DNA of 64,000 bases. Source: Flavobacterium azooxidireducens. Its GTDB lineage: Bacteria; Bacteroidota; Bacteroidia; Flavobacteriales; Flavobacteriaceae. Of the stretch, positions 1 to 64,000 are shown piece after piece. Location of the stretch: positions 3,307,001-3,371,000 of the forward strand of contig NZ_CP096205.1 in the NCBI RefSeq assembly GCF_023195775.1. The letters are read 5' to 3'. Below the pieces are notes generated by a model. The model had not been told where the DNA came from, ran no database searches, and saw only the letters and a list, made by a program, of their open reading frames with translations. The translations under genes were made by a program, and so were the position numbers. The first letter of the stretch is position 1. The number at the start of each line of letters is the position of its first letter.

Positions 1-135
1 ACGAATTTTAAACCATTGTTTTAGTTGTTCGAGTATTTCAAAATGTTCACCAAACAAGACTTGCGAAACTTGTTCACTTCGATCATTTGGTTCAATTCTA
101 AGTGGAATGATGGCTAAATTGCAGATTCCGTACAT
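1..135 (-). CDS. SH3-domain cell-wall hydrolase (NlpC/P60 type), N-terminus only
   Basis: The minus strand opens with an ATG at 135 and stays open to the window edge, giving 45 residues beginning MYGICNLAIIPLR and including the run SQVLFGEHFEILE. This matches from memory the bacterial SH3 domain that begins many Bacteroidota NlpC/P60 (C40) peptidoglycan endopeptidases, where it positions a C-terminal Cys-His peptidase that would lie outside the window. There is no signal peptide in this part. It reads in the same direction as the thiolase gene just upstream, 19 bp away, so the two may be cotranscribed. The catalytic half cannot be seen, so the enzyme assignment rests on the SH3 sequence alone. 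Confidence 0.7.
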   Translation of the reverse strand, partial: MYGICNLAIIPLRIEPNDRSEQVSQVLFGEHFEILEQLKQWFKIR

Positions 136-154
136 GAAAATTAATGTTTCTTGA

Positions 155-1333
155 TTATGCTCTTTCGATTACAATTGCCGATGCACCACCGCCACCGTTG
201 CAAATTGCAGCAGCCCCAAGTTTTGCATTGTTTTGTTGTAATACATTTAGCAAAGTAACAATAATTCTTGCACCTGAACAACCCAGCGGATGACCTAATG
301 ATACAGCACCACCATTTACGTTCATTTTTGAACTATCAAGACCAAGTATTTTTGCGTTGGCCAATCCAACAACAGAGAACGCTTCATTAAATTCAAAAAA
401 ATCAACGTCATTAATTGAAAGCCCGGCTTTGTCTAACGCTTTAGGTAATGCTTTTGCAGGAGCTGTTGTAAACCATTTAGGTTCATGTGCTGCATCTGCA
501 TAGCTTTTAATGTACGCTAATGGTTTTAATCCCAACGAAAGTGCTTTTTCTTCACTCATTAAAATTAAAGCCGCTGCACCGTCGTTTATGGTGGAAGCAT
601 TTGCAGCTGTCACTGTTCCTTCTTTAGTGAAAGCAGGATTAAGACTTGGTATTTTATCTAATTTGACATTTGTAAATTCTTCATCTTTAGAAACAATTAT
701 TGGTTCACCTCTTCTTTGTGGAACAGCTACCGGAACGATTTCCGAGTCAAATTTTCCTTCAGACCATGCTTTTGCTGCACGTTCATAGGATTGAACTGCG
801 AAAGCATCTTGTTCTTCTCTTGATATTTTATATTCAGACGCACACAAATCGGCACTAACACCCATGGCATTATTGTCATATGCATCAGTTAAACCATCTT
901 TTTGCATGCCGTCTACCATTGTAGTTGGACCAAATTTATAACCATTACGTAAATGAACGTAATGCGGAATTAAACTCATGTTTTCCATACCACCGGCAAC
1001 CACAACATCGGCATCACCAGCTTGAATAGCTTGTGCACCTTGCATAACCGCTTTCATTCCCGAAGCACAAACCTTATTAACAGTTGTACACGGAACTGTA
1101 TTTGGTAATCCGGCTAAAATAGCAGCTTGTCTTGCAGGTGCTTGACCAACTCCGGCTTGCACCACGTTACCCATTAATACTTCATCAATATGTTTTGGAT
1201 CTAAATTTATTTTTGCTAATGCACCTTGAATGGCAATTGCTCCTAATTGTGATGCAGTTATAGTGGATAAACCTCCCATGAAACTACCAATAGGTGTTCT
1301 AACTGCTGATACGATAACTACTTTTTTATTCAT
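155..1333 (-). CDS. Acetyl-CoA C-acetyltransferase (thiolase)
   Basis: This is a 392-residue thiolase II enzyme that condenses two acetyl-CoA or cleaves 3-ketoacyl-CoA. The full family length is present. The acylated cysteine is C89 in NKVCASG, the histidine is H348 in the [10 protein letters not shown] signature, and the second catalytic cysteine is C378 in CNGGGG. It starts at ATG 1333 with no competing upstream start and is followed after 19 bp by the SH3-domain gene. No fatty-acid oxidation partners lie beside it. It could supply the last thiolytic step of the aminobenzoyl-CoA route 9 kb downstream, but nothing in the sequence ties them. Degradative versus biosynthetic use cannot be decided from sequence. 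Confidence 0.93.
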
Positions 1334-1558
1334 AACTAAGTTTGCGTTTGTTTATGTTGCGAAATTAACTATTTTGCGGCTATTTTTAGCATATAAATTA
1401 TATTTTTTATAATTTTTAAGGCAATTAGTTGGAATTTCGAATTTACTATTATTTTGTAAAGTCATACAATTATATTTTTTTATAATTTGGCTATGTAATT
1501 GACTTTTAAGTGATTTTAAACTAAAGCAAAAAAAATATTAAAAAAACATTATAAATAC

Positions 1559-1589
1559 TTGTAAACTAAAGAATGAAAAGCTACATTTG
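1559..1589 (+). promoter_or_regulatory. Promoter of the Ser-Pro-Arg tRNA cluster
   Basis: A TTG at 1559-1561 and TACATTTG at 1582-1589 are separated by 20 bp and fit the Bacteroidota consensus TTG-N19/20-TAnnTTTG exactly. The first tRNA begins 33 bp downstream at 1623, consistent with a short leader. Confidence 0.75.
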
Positions 1590-1622
1590 CAACCGCAAAA
1601 AAGTTAAGTTCTTTGCAGAATA

Positions 1623-1706
1623 GGAGAGGTGCCGGAGTGGTAACGGAGCAGATTGCTAATCTGTCGACGGGTAACTGTCGCCAGGGTTCGAGTCCCTGTC
1701 TCTCCG
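1623..1706 (+). tRNA. tRNA-Ser (anticodon GCT)
   Basis: The acceptor arm GGAGAGG (1623-1629) pairs with TCTCTCC (1699-1705), followed by discriminator G. The anticodon loop TTGCTAA carries GCT and reads AGC/AGU. The long variable arm, typical of class II serine tRNAs, is visible between the anticodon arm and the T arm CAGGGTTCGAGTCCCTG. CCA is not encoded. It is the first of three tRNAs behind one promoter. Confidence 0.97.
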
Positions 1707-1714
1707 CTTTTTTT

Positions 1715-1792
1715 CGGGGTGTAGCGTAGCCCGGTTATCGCGCCTGCTTTGGGAGCAGGAGGCCGCAGGTTCGAATCCTGCCACCCCGACCA
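1715..1792 (+). tRNA. tRNA-Pro (anticodon TGG)
   Basis: CGGGGTG (1715-1721) pairs with CACCCCG (1782-1788), then A and an encoded CCA at 1790-1792. The anticodon loop TTTGGGA carries TGG. The gene starts 8 bp after tRNA-Ser, so the two are cotranscribed. Confidence 0.96.
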
Positions 1793-1794
1793 AT

Positions 1795-1868
1795 GGCCCA
1801 GTAGCTCAGCTGGATAGAGCAACTGCCTTCTAAGCAGTAGGTCTCAGGTTCGAATCCTGACTGGGTCA
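1795..1868 (+). tRNA. tRNA-Arg (anticodon TCT)
   Basis: GGCCCAG (1795-1801) pairs with CTGGGTC (1861-1867), discriminator A. The anticodon loop CTTCTAA carries TCT and reads AGA/AGG, the main arginine codons of AT-rich genomes. No CCA is encoded. It ends the tRNA operon. A degenerate second copy lies 140 bp downstream. Confidence 0.96.
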
Positions 1869-1876
1869 CATTATAA

Positions 1877-1901
1877 AGTCCGTATTTTACGGGCTTTTTT
1901 T
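1877..1901 (+). terminator. Terminator of the tRNA operon
   Basis: AGTCCGTA and TACGGGCT form an 8-bp stem (one G-U) closing on TTT, followed by seven T, starting 9 bp after tRNA-Arg. Confidence 0.85.
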
Positions 1902-1939
1902 GTTTTTAAACGTAATGGTTTATGTGTTTTTTTTTAGAA

Positions 1940-2035
1940 TAGATAGAGCATACCAATTTTTAATAAGGAAGTCCGTTGGTTTGAATTCTGACTGGGTCAC
2001 ATTATAAAGTCCTTATTTTACGGGCTTTTTTTGGT
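1940..2035 (+). pseudogene. Decaying duplicate of tRNA-Arg(TCT) with its terminator
   Basis: From 1940 the sequence follows the tRNA-Arg gene from its D arm onward: GATAGAGCA is kept, the anticodon arm is scrambled, TTTGAATTCTG replaces TTCGAATCCTG, and GACTGGGTCACATTATAAAG at 1989-2008 is identical to the tRNA 3' end plus its flank. A second copy of the terminator hairpin (TCC TTA TTTTACGGGC) with a T run follows. The acceptor 5' strand and the anticodon stem are lost, so it cannot be a working tRNA. Confidence 0.8.
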
Positions 2036-2383
2036 TTTTGGACTTTTTTTAAGGTAAAAATGTTCCCTCACTGCCGCAAAGTAAAGCAGGCAGAAAGTTT
2101 AGGATGATTATATACTAAGAAAACAGAAAGGGATTGCTACGTAATGTTTAATTGCTTTTGCTAAAAAGAAAGAAAGGCAAGAATTTTTGAATGATTAAAA
2201 AGTTGAGAACTGAGACGAAAGATATTTTTCTCACAGAAAGCAGGGAAATCAGAGAAGGACTGCTTCGACAGTTTACTTTCGCTAGTGTTCTACGAGATGA
2301 CAAGATTAAGGGAGACTGCGACTGAAAACTTGTACTTTTGTGGTATTTAATTTGTTTTGAAATGCTTTGATGCACTGAATTTG

Positions 2384-2555
2384 GTGAGGGATTGAAGTGG
2401 AAAGCCCGCAGGAGAAAGGTTTGCGTTTTTGCGGGTTGTGCCGGCGACCAAAGAAGCCGAGCACAACCCGACAAAAACCAACCTTTGGTACGATCCCGAT
2501 ATCTATCGGGATGCAGCGAAAAGCCCGACCCGGAGCTTGCGGAGGGGCACGCCCA
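2384..2555 (+). repeat. GC-rich structured repeat, copy 1 (possible Flavo-1-like RNA)
   Basis: This GC-rich block in AT-rich DNA starts GTGAGGGATTGAAGTGG and ends GGGGCACGCCCA. Inside are an exact 10-bp inverted repeat CGGGTTGTGC / GCACAACCCG and the near-palindrome ATCCCGATATCTATCGGGAT, then GCAGCGAAAAGCCCG. The start, the near-palindrome, the GCAGCG-AGCCCG word and the CACGCCCA end all recur in the same order at 37031-37164. I recall such elements as frequent in flavobacterial intergenic DNA and possibly the Rfam Flavo-1 family, but could not check. Confidence 0.6.
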
Positions 2556-2617
2556 AGCTTTTAGTAAGGAGTGGATAGTTTGGAGTTTTAGGTTTTAAGT
2601 TTCAAGTTTTGGTAATA

Positions 2618-2653
2618 AAAGAAAGAGAAAACATTTCTGCTTTCTCTTTCTTT
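2618..2653 (-). terminator. Terminator of the DUF4369 lipoprotein gene
   Basis: A 13-bp perfect stem AAAGAAAGAGAAA / TTTCTCTTTCTTT with a 10-nt loop lies 21 bp past the stop codon of the minus-strand gene. It is A/T rich and T-flanked, so it may work as a weak terminator. Confidence 0.55.
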
Positions 2654-2673
2654 ATTTTTAAATCTATGTTTTA

Positions 2674-3393
2674 TTATTGTTCTATTTTTCGTCGTTCTTG
2701 GATGAATTTGGTTAGCATTTTACCGTATTTGGAGTCGGCTACTTTGGGTGACATCGAGTTATGAATGGTGTCTAAATATTTTAGTTGAGCATCGTGAATT
2801 TCTGATAATGCAACATACGGACTCACTTCGTGCTCTTTTTGATTAAGGGCAAAATTGATGGTGTATAAATATTTGCGTTTGATGAGTTTTTCGTTTGCCA
2901 CCTTAATACTGTCTAACCTGGATTGGTTGTTTTCTTGTTTGGCTTTGATTTCTTTTTCTAACAATACCAGTTGCTCGTTGGTAAATCTGGAATTGATTTT
3001 TAAGAAATCTTGAAAAAGGTCATGGTTTTTGGAGCCTTTTACTACTGCATTGGCATAGAAGGTTTCTAACGAAGTATCGATAGAAAGGTTTCCCGGCTCG
3101 GCAAAAACCACTAAATTATTGTCTAACGAATTCGATTGTCCGCGATCTAAAAATAAGTATAGCATTTCCGGCGAATCGATTTTTAAATGGCTTTCAAATT
3201 CTGATTTCCCATCAAATATGATGGAATCTACCACTACTAAAGTGGAATCTTGAAGCATTTGGATGTATAATTTTCCTTGTTTAATTCCTTTTACATTTCC
3301 TGTAATGTGGAGGTTGGCATCGCCTATGGTTTCTTCTTTTTTACAAGCGATAAACAGACTGAATGCTACGAAAAGCAATACGGTTTTTTTCAT
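2674..3393 (-). CDS. DUF4369 lipoprotein
   Basis: This 239-residue lipoprotein begins with a short hydrophobic signal ending IAC at C17, the lipidation cysteine. Residues about 25-125 (NLHITGNVKG ... MLYLFLDRGQ) fit the DUF4369 beta-rich domain found at the N-terminus of many Bacteroidota thioredoxin-like lipoproteins. Here the C-terminal part is a charged helical stretch with several KANE/KEI-type repeats and no CxxC thioredoxin motif, so redox activity is unlikely. It is probably anchored in the outer or inner membrane facing the periplasm. The DUF819 gene lies 27 bp upstream on the same strand. Function is unknown. Confidence 0.8.
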   Translation of the reverse strand: MKKTVLLFVAFSLFIACKKEETIGDANLHITGNVKGIKQGKLYIQMLQDSTLVVVDSIIFDGKSEFESHLKIDSPEMLYLFLDRGQSNSLDNNLVVFAEPGNLSIDTSLETFYANAVVKGSKNHDLFQDFLKINSRFTNEQLVLLEKEIKAKQENNQSRLDSIKVANEKLIKRKYLYTINFALNQKEHEVSPYVALSEIHDAQLKYLDTIHNSMSPKVADSKYGKMLTKFIQERRKIEQ

Positions 3394-3420
3394 TTTTTTA
3401 TTTAATCGATTTTTGTTAAT

Positions 3421-4728
3421 TTATTGAATTGGTGCTGAAATTTCCATTAGATAGGCACAAAGTAAAGCACCGTAGGTTCCAACTACGTAGCCAAAAACAG
3501 CCAGTAAAACGCCCACGCTTGCCAATGATGGATGAAATGCCGAGGCGATAATGGGTGCCGATGCTGCTCCGCCAATATTGGCCTTACTTCCCACAGCGAG
3601 GAAGAAAAACGGAGCTTTAATTATTTTTGCTACGATGATGAGTAGAAGTACGTGGATTGCCATCCAAATCAATCCCACGACTAATAGTCCGGGATTGCTG
3701 AGAACGGAACCTAAATCCATTTTCATTCCGATGGATGCGACTAGAATGTAAATGAATACACTACCGATTTTGCTGGCACCGGCTCCTTCATATTGTTTGA
3801 GTTTAGTAAATGAAAAGATGATACCGAGTGCGGTAGCAAATGTTACCATCCAAAAGAAGCGGTCGCCAAACGTAGAAACAAAGGTGGTAGGGTCGTTTAC
3901 GGCTTCGAAATTGGCTTTTAAGATATCAGAAATAGTGTTACTTCCCCAGTGTGAAAGTCCGACTGCCGTGAAAGCGATTCCTAAAATAATCATTAAATCG
4001 GTAAGGCTTGGGTTTCTGGTCACGCTTGCGGCATAGGTTGAAACTTTATTTTTTAATTCTTCAATTGAACTGTTATCGGCTTTTAACCACTTGTCGATTT
4101 TTTCTTTTCTTCCAATTCCAAATAGGAGAACTGCCATCCAAATGTTAGCTACGACAATGTCAACTAACACCATCGCACCGTATTTTTCTTGGTTGTATTT
4201 AAATACTTCGAGCATAGCAGCTTGGTTTGCACCACCGCCAATCCAACTTCCGGCTAATGTGGAAAGTCCACGCCAAACGGCATCGAAACCTGCTCCGCCA
4301 ACAGTTTCTGGAGAAAAGATAGACACAATTAATATGGCAATTGGTCCGCCAATGATAACACCAATTGTTCCGGTAAAAAACATGATTAGTGCTTTTGGTC
4401 CTAATTTGAACATGGCTTTTAAATCAATGCTCAATGTCATTAAAACTAATGCAGCGGGTAATAAATAGCGACTGGCTACAAAGTAGATGGATGATTTTTT
4501 AGTAACAGTTTCTCCATTTTCAGCAACTTCGCTCCATTCCGGTGAAATGATATTTAGCGAACTAAATATTGAAGGAAGCAAATAACACATTAATAACGAC
4601 GGAAAAATAACATAGAATTTTTTCCAAAAACCTTCTTTGATGGAAGAGGTGTAAAAGACAAATGCTAACAAAAGCATTAATAATCCAAAAACGATGGTAT
4701 CGTCTGTAATGTAAGGTGCGTTTTTCAT
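3421..4728 (-). CDS. DUF819 family integral membrane protein
   Basis: The 435-residue product has roughly ten or more membrane segments and glycine-rich signatures such as GGGANQAAM and KANIGGAASAPI, which I recognise as the DUF819 (YjcL-like) family of permease-shaped proteins with two homologous halves resembling anion-symporter folds. No substrate is established. The start at 4728 precedes a hydrophobic segment directly. The gene reads into the DUF4369 lipoprotein 27 bp later, so the two probably form a transcription unit. Length agrees with the family. Confidence 0.85.
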   Translation of the reverse strand: MKNAPYITDDTIVFGLLMLLLAFVFYTSSIKEGFWKKFYVIFPSLLMCYLLPSIFSSLNIISPEWSEVAENGETVTKKSSIYFVASRYLLPAALVLMTLSIDLKAMFKLGPKALIMFFTGTIGVIIGGPIAILIVSIFSPETVGGAGFDAVWRGLSTLAGSWIGGGANQAAMLEVFKYNQEKYGAMVLVDIVVANIWMAVLLFGIGRKEKIDKWLKADNSSIEELKNKVSTYAASVTRNPSLTDLMIILGIAFTAVGLSHWGSNTISDILKANFEAVNDPTTFVSTFGDRFFWMVTFATALGIIFSFTKLKQYEGAGASKIGSVFIYILVASIGMKMDLGSVLSNPGLLVVGLIWMAIHVLLLIIVAKIIKAPFFFLAVGSKANIGGAASAPIIASAFHPSLASVGVLLAVFGYVVGTYGALLCAYLMEISAPIQ

Positions 4729-4805
4729 TCGTTGTAATTTGGGTGCAAAATAGGGATTTTTTGAAAATTCTTGGGTGTTTTTTTGAGTAAGTTGTAAAAG
4801 TGAGC

Positions 4806-4822
4806 CTCGAATTCACGAATTA
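4806..4822. repeat. Intergenic cacgaatt word repeat
   Basis: The string CTCGAATTCACGAATTAA upstream of the DUF819 gene is one of three places in the window (others at 10684-10712 and 16079-16108) where short drifting copies of cacgaatt or cacggat words sit beside minus-strand genes. Confidence 0.45.
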
Positions 4823-4923
4823 AATTATTAGAACACAGATTTTAGAAATTCTTAAAATTTGCAAAATCTATTTTTTTAATATTTCTCTAATTTTGCAAAT
4901 CAGTGTTCTTTTCTTTTTTTACC

Positions 4924-4957
4924 AAAAAAAATCCCTGAAAATTTCGATTCAGGGATT
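4924..4957 (-). terminator. Terminator of the M61 peptidase gene
   Basis: On the minus strand AATCCCTGAA pairs with TTCAGGGATT across an 8-nt loop and is followed by a run of T (plus-strand A run 4924-4930). It starts 22 bp after the stop codon at 4979. Confidence 0.9.
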
Positions 4958-4978
4958 CATATAAACTATTTTTTAATT

Positions 4979-6838
4979 TTAACCTCTTAGCCAAGCTTCG
5001 CGAAGTGCCTTTTTAGATTCGTCTGTGGCTTGATAACCGTCCATTTCATCCATTGGAACTTTCATGGTTCCTTTTAAAGTCAGTTCTTTATCCTCTCTTT
5101 TGATTACAAAAGTGATTGGGTCATTTTCTTGCCAAGACATGCTTCCGATAATCATATCGTAGATATTGTCAAGATTGTATTTTGTGTCATTAATTGAAAC
5201 AATGATGTCACCACCTTGTAATCCCATTGATTTCATGAAGTCATTTAATTCAATTCCCGGAAGAACGATGATTTCTTTGGTGGTTGGATTTACTGTAATG
5301 TAAGGCGATTGACCTTTTAAGAAAATATTACCCGGCACTTGAATTTTAGTTTTACTCACGCCAACTTTAGCAAAAAATTCTTCATAATTTAAAGGTGTTG
5401 TACCTCCAACATACGTATCTAAAAATGTTCTGATTTCAGGAAATGTAACAGAAACTATTTTGTTGAACAATTCGCTGTCTTCAAATGGTTTTTCGTTACC
5501 GTATTCTTTGGAAAGTTTTTGCATTAAATCTAAAATTCCACGTTCACCATTGCTTAATTCACGTAATTTAATATCTAAACACATGGCAATTAATGCTCCT
5601 TTTTCATATACGTTTAAATAGGAATCTTTGAACTCTTTTTTCAATACTTCGGCACTCATTTTTGTGAAGGGCATCGTATCATCAAAGCGTTGCGAATTGG
5701 TTATTTTTCCTGCCATTCTTTGATAAAATTCTGTTTCATCTATTAAACCTTGATTGACTTGAAACAAGTTGGCAAAATACTCTGTTATTCCTTCATACAT
5801 CCACAAATGTTGTGACATTTTAGGTGTGTTGAAATCAAAAAAATGAATTTCTTTAGAATGAACACTCAATGGTGTTACAATATGAAAAAACTCATGCGAA
5901 ACCACATCTACCATACTTTGGTTTAATTGTTCTGCATCCATGGCTTCCGGAAAAACAACAACAGTGGAAGTATTGTGTTCTAACGCTCCAAAACCTTTGG
6001 CATCTTCTTTTTCATAATCAGATAAATATAGAAGAATGGCATATTTTTTTGTGTTGTTAATCGGTCCTAAGAATTTCTTTTGAGCTTTCATCATTGTTTC
6101 CATTGCGGGCTTAAAATCTTCTGCCGTGTACATTCCGTTTGGCGAATGAACACTGATGATGATCTCCATATCATCTACCATAAAGGAAGCACTTTTCTCT
6201 TTGGTATACATGATTGGATTGTCGGCCAATTCAGCATATCTTGAAGCTTTAAAAACATCAACCGCATCGCTTTTATCCAAATCTACCATAGCTGAAGCAC
6301 CGTGCAAATGAGTTGCTTTAGTAATGGTTAATTGATACGGAAGTTCGTTCAAATCTTTAAAATAACCCACAAAAGCATGAGTATTTATCACGAAATTTTC
6401 ACCTTCTAAAATGTTGGTTCCTGCTGGAGAAAAAATATCGCCTTGACCAAATTCGGTGCCTGTTTCAGAATCGTAAGTGTCATTTATTAAGTAACTAACG
6501 TAGGCTAACTTTTTTGCGTTTTTAATTACCCACGAATTTTCATCCATTTTGGCAACAGAAAGTTCTTTTCCTTTGGCATCGTAGGCTTTAAAATTATCAA
6601 CATATCTTCCATAATCATCTTCAGAATAGGTTCCGGGAACAATTTTAGGAAGGAAAAAAGTGGTTTCGTCAGTTTTGATTTTTGGTGGCGTAATTTTTAC
6701 TGAAACCCTGTCGTTGTTGATTTTTACTAAATCAAGAGCAACATGAATTTCGTTGATTTTGTTTTGTGCAAAAGCTACACTGCTAGTTAGTAATAAAAAC
6801 ACGCTTGAAAGCACAAGCGATAAAAATGATTTTCTCAT
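4979..6838 (-). CDS. M61 family metallopeptidase with PDZ domain
   Basis: This 619-residue secreted enzyme has a signal peptide ending VAFAQ near residue 25. An all-beta N-terminal region precedes a gluzincin core with the zinc site HEFFH at 315-319 and the third ligand expected in YEGITEY (E349 or E353). Residues about 505-590 form a PDZ domain (GLQGGDIIVSIND). This order is that of M61 glycyl aminopeptidases, which remove Gly or Ala from peptide N-termini. All zinc residues are intact. It has its own terminator, and the terminator of the next operon lies about 50 bp upstream, so it is monocistronic. Likely periplasmic. Confidence 0.92.
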   Translation of the reverse strand: MRKSFLSLVLSSVFLLLTSSVAFAQNKINEIHVALDLVKINNDRVSVKITPPKIKTDETTFFLPKIVPGTYSEDDYGRYVDNFKAYDAKGKELSVAKMDENSWVIKNAKKLAYVSYLINDTYDSETGTEFGQGDIFSPAGTNILEGENFVINTHAFVGYFKDLNELPYQLTITKATHLHGASAMVDLDKSDAVDVFKASRYAELADNPIMYTKEKSASFMVDDMEIIISVHSPNGMYTAEDFKPAMETMMKAQKKFLGPINNTKKYAILLYLSDYEKEDAKGFGALEHNTSTVVVFPEAMDAEQLNQSMVDVVSHEFFHIVTPLSVHSKEIHFFDFNTPKMSQHLWMYEGITEYFANLFQVNQGLIDETEFYQRMAGKITNSQRFDDTMPFTKMSAEVLKKEFKDSYLNVYEKGALIAMCLDIKLRELSNGERGILDLMQKLSKEYGNEKPFEDSELFNKIVSVTFPEIRTFLDTYVGGTTPLNYEEFFAKVGVSKTKIQVPGNIFLKGQSPYITVNPTTKEIIVLPGIELNDFMKSMGLQGGDIIVSINDTKYNLDNIYDMIIGSMSWQENDPITFVIKREDKELTLKGTMKVPMDEMDGYQATDESKKALREAWLRG

Positions 6839-6891
6839 GAATGTTTAATTTAAGCGATAAGTAGTCAAAAGACCTAATTCGTTACAAATAA

Positions 6892-6921
6892 CAACAAAAA
6901 ACGCCTTATTGAAAAGCGTTT
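6892..6921 (-). terminator. Terminator of the DUF2089/YIP1/hydrolase operon
   Basis: On the minus strand AAACGC pairs with GCGTTT across an 11-nt loop and runs into TTTTTTG. It lies 22 bp past the stop of the hydrolase gene. Confidence 0.75.
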
Positions 6922-6942
6922 ATTGTTAAGTATTTACTAAAA

Positions 6943-8337
6943 TTATTTTGTTTGAATGAGAATCCAGTCTTTAATATCAATTAAAACAGTGGGTGAGAAG
7001 CTTTGTTCAATCGATCCATATTCATCAGTTGAACCGGTTACACTTTCTTGAAAAAGATGATTTAATTTTGGATATTCTTTTAAGGTTACTTTTTTGTTTC
7101 CGGCTTTATCCAAGGCATTTTTAATTCCGGTCATATTTGATTTTGGTGGAACTTGTAGGTCGTTCTCACCATTAAGTACCAAAACCGGACATTTTACTTT
7201 TTTTAAATATTCTTCCGGTTTAAATCGTACAAAATTTCTAAACCAAGGATAGGAAACACTTTCAATTTGCTGACTAATCATTTGATTTTTATCGGTTTCA
7301 CTCAAATTTGCAAATGACGGATCATTCTTAAATATATTTATAAAAACGTTTTCTAAATCAGATTTTAGATCATTATAGGTTTTATTGCTTTTTACCAAAT
7401 CGTAAATTAGTTTGTTGTTTTTTTGTGCTTCAGCAATTTCAACTTCGGAGGCTCCACTCACTTTTGCAATTAAATAAGTTTGTTCCATAAGCAATTCGTC
7501 ACACGGAATTCCGGGAGCGGCGAGAAGCACAATAAAGTTGATGTTTTTGTCTTTGGAAGCAACAATTGGTGCAATCATTCCACCTTCGCTGTGACCAATT
7601 AGACCAATTTTTTTTGGATTGACCCCTTTTTTTGTTTTGATGAATGACACAGCCGCTTCAATATCCGTGGCAAAATCATGCGATGTAGAAGTAGTAGGAT
7701 CTCCGCCGGATTGTCCAATACCTCTGTCGTCAATTCGTAAAACACCGATGCCATTTTTAGTTAAATAATCAGCGATTACCCAAAACGGTTTGTGTCCAAG
7801 AATTTCAGAATTTCGGTCTTGTTGACCGCTTCCTGAAATTAAAATCACAACCGGGAAATTATCCAATTTGGGAGAAGTTAGTGTTCCGCCTAATGTAATC
7901 TTATCTTTTTCATTGACAAAAGTTACTTCCTCAATTTCATAATTAAATGGCGGTTTTGGTTCTTGAGGCCGTTTTACTTTTTTAACTTCGGTTTGCGTTC
8001 GGCTTAATTTTAAAGGTAAATTTTGACCATTTTGAGAAAAAACACCTTCAAATTCATTAGAATCATTCAGTTTTCCGGAATAGGAAAAATTTGCTTGATC
8101 GAATTTAAAAACGAGTGTTTTATCTTCAAAAGTTACGGAGGAAAGCGGAATTCCTTTTGCATTTTGTTGCGGAATATCCATTGTTCCACTGTATGCTGAA
8201 TTAGCTAATGCGAAATCAAAACCAAAATGGAGTTCGGTTCCCATAACGCTAATTTTGCCATACCATTTTCCGCTAATGTCTTGGGAAAATAAATTTAATG
8301 AAACAATTAGAAACGATAGTACTACCATTTTTTTCAT
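6943..8337 (-). CDS. Secreted alpha/beta hydrolase with lipocalin-like N-domain
   Basis: I take the start at 8337 (MKKMVVLSFLIV), which gives a proper signal peptide ending FSQ; the frame is open 126 bp further but that extension would run into the upstream gene. The 464 residues split into a beta-rich N-terminal domain (about 20-130) and an alpha/beta hydrolase with nucleophile S250 in GHSEGG, an acid in NGEND and histidine in LNHLF. It probably is a periplasmic esterase or peptidase of the family often labelled dienelactone-hydrolase-like; the substrate cannot be told. It is the last gene of a four-gene operon, 11 bp after the YIP1 gene. Confidence 0.87.
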   Translation of the reverse strand: MKKMVVLSFLIVSLNLFSQDISGKWYGKISVMGTELHFGFDFALANSAYSGTMDIPQQNAKGIPLSSVTFEDKTLVFKFDQANFSYSGKLNDSNEFEGVFSQNGQNLPLKLSRTQTEVKKVKRPQEPKPPFNYEIEEVTFVNEKDKITLGGTLTSPKLDNFPVVILISGSGQQDRNSEILGHKPFWVIADYLTKNGIGVLRIDDRGIGQSGGDPTTSTSHDFATDIEAAVSFIKTKKGVNPKKIGLIGHSEGGMIAPIVASKDKNINFIVLLAAPGIPCDELLMEQTYLIAKVSGASEVEIAEAQKNNKLIYDLVKSNKTYNDLKSDLENVFINIFKNDPSFANLSETDKNQMISQQIESVSYPWFRNFVRFKPEEYLKKVKCPVLVLNGENDLQVPPKSNMTGIKNALDKAGNKKVTLKEYPKLNHLFQESVTGSTDEYGSIEQSFSPTVLIDIKDWILIQTK

Positions 8338-8348
8338 TTGATGAAAGA

Positions 8349-8924
8349 TTAAAGTTGTGAGAATACGATTTTGGAAATTATTTCGGTGATTATAACCACA
8401 ATTATAAAATAAATAATGTGCTTTTTTTCTTTTGAATTGGTGGCTGTTTTGAAACCATTCCAACTAAGCAATGAAAACCAAACTAAGGCTAGTATAGAAA
8501 AAATTGTAAAGATGAGTAGTAGTGCTGTATCGGATAATAAAAACGATTCGGTACTTTGATTTGCAGCCATCTCAATCACTCGCTTTCCAACTTTGTCCAT
8601 TTGATTATTTAAGTTGAATACGGGTAGAATATAGAATGGAACTCTGGCGATTAGTGTGGTTGTCAACAAATCAATTAACCGAGTTTTTGAATTGATAAAT
8701 TTGCCTAAGAAATAAAGCATTAGCGTTAATAAAATGGTATTGATGATGTTGTCCGACAACACTTGAAGAAATAAAATTGATTCTACAAAATGTAAATCAA
8801 TAATCCCATCAAAACGACCATTAAATAGCGAACCTATTAATGACCCAATTAACAAAGCAAATAGACCAAAAAGGGCCAACTTTTTTTCAGAATAGGTTTC
8901 AAAAGGGTTAATTATTTTCATCAT
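8349..8924 (-). CDS. YIP1 family membrane protein
   Basis: A 191-residue protein with about five hydrophobic segments and the Yip1-like opening INPFETYSEKKLALFG followed by a glycine-rich first membrane helix. The family is common in bacteria beside envelope-stress genes and has no defined biochemical role there. Its start (ATGATG at 8924/8921) overlaps the end of the preceding gene by 17 bp, so translation is probably coupled. It may assist the membrane-anchored product of the upstream gene or the secreted hydrolase downstream. Confidence 0.72.
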   Translation of the reverse strand: MMKIINPFETYSEKKLALFGLFALLIGSLIGSLFNGRFDGIIDLHFVESILFLQVLSDNIINTILLTLMLYFLGKFINSKTRLIDLLTTTLIARVPFYILPVFNLNNQMDKVGKRVIEMAANQSTESFLLSDTALLLIFTIFSILALVWFSLLSWNGFKTATNSKEKKHIIYFIIVVIITEIISKIVFSQL

Positions 8925-9408
8925 TTTGAGAAAAGATTGAGTCGATTATTTTTTTTAATTCTTCCGGTTTTTGTGTTCCAATTAATCGTTTTTTATTGGA
9001 CTTAAATGTTATTTTTAAACCTTTATTTCCTCTGATATTAAAAGCTTTTCCTTTGATACCGTAGCGAACGCCCCAGCCACCATAATCTAAAAGCGGGTTA
9101 TATTGAACTACTTCTGCTTTATCTAAATCTGAAAATAAGTAAATTCGTTCTTTTAAGTGAAATGGAAAAAATTGAATTCTGATTTCTTTTTCGGTAATTT
9201 TTGTTGTAAGTGTGATCGAATAAACCAAAATTGAAACTAAAACCAATAGTAAAAAATAAAATAGTACTAATTTTTGATTTTCTTGTGTGGATTGCACAAG
9301 TTCACGATAAAAAGTGATTGCTCCAATTATATTTGCTATAATCAGAATTATCCATAGCCACAGTTGATTAAACTTTTGTTTTTCCGAAAAAAGTAATTTC
9401 TCTTTCAT
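8908..9408 (-). CDS. Two-helix membrane protein with PH-like domain
   Basis: The 166 residues start with a cytoplasmic stretch, two membrane helices (about 15-35 and 45-70) and then a beta-rich domain with a GGWGVRYG turn and KGLKITFKSNKK, reminiscent of bacterial PH-like domains (bPH2/DUF304 type). I do not recognise a named family with certainty. It sits between the DUF2089 regulator (3 bp upstream) and the YIP1 gene (overlapping), so it belongs to the same envelope operon. Confidence 0.65.
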   Translation of the reverse strand: MKEKLLFSEKQKFNQLWLWIILIIANIIGAITFYRELVQSTQENQKLVLFYFLLLVLVSILVYSITLTTKITEKEIRIQFFPFHLKERIYLFSDLDKAEVVQYNPLLDYGGWGVRYGIKGKAFNIRGNKGLKITFKSNKKRLIGTQKPEELKKIIDSIFSQNDENN

Positions 9409-9411
9409 AGG

Positions 9412-9687
9412 TTATTTGTTTTGAAGTGTTTTGATTTTACTGATAATATCATCTAATTTATTTCTAACTGTAGGATAACTGTTGCCCATTTGAATTGCCA
9501 TTTCTTTTAAACTCCCACTTGATAGAAAGAATTGCATAATGAAATGTTGTTCTTCATCCGACAATTGCATTAGTAATGGCAGACCATAATTACCGGAAAC
9601 AAGTGTTTTGCAATGTTCACAACTTAGTTGAGAAACAGAAAGAGAATTTTCACAACTTGGACAATGGATTGGTAGTTTCGGTTTCAT
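9412..9687 (-). CDS. DUF2089 family zinc-ribbon/HTH regulator
   Basis: This 91-residue protein has an N-terminal zinc ribbon with CPSC and CEHC pairs and a C-terminal helix-turn-helix of the form LKEMAIQMGNSYPTVRNKLD, the layout of DUF2089. Members often head small operons of membrane proteins and are thought to be transcriptional regulators. It is the first gene of an operon continuing to 6943. A 16-bp perfect palindrome ATTAAATATATTTAAT starts 2 bp before its start codon and could be its own operator. Confidence 0.85.
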   Translation of the reverse strand: MKPKLPIHCPSCENSLSVSQLSCEHCKTLVSGNYGLPLLMQLSDEEQHFIMQFFLSSGSLKEMAIQMGNSYPTVRNKLDDIISKIKTLQNK

Positions 9688-9689
9688 TA

Positions 9690-9705
9690 ATTAAATATAT
9701 TTAAT
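9690..9705. promoter_or_regulatory. Palindrome next to the DUF2089 start codon
   Basis: ATTAAATATATTTAAT is a perfect 16-bp palindrome. It is followed up to 9765 by further AATTAATTAAAT / TTAAATAAAATTAAT words of the same composition. Its position before the regulator start suggests an autoregulatory site, though A/T-only DNA gives palindromes easily. Confidence 0.4.
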
Positions 9706-9833
9706 GCAATAATAAATAAAATTAATTAAATATTAAATAAAATTAATAAATTAATGAATAAAGTTGATTTTGAAAGATCTATAAAGAAATGAATAATAGA
9801 AAAAGTATTTCTTTTTGATTGAATTTGAATGTA

Positions 9834-10118
9834 TTATCTTTTGGAGATTTTGTTATGCGTAATTTGTCTCTGCAAAGTGCATTTGAATCGATCAATTCCG
9901 CTTTCACGCAATTTAGCGTGCTTAGTTGTTCTGCCTTGCACACGTTCACGCCACATTTTAAAACTAGAGGATTTCATTTCTTTTCGCATTATTTCGATGG
10001 TTTGCTGTTCAGAAATCCCGAATTGAAAAGTGATTGCTTCAAACGGAGTTCTGTCTTCCCAAGCCATTTCGATGATTCGGTCGATTTGAATGTCGTTAAA
10101 TTCTTTGGTAGTTGGCAT
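9834..10118 (-). CDS. DUF2805 (TIGR03643) family protein
   Basis: A 94-residue protein with the family signature: an opening DRIIEMAWEDRTPFEAI, then FGISEQQTIEIMR, a helix-turn-helix-like segment, and a basic C-terminus RGRTTKH-type (here VQGRTTKHAKLR). The family is found widely in Bacteroidota and gammaproteobacteria, always small, with unknown function; the basic tail suggests nucleic acid contact. It is a lone gene between two terminators or AT-rich gaps. Confidence 0.85.
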   Translation of the reverse strand: MPTTKEFNDIQIDRIIEMAWEDRTPFEAITFQFGISEQQTIEIMRKEMKSSSFKMWRERVQGRTTKHAKLRESGIDRFKCTLQRQITHNKISKR

Positions 10119-10151
10119 AACTTTATTTTATAAACAAAGAAACATTTTTAA

Positions 10152-10178
10152 TAAAAAAACTCTTGCTGAACAAGAGTT
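10152..10178 (-). terminator. Terminator of the aminobenzoate operon
   Basis: On the minus strand AACTCTTG and CAAGAGTT form a perfect 8-bp stem with a 5-nt loop followed by a T run. It lies about 70 bp past the thioesterase stop codon, closing the operon that began at 16750. Confidence 0.85.
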
Positions 10179-10246
10179 AAATTTTTATTAAGGAGGATTT
10201 AAACTTTATGAAATTTAATTCAAACATTTTTAATTTATCGCTTGAT

Positions 10247-10669
10247 TTATAGTTTATATTTTGAAATCTTCTCCTTCATTTCCTCCGAAAAACCATCTGC
10301 TTTAATTTTTTCTCGGTCTTCTGCGATTTTTACGTTGACGAGCGTTACTTCGCCTTCTAAAACAGTTACTTCTTTTTCATTAACGAATTGAAAACCGCAT
10401 AAAACAGAAGCAAAACCAATGTCTTTTACCCATAATTTTTTGGTCAGAACTTCTCCCAATCGAGCGGGATTTTTGAATTGAATTTTCAAATCAACTGTTG
10501 GAATGCCGTTGGTTTCGTGCATTTTAGAAAACGGTCTGTCGAGAGCTTCTTCAAACCAATCTTCTACTAAATCATTGAGCATTTCCAAAAATCTTGGATA
10601 GAACACGATTCCTGCGTAGTCAATGTGTTTGAATTTTATTTTTTCTTGTTTGGTGAAAGTATTTTTCAT
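10247..10669 (-). CDS. 4-hydroxybenzoyl-CoA-type acyl-CoA thioesterase
   Basis: I start at 10669 (MKNTFTKQEKIKF); the upstream 13 codons come from an intergenic word repeat. The 140-residue single hotdog domain has the motif HIDYAGIVFYPRF with D17, the position of the catalytic aspartate in the Asp-class 4HBT thioesterases. It would release a carboxylate from an aromatic or alicyclic CoA thioester. Its place at the end of the operon with the CoA ligase and monooxygenase fits recycling of CoA from an aminobenzoyl-CoA intermediate or from dead-end products. A general YbgC-like role cannot be excluded. Confidence 0.82.
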   Translation of the reverse strand: MKNTFTKQEKIKFKHIDYAGIVFYPRFLEMLNDLVEDWFEEALDRPFSKMHETNGIPTVDLKIQFKNPARLGEVLTKKLWVKDIGFASVLCGFQFVNEKEVTVLEGEVTLVNVKIAEDREKIKADGFSEEMKEKISKYKL

Positions 10670-10683
10670 TGTTGTCTTTTTTT

Positions 10684-10712
10684 TGCCACGAATTTCACTA
10701 ATTCTCACGAAT
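10684..10712. repeat. Intergenic cacgaatt word repeat
   Basis: GCCACGAATTTCACTAATTC followed by TCACGAATTT is three drifting copies of a c-acgaatt word, immediately upstream of the thioesterase start. Similar strings occur at 4806 and 16079. Confidence 0.55.
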
Positions 10713-10749
10713 TTATTTTTTTCTTGTTTATTGAATATATTACTAATTT

Positions 10750-11250
10750 TTATTCATTAAAATAAGTTATTCCAAATTCTTTAAAGAGTTTTTCTTGTCT
10801 TAGAGCAAGTTTGCTTATAATTTCCATATTTGGAGAATAATAACTGCCATTACAATCAAAACACAACTCAACATAACCAAAAACTTCATTTTTATTATTA
10901 TAAAATATAATAGCGTGTCTTGGATCATAACAGGCTGCTTCCCAATTTTCAACTTCGGAATTTATTAATTCATTTTTCAGTTTATTGATTTGAGTTGAAT
11001 TTAAAACAATTCGATTTTTTAAATACTTTTCCTTTATATCAATTTTTTTATCCTTTATATAATTTACTGGGCTATAATACTTTGGGTTATCTTCTTTTTC
11101 CCATTGATTTCTATCCAAATAAGCCAAAATCTCTATTTTTTTAGTTTGTTCAAAAATCACATCAATTTCACTTTTCCTGTGAAAATTACAAGAATTAAGA
11201 ATCAAAACAAAGAATAAAATTGAGGTTACAAAATATATCTTTTTTAGCAT
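10750..11250 (-). CDS. Uncharacterised lipoprotein
   Basis: Starting at 11250 (MLKKIYFVTS) the 166 residues have a lipoprotein signal with the lipobox LNSC. The mature part contains WEAACYDPRHAIIFY and VELCFDCNGSYYSP, with three cysteines in a pattern I remember from scattered Bacteroidota hypothetical proteins; none has a known role. It lies 41 bp after the ligase gene and 80 bp before the thioesterase gene on the same strand, so it is probably cotranscribed, yet nothing suggests an enzymatic part in aminobenzoate breakdown. Confidence 0.7.
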   Translation of the reverse strand: MLKKIYFVTSILFFVLILNSCNFHRKSEIDVIFEQTKKIEILAYLDRNQWEKEDNPKYYSPVNYIKDKKIDIKEKYLKNRIVLNSTQINKLKNELINSEVENWEAACYDPRHAIIFYNNKNEVFGYVELCFDCNGSYYSPNMEIISKLALRQEKLFKEFGITYFNE

Positions 11251-11258
11251 AATAAAAG

Positions 11259-11299
11259 TCTTACTACTTAATACTCCCATCTTAATACTTCCTACTTCA
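11259..11299. repeat. Stop-codon-adjacent word repeat (taatact type)
   Basis: Read on the minus strand, the sequence from the ligase stop codon is TAGGAAGTATTAAGATGGGA then GTATTAAGTAGTAAGAC: near-tandem copies of agtattaag. The same words follow the htpG stop codon at 32933-32961. Confidence 0.55.
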
Positions 11300-12884
11300 A
11301 CTTAAACCTCTGAATTTTCCCTGTCTCTGTCTTAGGCAAATTTTCCGCAAAATATATCACTCTTGGATATTTATACGGAGCCGCTACTTCTTTGAACCAG
11401 TGTTGAATATGGTTTTTCATATTATCCGTTGCTTTAGATGCATCTTTTAGAACAATATGAGCACAAACTAACATCCCACGTTCATCATCGGGCAAACCAA
11501 CCACAGCACATTCCAGAATTTCTTCGTGGGTTAAAAGTACGGATTCTACTTCAATTGCTGCAATATTATAGCCGGAAGAAATGATCATATCATCACCTCG
11601 GCCCACAAACCAAAAGTAACCGTCTTCGTCTTGTTTAAAAATATCTCCGGTAATATTCCAGCCATTTTCAACATATTCTTGCTGTTTTTCTATTCGATTT
11701 AGGTATTTGCAACCTGTGATTCCTCGAACAGCTAATCGTCCGGGTTCGTTGACTGAAACATCATTTCCATTAGCATCAATGATTTTCGCTTCATAACCTG
11801 TTATAGCCAAACCGGTTGATCCGGGTTTCATATTCTCTTCATTGGATGAAATGAAAATATGCAACATTTCGGTTGCTCCAATGCCGTCAATGATTTTTAA
11901 TCCGGTGGCGTTGTACCAATCTTCCCAAACTTTTAACGGCAATGTTTCTCCGGCAGAGACACATTTGCGTAGGCTTGAAATGTCGTATTCATTGACTTTA
12001 GTCGTAATAATTCGCCAAGCGGTTGGAGCGGTAAAACAAATCGTGATTTTATGTTCCTGAATGGCTTGCAATAAAACATCCGGCGTTGGTTTTTCTATTA
12101 AAAATGTGGAAGCACCAAAATACAACGGAAATAAAACCAATCCACCTAAACCAAAGGTAAAACCAATGGGCGGACTTCCGGTAAATATATCATTTGCGGT
12201 TGGATGAAGAGAATATGTTGGAAATGCTTCGCAAATATTCAAAATATCTTTATGATAATGAGCCGTCATTTTGGGTAATCCAGTCGTTCCGGAAGTAAAA
12301 CCAATCAAAGCAACACTATCTGATTTAGTATGAAAATTAGTAAAGGTTTTGTATTTATTAATCATCAAATTTTCCAATTCGGAAGTGCCACTTTCTGAAC
12401 CACAGAATTTGCAGATTCTTTTCAGAAAATCGGAATCCACCAAATCCATTTCATTTTCTAAAGCGATGTCACAAAACACGTGCGATATTTCGGCACATTC
12501 AATGATTGTTTTTAGTTCTTTTGAACGTAATAATGGCATCGTAGCCACTACAATTCCGCCAGCTTTCAGAATTCCGAACCACAACGCCACCATCATTGGG
12601 TTATTGGCAGAACGAATCAACACACGATTTCCGGATTGTAAACCTAAATCATCCACTAAAACATTAGCAATTTGATTGGCTTTCTCAAATAAATCCTGAT
12701 AAGTCCACGTTTTTTTGAAAGTACGAAGACAAGGTACATTTCCGCTTCCGTTTTTGATGTGAGTATCTAAAAGACGTTCGACACAATTGAGCATTTCATT
12801 TTCATGCAAACCTTGTAAATAGGTAGGTTGCAAGTCGATGCTTGGTAGGGATTCGTGAGCGAAGTTATCGGTGTAGTGTTTCAT
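11292..12884 (-). CDS. 2-aminobenzoate-CoA ligase (benzoate-CoA ligase family)
   Basis: The 530-residue adenylate-forming enzyme activates an aromatic acid with ATP and CoA. The P-loop GFTSGTTGLPK spans 195-205, the domain hinge DGYFWFVGRGDD precedes the C-terminal domain, and the catalytic lysine is K523 in TETGKIQR. Overall it is most like the benzoate/2-aminobenzoate CoA ligases; its neighbour, a two-domain 2-aminobenzoyl-CoA monooxygenase-type enzyme, points to anthranilate as substrate. The ATG directly follows the TAG of the KilA-N gene with no gap, which suggests translational coupling. Benzoate or salicylate remain possible substrates. Confidence 0.85.
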   Translation of the reverse strand: MKHYTDNFAHESLPSIDLQPTYLQGLHENEMLNCVERLLDTHIKNGSGNVPCLRTFKKTWTYQDLFEKANQIANVLVDDLGLQSGNRVLIRSANNPMMVALWFGILKAGGIVVATMPLLRSKELKTIIECAEISHVFCDIALENEMDLVDSDFLKRICKFCGSESGTSELENLMINKYKTFTNFHTKSDSVALIGFTSGTTGLPKMTAHYHKDILNICEAFPTYSLHPTANDIFTGSPPIGFTFGLGGLVLFPLYFGASTFLIEKPTPDVLLQAIQEHKITICFTAPTAWRIITTKVNEYDISSLRKCVSAGETLPLKVWEDWYNATGLKIIDGIGATEMLHIFISSNEENMKPGSTGLAITGYEAKIIDANGNDVSVNEPGRLAVRGITGCKYLNRIEKQQEYVENGWNITGDIFKQDEDGYFWFVGRGDDMIISSGYNIAAIEVESVLLTHEEILECAVVGLPDDERGMLVCAHIVLKDASKATDNMKNHIQHWFKEVAAPYKYPRVIYFAENLPKTETGKIQRFKLK

Positions 12885-13715
12885 CTATTCTTTCAATTTA
12901 GTAAATAAATCGTTAGTTGTAATTGATTTTAGTTGTAAAATCGCTATTTGATTAAGTTTCAATAATCGTTCTTTTTGAGGAATTTCCATTCTAATAAATT
13001 CAGCATTCATACTTTCAATATTTGCCAAAACTAACAATTGTTCAATCGTTGCATAATCACGAATATTTCCTTCAGAGCTTTTGTTTTCTTCACGCCATTG
13101 TTTTGCTGTTTTTCCAAATAAAGCGACATTTAATACATCTGCTTCTGAGGCATAAACAAAGTTTGCTTGATCTTTAGTTATATTCTTTGGAATGATGTGT
13201 TCTTTAATGGCGTCTGTATGAATTCTATAATTTAACATTGATAAAGTTCTGTTTAATTTCCATTCCAATGATAATCTACTGTTTTCTTCTTCCTTTAATC
13301 GTTGAAATTCCTTAATCAGATACAACTTGAATTCTGCCGAAATCCATGAAGCGAATTCAAAAGCAATGTCTTTGTGAGCAAACGTTCCTCCGTATCTACC
13401 TGCACTTGAAGTTAAACCTATTGCATTTGTTTTATCTATCCATTGTTTAGAAGAGAGAATAAATCCATTACTACCCGCTTCATTTTTAATGTTACGGAAT
13501 TCAGTAACATTAAAATTTTTGTTATGCATTTGTTCCCATAGACCCATGAATTCAATAGTAAATTTAGTACTCAACCAATGTGCAATAACTAATCCTGTGG
13601 ATTCTGCATTTTTTTGTTTGGCGATATCTGTTAATGAAATATAATCGTTATTACTCTGGTTTACAACGGCAATTTCAAAACCTTGAACATCTATTTTAGA
13701 TTTTTTTTCTTTCAT
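12885..13715 (-). CDS. KilA-N domain protein
   Basis: This 276-residue protein carries a KilA-N DNA-binding-type domain at about 20-140 (DYISLTDIAKQ, LSTKFTIEFMGLWEQ, GGTFAHKDIAFEFASWISA, the last being the family's strongest motif) and a helical C-terminal half. KilA-N proteins come from phages and DNA viruses but many bacterial chromosomes hold stand-alone copies. It lies between the monooxygenase (43 bp) and the ligase (0 bp) in a catabolic operon, an unusual place. It may be a regulator of the operon or a cargo gene that slipped in. Confidence 0.85.
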   Translation of the reverse strand: MKEKKSKIDVQGFEIAVVNQSNNDYISLTDIAKQKNAESTGLVIAHWLSTKFTIEFMGLWEQMHNKNFNVTEFRNIKNEAGSNGFILSSKQWIDKTNAIGLTSSAGRYGGTFAHKDIAFEFASWISAEFKLYLIKEFQRLKEEENSRLSLEWKLNRTLSMLNYRIHTDAIKEHIIPKNITKDQANFVYASEADVLNVALFGKTAKQWREENKSSEGNIRDYATIEQLLVLANIESMNAEFIRMEIPQKERLLKLNQIAILQLKSITTNDLFTKLKE

Positions 13716-13758
13716 TTTTTATGGCTTAGATATTTTATTAGTAATCAAATTTTTAAAA

Positions 13759-16071
13759 TTAATTCTTTTTGTTGCTTTTTGGTTTCAAAGCTTTTTTCAT
13801 TCCTTCAACTTGCTTCCGTTCAGCTGCTTTCAACGGATATAAATGATAACTTCCCATTTTATATTGAACCGGAACGTCATTTGTCTGCACATTTTCGTAC
13901 GCTTGAGCGTTTCTAACAAAATTCGCATCGGCTAATAATGGTCGACCCAATGCCACTAAATCAGCTCTACCGTTTAAAATGATGGTGTTGATTTGATCAA
14001 TGTCTTGGATATAACCTGCTGTAATCGTTGGAATATCAACCCTATTTCGAACCAAATCCGAAAAAGGTGTTTGCCACATTCTTCCCATTTGAGGTTTTTG
14101 ATGTTCAACGGTATTTCCGGTTGAAACGTTGATGATATCTGCTCCGGCTGACTTGAAAGCATTGGCGATATAAATCACATCTTCTTCTGAAATACCGTTT
14201 TCCGCCCAGTCAGAAGCGGATATTCGAATCGACATGGGTTTTTGTTGCGGAAAAACGTTTCGCATTTCTGTGAATACTCGTAGTGGAAATTTGATTCGGT
14301 TTTCAATACTTCCTCCAAATTCATCACTACGAATATTTGTCAAAGGCGATAAAAACGAAGCTAATAAAAATCCGTGATGAGCTTGTAATTCTATCATATC
14401 AAAATCTGCTTGTTCAGCATTATTTGTAGCTTGGATAAATTCAGCAGTAACTTTATCCATATCTTCAAAAGTCATTTCCTTCGGCGTTGCCATTTTGGAA
14501 TTGAATGGAATATGAGAGGCGGAAAGTAATTCCCAAGCCTTATCAATCGGTTCATTTTGGCCTTCCCAAGGTTTTTTAATTGCTCCTTTTCTTCCGGAAT
14601 GTCCGAGTTGAATTCCGATTTTTGTTTGTGTGTTTTGATGAATGAAATCAGTAACTTTTCTCCATTCAACTATTTGATTTTCATTATAAATACCTGCACA
14701 ACCTAAAGTTATACGTCCGGTTGATGAAACAGCAGTCATTTCAGTTAAAATCAATCCAACGCCACCGGTTGCTCGACTTCCGTAATGAACTAAATGCCAG
14801 TTATTAATTAAACCATTTTCAGCTGAATATTGTCCCATCGGAGACATTACAATTCGGTTTGGTAATTCTAATTCTCTTAATTTAAAAGTAGAAAAAGCAG
14901 CAGATTTTGAGTTGGGAGTTGAGAGTTGGGAGTTTGGAGTTTCAAAAAATTCATTCAAAACCTTATCTGTAAACGATTTATCCCGAATTTGAAGATTTTC
15001 AAACGTCACTTTTTTGGAACGCGTCATACAACCAAAAGCAAATTGATAGAACGGATGTTGAATGTGACGATCCATATTTTCAAACCAATCCAACGAGACC
15101 AAAGCGGCATACTGAATCATTTCCACCGTATTTCTTCTGGATTTGTCATATTGTTCGAATGCAGCTTCAACATTGGTAGGATTTGCAATCACAGCATCGG
15201 AAAGACCAATCGCTGAATCCATCGCTAATTTTGTTCCTGAACCAATAGAGTAGTGAGCAGTTGCTTTCGCATCACCTAACAAAACTATATTGTTGTGAGA
15301 CCACTTTTCATTGGTTACGTGCGGAAATTGTCGCCAATGCGATTTGTTAGAAATGAGTGAATGTCCATCCAATTCTTCTTTGAAAATTTCAGCAATTTTT
15401 TGAATGGTATCTTCTTCGTTGGTGACTTCAAAACCGATGTTTTGCCAAGTTTCTTCGGAACATTCAAAAATCCAGGTGCTCATTCCTTCTTCGTATTGAT
15501 AGGTGTGTGCTACGATGGTTCCGAAAGGAGTTGTTCTAAAGAAATAGGTAAAAGCATCCAACGGTTTAGTCGAACCTAACCAAACAAATCTATTCTTTTT
15601 AAGTTCGATTTTGGTTCCGAATTCTGTGGCAAATTGCGTTCGAATGGCACTTCCAATGCCATCGCACGCTACAATAATATCTGAATCAGCAAACTGGCTT
15701 AAATCTTCTACATTCTGTTCAAAATGTAGGTTGACACCTTCTTCACGACAACGTTGATGCAATAATTTTAGTAACGTTTTTCGGGAACAACCACAAAATC
15801 CGTTTCCGGAACTGTTAACGGTTTGTCCGTCACGAGCGACGATAATATCATCCCAATAGGCAAATTCACTGCGAATTAGTTCATACGATTTTAAATCTCG
15901 CATTAAAAATTCGCTTAATGTTTCATCGGAGAAAACTACGCCAAAACCAAAACTGTCTTCTGGTTTGTTGCGTTCGTAAACATCGATTTGGCAATGAGGT
16001 ATTGCTTTTTTGGTTAATATGGAAAAGTAGAGTCCACCAGGGCCGCCACCGATTACTGTTATTTTTTTCAT
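13759..16071 (-). CDS. 2-aminobenzoyl-CoA monooxygenase/reductase (salicylyl-CoA 5-hydroxylase-like), two-domain flavoprotein
   Basis: The 770 residues hold two flavoenzymes. Residues 1 to about 370 are a single-component FAD monooxygenase (GGGPGGLYFS at 8-17, GDAKATAHYSIGSG near 270). Residues about 390-770 are an Old Yellow Enzyme-type FMN reductase (PMGQYSAENG, HHGFLLASFLSP, ALGRPLLADANFV). This fusion is known from 2-aminobenzoyl-CoA monooxygenase/reductase, which hydroxylates and dearomatises the ring. The linker at about 377-388 (TPNSQLSTPNSK) is encoded by a simple word repeat. It is the second gene of the operon, after a flavin reductase 73 bp upstream. Confidence 0.9.
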   Translation of the reverse strand: MKKITVIGGGPGGLYFSILTKKAIPHCQIDVYERNKPEDSFGFGVVFSDETLSEFLMRDLKSYELIRSEFAYWDDIIVARDGQTVNSSGNGFCGCSRKTLLKLLHQRCREEGVNLHFEQNVEDLSQFADSDIIVACDGIGSAIRTQFATEFGTKIELKKNRFVWLGSTKPLDAFTYFFRTTPFGTIVAHTYQYEEGMSTWIFECSEETWQNIGFEVTNEEDTIQKIAEIFKEELDGHSLISNKSHWRQFPHVTNEKWSHNNIVLLGDAKATAHYSIGSGTKLAMDSAIGLSDAVIANPTNVEAAFEQYDKSRRNTVEMIQYAALVSLDWFENMDRHIQHPFYQFAFGCMTRSKKVTFENLQIRDKSFTDKVLNEFFETPNSQLSTPNSKSAAFSTFKLRELELPNRIVMSPMGQYSAENGLINNWHLVHYGSRATGGVGLILTEMTAVSSTGRITLGCAGIYNENQIVEWRKVTDFIHQNTQTKIGIQLGHSGRKGAIKKPWEGQNEPIDKAWELLSASHIPFNSKMATPKEMTFEDMDKVTAEFIQATNNAEQADFDMIELQAHHGFLLASFLSPLTNIRSDEFGGSIENRIKFPLRVFTEMRNVFPQQKPMSIRISASDWAENGISEEDVIYIANAFKSAGADIINVSTGNTVEHQKPQMGRMWQTPFSDLVRNRVDIPTITAGYIQDIDQINTIILNGRADLVALGRPLLADANFVRNAQAYENVQTNDVPVQYKMGSYHLYPLKAAERKQVEGMKKALKPKSNKKN
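14908..14942. repeat. In-frame gagttggga word repeat inside the domain linker
   Basis: The plus strand reads TGAGTTGGGAGTTGAGAGTT then GGGAGTTTGGAGTTT, near-tandem copies of a 7-9 nt word. It stays in frame with the monooxygenase/reductase gene and encodes only the Ser/Pro/Asn/Thr linker between the two enzyme domains. Confidence 0.8.
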
Positions 16072-16078
16072 TTTTATT

Positions 16079-16108
16079 TAGACACGGATATCACCGATTT
16101 ACACTGAT
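16079..16108. repeat. Intergenic acacggat word repeat
   Basis: TAGACACGGATATCACCGAT followed by TTACACTGATTTT is three drifting copies of a cac-gat word, between the flavin reductase and monooxygenase genes. Confidence 0.5.
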
Positions 16109-16144
16109 TTTATATTTTTTAACTGAATATAATTATTTGGATAA

Positions 16145-16750
16145 TTAAGCTCTTTTAATCGAAAAAAGTTCTCCCAACGTACTGTAATTTGAACCTGCCA
16201 AACGAGCCACAGGCTTATAAACATCTAAGTTAATTCGATTGTTTTCCATTAAAATACTATCATCAATATGGATGGTTTTTATTTTTCCGATAACGATGCA
16301 AGCACCGCCACCTTCATTATTATCCATAAAATAATGATGAATCATTTCGCATTCTAAATGAATCGGACTTTCTTTTACACGTTTGGGTTTGATGAAAACA
16401 GAATCAATAGGAGTAAGGTTAGCCAATTCAAATTCATCAACATCGGATGCAACCGTAGCTGAAGTGGCATTCATTTGCTCTACAACATCTAACGTTGCCA
16501 GATTCACCACAAACTGTCCGTTTTGCAACACGTTATTCAAGGTATCTTTGTTTTTGTCATTGTCTCTTGCTGTCGAAAACATCACGCAAGGCGGGTTGTG
16601 AGAAACCATATTGAAATAAGAAAAAGGAGCGAGGTTGTTGATTCCGTTTGAATCTACAGTCGAAATCCATCCAATTGGTCTGGGGATGATTGTTCCGGTT
16701 AATAATTTATATAAAACAGAAGGATCTGTTTCATTGGTATTAAATTGCAT
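16145..16750 (-). CDS. Flavin reductase-domain protein (DIM6/NTAB type)
   Basis: Starting at 16750 (MQFNTNETDPS) the protein has 201 residues and the flavin-reductase split-barrel pattern: LLTGTIIPRPIGWIST, LAPFSYFNMVSHNPP and FVVNLATLDVVEQMNATS. Such proteins bind FMN and reduce it with NAD(P)H, or act on flavin-dependent side steps. As first gene of the aminobenzoate operon it may supply reduced flavin, although the downstream monooxygenase belongs to a class that reduces its own FAD. The earlier in-frame ATG at 16789 adds 13 residues without family similarity. Confidence 0.85.
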   Translation of the reverse strand: MQFNTNETDPSVLYKLLTGTIIPRPIGWISTVDSNGINNLAPFSYFNMVSHNPPCVMFSTARDNDKNKDTLNNVLQNGQFVVNLATLDVVEQMNATSATVASDVDEFELANLTPIDSVFIKPKRVKESPIHLECEMIHHYFMDNNEGGGACIVIGKIKTIHIDDSILMENNRINLDVYKPVARLAGSNYSTLGELFSIKRA

Positions 16751-17006
16751 AAGTTGATTGTTGTTTCTACAAATTAAAGAAAATAGCATGAATATTTACT
16801 TATGTCTTACGCTAAAATTTATCTTTTTTAGATGAAAATGGTATAACTTATTATAATTTACTGTTTTATTATAATTTCGCTATAATTATGAAGAATATAA
16901 TTTTTAGCCAATAAAATTAAGCACTTCGTAAATTTTTCTAAAATAAATTATAGAATATGTTTTTATATTATTGCTAATTTAATATATTTATGCAAATTTT
17001 TTATAT

Positions 17007-17426
17007 ATGGAGATTTTAGCGTGTCCGAAATGCCAAAACAATCAGATTGTTAAAAGCGGTATCATCAAAGACAGACAAAGGTATTTATGCAAAAAATGCA
17101 ATTATTACTTTACGGTCAACAAGTTAGGTAAAAAGATAGATGATTATTATGTTACCAAAGCACTTCAATTGTATTTGGAAGGGTTGAGTTACCGCGAAAT
17201 TGAACGTATTATCGGGGTTTCACATGTGACTGTTAGCAATTGGGTTAAAGAGTTTAAAATCAAAAAACCTGCTCACACCGATTATCATCCTACTTATAAG
17301 ATTTATAATCATTTAGAATTAGTAGAATTCTTAAAAAACAAAGACCAGCTCAAAGGTGCAGGGATGATTATTACTGAATTAGGCGATAAATTTATGCTTA
17401 TAAAATGGGAACGTTTCAAAGATTAA
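17007..17426 (+). CDS. IS1-derived zinc-ribbon/HTH protein, probable regulator
   Basis: The 139 residues comprise a zinc ribbon (CPKC at 6-9 and CKKC at 28-31, with KDRQRYLCKKC as in IS1 InsA) and a helix-turn-helix (LSYREIERIIGVSHVTVSNW), then a short tail ending LIKWERFKD. The DDE nuclease domain of IS1 transposase is missing and no terminal inverted repeats flank the gene. It lies 108 bp upstream of the porin gene of the acetate module on the same strand. I infer a domesticated transposase DNA-binding region acting as regulator of this module. Confidence 0.75.
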   Translation: MEILACPKCQNNQIVKSGIIKDRQRYLCKKCNYYFTVNKLGKKIDDYYVTKALQLYLEGLSYREIERIIGVSHVTVSNWVKEFKIKKPAHTDYHPTYKIYNHLELVEFLKNKDQLKGAGMIITELGDKFMLIKWERFKD

Positions 17427-17534
17427 CTATACTAATTTACAAAAATATATAACTGAATTTTTTTCTCACTTATAAAATTTCAATTTGGTACTCAGAAAAA
17501 CAAATTCTTCTAACCAAATCCAAATTTATAATTA

Positions 17535-18749
17535 ATGAAAAAAGCAGTCTTACTTCTCATGACAACGTTTTGCTTTCTTAACGCTTTTTCGCAAGGTTCT
17601 CCCGATTATGGAGGCGGAATGAAATTTAACCTAAACGAAGAAGGTTCAAAATACATGCGTGTTATTGCTTGGGGGCAAATGTGGGGTCAATATAATGACA
17701 ATCTGCCCGAAGATAAAAAAGCAATTGAGTTTTCTACTCGAAGAGCACGGATTTTAACCTATGCTCAAATTACACCAAAATTCTTAGTGTTAACTCATTT
17801 TGGTTTAAATTCATTGAATGCCGATAACATGTCACCAACAGGAAAAGGCGAGAGTTCACAACTATTTTTTCATGATTTTTGGGTGCAATATAGTTTAGGA
17901 AAAAACCACGCCATTGGTTCAGGTTTACATTACTGGAACGGAATTTCGCGATTAAATAGTCAAGGAACTTTAAATTTTATGACGTTAGACAATAATCGTC
18001 AATCTTGGTCAACGTTAGGTTTATCAGATCAGTTTGCACGTCATCAAGGTGTTTATGCAAAAGGTAGTTTTGGTAAATTTCAATACCGAGTTTCAATTAA
18101 TGAATCAATGACTAACAGTTTAGATACTCGAGTTACAGAAGACAATGTAAATACCACAATTTACGCAGGAAGAAGAGTGTTAGGTTCAAAAGAGTCAGGA
18201 ATGAATTATGCAGGTTATTTTGAGTATGGCTTTTTTGATACAGAAAGCAATTTTCTACCTTTTAGAGTTGGGTCTTATCTAGGTACCAAAAAAGTGTTCA
18301 ATGTAGGTGCCGGATTTTTTCTTCATCCAAAGGGAAGTGTTTACAATGATGGCACAACCAATATTGGAGAAGATGTATCCATTTTTGCTGTTGACGCTTT
18401 TTATGATGCACCACTTGGTGATAAAAAAGGGGCAATTACGGCGTATGCAACTTATCAAAACAACAATTACGGAAAGAATTATTTGTTTAATGTCTATGGA
18501 ACCGGAAGCTTCATTTACGGTCATGCCGGTTATATGTTTCATTCGGAAAAATTGACAAAAATTCAACCGTATTTATCCTATGCAACCAACAGCTATGATG
18601 CGGTGGATGATAATAGAAATGTATTCGGTGTGGGTACAAACCTCTACTTAAACGGACATAATTCTAAACTAACTTTGGAATATAAAAATGAAAAATTTGG
18701 CGAAAGCAAAACGGGAACAATCACGCTTCAAGCCATGGTTTATCTATAA
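17535..18749 (+). CDS. Outer-membrane porin-like protein
   Basis: The 404-residue product has a signal peptide ending FSQ (about residue 19) and then alternating amphipathic strands rich in Tyr, Phe and Gly, ending in an aromatic/hydrophobic strand TLQAMVYL, as expected for a beta barrel. Passages such as RRARILTYAQITPKFLVLTHF resemble the phosphate-selective porin O/P group. It precedes the DUF4212 and acetate symporter genes by 26 bp, which suggests it is the outer-membrane channel for the small acids used by this module. Substrate is inferred from context only. Confidence 0.75.
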   Translation: MKKAVLLLMTTFCFLNAFSQGSPDYGGGMKFNLNEEGSKYMRVIAWGQMWGQYNDNLPEDKKAIEFSTRRARILTYAQITPKFLVLTHFGLNSLNADNMSPTGKGESSQLFFHDFWVQYSLGKNHAIGSGLHYWNGISRLNSQGTLNFMTLDNNRQSWSTLGLSDQFARHQGVYAKGSFGKFQYRVSINESMTNSLDTRVTEDNVNTTIYAGRRVLGSKESGMNYAGYFEYGFFDTESNFLPFRVGSYLGTKKVFNVGAGFFLHPKGSVYNDGTTNIGEDVSIFAVDAFYDAPLGDKKGAITAYATYQNNNYGKNYLFNVYGTGSFIYGHAGYMFHSEKLTKIQPYLSYATNSYDAVDDNRNVFGVGTNLYLNGHNSKLTLEYKNEKFGESKTGTITLQAMVYL

Positions 18750-18775
18750 ATCTAACCTTAAAAACAAATTTAACT

Positions 18776-19036
18776 ATGAGTAATCAAGCCAATGCAACCG
18801 CCTACTGGAAAGAGAATTTAAGATATCTTCTTATTCTTTTGTCCATCTGGTTTTTAGTTTCCTACGGTGCAGGAATTTTATTTAAAGACGCTTTAGACAG
18901 TATTAAAATCGGAGGATTTCCTCTCGGATTTTGGTTCGCACAACAAGGATCAATTTATGTTTTTGTGATTTTGATTTTTGTGTATGTTAGACTAATGAAC
19001 AAACTTGACAAAAAATACGGATACGGCGAGGAATAG
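18776..19036 (+). CDS. DUF4212 small subunit of sodium:solute symporter
   Basis: The 86 residues contain two membrane helices with the DUF4212 motifs YWKENLRYLLILLSIWFLVS and GFPLGFWFAQQGSIYVFV. The family is regularly encoded just before an SLC5-type sodium:solute symporter and is regarded as its small subunit. Here the symporter gene follows after 102 bp. Confidence 0.92.
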   Translation: MSNQANATAYWKENLRYLLILLSIWFLVSYGAGILFKDALDSIKIGGFPLGFWFAQQGSIYVFVILIFVYVRLMNKLDKKYGYGEE

Positions 19037-19062
19037 TTTTCTGTTGTCGGTTATCGGTTTTC
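19037..19062. repeat. Stop-codon-adjacent word repeat (ggtttctgt type)
   Basis: Directly after the DUF4212 stop codon comes TTTTCTGTTGTCGGTTATCG followed by GTTTTC TGTT: alternating copies of ttttctgtt and tcggttatcgg. The 102-bp gap to the symporter gene consists mostly of this and a further drifting ctcag/ctcaa stretch. Confidence 0.5.
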
Positions 19063-19138
19063 TGTTAAAATAAATCGAAATAAAAAATTCAAATAACTCA
19101 GCTGCTCAGTATCTAAGCAACTCAAAAAAATAATCAAA

Positions 19139-20851
19139 ATGGATGTACAAACTTGGACATATATTATAGTAGGAGCCACCTTTGCTCTTTATATCGGAAT
19201 TGCAATCTGGTCACGTGCCGGATCAACAAAAGAATTTTATGTTGCCGGTGGTGGCGTTTCACCTTTGGCTAATGGAATGGCAACAGCTGCAGATTGGATG
19301 TCAGCTGCTTCATTCATCTCCATGGCAGGTATTATTTCCTTTGCGGGATATGATGGTGCTGTTTACTTAATGGGATGGACTGGCGGTTATGTTTTACTGG
19401 CCTTATTATTAGCTCCTTATTTGAGAAAATTCGGAAAATTCACTGTGCCTGATTTCATTGGTGATCGCTACTATTCAAAAACTGCTCGTTCAGTAGCTGT
19501 TTTTTGTGCTTTGATTGTTTCGTTTACGTATGTAGCCGGACAAATGAGAGGAGTAGGTGTAGTATTCTCAAGATTTTTGGAAGTAGATATTAATACCGGT
19601 GTTATTATTGGTATGGTAATCGTTCTTTTCTATGCCGTTTTAGGAGGAATGAAAGGAATCACCTACACACAAGTAGCACAATATTGTGTTTTGATTTTTG
19701 CTTTCATGGTTCCTGCGATTTTTATTTCGATTCAAATGACAGGTAATCCAATTCCGCAATTAGGAATGGGCGATACTATGGCTGATGGTTCAGGAACTTA
19801 TTTGCTAGATAAATTAAACGGACTTCAAACCGAATTGGGTTTTGATGAATATACCAGTGGTTCAAAGTCAATGATTGATGTATTTGCCATCACGTTAGCT
19901 TTAATGGTTGGAACTGCCGGATTACCTCACGTTATTGTTCGTTTTTTCACCGTTAAAAAAGTGAAGGATGCCCGTAAATCTGCCGGATGGGCTTTGCTAT
20001 TGATTGCAATTCTTTATACGACAGCTCCTGCGGTGGCGGTTTTTGCAAAAGCAAACTTAATTCAAACGGTAAGTGATAAAGAATATAGTTCTATGCCGCA
20101 ATGGTTTATGAATTGGGAGAAAACAGGTTTGTTAACCTTTGATGATAAAAATGCAGATGGAAAAATTCAATATGTGGCTGATAAAGAAGCCAACGAATTA
20201 AAAATTGATAACGATATCATGGTTTTGGCTAATCCTGAAATTGCAAATTTACCAAATTGGGTAATTGCTTTAGTAGCTGCCGGAGCTTTAGCAGCTGCGT
20301 TATCTACTGCTGCCGGATTGTTATTAGTAATTTCTTCTTCTGTTTCGCACGATTTAATTAAGAAAATGATTAACCCAAACATTTCAGAAAAAAATGAACT
20401 TTGGGCTGCTCGTGGTTCTGCTGCGGTTGCGGTTTGTATCGCTGGTTATTTCGGAATTAATCCGCCTGGATTTGTGGCAGCTGTCGTTGCACTGGCATTT
20501 GGTTTGGCTGCCGCTTCGTTCTTTCCGGCTATTATTTTAGGCATTTTTTACAAGAAAATGAATAAAGAGGGAGCTATCAGCGGAATGGTTGTTGGAATGT
20601 TATTAATGATTTATTACATGCTGAAATTCAAATTCGGTATCTTCGATGGTGGAAAAGAAATGGTAGATTCGTTAAAACCAAATTGGTGGTTTGGCATTTC
20701 ACCGGAAGGCTTTGGAACAGTAGCCATGATTGCCAATTTCGCAGTAGCATTGATAGTTAACAGATTTACACCCGAGCCACCACAAGATGTTCAGGATATT
20801 GTGGAAAACATCAGAATTCCATCAGGAGCTGGTGAGGCAACCGGACATTAA
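19139..20851 (+). CDS. Sodium:acetate-type symporter (SLC5/SSS family)
   Basis: The 570-residue protein has about 13 membrane helices with SSS signatures EFYVAGGGVSPLANGMATAA and GVGVVFSRFLEV, and belongs to the ActP-like/VC2705 group that works with DUF4212 partners. A soluble loop at about 310-365 includes DKNADGKIQY, which looks like a degenerate EF-hand calcium loop. Neighbouring acetate- and propionate-CoA ligases suggest acetate, propionate or a similar acid as substrate, driven by Na+. Located in the inner membrane. Confidence 0.9.
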   Translation: MDVQTWTYIIVGATFALYIGIAIWSRAGSTKEFYVAGGGVSPLANGMATAADWMSAASFISMAGIISFAGYDGAVYLMGWTGGYVLLALLLAPYLRKFGKFTVPDFIGDRYYSKTARSVAVFCALIVSFTYVAGQMRGVGVVFSRFLEVDINTGVIIGMVIVLFYAVLGGMKGITYTQVAQYCVLIFAFMVPAIFISIQMTGNPIPQLGMGDTMADGSGTYLLDKLNGLQTELGFDEYTSGSKSMIDVFAITLALMVGTAGLPHVIVRFFTVKKVKDARKSAGWALLLIAILYTTAPAVAVFAKANLIQTVSDKEYSSMPQWFMNWEKTGLLTFDDKNADGKIQYVADKEANELKIDNDIMVLANPEIANLPNWVIALVAAGALAAALSTAAGLLLVISSSVSHDLIKKMINPNISEKNELWAARGSAAVAVCIAGYFGINPPGFVAAVVALAFGLAAASFFPAIILGIFYKKMNKEGAISGMVVGMLLMIYYMLKFKFGIFDGGKEMVDSLKPNWWFGISPEGFGTVAMIANFAVALIVNRFTPEPPQDVQDIVENIRIPSGAGEATGH

Positions 20852-20935
20852 TAAAAGAATTATCTTTAGATAAAATTACTTTCTCTGCTTTTGAATTTCA
20901 AGAGCAGAGTTCGTGATTCAAATGAAAAACTAAAA

Positions 20936-21130
20936 ATGAAAAAAAGACATCTTCAAAAATTTGTGATTATTAGTTTGTTGTTATGGATGGCATTCAACTT
21001 TCCAATACTATTACTTTTCAACAAATCTGAAGCTATTTTTGGAATTCCAATCATCTATTTTTACATTTTTTCGGTTTGGACATTGTCAATTATCATTTCA
21101 TTTTACTTTTTAAAAAAATACAATGAATAG
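20936..21130 (+). CDS. Small DUF3311-like membrane protein
   Basis: Starting at 20936 (MKKRHLQKFVII) the 64 residues form two membrane helices joined by a short loop containing FGIPIIYFYIFSVW, which resembles the GlPffyw...vlW pattern of DUF3311 proteins, small partners of SSS symporters. Its last 8 bp overlap the start of the symporter-kinase gene (ATGAATAG). I infer that it is a dedicated small subunit of that fusion protein, in parallel to DUF4212 and the acetate symporter. An earlier in-frame ATG at 20891 lies in a basic, non-hydrophobic stretch and is less likely. Confidence 0.65.
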   Translation: MKKRHLQKFVIISLLLWMAFNFPILLLFNKSEAIFGIPIIYFYIFSVWTLSIIISFYFLKKYNE

Positions 21131-23810
21131 CGGATTTTTATTAGTCATATTGCTGCTTTATCTCGGATTACTTTTTTTTATTGCTCAATGGGCAGAACGA
21201 AAAGGGAACTCAAAATGGACAAATAATCCCTATGTTTATTCACTCTCACTGGCTGTTTATTGCACAACCTGGACGTACTACGGAAGTATTGGTGTGGCTG
21301 CAAATTCAGGTTTAAATTTTATTCCGATTTATCTCGGACCAGTGATTGCTTTTCCGGCTTGGATTGTTATTCTAAGAAAAATAATTCGCATTTCTAGAGT
21401 TAATAAAATCTCAAGTATAGCCGATTTTATTTCGCTTCGTTATGGAAATAGTCGATTTCTGGGAGCTTTAGTTACGATCATTTCACTAATAGCGATTTTG
21501 CCTTATGTGGGATTACAACTCAAAGCAATTTCTGAAACATTTCATATTGTAACCAATTCACCGGAAACTACGAATGTTTTTTTAGATACTTCAACCTATG
21601 TTGCCTTAGTTTTAGCTCTTTTTGCTTCCTTTTACGGAACACGTTATGTGGATGCATCCGAAAAACGAAAAGGAATTGTGACTGCTGTTGCGATGGAATC
21701 GGTGTTAAAATTGTTCTTTTTTATTATTTTAGGATTGTATGTCACTTTTTACGTTTTTGATGGTTTTGATGCCATTTATGCCAAAGCATCATTAATGGAA
21801 AGTTTTGAAGAAAGAAATACAATTCATGGTTTAGAAGGCGGAATGAATTGGATGATGCTCATTGTTTTATCCTTTTTTTCGATTTTTTTATTACCACGAC
21901 AATTTCACATGTCAATCGTAGAAAATAACCGTGAAAAACACATTCGAACAGCCATTTGGTTATTTCCACTGTATCTTTTGTTATTCAATTTGTTCGTTTA
22001 TCCGATTGCGTGGGGTGGAAATATTTTGTTTGAAGGTAAAGATGTAAATCCGGATATGTTTTCGCTCTTAATTCCGCAACTGTTTGACAACACATTTATG
22101 ACGGTTTTGGTCTTTTTAGGAGGATTTTCAGCGGCCATTTCAATGATTGTTGTTTCATCGATTACACTTTCTACTATGTTGAGTAACAATCTTTTAATTC
22201 CGTATGGATTATTAGGTTCCTTACAAAAAGACAACCAGGAAAGCAATAGCGAACGCATCGTAAATATTAGAAGAATTGGTATTTTTTTACTGATCATTTT
22301 AGCCTTCATCTACTACCGATTTTTCATCATGGATTTTTCGTTGGTATCCGTCGGAATGATTTCGTTTGTAATTGTAGCTCAACTCGGACCGGCTTTTTTT
22401 GGTGCTATTTTTTGGAAAAGAGGTTCACTTAACGGAGCAGTAGCGGGAATAATAGTAGGAATGCTAATTTGTTTTTACACGATTATGCTACCGTTTTTAA
22501 TGAGTTCTATCAATCCCGAAAGTAACTTTTTTAAAGAAGGTTTCTTTGGTTATACTTTTTTACAACCATTTCAATTGTTTGGATTAGATTATCTAGAACC
22601 TATTCCACATGCACTTTTTTGGAGTTTGTTGTTCAATAGTTTGGTTTATCTATTTGTCTCTGTAAGTTTTAAAGGTGATTACCGCGAACGAAATTATGCC
22701 GAAATGTTCGTAGATATTGATAAATACATCAACAACCATGAAAATGCTTTTGTTTGGAAAGGAACTGCTTATGTGTCTGATATTCAAAAAGTGTTGAAGC
22801 GTTTTTTAGGTGAAGAACGAACCAATCGAGCACTTTCCATTTTCAAAATGAAGTATAATATTGCTCCGGATGATTTGATGGCAGATGCTCGATTAATCAA
22901 ATTTGCCGAAAACCTATTAACCGGTCACATCGGAACTGCTTCTGCCAAAATATTAATTGAAAGTGTAACCAAAGAAGATAAAATCAGTTTACCTGAAGTG
23001 TTGAAAATTTTAGAAGAATCGAAAGAAAATCTTATCATCAATAAAAAACTGACAGAAACATCCAATGAGTTAAAGGAACTTTCATCGCAACTGAAAAAAG
23101 CAAATGAAACTTTAGTATTAAAAGATAAACAAAAAGATGATTTTTTAGATACCGTTACGCATGAACTACGAACACCAATAACCGCCATTCGGGCAGCGAG
23201 CGAAATTTTGCATGACGATGACGAAATTCCGGAAGAACTTAAAAAGCAATTTCTTCAAAATATTATCACCGAATCCGATCGTTTGAATAGATTAATTGAT
23301 AAAATTTTGGATTTAGAAAAATTTGAAACCGGAAAACAGAAAATTTATCCTAGTCAAGGAAACATTATTCAAACCATTTCCAGATCACTTTCACCTTTAC
23401 AACAACTGATTTCGAACAAAAAGATTCATGTGGAATTTGATGAAAATCAATCAAAAGTTATTATAGAATATGATGAAGAACGAATCATTCAAGTTATAAC
23501 CAATTTGGTTTCCAATGCCATAAAGTTTACGGATGAAAAGCAAGGATTGATTATTATCACCGTTTTAAATAAGGAAGATTTCATCAAAATAAATGTTTTT
23601 AACAACGGAAAAGGAGTAAATTCAAATGATTTGGAGACCATTTTCGACAAATTTTATCAATCAAACAATCAAAATATAAAAAAACCAATCGGAAGCGGAT
23701 TAGGATTAGCTATTTGCAAACAAATCATCGAAGCTCATAAAGGTAAAATCTGGGCAGAAAATGTTCAAAATGGCGTGACATTCTCTTTCATCCTTCCCAA
23801 AAATAAATAA
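21123..23810 (+). CDS. Sodium:solute symporter-histidine kinase fusion (CbrA-like)
   Basis: The 895 residues begin with an SLC5-type symporter of about 13 helices (1-515), followed by a STAC-like linker domain (about 525-640), a coiled stretch, a HisKA domain with H680 in THELRTPITA, and a HATPase domain with G2 box GSGLGLAICKQ. This is the architecture of CbrA-type sensors in which a transporter-like part controls the kinase. The G1 box reads NNGKG with N827 where most kinases have Asp, a possible weakening of ATP binding. The lone receiver gene follows after 5 bp. It probably senses the acid handled by the module. Confidence 0.93.
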   Translation: MNSGFLLVILLLYLGLLFFIAQWAERKGNSKWTNNPYVYSLSLAVYCTTWTYYGSIGVAANSGLNFIPIYLGPVIAFPAWIVILRKIIRISRVNKISSIADFISLRYGNSRFLGALVTIISLIAILPYVGLQLKAISETFHIVTNSPETTNVFLDTSTYVALVLALFASFYGTRYVDASEKRKGIVTAVAMESVLKLFFFIILGLYVTFYVFDGFDAIYAKASLMESFEERNTIHGLEGGMNWMMLIVLSFFSIFLLPRQFHMSIVENNREKHIRTAIWLFPLYLLLFNLFVYPIAWGGNILFEGKDVNPDMFSLLIPQLFDNTFMTVLVFLGGFSAAISMIVVSSITLSTMLSNNLLIPYGLLGSLQKDNQESNSERIVNIRRIGIFLLIILAFIYYRFFIMDFSLVSVGMISFVIVAQLGPAFFGAIFWKRGSLNGAVAGIIVGMLICFYTIMLPFLMSSINPESNFFKEGFFGYTFLQPFQLFGLDYLEPIPHALFWSLLFNSLVYLFVSVSFKGDYRERNYAEMFVDIDKYINNHENAFVWKGTAYVSDIQKVLKRFLGEERTNRALSIFKMKYNIAPDDLMADARLIKFAENLLTGHIGTASAKILIESVTKEDKISLPEVLKILEESKENLIINKKLTETSNELKELSSQLKKANETLVLKDKQKDDFLDTVTHELRTPITAIRAASEILHDDDEIPEELKKQFLQNIITESDRLNRLIDKILDLEKFETGKQKIYPSQGNIIQTISRSLSPLQQLISNKKIHVEFDENQSKVIIEYDEERIIQVITNLVSNAIKFTDEKQGLIIITVLNKEDFIKINVFNNGKGVNSNDLETIFDKFYQSNNQNIKKPIGSGLGLAICKQIIEAHKGKIWAENVQNGVTFSFILPKNK

Positions 23811-23815
23811 AACTC

Positions 23816-24181
23816 ATGAAAAAGATTTTATTAGTAGATGACGAACCCAACATTATCATGTCGTTGGAATATACGTTTAAGAAAAACAATTTTGAAGTTT
23901 TCATCGCTCGTGACGGTCAGGAAGCGTTGGATATTTTAAAAAACGAACAACCGGATTTAATCATTCTCGATATTATGATGCCCAATGTAGATGGTTATGC
24001 CACGATTGAATCGGTTAAAAAGAATGAAAAACTTACCAATTGCAAAGTCATTTTTCTATCGGCCAAAAACAAAGAAAGCGATATTGAGAAAGGAATGCAA
24101 TTGGGTGCAGATGCCTACATGACCAAGCCATTTTCAATCAAAAAATTGGTAGATCAAGTGAATGAACTTCTAATAAAATAA
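23816..24181 (+). CDS. Single-domain response regulator
   Basis: The 121 residues are a complete CheY-like receiver: acidic pocket DDE at 8-10, phosphoacceptor D52 in LDIMMPNVDG, S82 and K104 in TKPF. No DNA-binding or enzymatic output domain is present. It is encoded 5 bp after the symporter-kinase and 11 bp before the propionyl-CoA synthetase-like gene, so kinase, receiver and ligase are cotranscribed. The output must go through protein contact or a phosphorelay. Confidence 0.93.
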   Translation: MKKILLVDDEPNIIMSLEYTFKKNNFEVFIARDGQEALDILKNEQPDLIILDIMMPNVDGYATIESVKKNEKLTNCKVIFLSAKNKESDIEKGMQLGADAYMTKPFSIKKLVDQVNELLIK

Positions 24182-24192
24182 CAACAACTACA

Positions 24193-26088
24193 ATGCAATA
24201 CAACGAATTTTATCAAAAAAGTCTTGACAATCCGGAATTATTTTGGAAAGAGCAAGCCAATTTAATTTCTTGGTTTAAAACAGCCGAAACCATTTTATCA
24301 AAGGATAAAAATGACTATCCACAATGGTATGCTGATGGCGAATTAAATGCATGTTATTTAGCATTAGATAAACACATTGAAGACGGTTTTGGTGAACAAA
24401 TAGCTATTATTTATGATTCTCCGGTTACACAAACCGTAAAAAAATATACGTATAATGAAGTCAAAACCCAAGTTGCCAAATTAGCCGGAGGTTTACTTTC
24501 ATTAGGCATAAAAAAAGGCGAAACTGCAGTAATTTATATGCCAATGATTCCACAAGCTGCTTTTGCGATGTTAGCTTGTGCAAGAATAGGAGTGACACAT
24601 TCCGTAGTTTTTGGCGGATTTGCTCCTCACGAATTGGCTATCCGAATTGATGATTGCAAACCAAGAATCATTTTAACAGCTTCTTCCGGAATTGAAGTTG
24701 ACAGATTAATTGCCTACAAACCGTTAGTTGATGAAGCAATCGAATTAGCCAATCACAAACCTAAAAAAGTAGTGGTTTTTAATCGAAAATTAGGGGCTAG
24801 AGTTCCATTCAAAAAATACGATGTGGATTATGATGCGTTAGTTTATGGTTCGGAAGAAACTGATTGCGTTTCAGTAGAATCAACACATCCGCTTTATGTT
24901 TTATACACATCCGGAACAACCGGCAAACCTAAAGGAATTGTAAGAGATACAGGAGGTTATGCTACGGCACTTAAATTTTCAATGCAATATGTTTACGGAG
25001 TCAAACCCGATGATATTTTTTGGGCAGCTTCCGATGTAGGATGGGTGGTTGGACATAGTTATATTGTTTATGGTCCGCTAATCAACAGAAATACAACCAT
25101 CATTTTTGAAGGAAAACCAATTAAAACGCCGGATGCTTCTACATTTTGGAGAGTGATTGCCGAACATAAAGTTAATGTAATGTTTACTGCTCCAACTGCC
25201 ATTCGAGCCATCAAAAAAGAAGATCCGGATGGATTATTTATCAAAGAATATGATTTATCAAGTTTAAAAACCCAATTTTTGGCTGGAGAACGTTGTGATG
25301 TAGCGACATTAGAATGGTATAATCAACACATTCCGGTTCCCGCGATCGACCACTGGTGGCAAACAGAATCAGGTTGGCCGATGATTGCCAATATGATGGG
25401 AGTGGAGTTTCTGCCAATTAAACCCGGATCTGCCGGAAAAGCGGTATCTGGATATGACATTCGTATTTTAAATGATAATGGGGAAGAAGTTGGTGCCAAC
25501 GAAGAAGGTTTTGTTGTTATAAAATTACCGTTACCACCGGGAACGATGCTCGATTTATGGAATGATAGTGAACGATTTAAAATAGGTTATTTATCAAAAT
25601 TTCCGGGGTATTATTTCTCCGGTGATGGCGGATTTAAAGATGCAGAAGATTATATTTTTATAACAGGAAGAGTAGATGATGTCATCAATGTAGCAGGTCA
25701 TCGATTATCAACAGCTGAAATGGAAGAAATTGTAGCATCGCACCCGGCTGTGGCAGAATGTGCTGTGATTGGTGTGAATGATGAATTAAGAGGTCAAATT
25801 CCTCTTGCTATGGTTGTAATGAAAACCGGAAATGAAACAGAACATTTTCAATTGGAATACGAAATTGTTCATTTAATTCGTGACCAAATCGGAGCAGTAG
25901 CTTGTTTGCGAAATGTGATGATTGTACAAAGATTACCCAAAACGCGTTCAGGAAAAATATTACGTAAATTATTACGAAATATCGTTGATAAAATTGAATT
26001 TCAAATTCCATCAACCATAGACGACGAACTAATCATTGATGAAATAATTGAAGTTATTGAAAAATATGCAGTTTCAAAGCAAAAATAA
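24193..26088 (+). CDS. Propionyl-CoA synthetase-like acyl-CoA ligase
   Basis: The 631-residue adenylate-forming enzyme has the ACS core motifs YTSGTTGKPKG, DHWWQTESGWPMI and the C-terminal lysine in PKTRSGKILRK. The HWWQTESGW form and SDVGWVVGHSYIVYGPL are typical of the propionyl-CoA synthetase (PrpE/ACSS3) branch instead of Acs proper. It would convert propionate (or acetate) plus ATP and CoA to the thioester in the cytoplasm. It follows the receiver gene by 11 bp. No methylcitrate or methylmalonyl genes lie in the window. Confidence 0.87.
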   Translation: MQYNEFYQKSLDNPELFWKEQANLISWFKTAETILSKDKNDYPQWYADGELNACYLALDKHIEDGFGEQIAIIYDSPVTQTVKKYTYNEVKTQVAKLAGGLLSLGIKKGETAVIYMPMIPQAAFAMLACARIGVTHSVVFGGFAPHELAIRIDDCKPRIILTASSGIEVDRLIAYKPLVDEAIELANHKPKKVVVFNRKLGARVPFKKYDVDYDALVYGSEETDCVSVESTHPLYVLYTSGTTGKPKGIVRDTGGYATALKFSMQYVYGVKPDDIFWAASDVGWVVGHSYIVYGPLINRNTTIIFEGKPIKTPDASTFWRVIAEHKVNVMFTAPTAIRAIKKEDPDGLFIKEYDLSSLKTQFLAGERCDVATLEWYNQHIPVPAIDHWWQTESGWPMIANMMGVEFLPIKPGSAGKAVSGYDIRILNDNGEEVGANEEGFVVIKLPLPPGTMLDLWNDSERFKIGYLSKFPGYYFSGDGGFKDAEDYIFITGRVDDVINVAGHRLSTAEMEEIVASHPAVAECAVIGVNDELRGQIPLAMVVMKTGNETEHFQLEYEIVHLIRDQIGAVACLRNVMIVQRLPKTRSGKILRKLLRNIVDKIEFQIPSTIDDELIIDEIIEVIEKYAVSKQK

Positions 26089-26132
26089 AATCATTAATGC
26101 AATTTTACCTATATCTTTTTAGCAAAGATACA

Positions 26133-26163
26133 TTGCAATGAACGATTAGATTCGTTATTTTTA
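26133..26163 (+). promoter_or_regulatory. Promoter of acs
   Basis: TTG at 26133-26135 and TATTTTTA at 26156-26163 with a 20-bp spacer fit the Bacteroidota promoter pattern apart from A for the last G. The acs start codon is 30 bp downstream, so acs can be transcribed apart from the operon before it. Confidence 0.6.
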
Positions 26164-26193
26164 CATAAAAATTAGACCAAAAAACAGAACATC

Positions 26194-28101
26194 ATGAGTT
26201 ACTATAAAATACATGACCTCGAGAATTATTTCAAAATGTATAAAAAATCGGTTCGTGAACCCCGAAAATTTTGGGACCGAATAGCTGATGAAAATTTCAC
26301 CTGGTATCAAAAATGGGACAAAGTATTTGAATTTGATATGCAAGAAGCAAAATTCAAGTGGTTTGTGGATGCAAAAGTTAATATCACTAAAAATTGCATT
26401 GACCGTCATTTGGCTCGAAGGGGTGATAAAACCGCCATTATTTTTGAACCAAATAATCCAGACGAAGAAGCTCAACATATTACTTATAATGATTTATATG
26501 CAAGAGTAGCCAAAATGGCAAATGTGCTTAGAGATCAAGGGATTAAAAAAGGAGATCGAGTTTGTATTTATTTGCCGATGATTCCGGAATTGGCTGTTTC
26601 TGTTTTAGCATGTGCCAGAATTGGAGCTATACATTCAGTGGTATTTGCAGGGTTTTCTGCTTCGGCAGTGTCAACACGAATTAACGATAGCGAATGTAAA
26701 ATGGTCATCACTTCTGATGGCGGATTTAGAGGAAATAAAACCATCGATTTAAAAGGAATTATCGACGAAGCGTTAGAAAAAACACCTTCTGTAGAAAGAG
26801 TTCTGGTTGTGAAAAGAACCAATGAAACCATCAGTATGAAGCATGGTCGTGATCTTTGGCTACAACCACTTTTAGATGATGCCGTTCCGAATAACGTAGC
26901 CGAAATTATGGATGCAGAAGATCCCTTATTCATTCTTTACACTTCCGGTTCAACCGGAAAACCAAAAGGAATGTTGCATACTACAGCTGGCTACATGGTT
27001 TACACAGCTTATACTTTTAAAAACGTATTCAATTATGAAGAAAATGATGTCTATTGGTGTACAGCCGACATTGGTTGGATAACCGGTCATTCTTATATTT
27101 TATACGGACCGTTGTTAAACGGAGCAACAACTGTAATTTTCGAAGGAGTTCCATCATATCCGGATTATAGTCGTTTTTGGGAAGTAATTGAAAAACACAA
27201 AATCACCCAATTCTATACTGCTCCAACCGCCATTCGTGCGTTAGCCAAAGAAAATATTGATTTTGTACAACGTTTTCCATTAAAATCGTTAAAAGTAATT
27301 GGATCTGTTGGTGAGCCGATTAATGAAGAAGCTTGGCATTGGTACAACGACCACGTAGGAGGAAAGCGATGCCCATTAGTCGATACCTGGTGGCAAACCG
27401 AAACCGGTGGTATCATGATTTCGCCCATTCCATTTGTAACCCCAACAAAACCAACGTATGCATCCTTACCACTACCTGGAATTCAACCTGTTTTGATGGA
27501 TGAATTGCGTAATGAAATCGAAGGCAATCAAGTCACCGGAAGTTTATGTATAAAATTCCCATGGCCGGCAATGGCTCGAACCATTTGGGGTGACCATGAA
27601 CGGTATAAAGAGACTTATTTTTCGGCTTTCCCTGGAAAATATTTCACAGGTGATGGAGCTTTGCGTGATGAAGTTGGTTATTACCGAATCACCGGTCGAG
27701 TTGACGATGTTATCATTGTTTCAGGTCATAATTTAGGAACAGCACCAATTGAAGATTCAATCAACGAACATCCGGCTGTGGCTGAAAGTGCAATTGTTGG
27801 TTTCCCTCATGATGTAAAAGGAAATGCGTTATATGGTTTTGTGATTTTGAAAGAAATAGGAGAAACCCGAGATAAAGAAAATCTCCGCAAAGAAATCAAT
27901 CAACAAATTTCCGATCAAATTGGGCCAATTGCTAAACTAGATAAAATTCAATTTGTTTCCGGTTTACCAAAAACAAGAAGCGGAAAAATCATGAGACGAA
28001 TTTTACGTAAAATTGCGGAAGGAGATTATTCTAATTTTGGTGATATTACTACGTTATTAAATCCTGAAATAGTGGAGGAAATTAAGGAAGGGAAATTGTA
28101 A
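26194..28101 (+). CDS. acs: Acetate--CoA ligase
   Basis: The 635-residue enzyme forms acetyl-CoA from acetate, ATP and CoA via acetyl-AMP. Family motifs are complete: YTSGSTGKPKGMLHT, VDTWWQTETGG, and the catalytic lysine K598 in PKTRSGKIMRR, a segment that is controlled by acetylation in other bacteria. The opening MSYYKIHDLENYF followed by FWDRIADENFTWYQKWD is typical of Bacteroidota Acs. It lies 105 bp after the propionyl-CoA synthetase-like gene behind its own promoter and before a strong terminator, closing the acid-uptake module. Confidence 0.96.
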   Translation: MSYYKIHDLENYFKMYKKSVREPRKFWDRIADENFTWYQKWDKVFEFDMQEAKFKWFVDAKVNITKNCIDRHLARRGDKTAIIFEPNNPDEEAQHITYNDLYARVAKMANVLRDQGIKKGDRVCIYLPMIPELAVSVLACARIGAIHSVVFAGFSASAVSTRINDSECKMVITSDGGFRGNKTIDLKGIIDEALEKTPSVERVLVVKRTNETISMKHGRDLWLQPLLDDAVPNNVAEIMDAEDPLFILYTSGSTGKPKGMLHTTAGYMVYTAYTFKNVFNYEENDVYWCTADIGWITGHSYILYGPLLNGATTVIFEGVPSYPDYSRFWEVIEKHKITQFYTAPTAIRALAKENIDFVQRFPLKSLKVIGSVGEPINEEAWHWYNDHVGGKRCPLVDTWWQTETGGIMISPIPFVTPTKPTYASLPLPGIQPVLMDELRNEIEGNQVTGSLCIKFPWPAMARTIWGDHERYKETYFSAFPGKYFTGDGALRDEVGYYRITGRVDDVIIVSGHNLGTAPIEDSINEHPAVAESAIVGFPHDVKGNALYGFVILKEIGETRDKENLRKEINQQISDQIGPIAKLDKIQFVSGLPKTRSGKIMRRILRKIAEGDYSNFGDITTLLNPEIVEEIKEGKL

Positions 28102-28122
28102 ATAATAGTTACTTAAATTATC

Positions 28123-28170
28123 TTGGGCTTATTGAATTTCTTAGTATATTCGATAAGCCCAAATTTTTTA
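28123..28170 (+). terminator. Terminator after acs
   Basis: TTGGGCTTAT (28123-28132) pairs perfectly with ATAAGCCCAA (28153-28162), 20-nt loop, then ATTTTTTAT. Confidence 0.85.
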
Positions 28171-28283
28171 TCAAAATTGTTTTATTCTACTATTTTATAT
28201 TTTATGACATTTAACTTCTGTTTAATCTAGAATGTTAAATTATGTACTTAAATTTGATTTATAATCCTGTAAATCATATTATT

Positions 28284-29525
28284 ATGGAAACCAAAAATTA
28301 CCTTAAATTATTTATTACAATTTGTATTTTGCTAAGCAATTTTTTGATCATAAATGCTCAGGAAATAAAATTGATTGGTTTTAATATAACAGAAAATAAT
28401 GAATTGGATATTGTTAAGTGGAGTGCCGGTTCCACTGCATATGATATCAGCACACATTCCACAATTCAATCCGTTTACATGGGAACTTCAACTTTTGATG
28501 TTAGAAGCGGAAAATTCTATGTCAATGCAATTCAGTATGATTCAGGTGAATATCAAAATAAACTTTTTAGTTATGATACCAATTCTCAAATAGTAACTGT
28601 TTCTCCGCAAAGTAGCATATACAATGGTGGAAGTGAAGTTGATATGGAGAGTGGTCTAGTTTATAGTTATGATTTTACAGACCCTAACAATCCTGAATTT
28701 AAGATGTTTAATCCTTCTACACAAGCCATTACTACTTTAGGTGTTATAAATTTTGATTCGTTTAGAAGTTATTACCATGATTCTTCCTGTTTTGATTCTA
28801 ATCTAAAAATATTTTATTTCACTGTATTAAAAGAAGATGGCATTAAAGAACTAGTTACTGTAAATGTAAATTCTCAACCTTTTTCTTATACAATACTGCC
28901 AATTCCGGATTCAATATTTGTTGATTTTTATGGATTAGAATTTAGCAACAAAACGAATAAAATATACACCATGTCTAATGATTCATATGAATTTGGAACA
29001 CCATTCTCGGTGAAAATTGGTATATTAAATCCTCTCGACGCCACTGTGTCAACAATAGTTGATATGGTTGACACTCCAGGATATGAAATGGGCAATAAAA
29101 CATTTGACCAAGAAACCAATTCATATATTTTTGTAGGTGTGGATGCTGTTGGTGACCGCCATTTGAAAGTAGTAAATACAGTAACAGGAATCGTTGATAA
29201 TCTGCCATTACCATCAGAATATATTTTGGAATTTGAATGTGATAATTCCATATTTGCAGTTAGCAAATATGGAGTTTTAGGTGTAAATGAAAATATAACT
29301 ACTACATTTTCAATCTCACCTAATCCAACTAGGGATTTTTTAAAAGTTAATTATGATGGCGTGGTATTAAATTATTCAATTATTGATGTAATGGGAAAAA
29401 TAGTTGCTTCGGATAATTTAACGACTAACAATACTATTGATGTTAATGAACTTAGCAACGGAATGTATATTCTAAAAATAACAACTGATAATGAAATTTT
29501 GACTAAAAAATTCATCGTTAATTAA
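28284..29525 (+). CDS. Secreted protein with T9SS type A sorting domain
   Basis: I start at 28284 (METKNYLKLF), giving 413 residues with a signal peptide ending INAQ. The middle (30-325) is a beta-rich repeat region with recurring turns such as FDVRSGKFYV and NPLDATVSTIVD, compatible with a beta-propeller-like fold; no enzyme motif is visible. The C-terminal about 75 residues, FSISPNPTRDFLKV to KKFIVN, are a type A sorting signal for the type IX secretion system. The protein is therefore exported to the cell surface or medium. An in-frame ATG at 28242 would disturb the signal peptide. Confidence 0.82.
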   Translation: METKNYLKLFITICILLSNFLIINAQEIKLIGFNITENNELDIVKWSAGSTAYDISTHSTIQSVYMGTSTFDVRSGKFYVNAIQYDSGEYQNKLFSYDTNSQIVTVSPQSSIYNGGSEVDMESGLVYSYDFTDPNNPEFKMFNPSTQAITTLGVINFDSFRSYYHDSSCFDSNLKIFYFTVLKEDGIKELVTVNVNSQPFSYTILPIPDSIFVDFYGLEFSNKTNKIYTMSNDSYEFGTPFSVKIGILNPLDATVSTIVDMVDTPGYEMGNKTFDQETNSYIFVGVDAVGDRHLKVVNTVTGIVDNLPLPSEYILEFECDNSIFAVSKYGVLGVNENITTTFSISPNPTRDFLKVNYDGVVLNYSIIDVMGKIVASDNLTTNNTIDVNELSNGMYILKITTDNEILTKKFIVN

Positions 29526-29567
29526 TATTTTCAAAGTCTTGTTTCTAATAAAATAAATAAAATTTCT

Positions 29568-29822
29568 ATGCAAGAAAAAGATTTATCCAAACTCACAACA
29601 GACCAACTTAAAACAAAAGAAAAGAAGCTAAAATCATATTCTATTCTAATTTTAGTAGCAATGGGCATTATGTTGATTAGTGGAATATTTTTGAATATAA
29701 AAATGGGAAGTCCAATTTTTACAATTTTACCAATCGCTTTTTTACCTATAATAATTACATTATCAAAACAAATAAAAAGTATTAAAGAAGAATTAAGCAA
29801 AAGAGAAAACTCTCCCAATTAA
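29568..29822 (+). CDS. Small membrane protein, unknown
   Basis: The 84 residues have a charged N-terminal helix (KDLSKLTTDQLKTKEKKLK), two membrane helices and a charged C-terminal helix (IKSIKEELSKRE). Comparable small proteins are frequent in flavobacteria; no function is known. The stop codon lies inside a bidirectional terminator. Confidence 0.6.
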   Translation: MQEKDLSKLTTDQLKTKEKKLKSYSILILVAMGIMLISGIFLNIKMGSPIFTILPIAFLPIIITLSKQIKSIKEELSKRENSPN

Positions 29823-29833
29823 AGGAGAGTTTT
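29806..29833. terminator. Bidirectional terminator between convergent genes
   Basis: AAAACTCTCC (29806-29815) and GGAGAGTTTT (29824-29833) form a perfect 10-bp stem with A and T runs on both sides, between the gene ending at 29822 and the convergent gene ending at 29838. Confidence 0.9.
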
Positions 29834-29837
29834 GTAT

Positions 29838-30743
29838 TTACTGCTTTTTCCGATACGTCATTGTCATTTCCATCACATATTGCATACCAACCACAGGCGA
29901 ATCAGCATTCATAATTTTATCATAACCTTGTGGATTTAAACCATCATAATAGAATGTTTTGCTTTTGCGTTCTTCCTTTCTAATCAGTTGCTTGTCATTG
30001 TAACGAGAATTATTAGAATAATTAAGTTCAGATGACTCAAACGCTTGAAAACTTTTGTATTGTGAAATTGGTGATAAAGCCGCAAAACTAACTTGAATAG
30101 TCGGAACATCTTCTGCACCTTCATCAATATATTTACCCATTTGATTTTTTCTAATTTGAACTAATTTTTGAGCTTCTTCAAACATTTGCTCATAGATTTT
30201 ATCAGCATTCAAATTAATATAATCGACTTTAATAATGTTATAAATTCCAAAATCAGAAGCTTTTTCCACTAAATCATCAAACGAAATTTGAGTGGAAAAC
30301 CGCAGAATAATATTCTTTTTAATTTCATAACCGGCATCCACCTGATTCACTTTTACTTGCGAACCTTGGCTTTCTGATTCGTAATCATATATTTTATTTT
30401 GAGTAATAAAATCAATATAAATTCCGTCTTCTTTGACTCCCAATTTCTTGGCAGCTGCTTTAAAACCTTGAATTCGTAGATTAATTTTTGCGTTGCATTC
30501 CTTTACACTTGAAGCTTCTTGATTGAGTCCGAAAGTCACCATATAAGCATCGGTTTTTACGTTATTTAAAATCTTAATACGATAAACCGCTTCGTTTTTG
30601 GTTTGGGTAACACGCTGGTGTTCGCTATTGTTCAAATGAAATGACGAGTTAGTACGTTGTGCATTTCCATAAAGCTCATTTGAACCCTGAGCTTGCACCA
30701 TTACAATTGAAAATAGACAAGAGATAAAAAGAATTGTTCTCAT
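29838..30743 (-). CDS. SIMPL-domain (DUF541) periplasmic protein
   Basis: Starting at 30743 (MRTILFISCLF) the 301 residues include a signal peptide ending VQAQ and a SIMPL/DUF541 core: TDAYMVTFGLNQEASSVKEC, NIILRFSTQISFDDLVEKA and EEAQKLVQIRKNQMGKYID, where the pattern of tandem beta-alpha units is clear. SIMPL proteins are periplasmic or outer-membrane oligomers of unclear role in envelope stress and signalling. It has no operon partners; the opposite strand gene starts 160 bp upstream. Confidence 0.87.
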   Translation of the reverse strand: MRTILFISCLFSIVMVQAQGSNELYGNAQRTNSSFHLNNSEHQRVTQTKNEAVYRIKILNNVKTDAYMVTFGLNQEASSVKECNAKINLRIQGFKAAAKKLGVKEDGIYIDFITQNKIYDYESESQGSQVKVNQVDAGYEIKKNIILRFSTQISFDDLVEKASDFGIYNIIKVDYINLNADKIYEQMFEEAQKLVQIRKNQMGKYIDEGAEDVPTIQVSFAALSPISQYKSFQAFESSELNYSNNSRYNDKQLIRKEERKSKTFYYDGLNPQGYDKIMNADSPVVGMQYVMEMTMTYRKKQ

Positions 30744-30902
30744 TTTTTTATGATTTAAAAGTTTATGGTGCAATAGTAGTTTGACATTCTAAAAAAGGAT
30801 TGGCAAAACAACTTTCAACTGATTGTAATTGGTTTTCTAAACATTTACAGTAGTTTTACAGTATCGAATTAAAAGCGTATTTTTATTTTCGAATTCAATT
30901 TT

Positions 30903-31811
30903 ATGATGAACGAACCACAATTATTTCAATTATTGAAAAACGAAGTGCTATTGACCTATCAAAAGCATTATCCTTATTTTCAAGACAATTGGAAGCAATT
31001 CAGTTCGCAAGACATTCAGAATTTGATTGATTTAATTGATGAAAAACAGAAACAACGCATCAGTGAAAAATGGATTTATACGCATTTGAAACCCGAAACC
31101 AATGAAAAACTGCCAAGAAAAGACATGTTGGATATTTTATGTCAATTTTGCGGATTTTCAGGTTGGAATGAGTTTGTTTTTATAAATAGGAAAGAAATTG
31201 TACCCATTCAAAATAATAAAAGGCAACAAAATCATTTTTGGATAATAGGAGTAGGATTGATGATTATTCTTTTTATTTTCTTTTGGATGAATAAAACGGC
31301 AACAAATTCAAAAACCATTGAAATTCAAGATGAATTTACACAAGAGAAAATAGCTGATGAAGATGTGAAAGTTTATCAAATTGATGATAATAAGAAAATT
31401 CCGGTAAAAGTAGAAGATGGAAAAGCGACAATTGAATCCGTTTCACCGGAAACTAAAATCAGTGTAGAAAGTCCATTTTACAAAAAAAAGGAAGTGGAAA
31501 TAGTCAAATCAAACACGGAAACTCAAATTCTTTTGATGCAGCCCGATGATTATGCCTTGATGCTCAAAGCATTTATGCAATCAGATATCAAAGATTGGCA
31601 AACCCGAAAAGAACAATTGCAAAAGATTTTATCGGATGATTTAGAAGTTATCGTGATGTTACCCAACAATTTAGGAGCCGAATACTATAATAAAAAAGAA
31701 TTTTCACAGAAATTAGTAATTCCAACTTCAACCATCAAAAAAATGCGGATTTTAGACATTAAAAATAATTCAGAAAATCAAATTCAATTCATTCGGATAA
31801 AACAAGAATAA
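30903..31811 (+). CDS. Uncharacterised single-pass membrane protein
   Basis: The 302 residues start with a cytoplasmic helical domain of about 95 residues containing two paired cysteines (ILCQFCGFSGWNEF), then one membrane helix at about 111-128 (FWIIGVGLMIILFIFFW), then an external beta domain (KVYQIDDNKKIPVKVEDGKA, peptidase-regulatory-like) and a helical C-terminus. A cytosolic head with an extracytoplasmic sensor-like part recalls anti-sigma or signalling proteins, but I recognise no family. The next gene begins 2 bp later and is probably a partner. Confidence 0.65.
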   Translation: MMNEPQLFQLLKNEVLLTYQKHYPYFQDNWKQFSSQDIQNLIDLIDEKQKQRISEKWIYTHLKPETNEKLPRKDMLDILCQFCGFSGWNEFVFINRKEIVPIQNNKRQQNHFWIIGVGLMIILFIFFWMNKTATNSKTIEIQDEFTQEKIADEDVKVYQIDDNKKIPVKVEDGKATIESVSPETKISVESPFYKKKEVEIVKSNTETQILLMQPDDYALMLKAFMQSDIKDWQTRKEQLQKILSDDLEVIVMLPNNLGAEYYNKKEFSQKLVIPTSTIKKMRILDIKNNSENQIQFIRIKQE

Positions 31812-31813
31812 GT

Positions 31814-32353
31814 ATGAAAATCAATTATTTACTTATCGGATTGTTCTTTATTTCCATTTTTGGAAAAGCTCAAGATGCTGGTTTTTCTAAAAAAAGTATG
31901 AAAGCAAATTTTTCTATGGAAGTATTGAATGCCTATCAGGAAAGTTCATTTGCAAAAGTGAATGATTTTTATGAATATACTCAACTATTAACAAATCCAA
32001 CAATTTCCAGTGATTTAAAGAATGAAATTAAAACGACTATTTTTACTCTTTTTAAAGAAAAGGACGTTACTGTTGTAAATTTTCTTTCCTCTAAAAAAGA
32101 AAAAATTACACTTACTCAATTTCTGAATCTTCTGGAAAATGAAAAAAGTATTCGATTCCAAACAAAAAAAACCAATGAAAAAGTTCAATTTTTCAATGAT
32201 TATTGGATCAATCACTATTATTTAGAAATCGAACGAAACAAACAAATCATGATTATTGAAATTAAACAAAAGGTTTATTTCTCTGAAAATTTAAAATCGT
32301 TTGGCGAAAATCAAAAAGAGGTTTGGAGTGTTTATTTGGGAGAGATGGAGTGA
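31814..32353 (+). CDS. Uncharacterised secreted protein
   Basis: The 179 residues begin with a signal peptide ending FGKAQ (about residue 20) and continue as a charged alpha/beta protein without recognisable motifs. It starts 2 bp after the membrane protein gene and is probably cotranslated with it. Together they form a small unit of unknown role, opposite the SIMPL gene. Confidence 0.65.
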   Translation: MKINYLLIGLFFISIFGKAQDAGFSKKSMKANFSMEVLNAYQESSFAKVNDFYEYTQLLTNPTISSDLKNEIKTTIFTLFKEKDVTVVNFLSSKKEKITLTQFLNLLENEKSIRFQTKKTNEKVQFFNDYWINHYYLEIERNKQIMIIEIKQKVYFSENLKSFGENQKEVWSVYLGEME

Positions 32354-32403
32354 TTTATAGGTTTAAATTTATTTGATAATTTTAAAAATTTCAACTTCTT
32401 TTT

Positions 32404-32814
32404 TTAGTTTAAAGTTGCTATTTCTGCTTTTCTTTCTAAAATATAATCAATGTTCAAGTTGGTAATGTCGAAACTAATTTCAGTTATAAATCGGTTGGAA
32501 ACATTTGAGTAGTTTGATTCTATTTCTTTAGTATCAGAAATAAGTTTTAACTCTTTTTCAGCACTTTGAAAGATTATTTCGCAACCTTCAAATGTTTTCA
32601 TCTTCCTATTGCCAACAACGATTATGTCGAGAAAACTGTATTCTGAAAGTTCATTAACTTCTGCCCAAATGCCACCATTAATTGAAGAAGCAATTTTTTC
32701 GCCTTTTACATTTTCTATTTTACTTTCTGTTACGGTATCAATATGGTTTCTTTTAATGGCTGCTGGGTTTCCCAAGTCTGCTAAAAGAAGGTCTAATTTT
32801 TTTAGTAGATTCAT
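32404..32814 (-). CDS. Uncharacterised small protein
   Basis: The 136 residues have no signal peptide or membrane helix. The sequence starts MNLLKKLDLLLADLGNPAA and has beta-strand-rich runs (LDIIVVGNRKMKTFEGCEI). I recognise no family. Codon use and regular amino-acid composition support a real gene, and no other reading frame competes here except a shadow on the opposite strand. Confidence 0.6.
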   Translation of the reverse strand: MNLLKKLDLLLADLGNPAAIKRNHIDTVTESKIENVKGEKIASSINGGIWAEVNELSEYSFLDIIVVGNRKMKTFEGCEIIFQSAEKELKLISDTKEIESNYSNVSNRFITEISFDITNLNIDYILERKAEIATLN

Positions 32815-32855
32815 TTGTTTGTATTAAGTTATTTTCAAATGTAATTATTTTCTAA

Positions 32856-32888
32856 ACCTTTGTCAAAGTTCAAAACTTTGACAAAGGT
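32856..32888. repeat. 15-bp perfect inverted repeat, 3-nt loop
   Basis: ACCTTTGTCAAAGTT (32856-32870) and AACTTTGACAAAGGT (32874-32888) are exact complements. The loop is CAA. It stands between the divergent-end genes 32404 (start side) and htpG (end side) without a T run, and looks like a dispersed palindromic element more than a terminator. Confidence 0.75.
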
Positions 32889-32901
32889 AAATTTGTTTCA
32901 C

Positions 32902-32932
32902 AAAAAAACCTGCAAGTTTTCACTCACAGGTT
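32902..32932 (-). terminator. Terminator of htpG
   Basis: On the minus strand AACCTG ... CAGGTT close a hairpin (14-nt interior, GTGAGTGAAAACTTG) followed by seven T. It lies 27 bp past the stop codon. Confidence 0.7.
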
Positions 32933-32961
32933 AAGTCTTAATACTTCCAGTCTTAATACTA
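32933..32961. repeat. Stop-codon-adjacent word repeat (taatact type)
   Basis: From the htpG stop codon the minus strand reads TAGTATTAAGACTGGAAGTA then TTAAGACTTAA: two near-identical copies of agtattaagac. The same words follow the ligase stop codon at 11294. Confidence 0.6.
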
Positions 32962-34845
32962 TTTAATCATCTCAAAACTCCTCTTCACAAAAGCCGTCAA
33001 TTCCTCGCCTTTCAATAATCCTTGCGAGATTTTGGCTAGGTCCATCGCTTGTTTGACCAAATGTTCTTGAGCCGATTTATCTTCAGTTGAAAGAATGGTT
33101 GTGGCTAAATTGGAATTGGTATTTACCACCAAATTATACATTTCCGGAAAGTTACCCATACCGAACATTCCGCCACCGCCGGACTGACTCATTTCTTTCA
33201 TTCGTCGCATAAATTCCGGTTGCGTAATCATAAACGGGGCAGCATTGCTATCCATTGCTTCCAATTGAACGGTGTAAGTCGCTTTTGGAACCAATTCTTC
33301 TAAAACTGTTTTCAGTTTAGTCGATTCTTCTTCCGATAATTTTGAAATCTGCGTTTCATCTTTCTGAATCAATTTGTCAATGTGATCCGAATCGACACGA
33401 ACAAACGTCAAGTTTTCATTGTCAGCTTCTAATTTTTGAATCAAATGTGATACAATCGGGCTATCTAATAACAATACTTCGTATCCTTTTTCTCTTGCAA
33501 TGTCAATATAGCCGTGTTGAGCTTCTTTGTTGGAAGCATATAAAACCACCAATTTTCCGTTTTTGTCGGTTTGATTGGTTGCCAGTTTTTCTTTTAATTC
33601 TGCTAAAGTGAAAAATTTATCATCAACCGTTGGATACAATACAAAATCTCCGGCTTTTTCATAGAATTTGTCCTCTGAAAGCATTCCGTATTCCAAAACA
33701 ATTTTGATGTCGTTCCATTTTTGTTCAAAATCTTCACGGTTTTCGTTGAATAAGGATTTCAATTTATCTGCTACTTTTCTGGTAATGTAGTTTGAAATCT
33801 TCTTCACATTTCCATCCGATTGCAAATACGAACGCGAAACATTCAACGGAATATCCGGCGAATCAATTACTCCGCGAAGCATAACCAAAAATTCCGGAAC
33901 AATTCCTTCTACATTATCCGTTACATAAACCTGATTTTGGTATAATTGAATTTTGTCTTTTTGAATTTGTAAATCCGCAGACATTTTTGGGAAATATAAA
34001 ATTCCGGTCAAATTAAACGGATAATCCACGTTCAAATGAATGCTGAACAACGGATCTTCAAATTGCATAGGATACAATTCTCGGTAAAATTCTTTATAAT
34101 CCTCATCTTTTAACTCTGTTGGAGCTTTTGTCCAAGCCGGAGTTGGGTTGTTGATGATGTTATCAACTTCAATTTCTTCTGCTTTGTAATCTTCAGGAGC
34201 GTCTTCCGGTTTTGGAAGCGTTTCTTTTTTAGTTCCAAATTTAATTGACACCGGCATGAATTTGTTGTACTTTTTCAACAATTCACGGATTTTAAATTCT
34301 TCTAAAAATTCTAATGAATCTTCAGCAATATGAAGGATGATTTCTGTTCCACGTTCGGTTTTATCGCTTGGAACTAAGGTAAATTCCGGACTTCCGTCAC
34401 ACGTCCAATGTGCGGCCGGTTCGTCTTTGAATGATTTTGTGATGATTTCCACTTTGGAAGCCACCATAAAAGCAGAATAAAATCCAAGTCCGAAGTGTCC
34501 GATGATACCTGAATCTTTGGCAGAATCTTTGTATTTTTCTAAAAATTCTTCGGCACCTGAAAAAGCCACTTGGTTGATGTATTTTTCAACTTCTTCGGCT
34601 GTCATTCCTAAACCTTGATCGATAATGTGTAACTTTTTGTTTTCTTTATCGATTTTTACTTCAATTTTTGGATTGCCATATTCCACTTTGGCTTCCCCAA
34701 TGCTGGTTAGGTGTTTTAATTTTAAAGTAGCATCTGTGGCATTAGACACCAATTCACGAAGAAAAATTTCGTGATCACTGTATAAAAACTTTTTAATTAA
34801 AGGAAAGATGTTTTCTACAGAAACATTAATTTTTCCGGTTGTCAT
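32959..34845 (-). CDS. htpG: Molecular chaperone HtpG (Hsp90)
   Basis: The 628-residue chaperone has the GHKL ATPase N-domain with ELVSNATDATLKL, IDQGLGMT and GHFGLGFYSAFMV, the middle domain with NVSRSYLQ, and the C-terminal dimerisation domain, including a glycine-rich SGGGGMFGMGNFPEM insert. Length matches bacterial HtpG. It assists folding of client proteins in the cytoplasm, usually under heat control. It is monocistronic, ending in its own terminator; the gene after it on the plus strand starts 173 bp upstream of its start codon in the opposite direction. Confidence 0.98.
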   Translation of the reverse strand: MTTGKINVSVENIFPLIKKFLYSDHEIFLRELVSNATDATLKLKHLTSIGEAKVEYGNPKIEVKIDKENKKLHIIDQGLGMTAEEVEKYINQVAFSGAEEFLEKYKDSAKDSGIIGHFGLGFYSAFMVASKVEIITKSFKDEPAAHWTCDGSPEFTLVPSDKTERGTEIILHIAEDSLEFLEEFKIRELLKKYNKFMPVSIKFGTKKETLPKPEDAPEDYKAEEIEVDNIINNPTPAWTKAPTELKDEDYKEFYRELYPMQFEDPLFSIHLNVDYPFNLTGILYFPKMSADLQIQKDKIQLYQNQVYVTDNVEGIVPEFLVMLRGVIDSPDIPLNVSRSYLQSDGNVKKISNYITRKVADKLKSLFNENREDFEQKWNDIKIVLEYGMLSEDKFYEKAGDFVLYPTVDDKFFTLAELKEKLATNQTDKNGKLVVLYASNKEAQHGYIDIAREKGYEVLLLDSPIVSHLIQKLEADNENLTFVRVDSDHIDKLIQKDETQISKLSEEESTKLKTVLEELVPKATYTVQLEAMDSNAAPFMITQPEFMRRMKEMSQSGGGGMFGMGNFPEMYNLVVNTNSNLATTILSTEDKSAQEHLVKQAMDLAKISQGLLKGEELTAFVKRSFEMIK

Positions 34846-35018
34846 ATTTTGAATTTTAAGTTAAACATTATTGGTTTCTGAATAAGCAAAAGCAATACCA
34901 TTTGTGAAGATATGACAAATTGACGTAGAATAAATTCGACAAAAAAGTGGAAATTATATAATTTTATTTAACAAAATTGGCTCTATCTTTGCAAGGCTAA
35001 CATTTAAATTAGTAAAAA

Positions 35019-35489
35019 ATGAAAAAAATTATTTATATCAGTATGTTGTCCGTGTTGTTTTTGTCCTGTAAAACAAACACTGCCACGAAGTTGGATAACA
35101 AAACAGAAGCAGGCATGAAAGGAAATTGGATAATTGCATCCGTAAATTATCCCGGGTCAGAATACATTAAAGTGAACTCGTTTGATCTTGCCGACTCACA
35201 ATGTTTTGTGGGAAGCACATGGAAATTTGTCTCTAACAACAATAAAGGTGACATGGCTCTAACAAAAGCGGGTTGTCCGGCTTTTAGTTCGCCAATTACT
35301 TGGTTTGTAAATAAGGATGGAAATTTTGTCATGAAAATTTTAGATGCTGGCGAAAAAGCAAAGAAAGTAAGAGAGGGTTATGTGCTTAAAGTAGCCAATC
35401 AAACTGAAAATTCTTTTCAATTAGTGGATAGAATAAGTGTAGGAAATTCGATGACGGACGTAGTTTATCAATTTCAAAAAGTAAATTAA
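35019..35489 (+). CDS. Lipocalin-like lipoprotein
   Basis: The 156-residue protein has a lipoprotein signal ending LSC (C17) and a lipocalin-like barrel, seen from GNWIIASVNYPG, FVGSTWKFV and FQLVDRISV. Such lipoproteins commonly precede an OmpA-family gene in flavobacteria, and here the OmpA gene follows after 20 bp. It likely sits in the outer membrane; ligand unknown. A TATCTTTG box at 34984-34991 upstream fits a -7 element, although no TTG stands at the usual distance. Confidence 0.85.
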   Translation: MKKIIYISMLSVLFLSCKTNTATKLDNKTEAGMKGNWIIASVNYPGSEYIKVNSFDLADSQCFVGSTWKFVSNNNKGDMALTKAGCPAFSSPITWFVNKDGNFVMKILDAGEKAKKVREGYVLKVANQTENSFQLVDRISVGNSMTDVVYQFQKVN

Positions 35490-35509
35490 TTAATATAATA
35501 GTATAGAAT

Positions 35510-36205
35510 ATGAAAAAAATAGTATCATTAAGTATCGTTGCATCATTCGCTTTAGGAACTCTTTTTACAGGTTGTGAAGCAGCAAAAAATACCAATAATA
35601 CCCAAAGAGGTGCAGGTATTGGTGTTGCAGCCGGAGCAGTGATTGGTGGAATTTTAGGAAATAACCTTGGAAAAGGCGGAAACACAGCTCTTGGTGCTGT
35701 GATAGGTGGTGTTGTTGGTGGTGCAGCCGGTGGTGTTATCGGTAACAAAATGGATAAGCAAGCCAGAGAAATTGAACAAGCTTTACCGGGTGCAGAAGTT
35801 AACAGAGTTGAAGAAGGTATTGTATTGGTTTTAGGTGAAAATTCAGTGAATTTTGAAACGTCTAAATCAGTGTTAACTGCTACGGCCAAAGCAAATTTAG
35901 ATAAGATTGTTCCTGTTTTACAAAGTTATGCAGACACAGATATTGTTGTTTACGGATATACTGACAGTACTGGTAGATTAGAATTCAATCAAAAATTGTC
36001 TGAAGATCGTGCCGCATCTGTAAGAAGTTATTTAGTTGGTAAAGGTTTAGCCTCTGCTCGTTTTAAAACAAAAGGAATGGGACCAAACGACCCAATTGCT
36101 ACAAATGAAACTGTAGAAGGTAGAAGTAAAAACCGTCGTGTGGAATTTACGATTACAGCTAACGAAAAAATGATTCAAGAAGCTGAGCAAGAAGTGAAAA
36201 ACTAA
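35510..36205 (+). CDS. OmpA-family glycine-zipper lipoprotein (YiaD-like)
   Basis: The 231 residues have a lipoprotein signal (LFTGC), a glycine-zipper region at about 40-85 with repeats like GAVIGGILGNNLG and GAVIGGVVGGAAGG, and a C-terminal OmpA domain (GYTDSTG, LSEDRAASVRSYL, GRSKNRRVEFTI) which binds peptidoglycan. It ties the outer membrane to the cell wall. It is cotranscribed with the lipocalin-like gene and ends in a strong terminator. Confidence 0.93.
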   Translation: MKKIVSLSIVASFALGTLFTGCEAAKNTNNTQRGAGIGVAAGAVIGGILGNNLGKGGNTALGAVIGGVVGGAAGGVIGNKMDKQAREIEQALPGAEVNRVEEGIVLVLGENSVNFETSKSVLTATAKANLDKIVPVLQSYADTDIVVYGYTDSTGRLEFNQKLSEDRAASVRSYLVGKGLASARFKTKGMGPNDPIATNETVEGRSKNRRVEFTITANEKMIQEAEQEVKN

Positions 36206-36225
36206 TTTCTCATAAAAATATTCAA

Positions 36226-36256
36226 AAGACCATCTGAAAAGATGGTCTTTTTTTTT
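36226..36256 (+). terminator. Terminator of the lipocalin-OmpA operon
   Basis: AAAGACCATC (36226-36235) and GATGGTCTTT (36241-36250) form a perfect 10-bp stem with a 5-nt loop and a T run, 20 bp past the OmpA stop. Confidence 0.93.
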
Positions 36257-36291
36257 GAAAAAACTTTAACAAATATTTTGTTTAAATAATT

Positions 36292-36322
36292 TTGAAAAAA
36301 GTTAAACAAAGCAGTATCTTTA
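36292..36322 (+). promoter_or_regulatory. Promoter of the TetR-ABC1 kinase unit
   Basis: TTG at 36292-36294 and TATCTTTA at 36315-36322 have a 20-bp spacer. The TetR-family start codon is 22 bp downstream. Confidence 0.65.
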
Positions 36323-36344
36323 CAATCAATAAATTATACCAATA

Positions 36345-37016
36345 ATGACAGCAACCAAGAAAGCAGCAGCAAAGAAAAAGCCAATTACCGACGATGAAAT
36401 TATAAGTATTTATATGGATCAGGTATTGCAACACAATGCTGAACCTAAAAATGTATATCTGTTTTGTCAAGATAATAAGATTGTAGAAAGTGATTTTTAT
36501 GCTTTTTATGGTTCGCTTGATGCTTTGAAGCAAGATATCTGGGTGAAATTTTTTGACAATGTTAAAAACACAATCGAGTCGGATGAAAATTATTTGACCT
36601 ATTCGAATAAGAATAAATTATTGACACTTTATTTTTCGTTGATTGAAATACTGACATTAAACAGAAGTTATGTCGTGTTTTCATTGAAGGAAGAAAAGAA
36701 TATGTTGAAAAATTTACAACAATTGAAAACGTTTCGAAACCATTTTAAAAGTTTTATCGTAGATATGATAGACACGCAGACTTCGGAGGAGGATTTTAAA
36801 GTCAATAAGATTGCAAAACCGCTTTATGTTGAAGGTGCTTGGGTAGAGTTCTTATTTATATTGAAATTTTGGTTGGATGATACTTCAAAAGGATTTGAAA
36901 AAACAGATGTGATGATTGAAAAAGCAGTGAAAGCTACTTTTGATGTGTTAGATACCACTCCATTGGATAGTTTATTGGATCTGGGAAAATTTGTTTGGAA
37001 AGAAAAATTTAATTAA
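36345..37016 (+). CDS. TetR-family regulator
   Basis: The 223 residues begin with a lysine/alanine-rich tail (TKKAAAKKKP), then a divergent TetR-type HTH in which the segment DFYAFYGSLDALKQDIWVKF matches the recognition-helix and helix-4 region, followed by a helical ligand domain. The first HTH helices are unusual (NAEPKNVYLFCQDNKIVESDF), so DNA binding is likely but less certain. It precedes the ABC1 kinase gene by 157 bp, a pairing I remember from other flavobacteria, with a GC-rich repeat element in the gap. Confidence 0.8.
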   Translation: MTATKKAAAKKKPITDDEIISIYMDQVLQHNAEPKNVYLFCQDNKIVESDFYAFYGSLDALKQDIWVKFFDNVKNTIESDENYLTYSNKNKLLTLYFSLIEILTLNRSYVVFSLKEEKNMLKNLQQLKTFRNHFKSFIVDMIDTQTSEEDFKVNKIAKPLYVEGAWVEFLFILKFWLDDTSKGFEKTDVMIEKAVKATFDVLDTTPLDSLLDLGKFVWKEKFN

Positions 37017-37030
37017 CAGCACTCATTCGC

Positions 37031-37164
37031 GTGAGGGATAGAAGCGGACCTGCCTGCCGGCAGGCAGGAAGCCCACAGCAACAACGTAGCTTGCGAAGTT
37101 GTAGCGATCCCGATAGCTATCGGGATGCAGCGGATAGCCCGTTCGCCTTCGGCGGAACACGCCC
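37031..37164 (+). repeat. GC-rich structured repeat, copy 2 (possible Flavo-1-like RNA)
   Basis: This block starts GTGAGGGATAGAAGCGGACC and ends GGAACACGCCCA, as does the copy at 2384-2555. It holds two perfect 20-bp palindromes: CCTGCCTGCCGGCAGGCAGG and ATCCCGATAGCTATCGGGAT. The second recurs nearly unchanged in copy 1, followed in both by GCAGCG and AGCCCG. It fills the gap between the TetR gene and the ABC1 kinase gene, so it would be part of the transcript, and ends 9 bp before the kinase start codon. Confidence 0.65.
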
Positions 37165-37173
37165 AAAAAAAAT

Positions 37174-38487
37174 ATGAAAACACTAGACAAAATACCAACC
37201 AATAAAATTGAACGTGCCGGACAATTGGTGAAAACCGGTTTGAAAGTAGGAGGAAACTACATTGCCTATTATGGCGAAAAAGTGGTGAATCCGAGTTTGA
37301 CAAAAGATAAATTGAACGAAAACAATGCAGAGGATATTTATGACGGACTCAAAAACCTGAAAGGAAGTGCGTTGAAAGTGGCTCAAATGCTGAGCATGGA
37401 GAAAAACATTATGCCAAGAGCGTATGTAGAGAAGTTCTCGCTGGCACAATTTTCGGTACCGCCGTTGAGTGCTCCGTTGGTGAGAAAGACATTTAAAAAT
37501 TATTTGGGAAAATATCCTGAACAACTATACGATTCGTTTACGCCTGATTCAATTAATGCGGCCAGCATCGGTCAGGTGCACAAAGCCGCAAAGGATGGGA
37601 AAAATCTTGCTGTGAAAATTCAATATCCGGGCGTAGCGGAAAGTATTAGTTCAGACTTGGCAATTGTGAAACCTTTTGCTATTAAAATGTTCAACCTCCA
37701 AGGAAAAGACTCGGAGAAGTATTTCAAGGAGGTTGAGCATAAATTAATGGAAGAAACGGATTATGATTTGGAGCTCAAGCAAGGAAAATTCATTGCCGAA
37801 GCATGTGCGATGATTCCGAATTTGAGATTTCCGAAATATTATGAAGAATTGTCGTCGAAGCGAATCTTAACAATGGATTGGATGGATGGCGAACATTTAT
37901 CGGAGTTTACGGCTCACAATTCAGATCGAGAAAAAGGTGACAAATTAGGACAAGCGTTATGGGATTTTTATATGTACCAGATGCATCATTTAAAACAAGT
38001 ACACGCCGATCCGCATCCGGGAAATTTTTTGATTGATGATGAAGCGAATTTAATTGCGATTGATTTTGGTTGCATCAAACAAGTTCCGGAAGAGTTTTAT
38101 GTGCCGTATTTTGAATTGGCAAGACCGGAAGTAATTGGAAACCCAAAATTGTTTAATGAAAAGTTGTTTGAATTAGAAATATTACGAACCGATGATTCGC
38201 CGAAAGAAATTGAGTATTTCACCAAGTTGTTTCATCAGTTGTTGAGTTTGTTTACGCAACCGTTTCACGGAGATTTCTTTGATTTTTCGGATGAAGAATT
38301 CTTTGGAAACATTGCCAAAATGGGTGAGGAGTTCTCGAAAGATACGCAATTGCGAAAAATGAACGGCAACAGAGGTTCAAAACACTTTTTATACATTAAC
38401 AGAACGTTCTTTGGTTTGTATAATTTGCTTCACGATTTAAAAGCAAGAGTTCACACCAAAGACTACGAAAAATACATTGTCAACTAA
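37174..38487 (+). CDS. ABC1/UbiB-type atypical kinase
   Basis: The 437 residues form an ABC1 (AarF/UbiB) kinase-like domain: the alanine-rich loop with NAASIGQVHKA, VKIQYPG with the nucleotide-binding lysine, the HADPHPGNFLID catalytic loop and AIDFGCIKQ. The family uses ATP to assist lipid or quinone metabolism in membranes. It follows a TetR-family gene that may control it. The start codon lies next to the end of a structured repeat. Whether it serves menaquinone or the nearby phenolic-lipid cluster is unknown. Confidence 0.9.
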   Translation: MKTLDKIPTNKIERAGQLVKTGLKVGGNYIAYYGEKVVNPSLTKDKLNENNAEDIYDGLKNLKGSALKVAQMLSMEKNIMPRAYVEKFSLAQFSVPPLSAPLVRKTFKNYLGKYPEQLYDSFTPDSINAASIGQVHKAAKDGKNLAVKIQYPGVAESISSDLAIVKPFAIKMFNLQGKDSEKYFKEVEHKLMEETDYDLELKQGKFIAEACAMIPNLRFPKYYEELSSKRILTMDWMDGEHLSEFTAHNSDREKGDKLGQALWDFYMYQMHHLKQVHADPHPGNFLIDDEANLIAIDFGCIKQVPEEFYVPYFELARPEVIGNPKLFNEKLFELEILRTDDSPKEIEYFTKLFHQLLSLFTQPFHGDFFDFSDEEFFGNIAKMGEEFSKDTQLRKMNGNRGSKHFLYINRTFFGLYNLLHDLKARVHTKDYEKYIVN

Positions 38488-38535
38488 ATTTTAGTTGTTT
38501 ATATAAAGTTTGTTTATTTATTGGTTAGGTTGACG

Positions 38536-38578
38536 AGAGCGACACTCCACGTTTGAGTTTTGTCGCTCTTGTTCTTTT
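38536..38578 (+). terminator. Terminator of the ABC1 kinase gene
   Basis: AGAGCGACA (38536-38544) pairs perfectly with TGTCGCTCT (38561-38569) and is followed by TGTTCTTTTT. Confidence 0.75.
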
Positions 38579-38604
38579 TATAATCTACGTTTGCAACTTA
38601 TTTA

Positions 38605-38770
38605 TACCACGATTCCAACTTAACCCACGGTTTTAACCGTGGGATGTTTGTGTAGAGAAATACCACGATTCCAACTTATCCCATGGTTAAAACCGTAGGT
38701 TGTTTGCATTGAAAAAAACGGAATTTATACCACGATTCCAACTTATCTCAAGGTTTAAACCGTGGGTTGC
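38605..38770. repeat. Three direct copies of a palindrome-bearing repeat
   Basis: The string TACCACGATTCCAACTTA begins at 38605, 38661 and 38728 (TACCACGATTCCAACTTAtc in the last two). Each is followed within 10 bp by an imperfect hairpin of the form CCCACGGTTTTAACCGTGGG (copies: perfect, one with CCATGGTTAAAACCGTAGG, one CAAGGTTTAAACCGTGGG) and then ttg/tttg. Spacing is 56 and 67 bp. They are REP-like and not CRISPR: only three units, uneven spacing and no unique spacers of fixed size. Confidence 0.8.
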
Positions 38771-38850
38771 TTAAAATTTAATACAATTTTTACAAGCGAT
38801 TTTTAATATAAAAAACAAAAAAATAAATTGTTTATGCTAATTTAGCTCAA

Positions 38851-39972
38851 ATGAACTCAACTCCCCAAATAGCAATCATCGGTGGCGGTCTCGCCGGATT
38901 AACTGCGGCAATTCATTTAGCGAAAGCGGGAAAGCCTGTTCTCTTATTTGAAAAAAACACCTATCCAAAGCATAAAGTCTGTGGCGAATTTATTTCAAAC
39001 GAAGTTTTGCCTTATTTCAAGCTATTAGGTTTGGATATTTCTACGTTAAATCCAACTTCAATTGATAAAACGACTATTTCTATTTCATCGGGAAAATCAA
39101 TTTCAGCCCATCTACCTTTGGGTGGATTCGGGATAAGTCGCTATCGGTTAGATGGTTATCTTTATGAAAAAGCCAAAGAATCCGGTTGTCAAATCATTCA
39201 TCAACAAGTAAATGAGATTGATTTTTCAAACGATTCATTTACCATTCAAACCGAAAATAACGATACTATTCAAGCCAAAGTAGTTTTAGGAGCTTTTGGA
39301 AAACGATCAAATTTAGACAGCAAACTCAAACGTAATTTTATTCAAAAAAAATCCCCTTGGTTAGCCGTAAAAGCTCATTACAAGGGAAATTTCCCGAATG
39401 ATTTAGTCGAATTACACAATTTTGAAGGTGGTTATTGCGGTGTTTCAAAAGTGGAGAATGACATTATTAATATTTGTTATCTAACTAAATATGAATCATT
39501 TAAAAAATACAAAGCTATTTCCGATTTTCAATTGAAGGTATTAAATCAAAACCCAAAACTAAAAGCCATCTTAGCCAATTCAGAAATGCTTTTTGAAAAA
39601 CCATTAACCATTAGTCAAGTTTCTTTCGAAAGCAAAAAACAAGTTGAAAACCATATTTTGATGCTCGGGGACACCGCCGGATTAATTCATCCGCTGTGTG
39701 GAAACGGAATGGCGATGGCAATTCACAGTGCCAAAATAGCCAGCGAATGCACAATTGAGTTTCTAAATGGGAAAATAAATCGCAAGGAATTAGAAATAAA
39801 CTACACCAATCAGTGGATTTTCCATTTTAAATCACGCATTCAAATGGGAAAAATGCTCTCAAAATTATTACTCAATCCAGTTCTGAGTAAAATGATGATG
39901 AAATGGCTGATAATCTTCCCAAAATTACTACCTTTCCTAATTCAAAAAACACACGGAAAGCCAATTCAATAA
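38851..39972 (+). CDS. FAD-dependent oxidoreductase of the phenolic-lipid cluster
   Basis: The 373 residues are a flavoprotein with GGGLAGLTAA at 11-20, KVCGEFIS near 47, and the GDTAGLIHPLCGNGMAMA motif near 275, placing it in the geranylgeranyl-reductase/aromatic-hydroxylase group. It opens an operon with a methyltransferase and a type III polyketide synthase, the same trio as in the Streptomyces griseus srs operon, in which the flavoprotein hydroxylates a methylated alkylresorcinol. A reductase role on an alkyl chain is the alternative. Stop and next start overlap (TAATG). Confidence 0.87.
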   Translation: MNSTPQIAIIGGGLAGLTAAIHLAKAGKPVLLFEKNTYPKHKVCGEFISNEVLPYFKLLGLDISTLNPTSIDKTTISISSGKSISAHLPLGGFGISRYRLDGYLYEKAKESGCQIIHQQVNEIDFSNDSFTIQTENNDTIQAKVVLGAFGKRSNLDSKLKRNFIQKKSPWLAVKAHYKGNFPNDLVELHNFEGGYCGVSKVENDIINICYLTKYESFKKYKAISDFQLKVLNQNPKLKAILANSEMLFEKPLTISQVSFESKKQVENHILMLGDTAGLIHPLCGNGMAMAIHSAKIASECTIEFLNGKINRKELEINYTNQWIFHFKSRIQMGKMLSKLLLNPVLSKMMMKWLIIFPKLLPFLIQKTHGKPIQ

Positions 39973-40682
39973 TGTTTGTAAACACTAAATTTCGCAACAG
40001 AGAAGAAGAATTAATGGATGATTTTTCTATGGAGGGAAATGAATTAACCACTGCTTTACAAACCATTGTATTTATTAATCAAAAGTTAGGCGGTAATAAA
40101 ATAACCATTAACGGCGTAAAAGAATTACTGAAATCAGTCAATAAATCCAAACCAATTACCATTTATGATGTTGGTTGCGGAAATGGTGATATGTTGCGTG
40201 AAATTGCAAAATTCGGACTTTTAAACGGATATCAATTTGATTTAATTGGGATTGATGCGAACGCTTTCACAATTAAAGAAGCCATAAATTTATCGGAAGA
40301 ATTTACAAATATCAGCTATATCCAGGAAAATATTTTACATAAACAAATTAATGAAGTAAAAATAGATATTACTCTATTTACCTTAACATTACATCATTTT
40401 AGTGATGACGAAATTAATATGATTTTACAAGATTATTTGGTAAAAAGTAAGTTGGGAATTGTAATTAATGATTTGCATCGAAGTTCCATTGCCTATCACT
40501 TATTTCAATTGGTTTGTTTTGTCTTTCAATTAAAAGAAATGCCCAAAAAAGACGGTTTGCTTTCTATTTTAAAAGGATTCAAAAAGGAAGAATTAATAGC
40601 TTTTTCAAAAAAAATTAACGCTTCAAAACAAATAATTCAATGGAAATGGGCGTTTCGTTACCAATGGATTATTTGGAAATAA
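39972..40682 (+). CDS. SAM-dependent methyltransferase
   Basis: The start at 39972 (MFVNTKFRNREEE) overlaps the stop of the preceding gene by one base in TAATG. The 236 residues include SAM motif I IYDVGCGNGDMLRE near 72 and LTLHHFSDDEINMIL. The protein is a class I methyltransferase that fits O- or C-methylation of a small aromatic product. Its position beside a type III polyketide synthase suggests that it modifies its resorcinol or pyrone product. An upstream in-frame ATG at 39903 would overlap the preceding gene by 70 bp and is unlikely. Confidence 0.85.
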   Translation: MFVNTKFRNREEELMDDFSMEGNELTTALQTIVFINQKLGGNKITINGVKELLKSVNKSKPITIYDVGCGNGDMLREIAKFGLLNGYQFDLIGIDANAFTIKEAINLSEEFTNISYIQENILHKQINEVKIDITLFTLTLHHFSDDEINMILQDYLVKSKLGIVINDLHRSSIAYHLFQLVCFVFQLKEMPKKDGLLSILKGFKKEELIAFSKKINASKQIIQWKWAFRYQWIIWK

Positions 40683-40692
40683 AAAATAAATT

Positions 40693-41745
40693 ATGCCCGT
40701 CAAAATAAAAACAGTTGCCAAACAACTTCCTCAATATTCTCGTGAAACTTCAGAAATACTGCCATTTTTAGATAGTTGGTTAGCAGGTCAAGACGATCGT
40801 TTTGTTAGAAAAGTAAAAAAGATATTTGAAGGTGCCAATGTTGACAAACGCTATTCTATCATGAATCCGGAAGAAGTATTTTCACTCACTTCATTTGAAG
40901 AACGAAATGCCATTTATTCCCGCGAAATGATTGTTTTAGGCGAACAAGTTTTGCAAAAAGCCTTTCGTCAAGCCAATTGGAAACCTGAAGAGTTAGATTA
41001 TATCATTACCGTTAGTTGCACCGGAATTATGATTCCGTCTCTCGATGCTTATTTAATTAATCGATTACATTTAAAACAAGATATTATTCGACTTCCGGTA
41101 ACGGAAATGGGTTGTGTTGGCGGTATTTCAGGATTAATTTATGCAAAAAACTTTCTCAAAGCCAATCCCAATAAAAAAGCCGCTGTCATCGCTGTTGAAA
41201 GTCCAACCGCAACGTTTCAATTGGATGATTTTTCGATGGCAAACATTGTCAGTGCTGCGATTTTTGGTGATGGAGCGGCCTGCGTGTTATTGTCTTCTTA
41301 TGAAAATGAAATTGGACCAACCATCGTTGACGAAGCCATGTATCATTTTTATGACAAAGAAAAAATGATGGGTTTTGAACTGACAAACAAAGGTTTAAAA
41401 ATGGTTTTAGATATTGAAGTTCCTGAAACCATTGGCGAACATTTTCCTGCTATAATTCATCCATTTTTGGAAAAAAACAAATTATCCATCGCCGATATCG
41501 ATCATTTAATTTTTCATCCTGGTGGGAAAAAAATCGTACATTTAGTCGAAGATTTATTTTTAGATTTAGGTAAAAACATCGACGACACCAAAGAAGTTTT
41601 GCGGTTGTATGGAAATATGTCAAGTGCCACCGTTTTATTTGTCTTGGAAAGAATTTTGCAACAAAATCCAAAATTAGGTCAAAGAGGTTTGATGCTGAGT
41701 TTCGGTCCCGGATTTACAGCTCAACGAATTTTATTAGAATGGTAA
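40693..41745 (+). CDS. Type III polyketide synthase (chalcone/stilbene synthase family)
   Basis: The 350-residue enzyme holds the complete triad: C141 in EMGCVGG, H275 in FHPGGKK and N308 in YGNMSS, with SFGPGFTAQ near the end. Such enzymes load an acyl starter, add malonyl-CoA units and cyclise to resorcinols, pyrones or phloroglucinols. Neighbouring acyl-carrier and fatty-acid genes suggest a long acyl starter delivered by ACP or CoA, as for alkylresorcinol synthases. The product ring type cannot be read from sequence. The next gene starts 7 bp before this one ends. Confidence 0.93.
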   Translation: MPVKIKTVAKQLPQYSRETSEILPFLDSWLAGQDDRFVRKVKKIFEGANVDKRYSIMNPEEVFSLTSFEERNAIYSREMIVLGEQVLQKAFRQANWKPEELDYIITVSCTGIMIPSLDAYLINRLHLKQDIIRLPVTEMGCVGGISGLIYAKNFLKANPNKKAAVIAVESPTATFQLDDFSMANIVSAAIFGDGAACVLLSSYENEIGPTIVDEAMYHFYDKEKMMGFELTNKGLKMVLDIEVPETIGEHFPAIIHPFLEKNKLSIADIDHLIFHPGGKKIVHLVEDLFLDLGKNIDDTKEVLRLYGNMSSATVLFVLERILQQNPKLGQRGLMLSFGPGFTAQRILLEW

Positions 41746-42518
41746 ACGAATTTCAACATACTTGGGCAATCATCCTCGGAGGAAGTTCCGGATTAGGATT
41801 GGCTTCTGCTAAAAAGTTAGCCGAAAACGGAATGAATATTTGCATCATTCACCGAAATACTCGAGTGGAATTACCCGAAATTGAACGAGAATTTGAAATC
41901 ATAAAATCAACAGGAATTTCCTTTTTAAGTTTTAATTTGGATGCGTTACAACCAGAAAAGCGAGAAGAAATTATCAATCAAATCAAAATAGAAATTGGTT
42001 CAAATAAAATAAAATGCCTCATTCACAGCATTGCAAAAGGAAGTTTAAAAAGTATGACTTCCGAAAATTCATTGTCAACCGATGATTTTTTGTTAACTAT
42101 CAATGCGATGGCAATTTCGTTGTACGATTGGACTAAAGCAGTTTTTGAAGCTGATTTATTTCATCACGATGCCCGAATTATTTCTTTTACTAGTGAAGGA
42201 AGTCTAAAACCCATTCCGAATTACGGAGCTGTGAGTGCTGCAAAAGCAACGTTGGAAGCCATTTCAAGACAAATTGCCTATGAATTTGCAGGTTTTGGCA
42301 TCAAAAGTAATTGCATTCAAGCGGGTGTGACCAATACAAAATCTCTTCAATTGATTCCGAATAGTGAAAAAATTAAAGAATTTGCTATAAAACGAAATCC
42401 TTTTAAACGATTGACAGAACCCGAAGATGTGGCCAATGTAGTTTATCTACTTTGTAAAGAAGAGGCAAAATGGATCAATGGTACAATTGTGAAAGTAGAT
42501 GGTGGTGAAAGTCTTTAA
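41739..42518 (+). CDS. SDR family enoyl-ACP reductase-like protein
   Basis: The 259 residues are a short-chain dehydrogenase with LGGSSGLGLASAKKLAENG at 13-31 and the active-site pair Y162 and K169, spaced Y-X6-K as in FabI/FabL enoyl-ACP reductases and unlike the Y-X3-K of ketoreductases; the surrounding PNYGAVSAAKATLEA and SIAKGS agree. I therefore read it as the enoyl reductase of a dedicated acyl chain builder. The start overlaps the polyketide synthase gene by 7 bp. A ketoreductase is not encoded in the operon. Confidence 0.82.
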   Translation: MVNEFQHTWAIILGGSSGLGLASAKKLAENGMNICIIHRNTRVELPEIEREFEIIKSTGISFLSFNLDALQPEKREEIINQIKIEIGSNKIKCLIHSIAKGSLKSMTSENSLSTDDFLLTINAMAISLYDWTKAVFEADLFHHDARIISFTSEGSLKPIPNYGAVSAAKATLEAISRQIAYEFAGFGIKSNCIQAGVTNTKSLQLIPNSEKIKEFAIKRNPFKRLTEPEDVANVVYLLCKEEAKWINGTIVKVDGGESL

Positions 42519-42530
42519 AATCAAATTGAA

Positions 42531-42959
42531 ATGAAAGAAACTGATTTAATTTTAAGTAAACTTCCGTACCAAAAACCATTTCTTTTTGTAGATGAATTGC
42601 TTCAAATTGATGAAAATGAAGCAAAAGGAACATTTACATTTGATGAAAAGTTAGATTTTTATAAAGGTCATTTTAAAGATAATCCAATTACGCCGGGTGT
42701 AATTTTAATCGAAACTATGGCTCAAATTGGGTTGGTTTGTTTGGGAATTTATCTAACCTTGAACGAAGATGTTTCGCAAATCGCCTTTTCATCCTCCGAA
42801 GTTGAATTTTTAAAACCCGTTTTTCCCAACGAAAAAGTCACCGTTTTTTCAGAAAAAGTCTATTTCCGTTTTGGAAAATTAAAATGCAAAGTTCGAATGA
42901 TGAACAGCAAAAAAGAAGAAGTTTGTAGCGGAACTTTATCAGGAATAATTATAAAATAA
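42531..42959 (+). CDS. FabZ-like 3-hydroxyacyl-ACP dehydratase
   Basis: The 142-residue hotdog protein has the FabZ active-site pattern with H47 in GHFKDNPITPGV and E61 in IETMAQ. It would dehydrate 3-hydroxyacyl-ACP in the cluster's own chain-building cycle. It lies 12 bp after the SDR gene and 1 bp before the ketosynthase gene. Length matches FabZ. Confidence 0.88.
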   Translation: MKETDLILSKLPYQKPFLFVDELLQIDENEAKGTFTFDEKLDFYKGHFKDNPITPGVILIETMAQIGLVCLGIYLTLNEDVSQIAFSSSEVEFLKPVFPNEKVTVFSEKVYFRFGKLKCKVRMMNSKKEEVCSGTLSGIIIK

Positions 42960-42960
42960 A

Positions 42961-44235
42961 ATGCAAAAAAAACGTGTCGTAATAACCGGATTAGGCGTTG
43001 TAGCTCCCAATGGTTTGGGAGTGAAGAACTTTTTGCACGCAATCAAAAACGGAATTTCGGGAATCAAACACGATGCAGAATTAGTACGATTACAGTTTTC
43101 CTGTCAAATTTCGGGAACACCTGAAATAGCGGAAGAACTTAAAAAAGAATATTTTACAGAATTAGAATTAAAAAACTTCAACGCATCCGGAATTTTATAT
43201 GGAGTAATCGCCGGAATAGATGCTTGGAAAGATGCCGGATTATCCATTGAAAACAACGAAAATCCCGATTGGGAGAGCGGGACAATATTTGGATCAGGAA
43301 CTTCAGGAATCGAAAAATTCAGGGAAAGCATCTATAAAATTGACGATTTTCAAACTAGAAGATTAGGAAGTACAGCTGTTGCTCAAACGATGAACAGTGG
43401 CGTGAGTGCTTATTTGGCGGCCAAACTAGGTTTAGGAAATCAAGTAACAACCAATTCATCCGCCTGTGCAACCGGTACAGAAAGCATTTTGATGGGGTAT
43501 GAACGAATTGTTTCCGGGCAAGCGAAACGAATGTTGGTGGGAAGCACTTCTGACAGAGGGCCGTACATTTGGGGTGGATTTGATGCAATGCGGGTTTGTA
43601 CTTTCAAACATAATGATTCACCTGAAAAAGGCTCTAGACCAATGAGTGCAAGTGCTTCCGGATTTGTGCCGGGAAGTGGAGCAGGAGCAATGATTTTGGA
43701 AGATTTAGAATCCGCTTTAGCCAGAAATGCAACAATTTATGCAGAAGTTTTAGGTGGAAACAGCAATTCCGGAGGACAACGAGGTGAAGGAACAATGACC
43801 GCTCCAAACTCAATTGCAGTTCAAAAATGTATTGAAGATGCGTTGCTAAATTCAAATATAAATTCAAATCAAATTGATACAATAAATGGACATCTAACTG
43901 CCACAACTAAAGATAGTTTAGAGATTTTTAATTGGAGTAAAGCTTTATATTTATCCAAATCAGATTTCCCATATATTAATTCATTAAAATCAATGATTGG
44001 ACATTGTCTTTCGGCTTCCGGAAGTATTGAAAGTGTGGCAACAGTTTTGCAAGTTCATCACGGATTTATTTTTCCATCGATTAATTGTGAAGATTTGCAT
44101 CCGGAAATTGAAACTTTGGTTAATAGAGAAAAAATTCCGCAACAACTTCTTCAAAAAGAAATCAATATTGCTGTAAAAGCTAGTTTTGGTTTTGGCGATG
44201 TTAATGCCTGCGTTGTTTTCAAAAAGTTTAGCTAA
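42961..44235 (+). CDS. Beta-ketoacyl-ACP synthase (KAS II/FabF type)
   Basis: The 424-residue ketosynthase has C169 in SSACATG, H311 in NGHLTAT and H348 in SMIGHCL, with K343. These are the Cys-His-His residues of decarboxylating condensing enzymes; the usual HGTST is altered to HLTAT. It would elongate ACP-bound chains. It sits between the dehydratase and the ACP, and there is no second chain-length-factor-like subunit as in aryl polyene or flexirubin systems. Confidence 0.92.
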   Translation: MQKKRVVITGLGVVAPNGLGVKNFLHAIKNGISGIKHDAELVRLQFSCQISGTPEIAEELKKEYFTELELKNFNASGILYGVIAGIDAWKDAGLSIENNENPDWESGTIFGSGTSGIEKFRESIYKIDDFQTRRLGSTAVAQTMNSGVSAYLAAKLGLGNQVTTNSSACATGTESILMGYERIVSGQAKRMLVGSTSDRGPYIWGGFDAMRVCTFKHNDSPEKGSRPMSASASGFVPGSGAGAMILEDLESALARNATIYAEVLGGNSNSGGQRGEGTMTAPNSIAVQKCIEDALLNSNINSNQIDTINGHLTATTKDSLEIFNWSKALYLSKSDFPYINSLKSMIGHCLSASGSIESVATVLQVHHGFIFPSINCEDLHPEIETLVNREKIPQQLLQKEINIAVKASFGFGDVNACVVFKKFS

Positions 44236-44261
44236 GTTGCTTATCTTCGTAAAAAAAGAAA

Positions 44262-44516
44262 ATGAACAAAGAAGAAACCATTCTCAAACTGAAAAACATT
44301 GTAAAGCCATACATTAAAAATCAAGAAGCTTTTGAGAATTTAAATGAAAACACAGATTTTATTAATGATTTAAAGATAAACTCAGCCAATTTGGTTGATG
44401 TTATTTTAGACATTGAAGAAGCTTTTGATATTGTGATTGACAATGCATCGATGGAAAGAATGCTCAATGTTCAAGCAGCGTTGGAAATCATCGATACCAA
44501 ATTAGCCGAAAAATGA
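44262..44516 (+). CDS. Acyl carrier protein of the cluster
   Basis: The 84 residues are a four-helix acidic carrier protein; the phosphopantetheine attachment serine is most likely S41 in INSANLVDVILDIEE, where the usual DSL is replaced by NSA. It carries the growing chain for the ketosynthase, dehydratase and reductase encoded next to it. It overlaps the phosphopantetheinyl transferase gene by 4 bp (ATGA). Confidence 0.85.
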   Translation: MNKEETILKLKNIVKPYIKNQEAFENLNENTDFINDLKINSANLVDVILDIEEAFDIVIDNASMERMLNVQAALEIIDTKLAEK

Positions 44517-44992
44517 TTGGAAATGATGTCATCGATTTAGCGTTAGCAAGAGTAGAAAGCAATTGGCAACGAAAAGGTTGCCTCGATAAACTATTTACTA
44601 CAAAAGAGCAAAATCTTATTTTTTCTGCAAAAAATCCAACACTTATGGTTTGGATTTTGTGGAGTAGGAAGGAAGCCGTTTATAAAATCATCCGACAAGA
44701 AGACGGTTTGCGTGGATTTTACCCATTAAAAATAGAAAATACTGACTACGATTCCGGAATTGTTTGTTTTAATAAAAAGGAATACTATACCAAAACAGTT
44801 CAAAAAGGCGATATGTTGCATACTATTGCTTTAAGAAATCTTCAATTTAATAAAATCTCAGAACTAAATACTTCGATTGAAATTCATAAAAAAGATGAAA
44901 TTCCGTTTATAATTACTAACGGAAAAAATCATTTCATTTCAAAAAGTCATCACGGAAGATTTGAGAAAATCCTACTACTAAATTTAAGTTAG
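44513..44992 (+). CDS. 4'-phosphopantetheinyl transferase
   Basis: The 159 residues have the two AcpS/Sfp-type signatures GNDVIDLA (D5, D8) and WSRKEAVYK. The enzyme would move phosphopantetheine from CoA to the serine of the ACP encoded just before it, with a 4-bp overlap. Having its own transferase supports the view that this ACP is dedicated to the cluster. It ends the operon; no clear terminator follows. Confidence 0.88.
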   Translation: MIGNDVIDLALARVESNWQRKGCLDKLFTTKEQNLIFSAKNPTLMVWILWSRKEAVYKIIRQEDGLRGFYPLKIENTDYDSGIVCFNKKEYYTKTVQKGDMLHTIALRNLQFNKISELNTSIEIHKKDEIPFIITNGKNHFISKSHHGRFEKILLLNLS

Positions 44993-45090
44993 ATTTTTTA
45001 TGGATTTGATTATAACAATCAGATTTTAGCTGTTTTAAGTCCACTTTTTTTCATATATCTTATTTTTTATCTCTAAAAATTATACATATT

Positions 45091-45121
45091 TTAGTTTTAT
45101 TAAAAATAATTATTATATTTG
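45091..45121 (+). promoter_or_regulatory. Promoter of the hexuronate operon
   Basis: TATATTTG at 45114-45121 is an exact TAnnTTTG -7 box; at 20 bp upstream stands TTA (45091-45093) instead of TTG. The regulatory palindrome begins at the next base. Confidence 0.65.
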
Positions 45122-45135
45122 TGTAATCGATTACA
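45122..45135. promoter_or_regulatory. LacI-type operator of the kduI operon
   Basis: TGTAATCGATTACA is a perfect 14-bp palindrome with the central CG typical of LacI/GalR operators. It covers the expected transcription start and lies 12 bp before the kduI start. The core GTAATCGATTAC recurs at 58317-58328. Confidence 0.85.
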
Positions 45136-45147
45136 ACAAATATACGT

Positions 45148-45984
45148 ATGACAAATTTCAGTTTTAGATATGCATCAAATCCTATTGATGCTAGAAAATA
45201 TGACACACAAGAAATCAGAAATCAATTTCTAATTGATAATTTATTCTCAGAAAATGAAATAAATTTAACCTATTCAATGTACGATCGTTACATTGTGGGT
45301 GGAATTATGCCGGTTTCAAAAGACTTAAAACTAGAAACAATTCCGTACTTAAAATCAGAAAACTTTTTAGATCGTCGCGAGTTGGGAATTGTCAATGTAG
45401 GCGGAAAAGGAACGGTAACGGTTGATGGAGAAGCTTTTGAACTAAATAAAAAAGAAGCTTTGTATGTTGGAATGGGAGCAAAAGAAGTTGTTTTTTCAAG
45501 TAATGAAGATAAACCTGCTTTATTTTATATCAATTCAGCACCCGCTCACACTCATTTCCCAAACAAAAAAGTTACCAAAGAAAATGCAATTGTAATTCAG
45601 TTAGGCGAAGAAAAAACGGCTAACAAACGAATTTTAAACAAATTGATTGTGAATGAAATTGTTCAAACCTGCCAACTTCAAATGGGTTTAACCGAATTAT
45701 TGCCCGGAAATGTATGGAACACGATGCCGGCTCACACACACAACCGCAGAATGGAAGCTTATTTCTATTTTGATTTAGAAGAAGGTCAAACCATTTCTCA
45801 TTTTATGGGAGAAACACAACACACACGTCACATTTTTATGCAAAATAATCAAGCGGTTTTATCGCCGGAATGGTCTATTCATTCAGGTGCCGGAACATCC
45901 AATTATTCCTTTATTTGGGGAATGGCGGGCGAAAATTTAGATTATAGCGATATGGATATTTGTCCACCAAACGAACTAAGATAA
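45148..45984 (+). CDS. kduI: 5-dehydro-4-deoxy-D-glucuronate isomerase
   Basis: The 278-residue cupin enzyme converts 5-keto-4-deoxyuronate from unsaturated pectin fragments to 3-deoxy-D-glycero-2,5-hexodiulosonate. Length and metal ligands H196, H198, E203 and H245 agree with the E. coli enzyme as I recall its numbering. It is the first gene of the hexuronate operon and lies behind an operator; the SDR gene follows 1 bp later. Confidence 0.97.
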   Translation: MTNFSFRYASNPIDARKYDTQEIRNQFLIDNLFSENEINLTYSMYDRYIVGGIMPVSKDLKLETIPYLKSENFLDRRELGIVNVGGKGTVTVDGEAFELNKKEALYVGMGAKEVVFSSNEDKPALFYINSAPAHTHFPNKKVTKENAIVIQLGEEKTANKRILNKLIVNEIVQTCQLQMGLTELLPGNVWNTMPAHTHNRRMEAYFYFDLEEGQTISHFMGETQHTRHIFMQNNQAVLSPEWSIHSGAGTSNYSFIWGMAGENLDYSDMDICPPNELR

Positions 45985-45985
45985 G

Positions 45986-46771
45986 ATGAAATTATTCGAT
46001 TTAACACATAAAAACGCTTTAATAACCGGTGGAACACACGGTTTAGGAATGGCCATTGCCGAAGCATTAGCTCAAGCCGGTGCTCAATTGATCATCACCG
46101 GAACCACGCCATTCAAAATGGAAGAAGCGATTTCGTATTACAAATCCAAAGGCTATCAAGCAACAGGTTATTTATTTGATGTAACCGATGAAATTGATGC
46201 CGCTAAACACGTTGAACTAATCTCAAAAGAAATAGGTGATATTCATATTTTAGTGAATAACGCCGGAATCATCAAAAGAGAATTGGCCATCACGATGCCG
46301 GTTGCAGATTTCAGAAAAGTGATTGATGTGGATTTAGTTGGGCCATTCATTATGTCGCAATTACTTGCAAAACAAATGATTGAACGCAAAGAAGGTAAAA
46401 TTATCAACATTTGTTCGATGATGAGCGAGTTGGGAAGAAACAGCGTTTCGGCTTATGCTGCGGCAAAAGGCGGTTTAAAAATGCTCACTAAAAATTTAGC
46501 AACCGAATGGGCAAAACACAACATTCAAGTAAACGGAATTGGTCCGGGTTATTTTGCCACTTCTCAAACAGCTCCGATTAGAGTAGACGGTCATCCGTTT
46601 AACGATTTCATCATCAGTCGTACTCCAGCAGCACGTTGGGGAGATCCGGAAGATTTGGCGGGAGCAGCAATATTTTTATCGTCAAAAGCGAGTGATTTTG
46701 TAAACGGACAAATAATTTATGTGGATGGTGGAATTTTAGCTACCATCGGAAAACCATCGAACGAAGATTAA
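45986..46771 (+). CDS. kduD: 2-dehydro-3-deoxy-D-gluconate 5-dehydrogenase (SDR)
   Basis: The 261-residue SDR has the cofactor motif TGGTHGLGMAIA at 14-25, NNAG at 91-94 and the triad S144, Y157, K161. After kduI it would reduce the 2,5-diketo intermediate to 2-keto-3-deoxygluconate. Related gluconate 5-dehydrogenases look alike, but the place beside kduI supports this role. Confidence 0.92.
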   Translation: MKLFDLTHKNALITGGTHGLGMAIAEALAQAGAQLIITGTTPFKMEEAISYYKSKGYQATGYLFDVTDEIDAAKHVELISKEIGDIHILVNNAGIIKRELAITMPVADFRKVIDVDLVGPFIMSQLLAKQMIERKEGKIINICSMMSELGRNSVSAYAAAKGGLKMLTKNLATEWAKHNIQVNGIGPGYFATSQTAPIRVDGHPFNDFIISRTPAARWGDPEDLAGAAIFLSSKASDFVNGQIIYVDGGILATIGKPSNED

Positions 46772-46783
46772 AAAACAAGTATA

Positions 46784-48187
46784 ATGAGTACGAAATTCAT
46801 ACACGATAATTTTTTGTTAGAAAATAAATATGCTGAGGAATTGTATCATAACTATTCTAAAAATCAGCCTATTATTGACTATCACAATCATTTATCGCCT
46901 AAATTAATAGCTGAAAATAATCAATTTAAAAATATTACCGATGTTTGGATTAATGGCGACCATTACAAATGGAGAGCTATGCGAACGTTGGGTGTGAACG
47001 AAAAATTCATTACCGGAGATGCCTCAGACAAAGATAAATTCATTCAATGGGCAAAAACGGTTCCGTACACAATGCGAAATCCTTTGTATCATTGGACGCA
47101 TTTGGAATTAGCTCGCTATTTTGATATTTATGAATTATTAAATGAAAAGTCTGCAGAAGCTATTTACGAAGAAACTTCTCAAAAATTAAGTACTTCTGAG
47201 TTTTCTTGTCAGAATTTATTAAAGAAAGTGAACGCCGAAGTGGTTTGCACAACAGAAGATCCAACGGATGATTTGGCATACCATAAGCAATTAGCCAACA
47301 GCGATTTTTCAGTGAAAGTAAGTACTGCTTTCCGACCTGATAAAGCGATTTTAATTGCAAGTGAAACGTATAATAGTTATATTGATTCATTATCAAAAGT
47401 TGTTGATTTTGAAATAAATACGTATGCTGATTTATGTAATGCTTTAAGTAAAAGAATTGCTTATTTTAATGAGAATGGTTGTCAATTATCCGATCACGGA
47501 TTAGATCAAATTCAGTTTGAAAATTATACCGAAAGTGAAATCAATTCAATTTTTGAAAAGAGAAGAAAAAATCAACCGATTTCTACTTTAGAAGATGCTA
47601 AATTCCAAACAGCCATTTTATTGTTTTTGTGTGAAAATTATAATCAACACGGTTGGGTGCAACAGTTCCATTTGGGAGCTTTGCGTAACAACAATGCCAG
47701 AATGCATCGAGTTTTAGGACCGGATACAGGTTGGGATTCGATTGGCGATTTTTCGCAAGCCAGAAATCTTTCTGCTTTGTTGAATGCGTTGGATTCTAAA
47801 GATAAATTGACAAAAACCATTTTATACAATCTAAATCCTGCCGATAATGAAGTTATGGCAACCATGATTGGAAATTTCAATGATGGAAGCATCAAGGGAA
47901 AAGTGCAATTTGGTTCCGGTTGGTGGTTTTTAGACCAAAAAGACGGAATGACAAAACAAATGAATGCCTTGTCAAATATGGGATTAATCAGTTGTTTTAT
48001 TGGTATGTTAACCGATTCCAGAAGCTTTTTATCTTTTCCAAGACATGAATATTTCAGAAGAGTTTTATGTAATCTTTTAGGCGATGAAATCAAAAGAGGC
48101 GAATTGCCAAATGATATGAAATGGATAGGGAAGATGGTAGCCGATATTAGTTACAATAACGCCAAAAACTATTTTAATTTTAAGTAA
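46784..48187 (+). CDS. uxaC: Glucuronate/galacturonate isomerase
   Basis: The 467-residue enzyme isomerises D-galacturonate to tagaturonate and D-glucuronate to fructuronate. Diagnostic features are the N-terminal metal site in DYHNHLSPK, the WKWRAMRTLG-like stretch (HYKWRAMRTLG) and MGLISCFIGMLTDSRSFLSF near the C-terminus. It starts the saturated-uronate branch that uxaB and uxaA complete downstream. Full length. Confidence 0.97.
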   Translation: MSTKFIHDNFLLENKYAEELYHNYSKNQPIIDYHNHLSPKLIAENNQFKNITDVWINGDHYKWRAMRTLGVNEKFITGDASDKDKFIQWAKTVPYTMRNPLYHWTHLELARYFDIYELLNEKSAEAIYEETSQKLSTSEFSCQNLLKKVNAEVVCTTEDPTDDLAYHKQLANSDFSVKVSTAFRPDKAILIASETYNSYIDSLSKVVDFEINTYADLCNALSKRIAYFNENGCQLSDHGLDQIQFENYTESEINSIFEKRRKNQPISTLEDAKFQTAILLFLCENYNQHGWVQQFHLGALRNNNARMHRVLGPDTGWDSIGDFSQARNLSALLNALDSKDKLTKTILYNLNPADNEVMATMIGNFNDGSIKGKVQFGSGWWFLDQKDGMTKQMNALSNMGLISCFIGMLTDSRSFLSFPRHEYFRRVLCNLLGDEIKRGELPNDMKWIGKMVADISYNNAKNYFNFK

Positions 48188-48193
48188 TTGAAA

Positions 48194-48535
48194 ATGGCTA
48201 AAAGCAAAGCATTTTTCGAAAATAAATCAACTAATTGGGAAACTATTGATAATAATATCGAGCGACAAATTGTTGGACACGATCAATCGGTAATGATGGT
48301 CAATGTGCAATTTAAAAAGGGTGGAATTGGTGCGATGCATCATCACATCCATTCGCAAGTCACTCATATTGCAGAAGGCAAATTTGAAGTGACAATTAAC
48401 AATGAAACCAAGTTGTTACAAAAAGGAGATTCGTTCTATGTTGCTCCAAACCTGGAACACGGTGTCATTTGTTTAGAAGACGGTTTATTAATTGATGTTT
48501 TTAGCCCAATGCGGGAAGATTTTATAAAAGTATAA
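48194..48535 (+). CDS. KdgF-like cupin
   Basis: The 113-residue single cupin domain (start ATG 48194, 6 bp after uxaC) has metal-binding HHHIHSQVTHI and the second motif PNLEHGV. It matches KdgF, which turns 4,5-unsaturated galacturonate into the linear ketouronate that KduI uses. This ties it to the unsaturated-uronate branch. The next gene overlaps or abuts the stop codon (TAAATG). Confidence 0.87.
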   Translation: MAKSKAFFENKSTNWETIDNNIERQIVGHDQSVMMVNVQFKKGGIGAMHHHIHSQVTHIAEGKFEVTINNETKLLQKGDSFYVAPNLEHGVICLEDGLLIDVFSPMREDFIKV

Positions 48536-49540
48536 ATGAGCAGAGTCGTAACATTTGGAGAACTTTTACTCAGGCTTTCACCGCCAAGTCATTTACGACT
48601 CACGCAAGCAAGGTCGTTTGATTTGTATTATGGTTGTGCCGAAGCGAATGTTGCTGCCTCGTTATCAAAATTTGGACTTTCAGTTAAATTCATTACGGCT
48701 GTTCCTCCAAATGAATTAGGCGAATCATCGCTAAGTATGTTACGTTCTTTTGGTGTTGAACCCATTTCGTTTATACAAGGAAAAAGGCTCGGCATCTATT
48801 ATTTTGAACAAGGTGCGTCCGAAAGACCGGGAAAAGTGGTGTATGACAGAGAAGATTCCTCGTTTTCAACCTTAAAAAAAGGAATGATTAATTGGGAAGA
48901 TGCGTTCAAAGATTCCGATTGGTTTCATTGGTCGGGTATCACACCATCATTAACACTTGAATTAGCAGAAATCTGTGAAGAAGCTTTAACTGTTGCTTCA
49001 CGAATGGGATTGACCATTTCAGCGGATTTAAATTATCGTCCAACCTTATGGAAATACGGTAAAAATGCCAACGAAATAATGCCAAATCTAGTAAAACATT
49101 GCGATTTACTTTTAGGCGGAATTGATGATTCGGAAAAAGTGTTAGGAATAAAAGTCAATGAAAAGGATACCCAAGAAGAAATTTTTTCGAATTGGATGAA
49201 CGCTTTTCCAAAATTAAAAAACATAGTAACCACCAAACGAATGGATGCAAATGCTTCTTCAAACGGAATCAGTGCTTCGTTTTGGAATGGAAAGGAATTA
49301 TTGCATTCACAGAAATACAATATTTCACACATAATTGATCGAATTGGTGCCGGTGATGCATTTATGGCCGGAATCATTTATGGAATGATTGCTTGGCCGG
49401 ATGATAATCAAACCGCATTGGAATTTGCAGCAGCAGCGACTTGTTTAAAGCATTCTATTTCGGGCGACATCAATTTAGCAACGGTCAACGAAATTAAAGC
49501 ATTAATGGGAGGTTCCGGCGGCGGAAGAGTGTCGAGATAA
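48536..49540 (+). CDS. PfkB-family sugar kinase, KdgK-like, copy 1
   Basis: The 334-residue ribokinase-fold enzyme has GGxxN-type opening YYGCAEANVAASLSKFG and the C-terminal DRIGAGDAF with catalytic base D274. It likely phosphorylates 2-keto-3-deoxygluconate at O-6. A paralogue of almost the same layout follows 51 bp downstream, and both end MGG...GRV(S/A)R. The G-A-G-D anion hole is canonical here. Substrate differences between the two are unknown; this copy may act on another keto-acid. Confidence 0.85.
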   Translation: MSRVVTFGELLLRLSPPSHLRLTQARSFDLYYGCAEANVAASLSKFGLSVKFITAVPPNELGESSLSMLRSFGVEPISFIQGKRLGIYYFEQGASERPGKVVYDREDSSFSTLKKGMINWEDAFKDSDWFHWSGITPSLTLELAEICEEALTVASRMGLTISADLNYRPTLWKYGKNANEIMPNLVKHCDLLLGGIDDSEKVLGIKVNEKDTQEEIFSNWMNAFPKLKNIVTTKRMDANASSNGISASFWNGKELLHSQKYNISHIIDRIGAGDAFMAGIIYGMIAWPDDNQTALEFAAAATCLKHSISGDINLATVNEIKALMGGSGGGRVSR

Positions 49541-49568
49541 CCTGAAAACTGAAACCTGAAACAAATTA
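49541..49568. repeat. Stop-codon-adjacent word repeat (cctgaaac type)
   Basis: Directly after the stop codon of kinase copy 1 comes CCTGAAAACTGAAACCTGAA then ACAAATT, three drifting copies of cctgaaaa. It fills half of the 51-bp gap between the two kinase genes. Confidence 0.5.
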
Positions 49569-49591
49569 CATAATAACAAAATTTTAAAATA

Positions 49592-50635
49592 ATGTCAAAA
49601 AAAGTAGTAACATTCGGTGAGATAATGTTAAGATTAGCACCACAAGGATTTTTAAGATTTTCACAAGCAGACAATTTTGATGTTGTATATGGTGGTGGAG
49701 AATCAAACGTAGCTGTTTCATTAGCTAATTATGGAATTCCGGTTGATTTTGTAACCCGTTTACCAAAAAATGATATTGGTCAATGTGCCATGATGGAAAT
49801 GCGTAAAAGAGGCGTTGGTGTCGATAAAATTGTGTGGGGTGGCGATCGTTTAGGAATTTATTTCTTAGAAACAGGAGCTGTAAGTAGAGGAAGTAAAGTG
49901 GTTTATGATAGAGCACATTCTTCGATGGCGGAAATTCAATCAGGAATGATCAATTGGGAAGAAGTTTTTCAAGGTGTAAGTTGGTTCCATTGGACCGGAA
50001 TTACGCCTGCCATTTCTCAAAGTTCTGCCGATGTTTGTTTAGAAGCTGTGAAAGTAGCCAGTAAAATGGGTGTTACCATTTCAACCGATTTGAATTACCG
50101 AGCTAAATTATGGAAATACGGTGGCGACAGAGAAGCAATTATGACAGAACTAACTTCTTACTGTGATGTTATTTTAGGAAACGAAGAAGATGCAGAAATG
50201 CATTTCGGAATCAAACCGGATGGAGCAGCAGTTCAAACGCACGGTCACGATGTAAAAGCGGAAGCATTTTTATCTGTTTGTAAACAAATGATGGAAAAAT
50301 TCCCAAGAGCTAAAAAAGTAATTACAACGTTGAGAGGTTCAATTTCGGCTTCACACAATACGTGGGCGGGAGTTTTATACGATGGAAAAGAAATGCTCCA
50401 AACACGTCAATACCAAATCACAGATATTGTGGATAGAGTAGGTGGCGGCGATAGTTTTATGGGTGGATTAATCTACGGTTTATTAACGTATCCAGATGAT
50501 GATCAAAACGCATTGGATTTTGCTGTAGCTGCTTCTTGTTTGAAACACACGATCAAAGGTGACGCAAACTTGGTTACAGTTGATGAAGTTCAAAAATTAA
50601 TGGGAGGCGATGCTTCAGGCCGTGTAGCAAGATAA
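49592..50635 (+). CDS. kdgK: 2-keto-3-deoxygluconate kinase, PfkB family, copy 2
   Basis: The 347-residue kinase has YGGGESNVAVSLANYG and the C-terminal DRVGGGDSF with base D287. Compared with copy 1 the anion-hole motif is GGGD instead of GAGD, and there is an extra segment with QTHGHDVKAEAF in the lid region. It is the closer match to the Bacteroidota 2-keto-3-deoxygluconate kinases I remember. Its product is the substrate of the aldolase encoded two genes later. Confidence 0.87.
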   Translation: MSKKVVTFGEIMLRLAPQGFLRFSQADNFDVVYGGGESNVAVSLANYGIPVDFVTRLPKNDIGQCAMMEMRKRGVGVDKIVWGGDRLGIYFLETGAVSRGSKVVYDRAHSSMAEIQSGMINWEEVFQGVSWFHWTGITPAISQSSADVCLEAVKVASKMGVTISTDLNYRAKLWKYGGDREAIMTELTSYCDVILGNEEDAEMHFGIKPDGAAVQTHGHDVKAEAFLSVCKQMMEKFPRAKKVITTLRGSISASHNTWAGVLYDGKEMLQTRQYQITDIVDRVGGGDSFMGGLIYGLLTYPDDDQNALDFAVAASCLKHTIKGDANLVTVDEVQKLMGGDASGRVAR

Positions 50636-50637
50636 TT

Positions 50638-51087
50638 ATGATAGTAGATACATTAAATAACGCATCAAAATATACGGGCTTACATCCGTTGTTTGCCAAA
50701 GCATTTGAGTTTTTGAACGAAAATGACATTGCTTCTTTAGAAGATGGTACAATTGAAATTACGGATGGTTTGAAAGTAATCGTTAGCAATAAAAAAGGAA
50801 AAACGAAAGAAGAAAGTTTAGCCAAATTTGAATGCCACAATCAAAATATCGATATCCAATTTTGTGCAAAAGGAGTAGAAACAATCGCTTGGAAACCAAG
50901 AGAAAAATGTGTGACACCAAACGGAGAATACAGCACTGAAAAAGATGTTTTATTTTTTAATGACGAACCGGATATGTTTTTTCAATTAACCGATAATCAA
51001 TTTGTTATATTTTATCCTGAAGATGTGCACGCTCCAATGATTGGTGATGATGTAATAAAAAAATTAGTATTTAAAGTAAAAATTTAA
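50638..51087 (+). CDS. YhcH/YjgK/YiaL family protein
   Basis: The 149-residue protein belongs to the DUF386 family, with the cupin-like markers HNQNIDIQFCAKGVETIAW, FFNDEPDMFF and the metal-binding-like region FYPEDVHAPM. Members occur in sialic acid and hexuronate operons and may anomerise or clear sugar intermediates; their reaction is not settled. It starts 2 bp after kdgK and ends 3 bp before eda. Confidence 0.9.
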   Translation: MIVDTLNNASKYTGLHPLFAKAFEFLNENDIASLEDGTIEITDGLKVIVSNKKGKTKEESLAKFECHNQNIDIQFCAKGVETIAWKPREKCVTPNGEYSTEKDVLFFNDEPDMFFQLTDNQFVIFYPEDVHAPMIGDDVIKKLVFKVKI

Positions 51088-51090
51088 AAG

Positions 51091-51750
51091 ATGAGTAATA
51101 GTCAAAAAGTTTCTGAAGCGATTGTAAAACAAGGTATTTTACCGTTGTATTTCAATGCAGATGAAAACGTTACAATAGAAGTATTGAGAGCCATTTATCG
51201 AGCAGGAATTAAAGCCGTAGAATATACCAATCGTGGTGAAGCTGCTTTAAAAAACTTTGCTAAAATGGTTGAAGTTCGAAATGCCGAAATGCCGGATTTA
51301 TTACTTGGAATTGGAACTATCAAAAATTTAGATCAGGCAAATGATTTTCTAAATGTAGGTGCCGATTTCTTTATCAGTCCCGGATTTGTTCCTGAAGTAG
51401 CGACTTTTTTGATTGAAAAGGGTTTATTCTACAGCCCGGGTTGTATGACACCAACCGAAATTATCGCCGCTGAAAATGCCGGAGTTAAATTCATCAAACT
51501 TTTCCCCGGAAATATGCTTGGACCAGAATTTTTGAGTGGTATTAAAGATATTTTTCCAAAATTATTATTTATGCCAACCGGCGGAGTGGATACAACCAAA
51601 GAAAGCATTTCAGGTTGGTACAAAGCAGGCGTTTCTGCGGTTGGAATGGGAAGCAAATTAATCAGTAAGCAATTAATGGCCGACCAAGATTATGCCACAA
51701 TTGAAGCTGAAACCAAAAAAGTATTAGAAGTAATTCAATCTATAAAATAG
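51091..51750 (+). CDS. eda: KDPG/KHG aldolase
   Basis: The 219-residue aldolase cleaves 2-keto-3-deoxy-6-phosphogluconate to pyruvate and glyceraldehyde-3-phosphate. The Schiff-base lysine is K136 in FIKLFPG and the proton-relay glutamate E45 in AVEYTNRG. Both uronate branches meet here. It is followed by an inverted repeat and a shortened LacI gene. Confidence 0.96.
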   Translation: MSNSQKVSEAIVKQGILPLYFNADENVTIEVLRAIYRAGIKAVEYTNRGEAALKNFAKMVEVRNAEMPDLLLGIGTIKNLDQANDFLNVGADFFISPGFVPEVATFLIEKGLFYSPGCMTPTEIIAAENAGVKFIKLFPGNMLGPEFLSGIKDIFPKLLFMPTGGVDTTKESISGWYKAGVSAVGMGSKLISKQLMADQDYATIEAETKKVLEVIQSIK

Positions 51751-51764
51751 AATTTTTTTAACAC

Positions 51765-51813
51765 CCTGTTGAGTGTAATCATCAACGAAATTTGACCGAA
51801 AGCACTCAACAGG
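51765..51813. promoter_or_regulatory. 11-bp inverted repeat after eda
   Basis: CCTGTTGAGTG (51765-51775) and CACTCAACAGG (51803-51813) are perfect complements with a 27-nt loop. The plus-strand hairpin is followed by A, not T, so it does not fit an intrinsic terminator. It lies between eda and the short LacI gene and may be an operator pair or an RNA processing/stability hairpin. Confidence 0.6.
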
Positions 51814-51833
51814 AAAAAAAAACAATTTTAAAA

Positions 51834-52352
51834 ATGACGACATTAAAAAAAATATCACATTTAACCGGTTTTTCGATTTCAACCATTTCAAAAGCGTTGA
51901 ATGATAAGAATGATATTAATGTCGATACCAAAAAGATTATTCAAGAATTTGCTCTTAAGACGAATTATCGACCAAATAAAAATGCATTAGCTCTACGAAG
52001 TAGCAAATCCAGTATCATTGCGATTATTGTTCCCAGAATTAATAATGCACTTTATAGTGAAATGTTGTATGATATTCAAAAATGTGCTTCTAAAAAAGGT
52101 TATCGAATTATGTTGTTTCAATCTTTTGAAGAAATTTCAAAAATCAGACATTATTTGGACGATATAAACGATGGAAGTGTTGATGCCGCTATCGTTTTAA
52201 CTATCAATAAAAACATCGAAAATGAAGTAAATGTTTCCAAAAGAAGATATTTACCAGTCGTTTTTATTGAAATAAATCAAGAAAATTCCAATTTTAATAT
52301 AAAAGAAAATTGTGCTGAATTGTTTGAAAAACTAATCAAACAAATCAGTTAA
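51834..52352 (+). CDS. Shortened LacI-family protein
   Basis: The 172 residues (start ATG 51834) contain a good LacI helix-turn-helix (TLKKISHLTGFSISTISKAL), hinge region and only the first subdomain of the sugar-binding domain, ending KLIKQIS after 172 residues where the family has 330-340. No remnants of the missing half follow; the MFS gene begins 52 bp later. It cannot form the usual two-lobed ligand pocket, so it may bind DNA without effector control, or act as a dominant partner of the complete LacI protein encoded at 57089. Confidence 0.8.
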   Translation: MTTLKKISHLTGFSISTISKALNDKNDINVDTKKIIQEFALKTNYRPNKNALALRSSKSSIIAIIVPRINNALYSEMLYDIQKCASKKGYRIMLFQSFEEISKIRHYLDDINDGSVDAAIVLTINKNIENEVNVSKRRYLPVVFIEINQENSNFNIKENCAELFEKLIKQIS

Positions 52353-52404
52353 AACATAAAATAATTAATACTGCAGGACGCAATTAGCCTAAAAAATAAA
52401 CCTT

Positions 52405-53937
52405 ATGACACAAGAAACCACTTCTAAAAAAGCAACAAATTTCAGATGGACCATTTGTAGTTTATTATTTTTTGCGACTACCATTAATTATTTAGACAGA
52501 CAAGTGCTTTCACTTACGTGGAAGGATTTCATTCAGCCTGAATTTCATTGGAACAACAATGATTACGGAAATATCACTGCATTGTTTTCAATTTTTTACG
52601 CCATCAGTATGCTGTTTGCCGGAAAATTTGTGGACTGGATCGATACCAAAAAAGGTTTTCTTTGGGCAATCGGAATTTGGTCTGTCGGTGCCGTTTTACA
52701 TGCTTTTTGCGGAATTGCAACGGCCGGTTACATCACCGGAAATTGGTTTGTAGGTTTCGCCGAATCAAAAGAAATCATCAGTACAATTAATAATACTTCG
52801 TTAGTCATTAGTACGAGTGTCACCTTATTCATTTTTGCCCGATTTGTATTGGCCGTCGGTGAAGCCGGAAATTTTCCTGCCGCAATTAAAGCTACGGCGG
52901 AATATTTTCCTAAAAAAGAAAGAGCATTATCGACTAGTATTTTTAATGCCGGAGCAACAGTAGGAGCATTAGCAGCACCACTAACCATTCCTTTTATTGC
53001 CAAAGCATTAGGATGGGAAATGGCGTTTATCATCATTGGTGCATTAGGTTTTGTTTGGATGGGATTATGGATATTTCTCTACAAAAAACCGGAAGTTCAT
53101 CCGAAAGTAAATGCAGAAGAATTAGCCTATATCAACCAAGATCAAGTTGATGCTCCTGTGGAAACACAAGGGGAAAAAGACGCTACTTTTTCATTAAAAG
53201 AATGTTTCAAATACCGTCAAACGTGGGCTTTCATTGTGGGTAAATTTATGACCGATGGCGTTTGGTGGTTCTATTTATTTTGGACACCGGCCTATTTAAG
53301 TTCGGTTTATGGTATGGATAGTACGCAAAGTGCCATTCCTTTAGTAGTTTTATATGTCATCACATTATTATCCATTATCGGTGGATGGTTGCCAAAATAT
53401 TTCGTGGATAAATTAGGTTTAAATCCGTATGACGGAAGAATGAAAGCGATGTTAATCTTTGCCTTTTTCCCTTTATTAGCTTTATTGGCTCAACCGGGAG
53501 GAGACATTTCGTACTGGATTCCGGTTATCATTATCGGAATTGCGGGTGCGGCTCATCAAGCTTGGTCGGCAAATATCTTCTCAACTGTTGGTGATATGTT
53601 TCCAAAAAGAGCCATCGCAACTATCACTGGAATAGGCGGAATGGCGGGCGGAATTGGTTCATTTTTAATTAATAAAGGTTCCGGAGTTTTATTTGATTAT
53701 TCACATAAAACGTGGACAACTGTGGATGGGGTACCGCTTTTAGAAAAATTTCCGCAGTATATAAATGATCGTATTCCTGAAAATCTATTTGCAGAATTAG
53801 AAAAATCAGGTGCTGTTGTTTCAGACGGAATTGATAAAGGTTATATGATTATTTTCTCCATTTGTGCCGTGGCATACCTTATTGCGTGGGGAATTATGAA
53901 AACATTAGTACCAAAATATAAAGTAATCAAATATTAA
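52405..53937 (+). CDS. MFS hexuronate transporter (ExuT-like)
   Basis: The 510-residue protein has about 12 membrane helices with the anion:cation symporter opening NYLDRQVLSLTWKDF and RFVLAVGEAGNFPAAIKA, typical of the ExuT/GudP group. It includes a soluble insertion near the centre and a longer periplasmic loop near the C-terminus. It would import galacturonate or glucuronate with protons across the inner membrane, complementing SusCD in the outer membrane. Confidence 0.92.
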   Translation: MTQETTSKKATNFRWTICSLLFFATTINYLDRQVLSLTWKDFIQPEFHWNNNDYGNITALFSIFYAISMLFAGKFVDWIDTKKGFLWAIGIWSVGAVLHAFCGIATAGYITGNWFVGFAESKEIISTINNTSLVISTSVTLFIFARFVLAVGEAGNFPAAIKATAEYFPKKERALSTSIFNAGATVGALAAPLTIPFIAKALGWEMAFIIIGALGFVWMGLWIFLYKKPEVHPKVNAEELAYINQDQVDAPVETQGEKDATFSLKECFKYRQTWAFIVGKFMTDGVWWFYLFWTPAYLSSVYGMDSTQSAIPLVVLYVITLLSIIGGWLPKYFVDKLGLNPYDGRMKAMLIFAFFPLLALLAQPGGDISYWIPVIIIGIAGAAHQAWSANIFSTVGDMFPKRAIATITGIGGMAGGIGSFLINKGSGVLFDYSHKTWTTVDGVPLLEKFPQYINDRIPENLFAELEKSGAVVSDGIDKGYMIIFSICAVAYLIAWGIMKTLVPKYKVIKY

Positions 53938-53940
53938 AAA

Positions 53941-55407
53941 ATGGAAAATCTAGTAAAACAAAAATTAAGTAGAGAAAGTATCGGATTTTCAACAAAATAT
54001 CCCATCAAAGTTGTTCAATTTGGAGAAGGAAATTTTTTAAGAGCATTTGTTGATTATGCTTTTCAAATCTTAAATAAAAAAGCCGATTTTAACGGCGGAA
54101 TTGCTGTTATTCAACCACTTGATAACGGAATGGTTCACTTATTAAATGAACAAGATGGCTTGTACACTTTGTTTATGAATGGTGTAAAAAAAGGCGAAAA
54201 GATTCATGATATTGAATTGATTACTAATGTTGTACAAGGAATTAATACATACAAGAATTTTCAGGAATACCTTGATTTAGCAAAAGTTGAAACACTTGAA
54301 TTCGTTATTTCAAACACAACTGAAGCCGGAATTGAGTATGTTGATTCGGACAAAAAAGAAATGCAACCACCAAACTCATTTCCGGGAAAATTGTCTGTGT
54401 TTTTATATGAAAGATTCAAACATTTTAACGGCGATGTTTCGAAAGGTTTGACTATTATTCCATGCGAATTAATCAATTATAACGCAGATACTTTAAAAGA
54501 AATTTTGCTAAAATTAGCCGATTTATGGCAGTTAGGCGAAGAATATAAATATTGGATAACCACAGGTTGTACTTTTCATAATACATTGGTTGACAGAATT
54601 GTACCGGGTTATCCTCGGAATGAAATTGAAGACTATAATAACAAATTAGACTATCACGATGATATTTTAGTGACTGCCGAACCATTTTTCCTTTGGGTGA
54701 TTGAAGGTGATGAGAAATTGAAAGAAAAATTGCCTTTTCATAAAACCAATTTGGATGTAAAAATTGTGTCGGATATGCAACCGTATCGCACAAGAAAAGT
54801 GAGAATTCTTAACGGTGCTCACACGGCAATGGTTCCTTTTTCAATTTTATATGGAAATGAAACGGTGAAAGAAACATTGGATAATAAATTTACGGAAGAT
54901 TTTGTGACGAAAGCAATTTTCAACGAAATCAATCCAACACTTCCAATGGAAAAATCGGAATTAGATTTATTTGCAGATGAAGTGTTAGATCGTTTCAGAA
55001 ACCCGTTTATCAAACATCAATTGGCTGATATTGCTCTAAATTCGGTTTCAAAATTCAAAGTGAGAGTATTGCCAAGTTTGCTTGAATATGTTAAAATAAA
55101 TCAAAAATTACCTGTTCATTTAACGTTCTCATTTGCCTGTTTAATTCGTTTTTATAAGAAAGAATGGCAAGACAGAATTTTACCTATTAATGACACAAAA
55201 GAGATTATTTCATTTTTTGAAAACAATTGGAAATCAAATGATTTAGAAATTTTAGTTAAACAAACACTTTCAAATTTAGAATTCTGGGAAAATGATTTAA
55301 ATGAGGTAATTGGTTTAACAGAAGCACTCGTTTTTGCTCTGACAGAAATAGAAAATAAAGGAATAGAAAACGGATTCATAAGTTTTAAAAATCAATATGA
55401 TTCATAA
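53941..55407 (+). CDS. uxaB: Tagaturonate reductase (altronate oxidoreductase)
   Basis: The 488-residue enzyme of the mannitol dehydrogenase family reduces tagaturonate to altronate with NADH. The NAD-binding opening VVQFGEGNFLRAF and the catalytic region KVRILNGAHTAMVPF (with lysine and histidine) are present. It lies between the transporter and altronate dehydratase, and matches the product of UxaC. Confidence 0.93.
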   Translation: MENLVKQKLSRESIGFSTKYPIKVVQFGEGNFLRAFVDYAFQILNKKADFNGGIAVIQPLDNGMVHLLNEQDGLYTLFMNGVKKGEKIHDIELITNVVQGINTYKNFQEYLDLAKVETLEFVISNTTEAGIEYVDSDKKEMQPPNSFPGKLSVFLYERFKHFNGDVSKGLTIIPCELINYNADTLKEILLKLADLWQLGEEYKYWITTGCTFHNTLVDRIVPGYPRNEIEDYNNKLDYHDDILVTAEPFFLWVIEGDEKLKEKLPFHKTNLDVKIVSDMQPYRTRKVRILNGAHTAMVPFSILYGNETVKETLDNKFTEDFVTKAIFNEINPTLPMEKSELDLFADEVLDRFRNPFIKHQLADIALNSVSKFKVRVLPSLLEYVKINQKLPVHLTFSFACLIRFYKKEWQDRILPINDTKEIISFFENNWKSNDLEILVKQTLSNLEFWENDLNEVIGLTEALVFALTEIENKGIENGFISFKNQYDS

Positions 55408-55417
55408 CGAAACGATT

Positions 55418-57028
55418 ATGCAAAAGAAATTAATAAAAGTTCATCCAGATGACAACATAATTGTTGCTTTGGTAGATATTGAACAAGGTGAAACCATTGC
55501 TTTTGAAGCAAAAGAAATCACGACAACCACTGCTGTGAAAGCAAAACATAAAATTGCTGAGTTTGATTTTTCAACCGGTGACAGCATTTTTATGTACGGT
55601 GTTTTGGTTGGAAAAGCCAGTCAAAATATTCAAAAAGGTGAAGTATTAACGACATCAAACGTTAAGCACCAAAGCGGAAAAGTTTCTCAAAAAACAGAAA
55701 CAACTTCTTGGAATCCACCCAACGTTGATAAATGGAAAGACCGAACGTTTATGGGTTATCATCGTGCCGATGGACAAGTGGGAACGGGAAATGTTTGGTT
55801 ATTTTTTCCTTTAGTCTTTTGTGAAAATAAAAACATAGAACGTCTAAAAGAAGTTTTCGAAAAGGAATTAATGCCAAAGAAAACTGATAGCTATCAAATG
55901 TTGCTTCGTTCATTAGTAAACAACACCAGTCAAGATGAAGTGATTGAAGAAAAAAGCACCAATGCATTTGATAATATTGAAGTAAAATTCATCACTCATC
56001 AAGGCGGTTGCGGTGGAATCAGACAAGATTCTGAAAGTTTAGCCCGACTTTTAGCCGGTTATGTGAACAATCCCAACGTAGCCGGAGCAACCGTTTTGAG
56101 TTTAGGTTGTCAAAATTTACAGATTGAATTGTTTCAAAATACATTGAAAGCAATCAATCCAAACTTAAATAAAGAAGTGATTATCTACGAACAACAGCAA
56201 ATGGGAACGGTAGATACGATGCTTCAAACGATAATTAAAGATTCTTTTGAAGCAATTAAAAGAGCTAACCAAATTCAACGTCAACCCGCACCGTTATCCA
56301 AACTTTGTATTGGTTTAGAATGTGGTGGATCGGATGGTTTTTCAGGAATATCAGCTAATCCGGCATTGGGACATGTATCTGATATAATGGCAGCTTTGGG
56401 CGGAAAAAGTATTTTGGCAGAATTCCCGGAATTATGTGGTGTGGAACAAGAATTAATGAACCGTTGCGTCACCGAAGAAAAAGCAAACAAATTTTTATCG
56501 TTGATGAAAGCATACGAAAAATCGGTTGTTGATGCAGGTTCCGGTTTCGATATGAATCCGTCTCCCGGCAACATCAAAGATGGTTTGATTACTGATGCGA
56601 TGAAATCGGCAGGAGCAGCCAAAAAAGGCGGAACTTCTCCCGTTACAGATGTTTTGGATTATGGTGAATATGTTTCAGAGTCCGGATTAACGTTACTAAA
56701 TACACCCGGAAACGATGTAGAAAGCACAACAGCAATGGTTGGTTCCGGTGCAACAGTTGTTTTATTTACAACCGGTTTAGGAACTCCAACAGGAAATCCG
56801 ATTGCTCCGGTGATTAAAGTTTCGTCGAATACAATTTTAGCTCAACGAATGAATGACATTATTGATATTGATACGGGTGCGGTAATTAGTGGCGAAAAAA
56901 CAATAGAAGAAGTAGGGGATAGCATTTTAGAATATATTATTGAAGTGGCAAGCGGACGGATTATTTCCAAAGCAGACCAATTAAACCAAGATGATTTTAT
57001 TCCTTGGAAACGAGGAGTTTCATTATAA
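55418..57028 (+). CDS. uxaA: Altronate dehydratase
   Basis: The 536-residue enzyme (start ATG 55418, 10 bp after uxaB; an ATG at 55397 would overlap uxaB) has an N-terminal SAF domain (about 1-85) and the UxaA C-terminal domain with THQGGCGGIRQD, LECGGSDGFSG and GTPTGNPIAPVIK. It dehydrates altronate to 2-keto-3-deoxygluconate using iron. It closes the hexuronate operon before the bidirectional terminator. Confidence 0.95.
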   Translation: MQKKLIKVHPDDNIIVALVDIEQGETIAFEAKEITTTTAVKAKHKIAEFDFSTGDSIFMYGVLVGKASQNIQKGEVLTTSNVKHQSGKVSQKTETTSWNPPNVDKWKDRTFMGYHRADGQVGTGNVWLFFPLVFCENKNIERLKEVFEKELMPKKTDSYQMLLRSLVNNTSQDEVIEEKSTNAFDNIEVKFITHQGGCGGIRQDSESLARLLAGYVNNPNVAGATVLSLGCQNLQIELFQNTLKAINPNLNKEVIIYEQQQMGTVDTMLQTIIKDSFEAIKRANQIQRQPAPLSKLCIGLECGGSDGFSGISANPALGHVSDIMAALGGKSILAEFPELCGVEQELMNRCVTEEKANKFLSLMKAYEKSVVDAGSGFDMNPSPGNIKDGLITDAMKSAGAAKKGGTSPVTDVLDYGEYVSESGLTLLNTPGNDVESTTAMVGSGATVVLFTTGLGTPTGNPIAPVIKVSSNTILAQRMNDIIDIDTGAVISGEKTIEEVGDSILEYIIEVASGRIISKADQLNQDDFIPWKRGVSL

Positions 57029-57051
57029 TTTTTTAGTTAGTATTTTTTTTC

Positions 57052-57087
57052 AAATCCGTTTAGTTCCATAGCTGAACGGATTTTTTT
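57052..57087. terminator. Bidirectional terminator between uxaA and the LacI gene
   Basis: AAATCCGTTTAG pairs with CTGAACGGATTT (one G-U) with a T run after it and an A/T-rich flank on the other side. It separates the convergent uxaA (ends 57028) and LacI (ends 57089) genes. Confidence 0.85.
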
Positions 57088-57088
57088 A

Positions 57089-58111
57089 TTACTTCTCAAT
57101 TAGTTTTCGAGTTGATTTTCTTAAAATTAATTCAGGCTCCAAAACCACTTTCTTTTCAATTTTTATTTTATCCGAATTGTTTACTTGTTCCAAAAAGACT
57201 TTGGCAGTCATTCTTCCCATTTCCAATGGAAACTGATCTATTGTACTGATAGACAATTCCATAAACATTGTAAACGGCTCATTACTAAATCCAATGACCG
57301 AAAAATCAGTTGGAATTTTAATATTTTTTGCTCTTAATTCTTGAATGGCTCCCAATGCGGCAAAATCACTCGAAGAAAAGATGGCATCAGGAGGTGTAGC
57401 AAGTTTTAAAAGTTTTTTAACTGCTTTTCTACCTTCTTCAATTGTACTTTTAGTTTGAACAATATATTCTTTTACGAACTCTACATTATTGTCTTCCAAA
57501 GCTTGTTTGTAACCTAAAAAACGATCTTTAAAAATTTCAATATTCGTATCTCCTGAAAAGTAGGCGATACGTTTGCAGCCTGTGTCAATTAAATGTTGAG
57601 TAGCTTTGTAGCCTCCATCAAAGTCATTTATGGTCACAGAACTAACATTTTTCATTGTTTTTTTTCTATCAAAAAATACTAATGGAACTTCTTTTTTCAT
57701 AATTCGATCAAAAGTTGAAACATTATTACTGGAAGTTGAAATTAAAATTCCATCTACTTGAGAATTCAAAAGTGCTTCAATGTTGGCCACTTCTTTAGCT
57801 TCAACTCCATCCGTTTGACAAATAATAACGTGATATCCGTGTTTATTTAATTCTTCTTCAATTCCGTGAATTACAGAACCGAAGAAATTACTGTCAATTC
57901 TTGGAACCACAACACCAACGTTATTACTCTTTCCACTTTTTAATGCTAAAGCAAGTCGGTTTTGCTCATAATTCATTTTAGTAGCCATATTCACAACAAG
58001 CTCACGGGTAGCATCGCTGATATTTGGGTTGTTGTTTAAAGCTCTTGAAACTGTAGCAGCTGTAATATTTAGCTTCTTCGCGATGTCGTAGATAGTGGTT
58101 TTTTTCTTCAT
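57089..58111 (-). CDS. LacI-family regulator of the pectin locus
   Basis: The 340-residue protein has the full LacI plan: HTH TIYDIAKKLNITAATVSRAL at 4-23, hinge helix RLALALKSGKSN and a two-lobed sugar-binding domain (GVVVPRIDSNFFG, DGILIST, VIGFSNEPF). It lies between the two operons that share the palindrome GTAATCGATTAC, whose central CG suits LacI proteins. I infer that it represses both and is released by a pectin-derived acid such as 2-keto-3-deoxygluconate. Start at 58111 is the only good ATG. Confidence 0.92.
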   Translation of the reverse strand: MKKKTTIYDIAKKLNITAATVSRALNNNPNISDATRELVVNMATKMNYEQNRLALALKSGKSNNVGVVVPRIDSNFFGSVIHGIEEELNKHGYHVIICQTDGVEAKEVANIEALLNSQVDGILISTSSNNVSTFDRIMKKEVPLVFFDRKKTMKNVSSVTINDFDGGYKATQHLIDTGCKRIAYFSGDTNIEIFKDRFLGYKQALEDNNVEFVKEYIVQTKSTIEEGRKAVKKLLKLATPPDAIFSSSDFAALGAIQELRAKNIKIPTDFSVIGFSNEPFTMFMELSISTIDQFPLEMGRMTAKVFLEQVNNSDKIKIEKKVVLEPELILRKSTRKLIEK

Positions 58112-58285
58112 TAAGAGATAAACTTAAAGGTATATTTTACTAAATCTTTGATTTTTATGAACACAAATGTAACAATTACATTGAATATTTATTTTTTTAT
58201 TTAAAAAAAAAGACTTGAAAACAAAGGTGTCAATTATCAATAAATCATAAATTTTATATTATTTTTTAATTTTATAAAAAAAAGC

Positions 58286-58316
58286 TTGGTTATTATTATT
58301 GTATTAATTATTTTTG
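58286..58316 (+). promoter_or_regulatory. Promoter of the GH28-SusCD operon
   Basis: TTG at 58286-58288 and TATTTTTG at 58309-58316 with a 20-bp spacer fit the Bacteroidota consensus exactly. The operator begins at the next base. Confidence 0.85.
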
Positions 58317-58328
58317 GTAATCGATTAC
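58317..58328. promoter_or_regulatory. LacI-type operator of the GH28-SusCD operon
   Basis: GTAATCGATTAC is a perfect 12-bp palindrome identical to the core of the site before kduI, placed at the same position relative to the -7 box, over the expected transcription start. Confidence 0.85.
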
Positions 58329-58346
58329 ATAACAACATTTACTAAA

Positions 58347-59807
58347 ATGAAAGCAATTATAATGCGGAATTACAAAACAATTATCTATTTAAACCTTGTA
58401 CTACTTTTTATTTCTTGTGGAGAAAAGAACCAAACTAGAGCAGTGAGCGAAGAAAATCCGTGGGATAAGATGGAAGCTATCTTAGCCGCAACCAAAGAAC
58501 CTACTTTCAAAAATGTAAATTATTCAGTACTCGATTACGGTGCAAAAGCAGATGGAAAAACGATGAATACTGAAGCTTTTCGATTAGCTATCAAAGCTTG
58601 TACAGAAAATGGCGGTGGAAAAGTAGTTGTTCCTACAGGAAAATTCTTATCAGGACCAATTCATTTAGATAACAATGTAAATCTTCATTTGGAAGAAGGA
58701 GCAGAGATATTATTCAGCACTAACCCAAATGATTACTATCCGTTAGTTCACACATCTTTTGAAGGAATGGAATTGATGAATTATTCTCCGCTAATCTATG
58801 CAAAAAACAAAAAAAATATAGCAATTACAGGGAAAGGAACTTTGAATGGTCAAGCAAACAATACGTATTGGTGGCCATGGAAAGGTAAAACTTCTGAAGG
58901 TGATGTTTATGGTTACAAGCCCGGAGAACCTTCGCAATTAGACAGTTTGAATTTGCCAGCCTTGATGAAAATGGCTGAGAAAGATGTTCCGATTGACAAA
59001 AGAGTTTTTGGAAATAATAAGTATTTGAGACCAAATTTTATAGAACCATTTGATTGCGAAAATGTTTTAATCAAAGACATTAAAATTATAAATGCTCCTT
59101 TTTGGATTATTCATCCTTTAAAATGTACAAATGTTATTGTTGATGGTGTGACTATTGATAGCCACGGTCCAAACAATGATGGTTGTGATCCTGAGTATTC
59201 TAAAAACGTAATCATTCAAAATTGTACTTTCAATACGGGTGACGATTGTATTGCCATTAAAGCAGGACGAGATCACGAAGGTCGAAAAGTAGGTATTATG
59301 AGTGAAAATATTGTCGTTAGAAGTTGTAAAATGATAGATGGTCACGGAGGAGTGGTGATTGGAAGTGAAATGTCTGCCGGAGTAAAAAATGTTTTTGTAG
59401 AAGATTGCTTTATGGATAGTCCGCAACTTGACAGAGCTATTCGATTAAAAACCAATACCAAAAGAGGAGGAACGGTCGATGGTGTTTATGTTAGAAACAT
59501 TAAAGTGGGTAAAGTAAAACAAGCTGTTTTGCACATTACGATGAATTATTCGGTTTATGCTGGTCAGAAGGACGGCAATTTTATTCCAAAAATTAAAAAT
59601 ATTCTTTTAGAAAACATCACAGTAGAAAACGCAGGAAAGTATGCCATTTTTGCAGATGGACTTGAAAATTCTCCCATAGAAAACATCACCTTCAAAAACG
59701 TAAAAATTGATACTGTAAAAGAGAATTTTTCATTGAAGCACGTAAAAAATCTAAAATTAATCGATACCTATATAAATAACAAAAAAGTAAACCTAACAAG
59801 CAATTAA
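58347..59807 (+). CDS. GH28 polygalacturonase, lipoprotein
   Basis: The 486 residues (start at 58347; ATG 58362, five codons later, gives a neater signal) begin with a lipoprotein signal ending FISC and then a right-handed parallel beta-helix. GH28 catalytic residues are the aspartate pair D299-D300 in NTGDDCIAIKAG, H333 in GHGGVV and the RLKT motif. It would hydrolyse alpha-1,4-galacturonan or release galacturonate from its end, at the cell surface or in the periplasm. It leads the operon with SusC and SusD behind the LacI operator. Confidence 0.93.
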   Translation: MKAIIMRNYKTIIYLNLVLLFISCGEKNQTRAVSEENPWDKMEAILAATKEPTFKNVNYSVLDYGAKADGKTMNTEAFRLAIKACTENGGGKVVVPTGKFLSGPIHLDNNVNLHLEEGAEILFSTNPNDYYPLVHTSFEGMELMNYSPLIYAKNKKNIAITGKGTLNGQANNTYWWPWKGKTSEGDVYGYKPGEPSQLDSLNLPALMKMAEKDVPIDKRVFGNNKYLRPNFIEPFDCENVLIKDIKIINAPFWIIHPLKCTNVIVDGVTIDSHGPNNDGCDPEYSKNVIIQNCTFNTGDDCIAIKAGRDHEGRKVGIMSENIVVRSCKMIDGHGGVVIGSEMSAGVKNVFVEDCFMDSPQLDRAIRLKTNTKRGGTVDGVYVRNIKVGKVKQAVLHITMNYSVYAGQKDGNFIPKIKNILLENITVENAGKYAIFADGLENSPIENITFKNVKIDTVKENFSLKHVKNLKLIDTYINNKKVNLTSN

Positions 59808-59842
59808 GAAAACAAACAAACCTAAAATTGACCACGCAGATT

Positions 59843-62800
59843 ATGAAAGCAAAATTATTAGTACTAAATAGGTTACGATACACTCTAACACTATTTATTT
59901 TTATTTCCGTATTCGGACTGCAAGAAACTTATGCTCAAAACTCCGTCTCAATATCGGGTAAAGTAATTGATGCAGCCGATAAATTGGAAATTCCCGGAGT
60001 TAACATTATAGAAAGAGGAACATCAAATGGTACTTCAACCGATTTTGATGGAGCTTTTAAATTTAATGTTAAATCCAGCAACGCAACACTTGTAGTCAGT
60101 TTTATTGGCTATAAAACGCAAACGATTGAGTTAAAAGGGAGAACTTCAATCAACATTGAATTGGCACTTGACCAAGAAGCTCTTGAAGAGGTTGTTTTAG
60201 TTGGATATGGTTCGGTTAAAAAATCTGATTTAACGGGAGCTGTATCAACAATGAGTGGAGCTGATTTAAAAAAGCAACCTATCTCTAACATTTCTGAAGC
60301 TTTAACCGGTCGTATGGCTGGTGTTAGAGTTACCTCTGCAGAAGGTTCTCCGGATGCCGAAATTAATATTCGTGTGAGAGGTGGTGGTTCATTAACGCAA
60401 GACAGTTCTCCATTAATTATAGTGGATGGTTTTCCGGTTAATAGTATGAATGATATTTCATCATCTGATGTTGAAAATATCACCGTGTTAAAAGACGCTT
60501 CTTCTACAGCTATCTATGGAGCACGTGGAGCCAACGGTGTAATTTTAGTTACAACAAAAAGTGGTAAAGCTGGAGAGAAAGTGAGTGTTACCTATGATAT
60601 GTTTACAGGAGTTAAAAAAATCGCAAAAACATTAGATGTACTTAGCCCGGCAGATTACACTAAATGGCAATATGAATATGCTTCGCTTAGAGGTAATTTA
60701 ACTTCGTATGAAGACTTTTTTGGAACTTATGGTGAAATTGGTCAATATGAAAATGTTCAAGGTACAGACTGGCAAAGAGAAATTTACGGTCGCACCGGTT
60801 TGGTACAAAGTCATAGTTTAGGAATTCGCGGTGGTTCAGACTTGTTGAGTTATAATTTTAATTATACTCGTTTTGAAGAAGAAGCAATTATGATTGGTTC
60901 TACATTCAAAAGAAATAATTTATCACTTAATTTAAAAAGCAAAATCAGTGAGAAATTACAAGTAAATTTCGGTATTCGTTATTCTGATACTGAGATTGAA
61001 GGAGGTGGAGCAAATGACAGAAGTGAGTTTTCCTCAACGGATTCGAGATTAAAACATAGTATAGGTTATGCTCCAATTCCAATTCCCGGTTTGGTTGATG
61101 ATGAAACAGACGAAGCTGCTGCAGGATATTTAATAAATCCATTTCGAGTTGCAGAAGACAATGATAGGTTACAAAAGAGAAAGAATTTTAATATGACAGG
61201 TGGTGTTACATGGAAAGTAACAAAAGATCTTCAATTTAAATCTGATTTTGGATTAGATAATTATAGATATGACGATTTTCGATTTTATGGACTAACAACT
61301 TACTACATTAGAAATCAGCCAGCACCGGAAAATCAAGGAGCACCTGCAATGATATTTAGTAATCGTGAAGAAAATAGATTTAGAAATGCCAATACTTTAA
61401 ATTTTGATTTCAAAAGACACTTAGGAGAAAATCATCAATTAAAAATACTTCTTGGTCAAGAAACATTAATCTATAAATCTAATATTTTAACGCACATAAT
61501 GCATCGTTATCCTTTAGATTTTACATTTCAAAACGCAATGAATTTAACTACTATTGCAATTCCACAATCGGTTAATAATTTTAATAATCCGGATGATAAA
61601 TTACTTTCATTTTTTGGTAGAGTAAATTATGACATCAAAAACAGATATTTATTAACTGCTACTTTTCGTGCCGATGGTTCTAGTATATTTTTGAACGATA
61701 ACGTTTGGGGTTATTTCCCATCTGCTGCTGCTGCTTGGAAAATTTCAGAAGAAAACTTTTTAAAAGATGTTTCTTGGTTAGACTTACTTAAAATTAGAGC
61801 GAGTTATGGTGAATCGGGAAATAATAACATACCAACTGGTCAAACTATTCAAAACTATCTAAATTCAAATATTGGTGCAACCTGGATTAATGATATAGAT
61901 AATTTTTGGGCAGCCTCAAAAATTTTAGCTAATCCAGATTTAAAATGGGAAACAACGATTACTCAAAATCTAGGATTAGATTATGAAATCTTTAAAGGAA
62001 GAGTTAGTGGATCTTTTGAGTATTACAACAATATTACCAAAGATTTATTAAATAGATTTAATGTAGCCGGAACTGGATATGATTTTCAATATAGAAATTT
62101 AGGTGAAGTTGAAAATAAAGGATTTGAAGCCAATTTGAATGTCGCAGCTGTAAGAAAAGAAAATTATGGTTTAAATGTTTCATTTAACATCGGATTTAAC
62201 AAAAATAAAATCAATTCATTGGGTATGGAAAATTATCAAGTGGATACGCAATGGAATTCAGGTGTTGGTAATGATTTCGCAGTTTGGGTTGGTCAACCTA
62301 TTGGAGCAATTTATGGATATCAAAACGATGGTCGTTATGAAGTCTCAGATTTTAACTATGAAAATGGAGTATATACACTTAAAGAAGGAGTAGCAAATGC
62401 CTCATCAATTTTAGGCAGTCCAGTTAGACCAGGTATGTTGAAGTTAAAAGACACTAACGGAGATGATGTCATAAATGCAGATGATCGAAGTATTATTGGA
62501 GATGTTAATCCAAAACATACAGGAGGTATCACATTAAATGCTAATATTCACAATTTTGACATCTCTGCCGCTTTTAACTGGAGTTATGGAAATGATGTAT
62601 ATAATGCAACAAAAATTGAGCATACATCAGCTACAACAAATAATCCAAATGGACAATATAGAAATTTAACATCTGAAATGGCAGATGGAGTTAGATGGAC
62701 AAACTTAAACCCAACAACAGGAGAGTTAGTAACAGATCCAACAGAATTGGCTGCATTAAATCAAAATACTTCAATGTGGTCGCCATACATGGGTAACTTT

Positions 62801-63073
62801 CTAGTAACAGATTGGGCTGTAGAAGATGGTTCTTTCTTACGATTAAACACATTAACCTTAGGTTATACTTTACCACAAACTTTGGTTGAAAAAATCGGTA
62901 TTTCAAGATTGAGATTATACGGAACAGCAACAAATGTTTTCGTTTTAACCAATTATTCTGGCTTAGATCCAGAGGTATCTACTCGAAGACAAACTCCATT
63001 GACACCTGGTGTTGATTATTCTCCTTATCCGCGTAGCAGACAGTTTGTTTTTGGTCTAAATGTGAATTTTTAA
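59843..63073 (+). CDS. SusC-like TonB-dependent transporter
   Basis: The 1076 residues (start 59843, 35 bp after GH28) contain a signal peptide ending TYAQ, a carboxypeptidase-regulatory-like domain (SISGKVIDAADKLEIPGVNI), a TonB box region, a plug (RGGGSLTQDSSPLIIVDGFP, IYGARGANGVILVTT) and a 22-strand-type barrel ending FGLNVNF. It imports oligogalacturonides across the outer membrane with the SusD lid encoded next. Belongs to the pectin locus through its operator and GH28 neighbour. Confidence 0.97.
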   Translation: MKAKLLVLNRLRYTLTLFIFISVFGLQETYAQNSVSISGKVIDAADKLEIPGVNIIERGTSNGTSTDFDGAFKFNVKSSNATLVVSFIGYKTQTIELKGRTSINIELALDQEALEEVVLVGYGSVKKSDLTGAVSTMSGADLKKQPISNISEALTGRMAGVRVTSAEGSPDAEINIRVRGGGSLTQDSSPLIIVDGFPVNSMNDISSSDVENITVLKDASSTAIYGARGANGVILVTTKSGKAGEKVSVTYDMFTGVKKIAKTLDVLSPADYTKWQYEYASLRGNLTSYEDFFGTYGEIGQYENVQGTDWQREIYGRTGLVQSHSLGIRGGSDLLSYNFNYTRFEEEAIMIGSTFKRNNLSLNLKSKISEKLQVNFGIRYSDTEIEGGGANDRSEFSSTDSRLKHSIGYAPIPIPGLVDDETDEAAAGYLINPFRVAEDNDRLQKRKNFNMTGGVTWKVTKDLQFKSDFGLDNYRYDDFRFYGLTTYYIRNQPAPENQGAPAMIFSNREENRFRNANTLNFDFKRHLGENHQLKILLGQETLIYKSNILTHIMHRYPLDFTFQNAMNLTTIAIPQSVNNFNNPDDKLLSFFGRVNYDIKNRYLLTATFRADGSSIFLNDNVWGYFPSAAAAWKISEENFLKDVSWLDLLKIRASYGESGNNNIPTGQTIQNYLNSNIGATWINDIDNFWAASKILANPDLKWETTITQNLGLDYEIFKGRVSGSFEYYNNITKDLLNRFNVAGTGYDFQYRNLGEVENKGFEANLNVAAVRKENYGLNVSFNIGFNKNKINSLGMENYQVDTQWNSGVGNDFAVWVGQPIGAIYGYQNDGRYEVSDFNYENGVYTLKEGVANASSILGSPVRPGMLKLKDTNGDDVINADDRSIIGDVNPKHTGGITLNANIHNFDISAAFNWSYGNDVYNATKIEHTSATTNNPNGQYRNLTSEMADGVRWTNLNPTTGELVTDPTELAALNQNTSMWSPYMGNFLVTDWAVEDGSFLRLNTLTLGYTLPQTLVEKIGISRLRLYGTATNVFVLTNYSGLDPEVSTRRQTPLTPGVDYSPYPRSRQFVFGLNVNF

Positions 63074-63090
63074 TTAAAAAAATATAAGTC

Positions 63091-64000
63091 ATGAAAAATA
63101 AATTATTACTAATAGGAATATTTAGCTTATCTATACTATTCTTTTCGTGTGAAGAGGATATGCTTGAAGCTCAAACTCAATCTACTTTAGATGAGTCTGT
63201 CATCTTTTCTACCCCCGCTTTAGCAAAAGGAGCTGTAGATGGAATTAAAATACCATTTGGAGAAACAAATTCTTACAGAGGTCGGTTCTTACCTTGGTAT
63301 GGTTTTAATAACGATACAGAATGGTATAATTCATCCGAAACCACTTCAAATGATAACCCCGATTTATGTGTTTATGATGCTAAGCCAAATAACGGTCAAA
63401 TGAACACAATTAATAATGCTTGGGCAATGATGTATTCCGGTATCGAACGAGCCAATTTGTGTATTCGCGGATTACGTAGATATGGAAATCCAACTGAAAA
63501 TGCAGAGTTAGGCTATTTATTAGGTGAAGCATTAACATTAAGAGCTGTTTTTTATGCCGATTTATTAAAAGCTTGGGGCGATGTTCCTGCACGTTTTGAA
63601 CCAATTGTTTCTGAAACATTATATATACCTAAATCAAATAGAGATATTATTTATAAACAATTAATTGAAGATTTAGCAGAAGCAGCAACTTTGGTGCCTT
63701 GGCCTAATGAAACCGCAGCAACTACTAGTGTAGAAAGAGTAAACAAAGCATTTGTAAAAGGACTTAGAGCTCGTTTAGCATTAGCCGCTAGTGGATTTCA
63801 ACAATACCCTGATGGTGTTAGAAGAAGTAACGATCCAGATCTTTCTGTAGCAAATATGTATGCTCTGGCTTTTAACGAATGTAAATCGGTAATTGAAAGT
63901 GGAACTTCAACTTTAGACCCTTCTTTTGAAGGTTTATGGAGAAAATATAATGAAGAAGTTCTTACTGCCGGTAGAGAATCTTTGTGGGAAATTCCTTTTG
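63091..64000 (+). CDS. SusD/RagB-like surface lipoprotein, cut by window end
   Basis: The first 303 residues are present. A lipoprotein signal ends FFSC (C20), followed by the SusD features EAQTQSTLDESVIF, YSGIERANLCIRGL and AEALTLRAVFYADLLKAWGDVP-like text (here GEALTLRAVFYADLLK). SusD forms the lid over SusC and binds the glycan. It starts 17 bp after the SusC gene. The rest lies beyond the window. Confidence 0.97.
   Translation, partial: MKNKLLLIGIFSLSILFFSCEEDMLEAQTQSTLDESVIFSTPALAKGAVDGIKIPFGETNSYRGRFLPWYGFNNDTEWYNSSETTSNDNPDLCVYDAKPNNGQMNTINNAWAMMYSGIERANLCIRGLRRYGNPTENAELGYLLGEALTLRAVFYADLLKAWGDVPARFEPIVSETLYIPKSNRDIIYKQLIEDLAEAATLVPWPNETAATTSVERVNKAFVKGLRARLALAASGFQQYPDGVRRSNDPDLSVANMYALAFNECKSVIESGTSTLDPSFEGLWRKYNEEVLTAGRESLWEIPF

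Follow-up and report, generated by a model that had tools for sequence, protein, structure and literature searches.

The srsABC genes of Streptomyces encode a polyketide synthase (PKS), a methyltransferase, and a flavin enzyme, and to our knowledge no chain builder accompanies them. According to the passages that treat it, the arsABCD operon of Azotobacter vinelandii unites a type III PKS with two dedicated partners, a fatty acid synthase and a phosphopantetheinyl transferase (PPTase) (PMC4824345, PMC3098273). The hidABC genes of cyanobacteria and a planctomycetal operon are described as three-gene sets of methyltransferase, oxidoreductase, and type III PKS, and alkylresorcinols have been shown for some (PMC10896814, PMC8086630). 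In (7.7)paracyclophane clusters, the type III PKS CylI is loaded from a chain borne on an acyl carrier protein (ACP) (PMC8086630; PDB 8ysp, 8yst, 8yt0, 8yw7); the chain is presented there as decanoic acid that type I PKSs have lengthened, and those passages mention no type II set. In the dialkylresorcinol (dar) part of flexirubin-type clusters, the ring is described as coming from DarB/DarA rather than from a type III PKS (PMC3992019, PMC3949708). Within the Flavobacteriaceae, type III PKS clusters are a major class, at 9% (PMC7440613) or 10.74% (PMC10734526) of predicted clusters, and the relevant passages of these two papers attach no product names to them.

The locus considered here lies in a 64,000-nucleotide window of the Flavobacterium azooxidireducens genome. 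Eight ORFs follow one another from 38851 to 44992, all on the + strand, with gaps of -70, 10, -7, 12, 1, 26, and -4 bases between successive ORFs (Table 1). These coordinates bear out the original prediction of eight genes overlapping or abutting in one direction, and Pfam/NCBIfam domains uphold its enzyme assignments for all eight, several NCBIfam matches falling below cut-off. The 70-base overlap between flavoprotein and methyltransferase is probably a start-codon artifact and 39972 the true methyltransferase start, because an internal ATG at that position overlaps the flavoprotein stop by 1 base (TAATG) and yields a 236-aa protein, within the 234-241 aa range of 24 relatives.

Table 1. Genes of the operon, with positions in the window
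Product	Position	Strand	Length	Basis
Flavoprotein (FAD-dependent oxidoreductase, GGR/hydroxylase/halogenase fold)	38851..39972	+	373 aa	TIGR02032, FAD_binding_3, AlphaFold model
Class I SAM methyltransferase	39972..40682 (probable start; longest ORF 39903-40682)	+	236 aa	Methyltransf_31
Type III polyketide synthase	40693..41745	+	350 aa	C141-H275-N308
FabL-type enoyl-ACP reductase-like SDR	41739..42518	+		YX6K (Y162, K169); PDB 3oic match, profile score
FabZ-like 3-hydroxyacyl-ACP dehydratase	42531..42959	+		FabA-like domain; H47/E61
Beta-ketoacyl-ACP synthase, FabF-like	42961..44235	+		Ketoacyl synthase N and C; C169-H311-K343-H348
Acyl carrier protein, unusual N-S-A at carrier serine S41	44262..44516	+		NCBIfam ACP models, below cut-offs
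4'-Phosphopantetheinyl transferase, AcpS type	44513..44992	+		PF01648, 42.4 bits

The PKS has the Chal_sti_synt N and C domains and the Cys-His-Asn triad of a type III enzyme, and the predicted triad is invariant in all 115 PKS sequences. Residue conservation in the other proteins was counted in aligned columns of type-III-linked or DAR-linked copies. Among type-III-linked copies, the catalytic His and Glu of the dehydratase (DH) are kept in 114/114, the C-H-K-H residues of the beta-ketoacyl-ACP synthase (KS) in 112/112, and D5, E54, and K58 of the PPTase in 101/101. The ACP, which has no Pfam match, keeps the N and S of its carrier motif in all 112 such copies and the A in 110; N-S-A is likewise present in 7/7 DAR-linked copies. 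The prediction of a FabI/FabL-like SDR can be narrowed to FabL: FabL 3oic is the best PDB match, its profile score is 143 bits, the next chain reaching 103.1, and FabL is also the best NCBIfam model, yet below that model's cut-off. YX6K is invariant in the 20 operon SDRs (25 matches were aligned, with the Tyr in 21, and the other four come from loci without the operon SDR and were taken as unrelated SDRs). By sequence, then, this protein is assigned as a FabL-type enoyl reductase (ER). No ketoreductase (KR) gene is present in the operon, which leaves the type II cycle of KS, KR, DH, ER, and ACP incomplete.

The pairing of these genes is conserved. Flavoprotein, methyltransferase, PKS, and dehydratase occur in 113/113 related loci and the KS in 112. 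The PPTase is present in 100 loci and missing in 13, two of these at contig ends. An ER was found in the operon in 20 loci and is missing from the operon in 93. These counts include at least three duplicates and are inflated by shared ancestry; the 80 named loci rank highest among 555 and lean to close relatives. The PKS genomes number 33 including the source genome, and 24 of the 32 others were retrieved. Chance juxtaposition is excluded because the same genes stand in the same order in different genera. On the tree, the SDR sits on deep branches and is patchy inside Flavobacterium, a pattern that would reflect either several losses or regain, with branch supports too weak to separate the two. 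Genes inserted into three loci (L046, L050, L123) encode GIY-YIG, MepB-like, and YycE/glyoxalase proteins, unrelated to the operon. A quinone pathway, suggested by UbiB-like kinase and TetR_C_23 genes upstream (36345-38487), was discarded, as these genes had no match at E <= 1e-10 in the 113 type III loci.

The final five genes form a separate module. Dar genes adjoin an SDR-DH-KS-ACP(-PPTase) set without a type III PKS in every one of the seven loci with a 53-56% KS; in four other loci, GNAT-like/GT2 genes stand beside a shorter set with a carrier motif of D-S-F or N-S-M. Because homologous sets adjoin these dialkylresorcinol and GNAT-like/GT2 genes, the module is not confined to type III PKSs. 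The original idea of a dedicated ACP-bound chain builder holds in part: KS, DH, ACP, and PPTase are genetically tied to the PKS, the operon KS, DH, and ACP are distinct from other copies in the genome, and the active-site residues are intact, but the builder is incomplete, with neither KR nor, in most loci, ER, and homologous sets stand in other neighborhoods as well.

How the locus relates to the described systems differs between its two halves. The first three genes had been likened to srsA-B-C; compared by gene types (flavoprotein/oxidoreductase, methyltransferase, PKS), they are closer to hidABC, because the methyltransferase is class I (Methyltransf_31 in Pfam) and SrsB is an ICMT-type methyltransferase. 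All three gene types stand together in every one of the 113 loci. The order here is flavoprotein, methyltransferase, PKS, and the hidABC and planctomycetal operons, as described, lack the set of KS, DH, ACP, and PPTase. In the second half, synthase parts and usually a PPTase are co-encoded with the type III PKS, as in arsABCD. Unlike that operon, in which ArsA is described as a type I multidomain protein accompanied by two PKSs, this one has discrete type II proteins without a KR, a single PKS, and an added methyltransferase and flavoprotein.

We consider the operon, with a probability of about 0.7, a type II counterpart of arsABCD that would make a methylated, probably further oxidized alkyl(en)yl-resorcinol or -pyrone lipid. 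From gene content and conserved residues we infer a route in which the PPTase would arm the dedicated ACP and the FabF-like KS would elongate the chain on this carrier, helped by the FabZ-like dehydratase and, in loci that have one, by the FabL-type ER; the cellular FabG would supply beta-keto reduction. The completed chain, as acyl-ACP or beta-ketoacyl-ACP, would then pass to the type III PKS, which would add malonyl units and close the ring, and the methyltransferase and flavoprotein may decorate the ring afterwards. Several observations weigh against this route: the absent KR, the ER missing in 93/113 loci, the PPTase missing in 13/113, and the identity of the top NCBIfam model for the PKS, which is DpgA, an enzyme that does not use a fatty starter.

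That last match, at 164.8 bits far below its cut-off of 425, is one reason to weigh the opposite order of events, in which the PKS would make a DpgA-like aromatic starter and the KS/DH/ACP module would extend it to an aryl-polyene-like chain. The frequent absence of the ER would suit a polyene, and the source genome also has a dar/flexirubin-type region. We nevertheless regard this order as unlikely: among the matches listed, the solved folds nearest to the PKS are the fatty-acyl users Pks11 and then CylI, Pks11 is also its best PDB sequence match, and Pfam reveals no second KS (chain-length-factor partner) in the operon. A homologous module also lies next to a DarB gene, and dialkylresorcinols are said to arise when two fatty acid intermediates condense (PMC3949708). 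In another reading, two separate pathways are merely transcribed together: the module would build a chain with a different use, and the PKS would draw on acyl-CoA or acyl-ACP of primary metabolism. This would explain why the module occurs without a type III PKS in 11 retrieved loci and why, in 16 retrieved loci, no KS, DH, or ACP of the operon kind lies near the distant type III PKSs. HidC offers a parallel, as the passages on it propose that it accepts a C14 acyl-ACP although no module of this sort accompanies it (PMC8086630). Such independence is improbable given that none of 199 Flavobacterium genomes has the KS but lacks the PKS, that one genome (G547) retains both halves of an operon divided between two contigs, and that the order FAD-MT-PKS-(SDR)-DH-KS-ACP survives insertions of unrelated genes across genera.

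A further possibility, compatible with the arsABCD-like reading, is that the flavoprotein is a halogenase acting on the ring or on the ACP-bound chain, which would give a halogenated phenolic lipid. Its AlphaFold model (mean pLDDT 89.5) has halogenases as its nearest solved folds among the matches listed, namely PltA (Z 37.9), FasV (37.5), ChlB4 (37.5), Mpy16 (37.1), and RadH (36.5), with aromatic hydroxylases about 4 Z units lower. By sequence, too, a halogenase ranks first in the PDB, 5buk (E 8.6e-15). A common fold does not show function, however, and WxWxIP, a motif of many flavin-dependent halogenases, is present in none of the 21 aligned flavoproteins, where the consensus at that place, positioned by eye, reads G-G-Y-C-G-V-S-K. 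We regard halogenation as quite improbable. Profile matches to this protein comprise FAD_binding_3 and, at 115.4 bits, under its cut-off of 158.8, the geranylgeranyl-reductase superfamily model TIGR02032.

Taking the PKS-linked and PKS-free loci together, we tentatively suggest, at somewhat less than even odds, that Bacteroidota have a portable acyl-ACP builder, SDR-DH-KS-ACP-PPTase with N-S-A rather than D-S-L, that has been plugged into unrelated acceptors (type III PKS, DarB/DarA, GNAT-like/GT2). Repeated loss of the ER in separate lineages would shift the chain towards alkenyl or polyene tails, and the missing KR may mean a beta-ketoacyl-ACP starter, a possibility raised because a solved CylI structure contains a beta-ketoacyl substrate. 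A search of mainly open-access literature found no published description of the pairing of PKS and module, and we found no experimental work on any close member of the operon. Seen as a module, the locus turns a type III PKS annotation into testable claims about a specific ACP and a specific starter hand-over, and the presence or absence of the ER across loci offers a natural comparison series. A further testable claim is that two distinct routes to resorcinols draw on related sources of acyl chains. If the arsABCD-like reading is true, private supply of type III PKSs would have evolved from type II synthases and not from type I alone. As a minor observation, an apparent flavoprotein paralogue near the genome's own dar/flexirubin-type region proved to lie at the end of a 510-aa CrtI-like ORF, and the resemblance is most likely confined to an FAD-binding stretch.

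The eight-gene run described in the original prediction was confirmed on a single strand, with intergenic gaps of -70 to 26 bases. Family scans recovered a flavoprotein, a class I methyltransferase (MT), a type III polyketide synthase (PKS), an SDR, a FabA/FabZ-like dehydratase (DH), a FabF-like KS and an AcpS-type PPTase; the ACP was detected by NCBIfam alone, with a score below cut-off. On the 3′ side lie a kduI-like gene and more ORFs that resemble uronate catabolism, by names assigned by eye. Among 113 related loci, the kduI-like gene has a match in five, of which one is a duplicate locus, and neither of the genes on the 5′ side (UbiB-like and TetR_C_23) has any. Since the flanking genes are rarely or never kept, the conserved operon consists of the eight genes.

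Features of the operon and its 5′ side (window positions)
Feature	Position	Strand	Remark
TetR_C_23 and ABC1/UbiB-like kinase genes	36345-38487		Adjoin each other, immediately 5′ of the operon
TetR_C_23/UbiB-like intergenic stretch	37017-37173		G+C-rich, with palindromes
CCTGCCTGCCGGCAGGCAGG	37049-37068		Within the intergenic stretch; single occurrence in the window
ACCACGATTCCAACTTA, 3 exact copies	38606-38745		Within the 363 bases that precede the operon; a short palindrome-like stretch comes after each copy; the window has 3 matches against a chance expectation of none
Operon	38851-44992	+	Flavoprotein, MT, PKS, SDR, DH, KS, ACP, PPTase
MT start	39972	+	Most likely true start; overlaps the flavoprotein stop by one base

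A PKS search of 395 Bacteroidota genomes (E <= 1e-40) matched 101, which fall into two groups: a close group of 33, F. azooxidireducens included, at 66-100% identity, and all remaining matches at 37% or less. Loci were fetched from 24 of the 32 other close-PKS genomes and from 16 distant-PKS genomes. Examining neighborhoods for the PKS together with ACP and KS, as originally proposed, revealed the order flavoprotein-MT-PKS-DH-KS-ACP in 24/24 close loci. The operon's KS, DH and ACP were found in none of the 16 distant loci; of these, locus L071 carries a partial SDR match and L074 a weak MT match. A scan of named genomes contributed the best 80 of at least 555 relatives, a sample biased to close relatives: mainly Flavobacterium, the remainder being Kaistella, Pedobacter, Frigoriflavimonas and several differently named MAGs. 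These and the 24 close loci, three of them duplicated between the sets, make 104 loci, with DH and KS in 104, ACP in 102 (both misses being contig ends), PPTase in 91 and SDR in 19. Nine loci from another family bring the set to 113; counting matches anywhere in the locus, flavoprotein, MT, PKS and DH were each found in 113, KS in 112, ACP in 110 (at a stricter cut-off than in the 104-locus count), PPTase in 100 and SDR in 20 (>=38% identity). Median identities to the window were 77% for PKS, 74% for KS, 69% for ACP, 67% for DH, 62% for SDR, 59% for the flavoprotein, 55% for MT and 45% for PPTase.

A KS search of the 395 genomes (E <= 1e-75) matched 38, namely all 33 close-PKS genomes and five others (G099, G391, G077, G127 and G046) with KS identities of 48-56%, whose only type III PKS is of the distant kind and located elsewhere. 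Among 199 Flavobacterium genomes, the PKS occurs in 90 and the KS in 87, counts that include a few partial matches (PKS in G684 and G727, KS in G648). All 87 KS-bearing genomes also have the PKS on the same contig, as compared from two result tables, and completeness is 89, 60 and 77% in the three genomes that have the PKS alone. Restricting the set to a completeness of 90% or more and a contamination of 5% or less gave 81/167 for each gene. Because kinship makes genomes non-independent, no p-value is attached to this co-occurrence. Of 151 genomes in the family to which G099 belongs, 18 carry the KS, with identities of 65-71% in 12 and 53-56% in 6. The PKS adjoins the KS in nine of ten newly fetched loci with a 65-71% KS; the exception, G547, has a split operon, with DH-KS-ACP-PPTase on one contig (L185), flavoprotein-MT-PKS on another (L208) and both halves retained.

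Catalytic residues are conserved throughout: the PKS Cys/His/Asn triad in 115/115, DH H47 and E61 in 126/126 copies, PPTase D5, E54 and K58 in 108/108, and KS C169, H311, K343 and H348 in 112 PKS-linked copies, the split copy, seven copies beside dialkylresorcinol (dar) genes and four beside a GNAT-like gene. The ACP carrier-serine motif is N-S-A in 110/112 PKS-linked copies (N-S-S in two) and in 7/7 dar-linked copies; the four GNAT-linked copies have D-S-F (three) or N-S-M (one).

These last two settings place the chain-building module apart from the type III PKS. All seven loci for which the two KS searches gave a 53-56% KS (L168, L169, L195-L199) contain SDR-DH-KS-ACP, six of them also a PPTase match, in divergent orientation to a dar block. 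The L168 block exceeds curated cut-offs (in parentheses) for DarB at 634.8 (550), DarG at 197.8 (170) and DarH at 453.7 (300); these three were matched in the other six loci at 63-89%, and a DarA-like gene is assumed from position. All seven genomes also hold a distant type III PKS at a different place. In four loci of another Bacteroidota family with a 48-52% KS (L170-L172, L200), DH-KS-ACP adjoins the GNAT-like gene, a label taken from an Acetyltransf_1 match in L171, one of three scanned loci, the other two of which gave no Pfam match at the cut-off used. A GT2 glycosyltransferase is present in three of the four, the fourth (L200) being a short contig; only L170 has an SDR. This set perhaps belongs to a lipid pathway. 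A KS tree rooted with three paralogues from F. azooxidireducens unites all module KSs (support 0.81), with the dar-linked branch first.

The original prediction of a FabI/FabL-like SDR is borne out on the FabL side. YX6K is unchanged in 20/20 operon SDRs, and a profile built from 18 sequences (16 operon and 2 other-module SDRs) scored FabL (3oic) at 143 bits and the next-best chain at 103.1, so the SDR is most likely an enoyl reductase. As for the predicted dedicated chain builder, KS, DH, ACP, PPTase and FabL-type SDR are in place, but a ketoreductase is absent from the set. Because the SDR sits on deep branches of the PKS and KS tree, is patchy inside Flavobacterium and occupies the equivalent position in 7/7 dar-linked modules, it is probably ancestral to the module and repeatedly lost, with regain a possible alternative.

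The strongest single argument about function is this exchange of acceptors, in which one group ties a homologous chain-building set to a type III PKS and another ties it to dar genes. Both acceptors produce, or are expected to produce, resorcinol-type rings from acyl chains. With this exchange, the module supplying acyl-ACP to the type III PKS is a better fit than a ring-first route, with the PKS product made before the chain, or chance co-transcription of PKS and module. In the acyl-ACP supply scheme, the module would build the chain on ACP and hand it to the PKS; we infer this direction, as well as the product and physiological role. The nearest functional precedent is arsABCD, which comprises a fatty-chain builder (ArsA), two type III PKSs (ArsB and ArsC) and a PPTase (ArsD) (PMC4824345); in the window each element is a separate protein. 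Genome surveys record T3PKS clusters in Flavobacteriaceae (PMC7440613, PMC10734526), and the portions of the literature covered by our search gave no description of this pairing.

Elsewhere in the F. azooxidireducens genome, the best identity of another KS to the operon KS is 33%. One dehydratase match, at 28%, falls in a 467-aa frame that is probably LpxC-FabZ, and a second, short one lies close to additional KSs. The operon ACP as query found no further ACP in this genome at E <= 1e-3, despite which D-S-L ACPs were aligned from two paralogue loci. Given these separate KS, dehydratase and ACP copies, among which we infer the housekeeping one, the operon set is additional to them. A second resorcinol-type region at ~794-813 kb (L209-L210), with genes at 32-53% to the L168 dar block, contains additional KSs at 23-30% and a dehydratase match, and no close copy of the operon's chain module. 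Other Bacteroidota type III PKSs (L173, L174, L175, L074) are found in the order PKS-MT-x with the chain module absent, x being a flavoprotein in L173 and a 389-aa gene in the other three.
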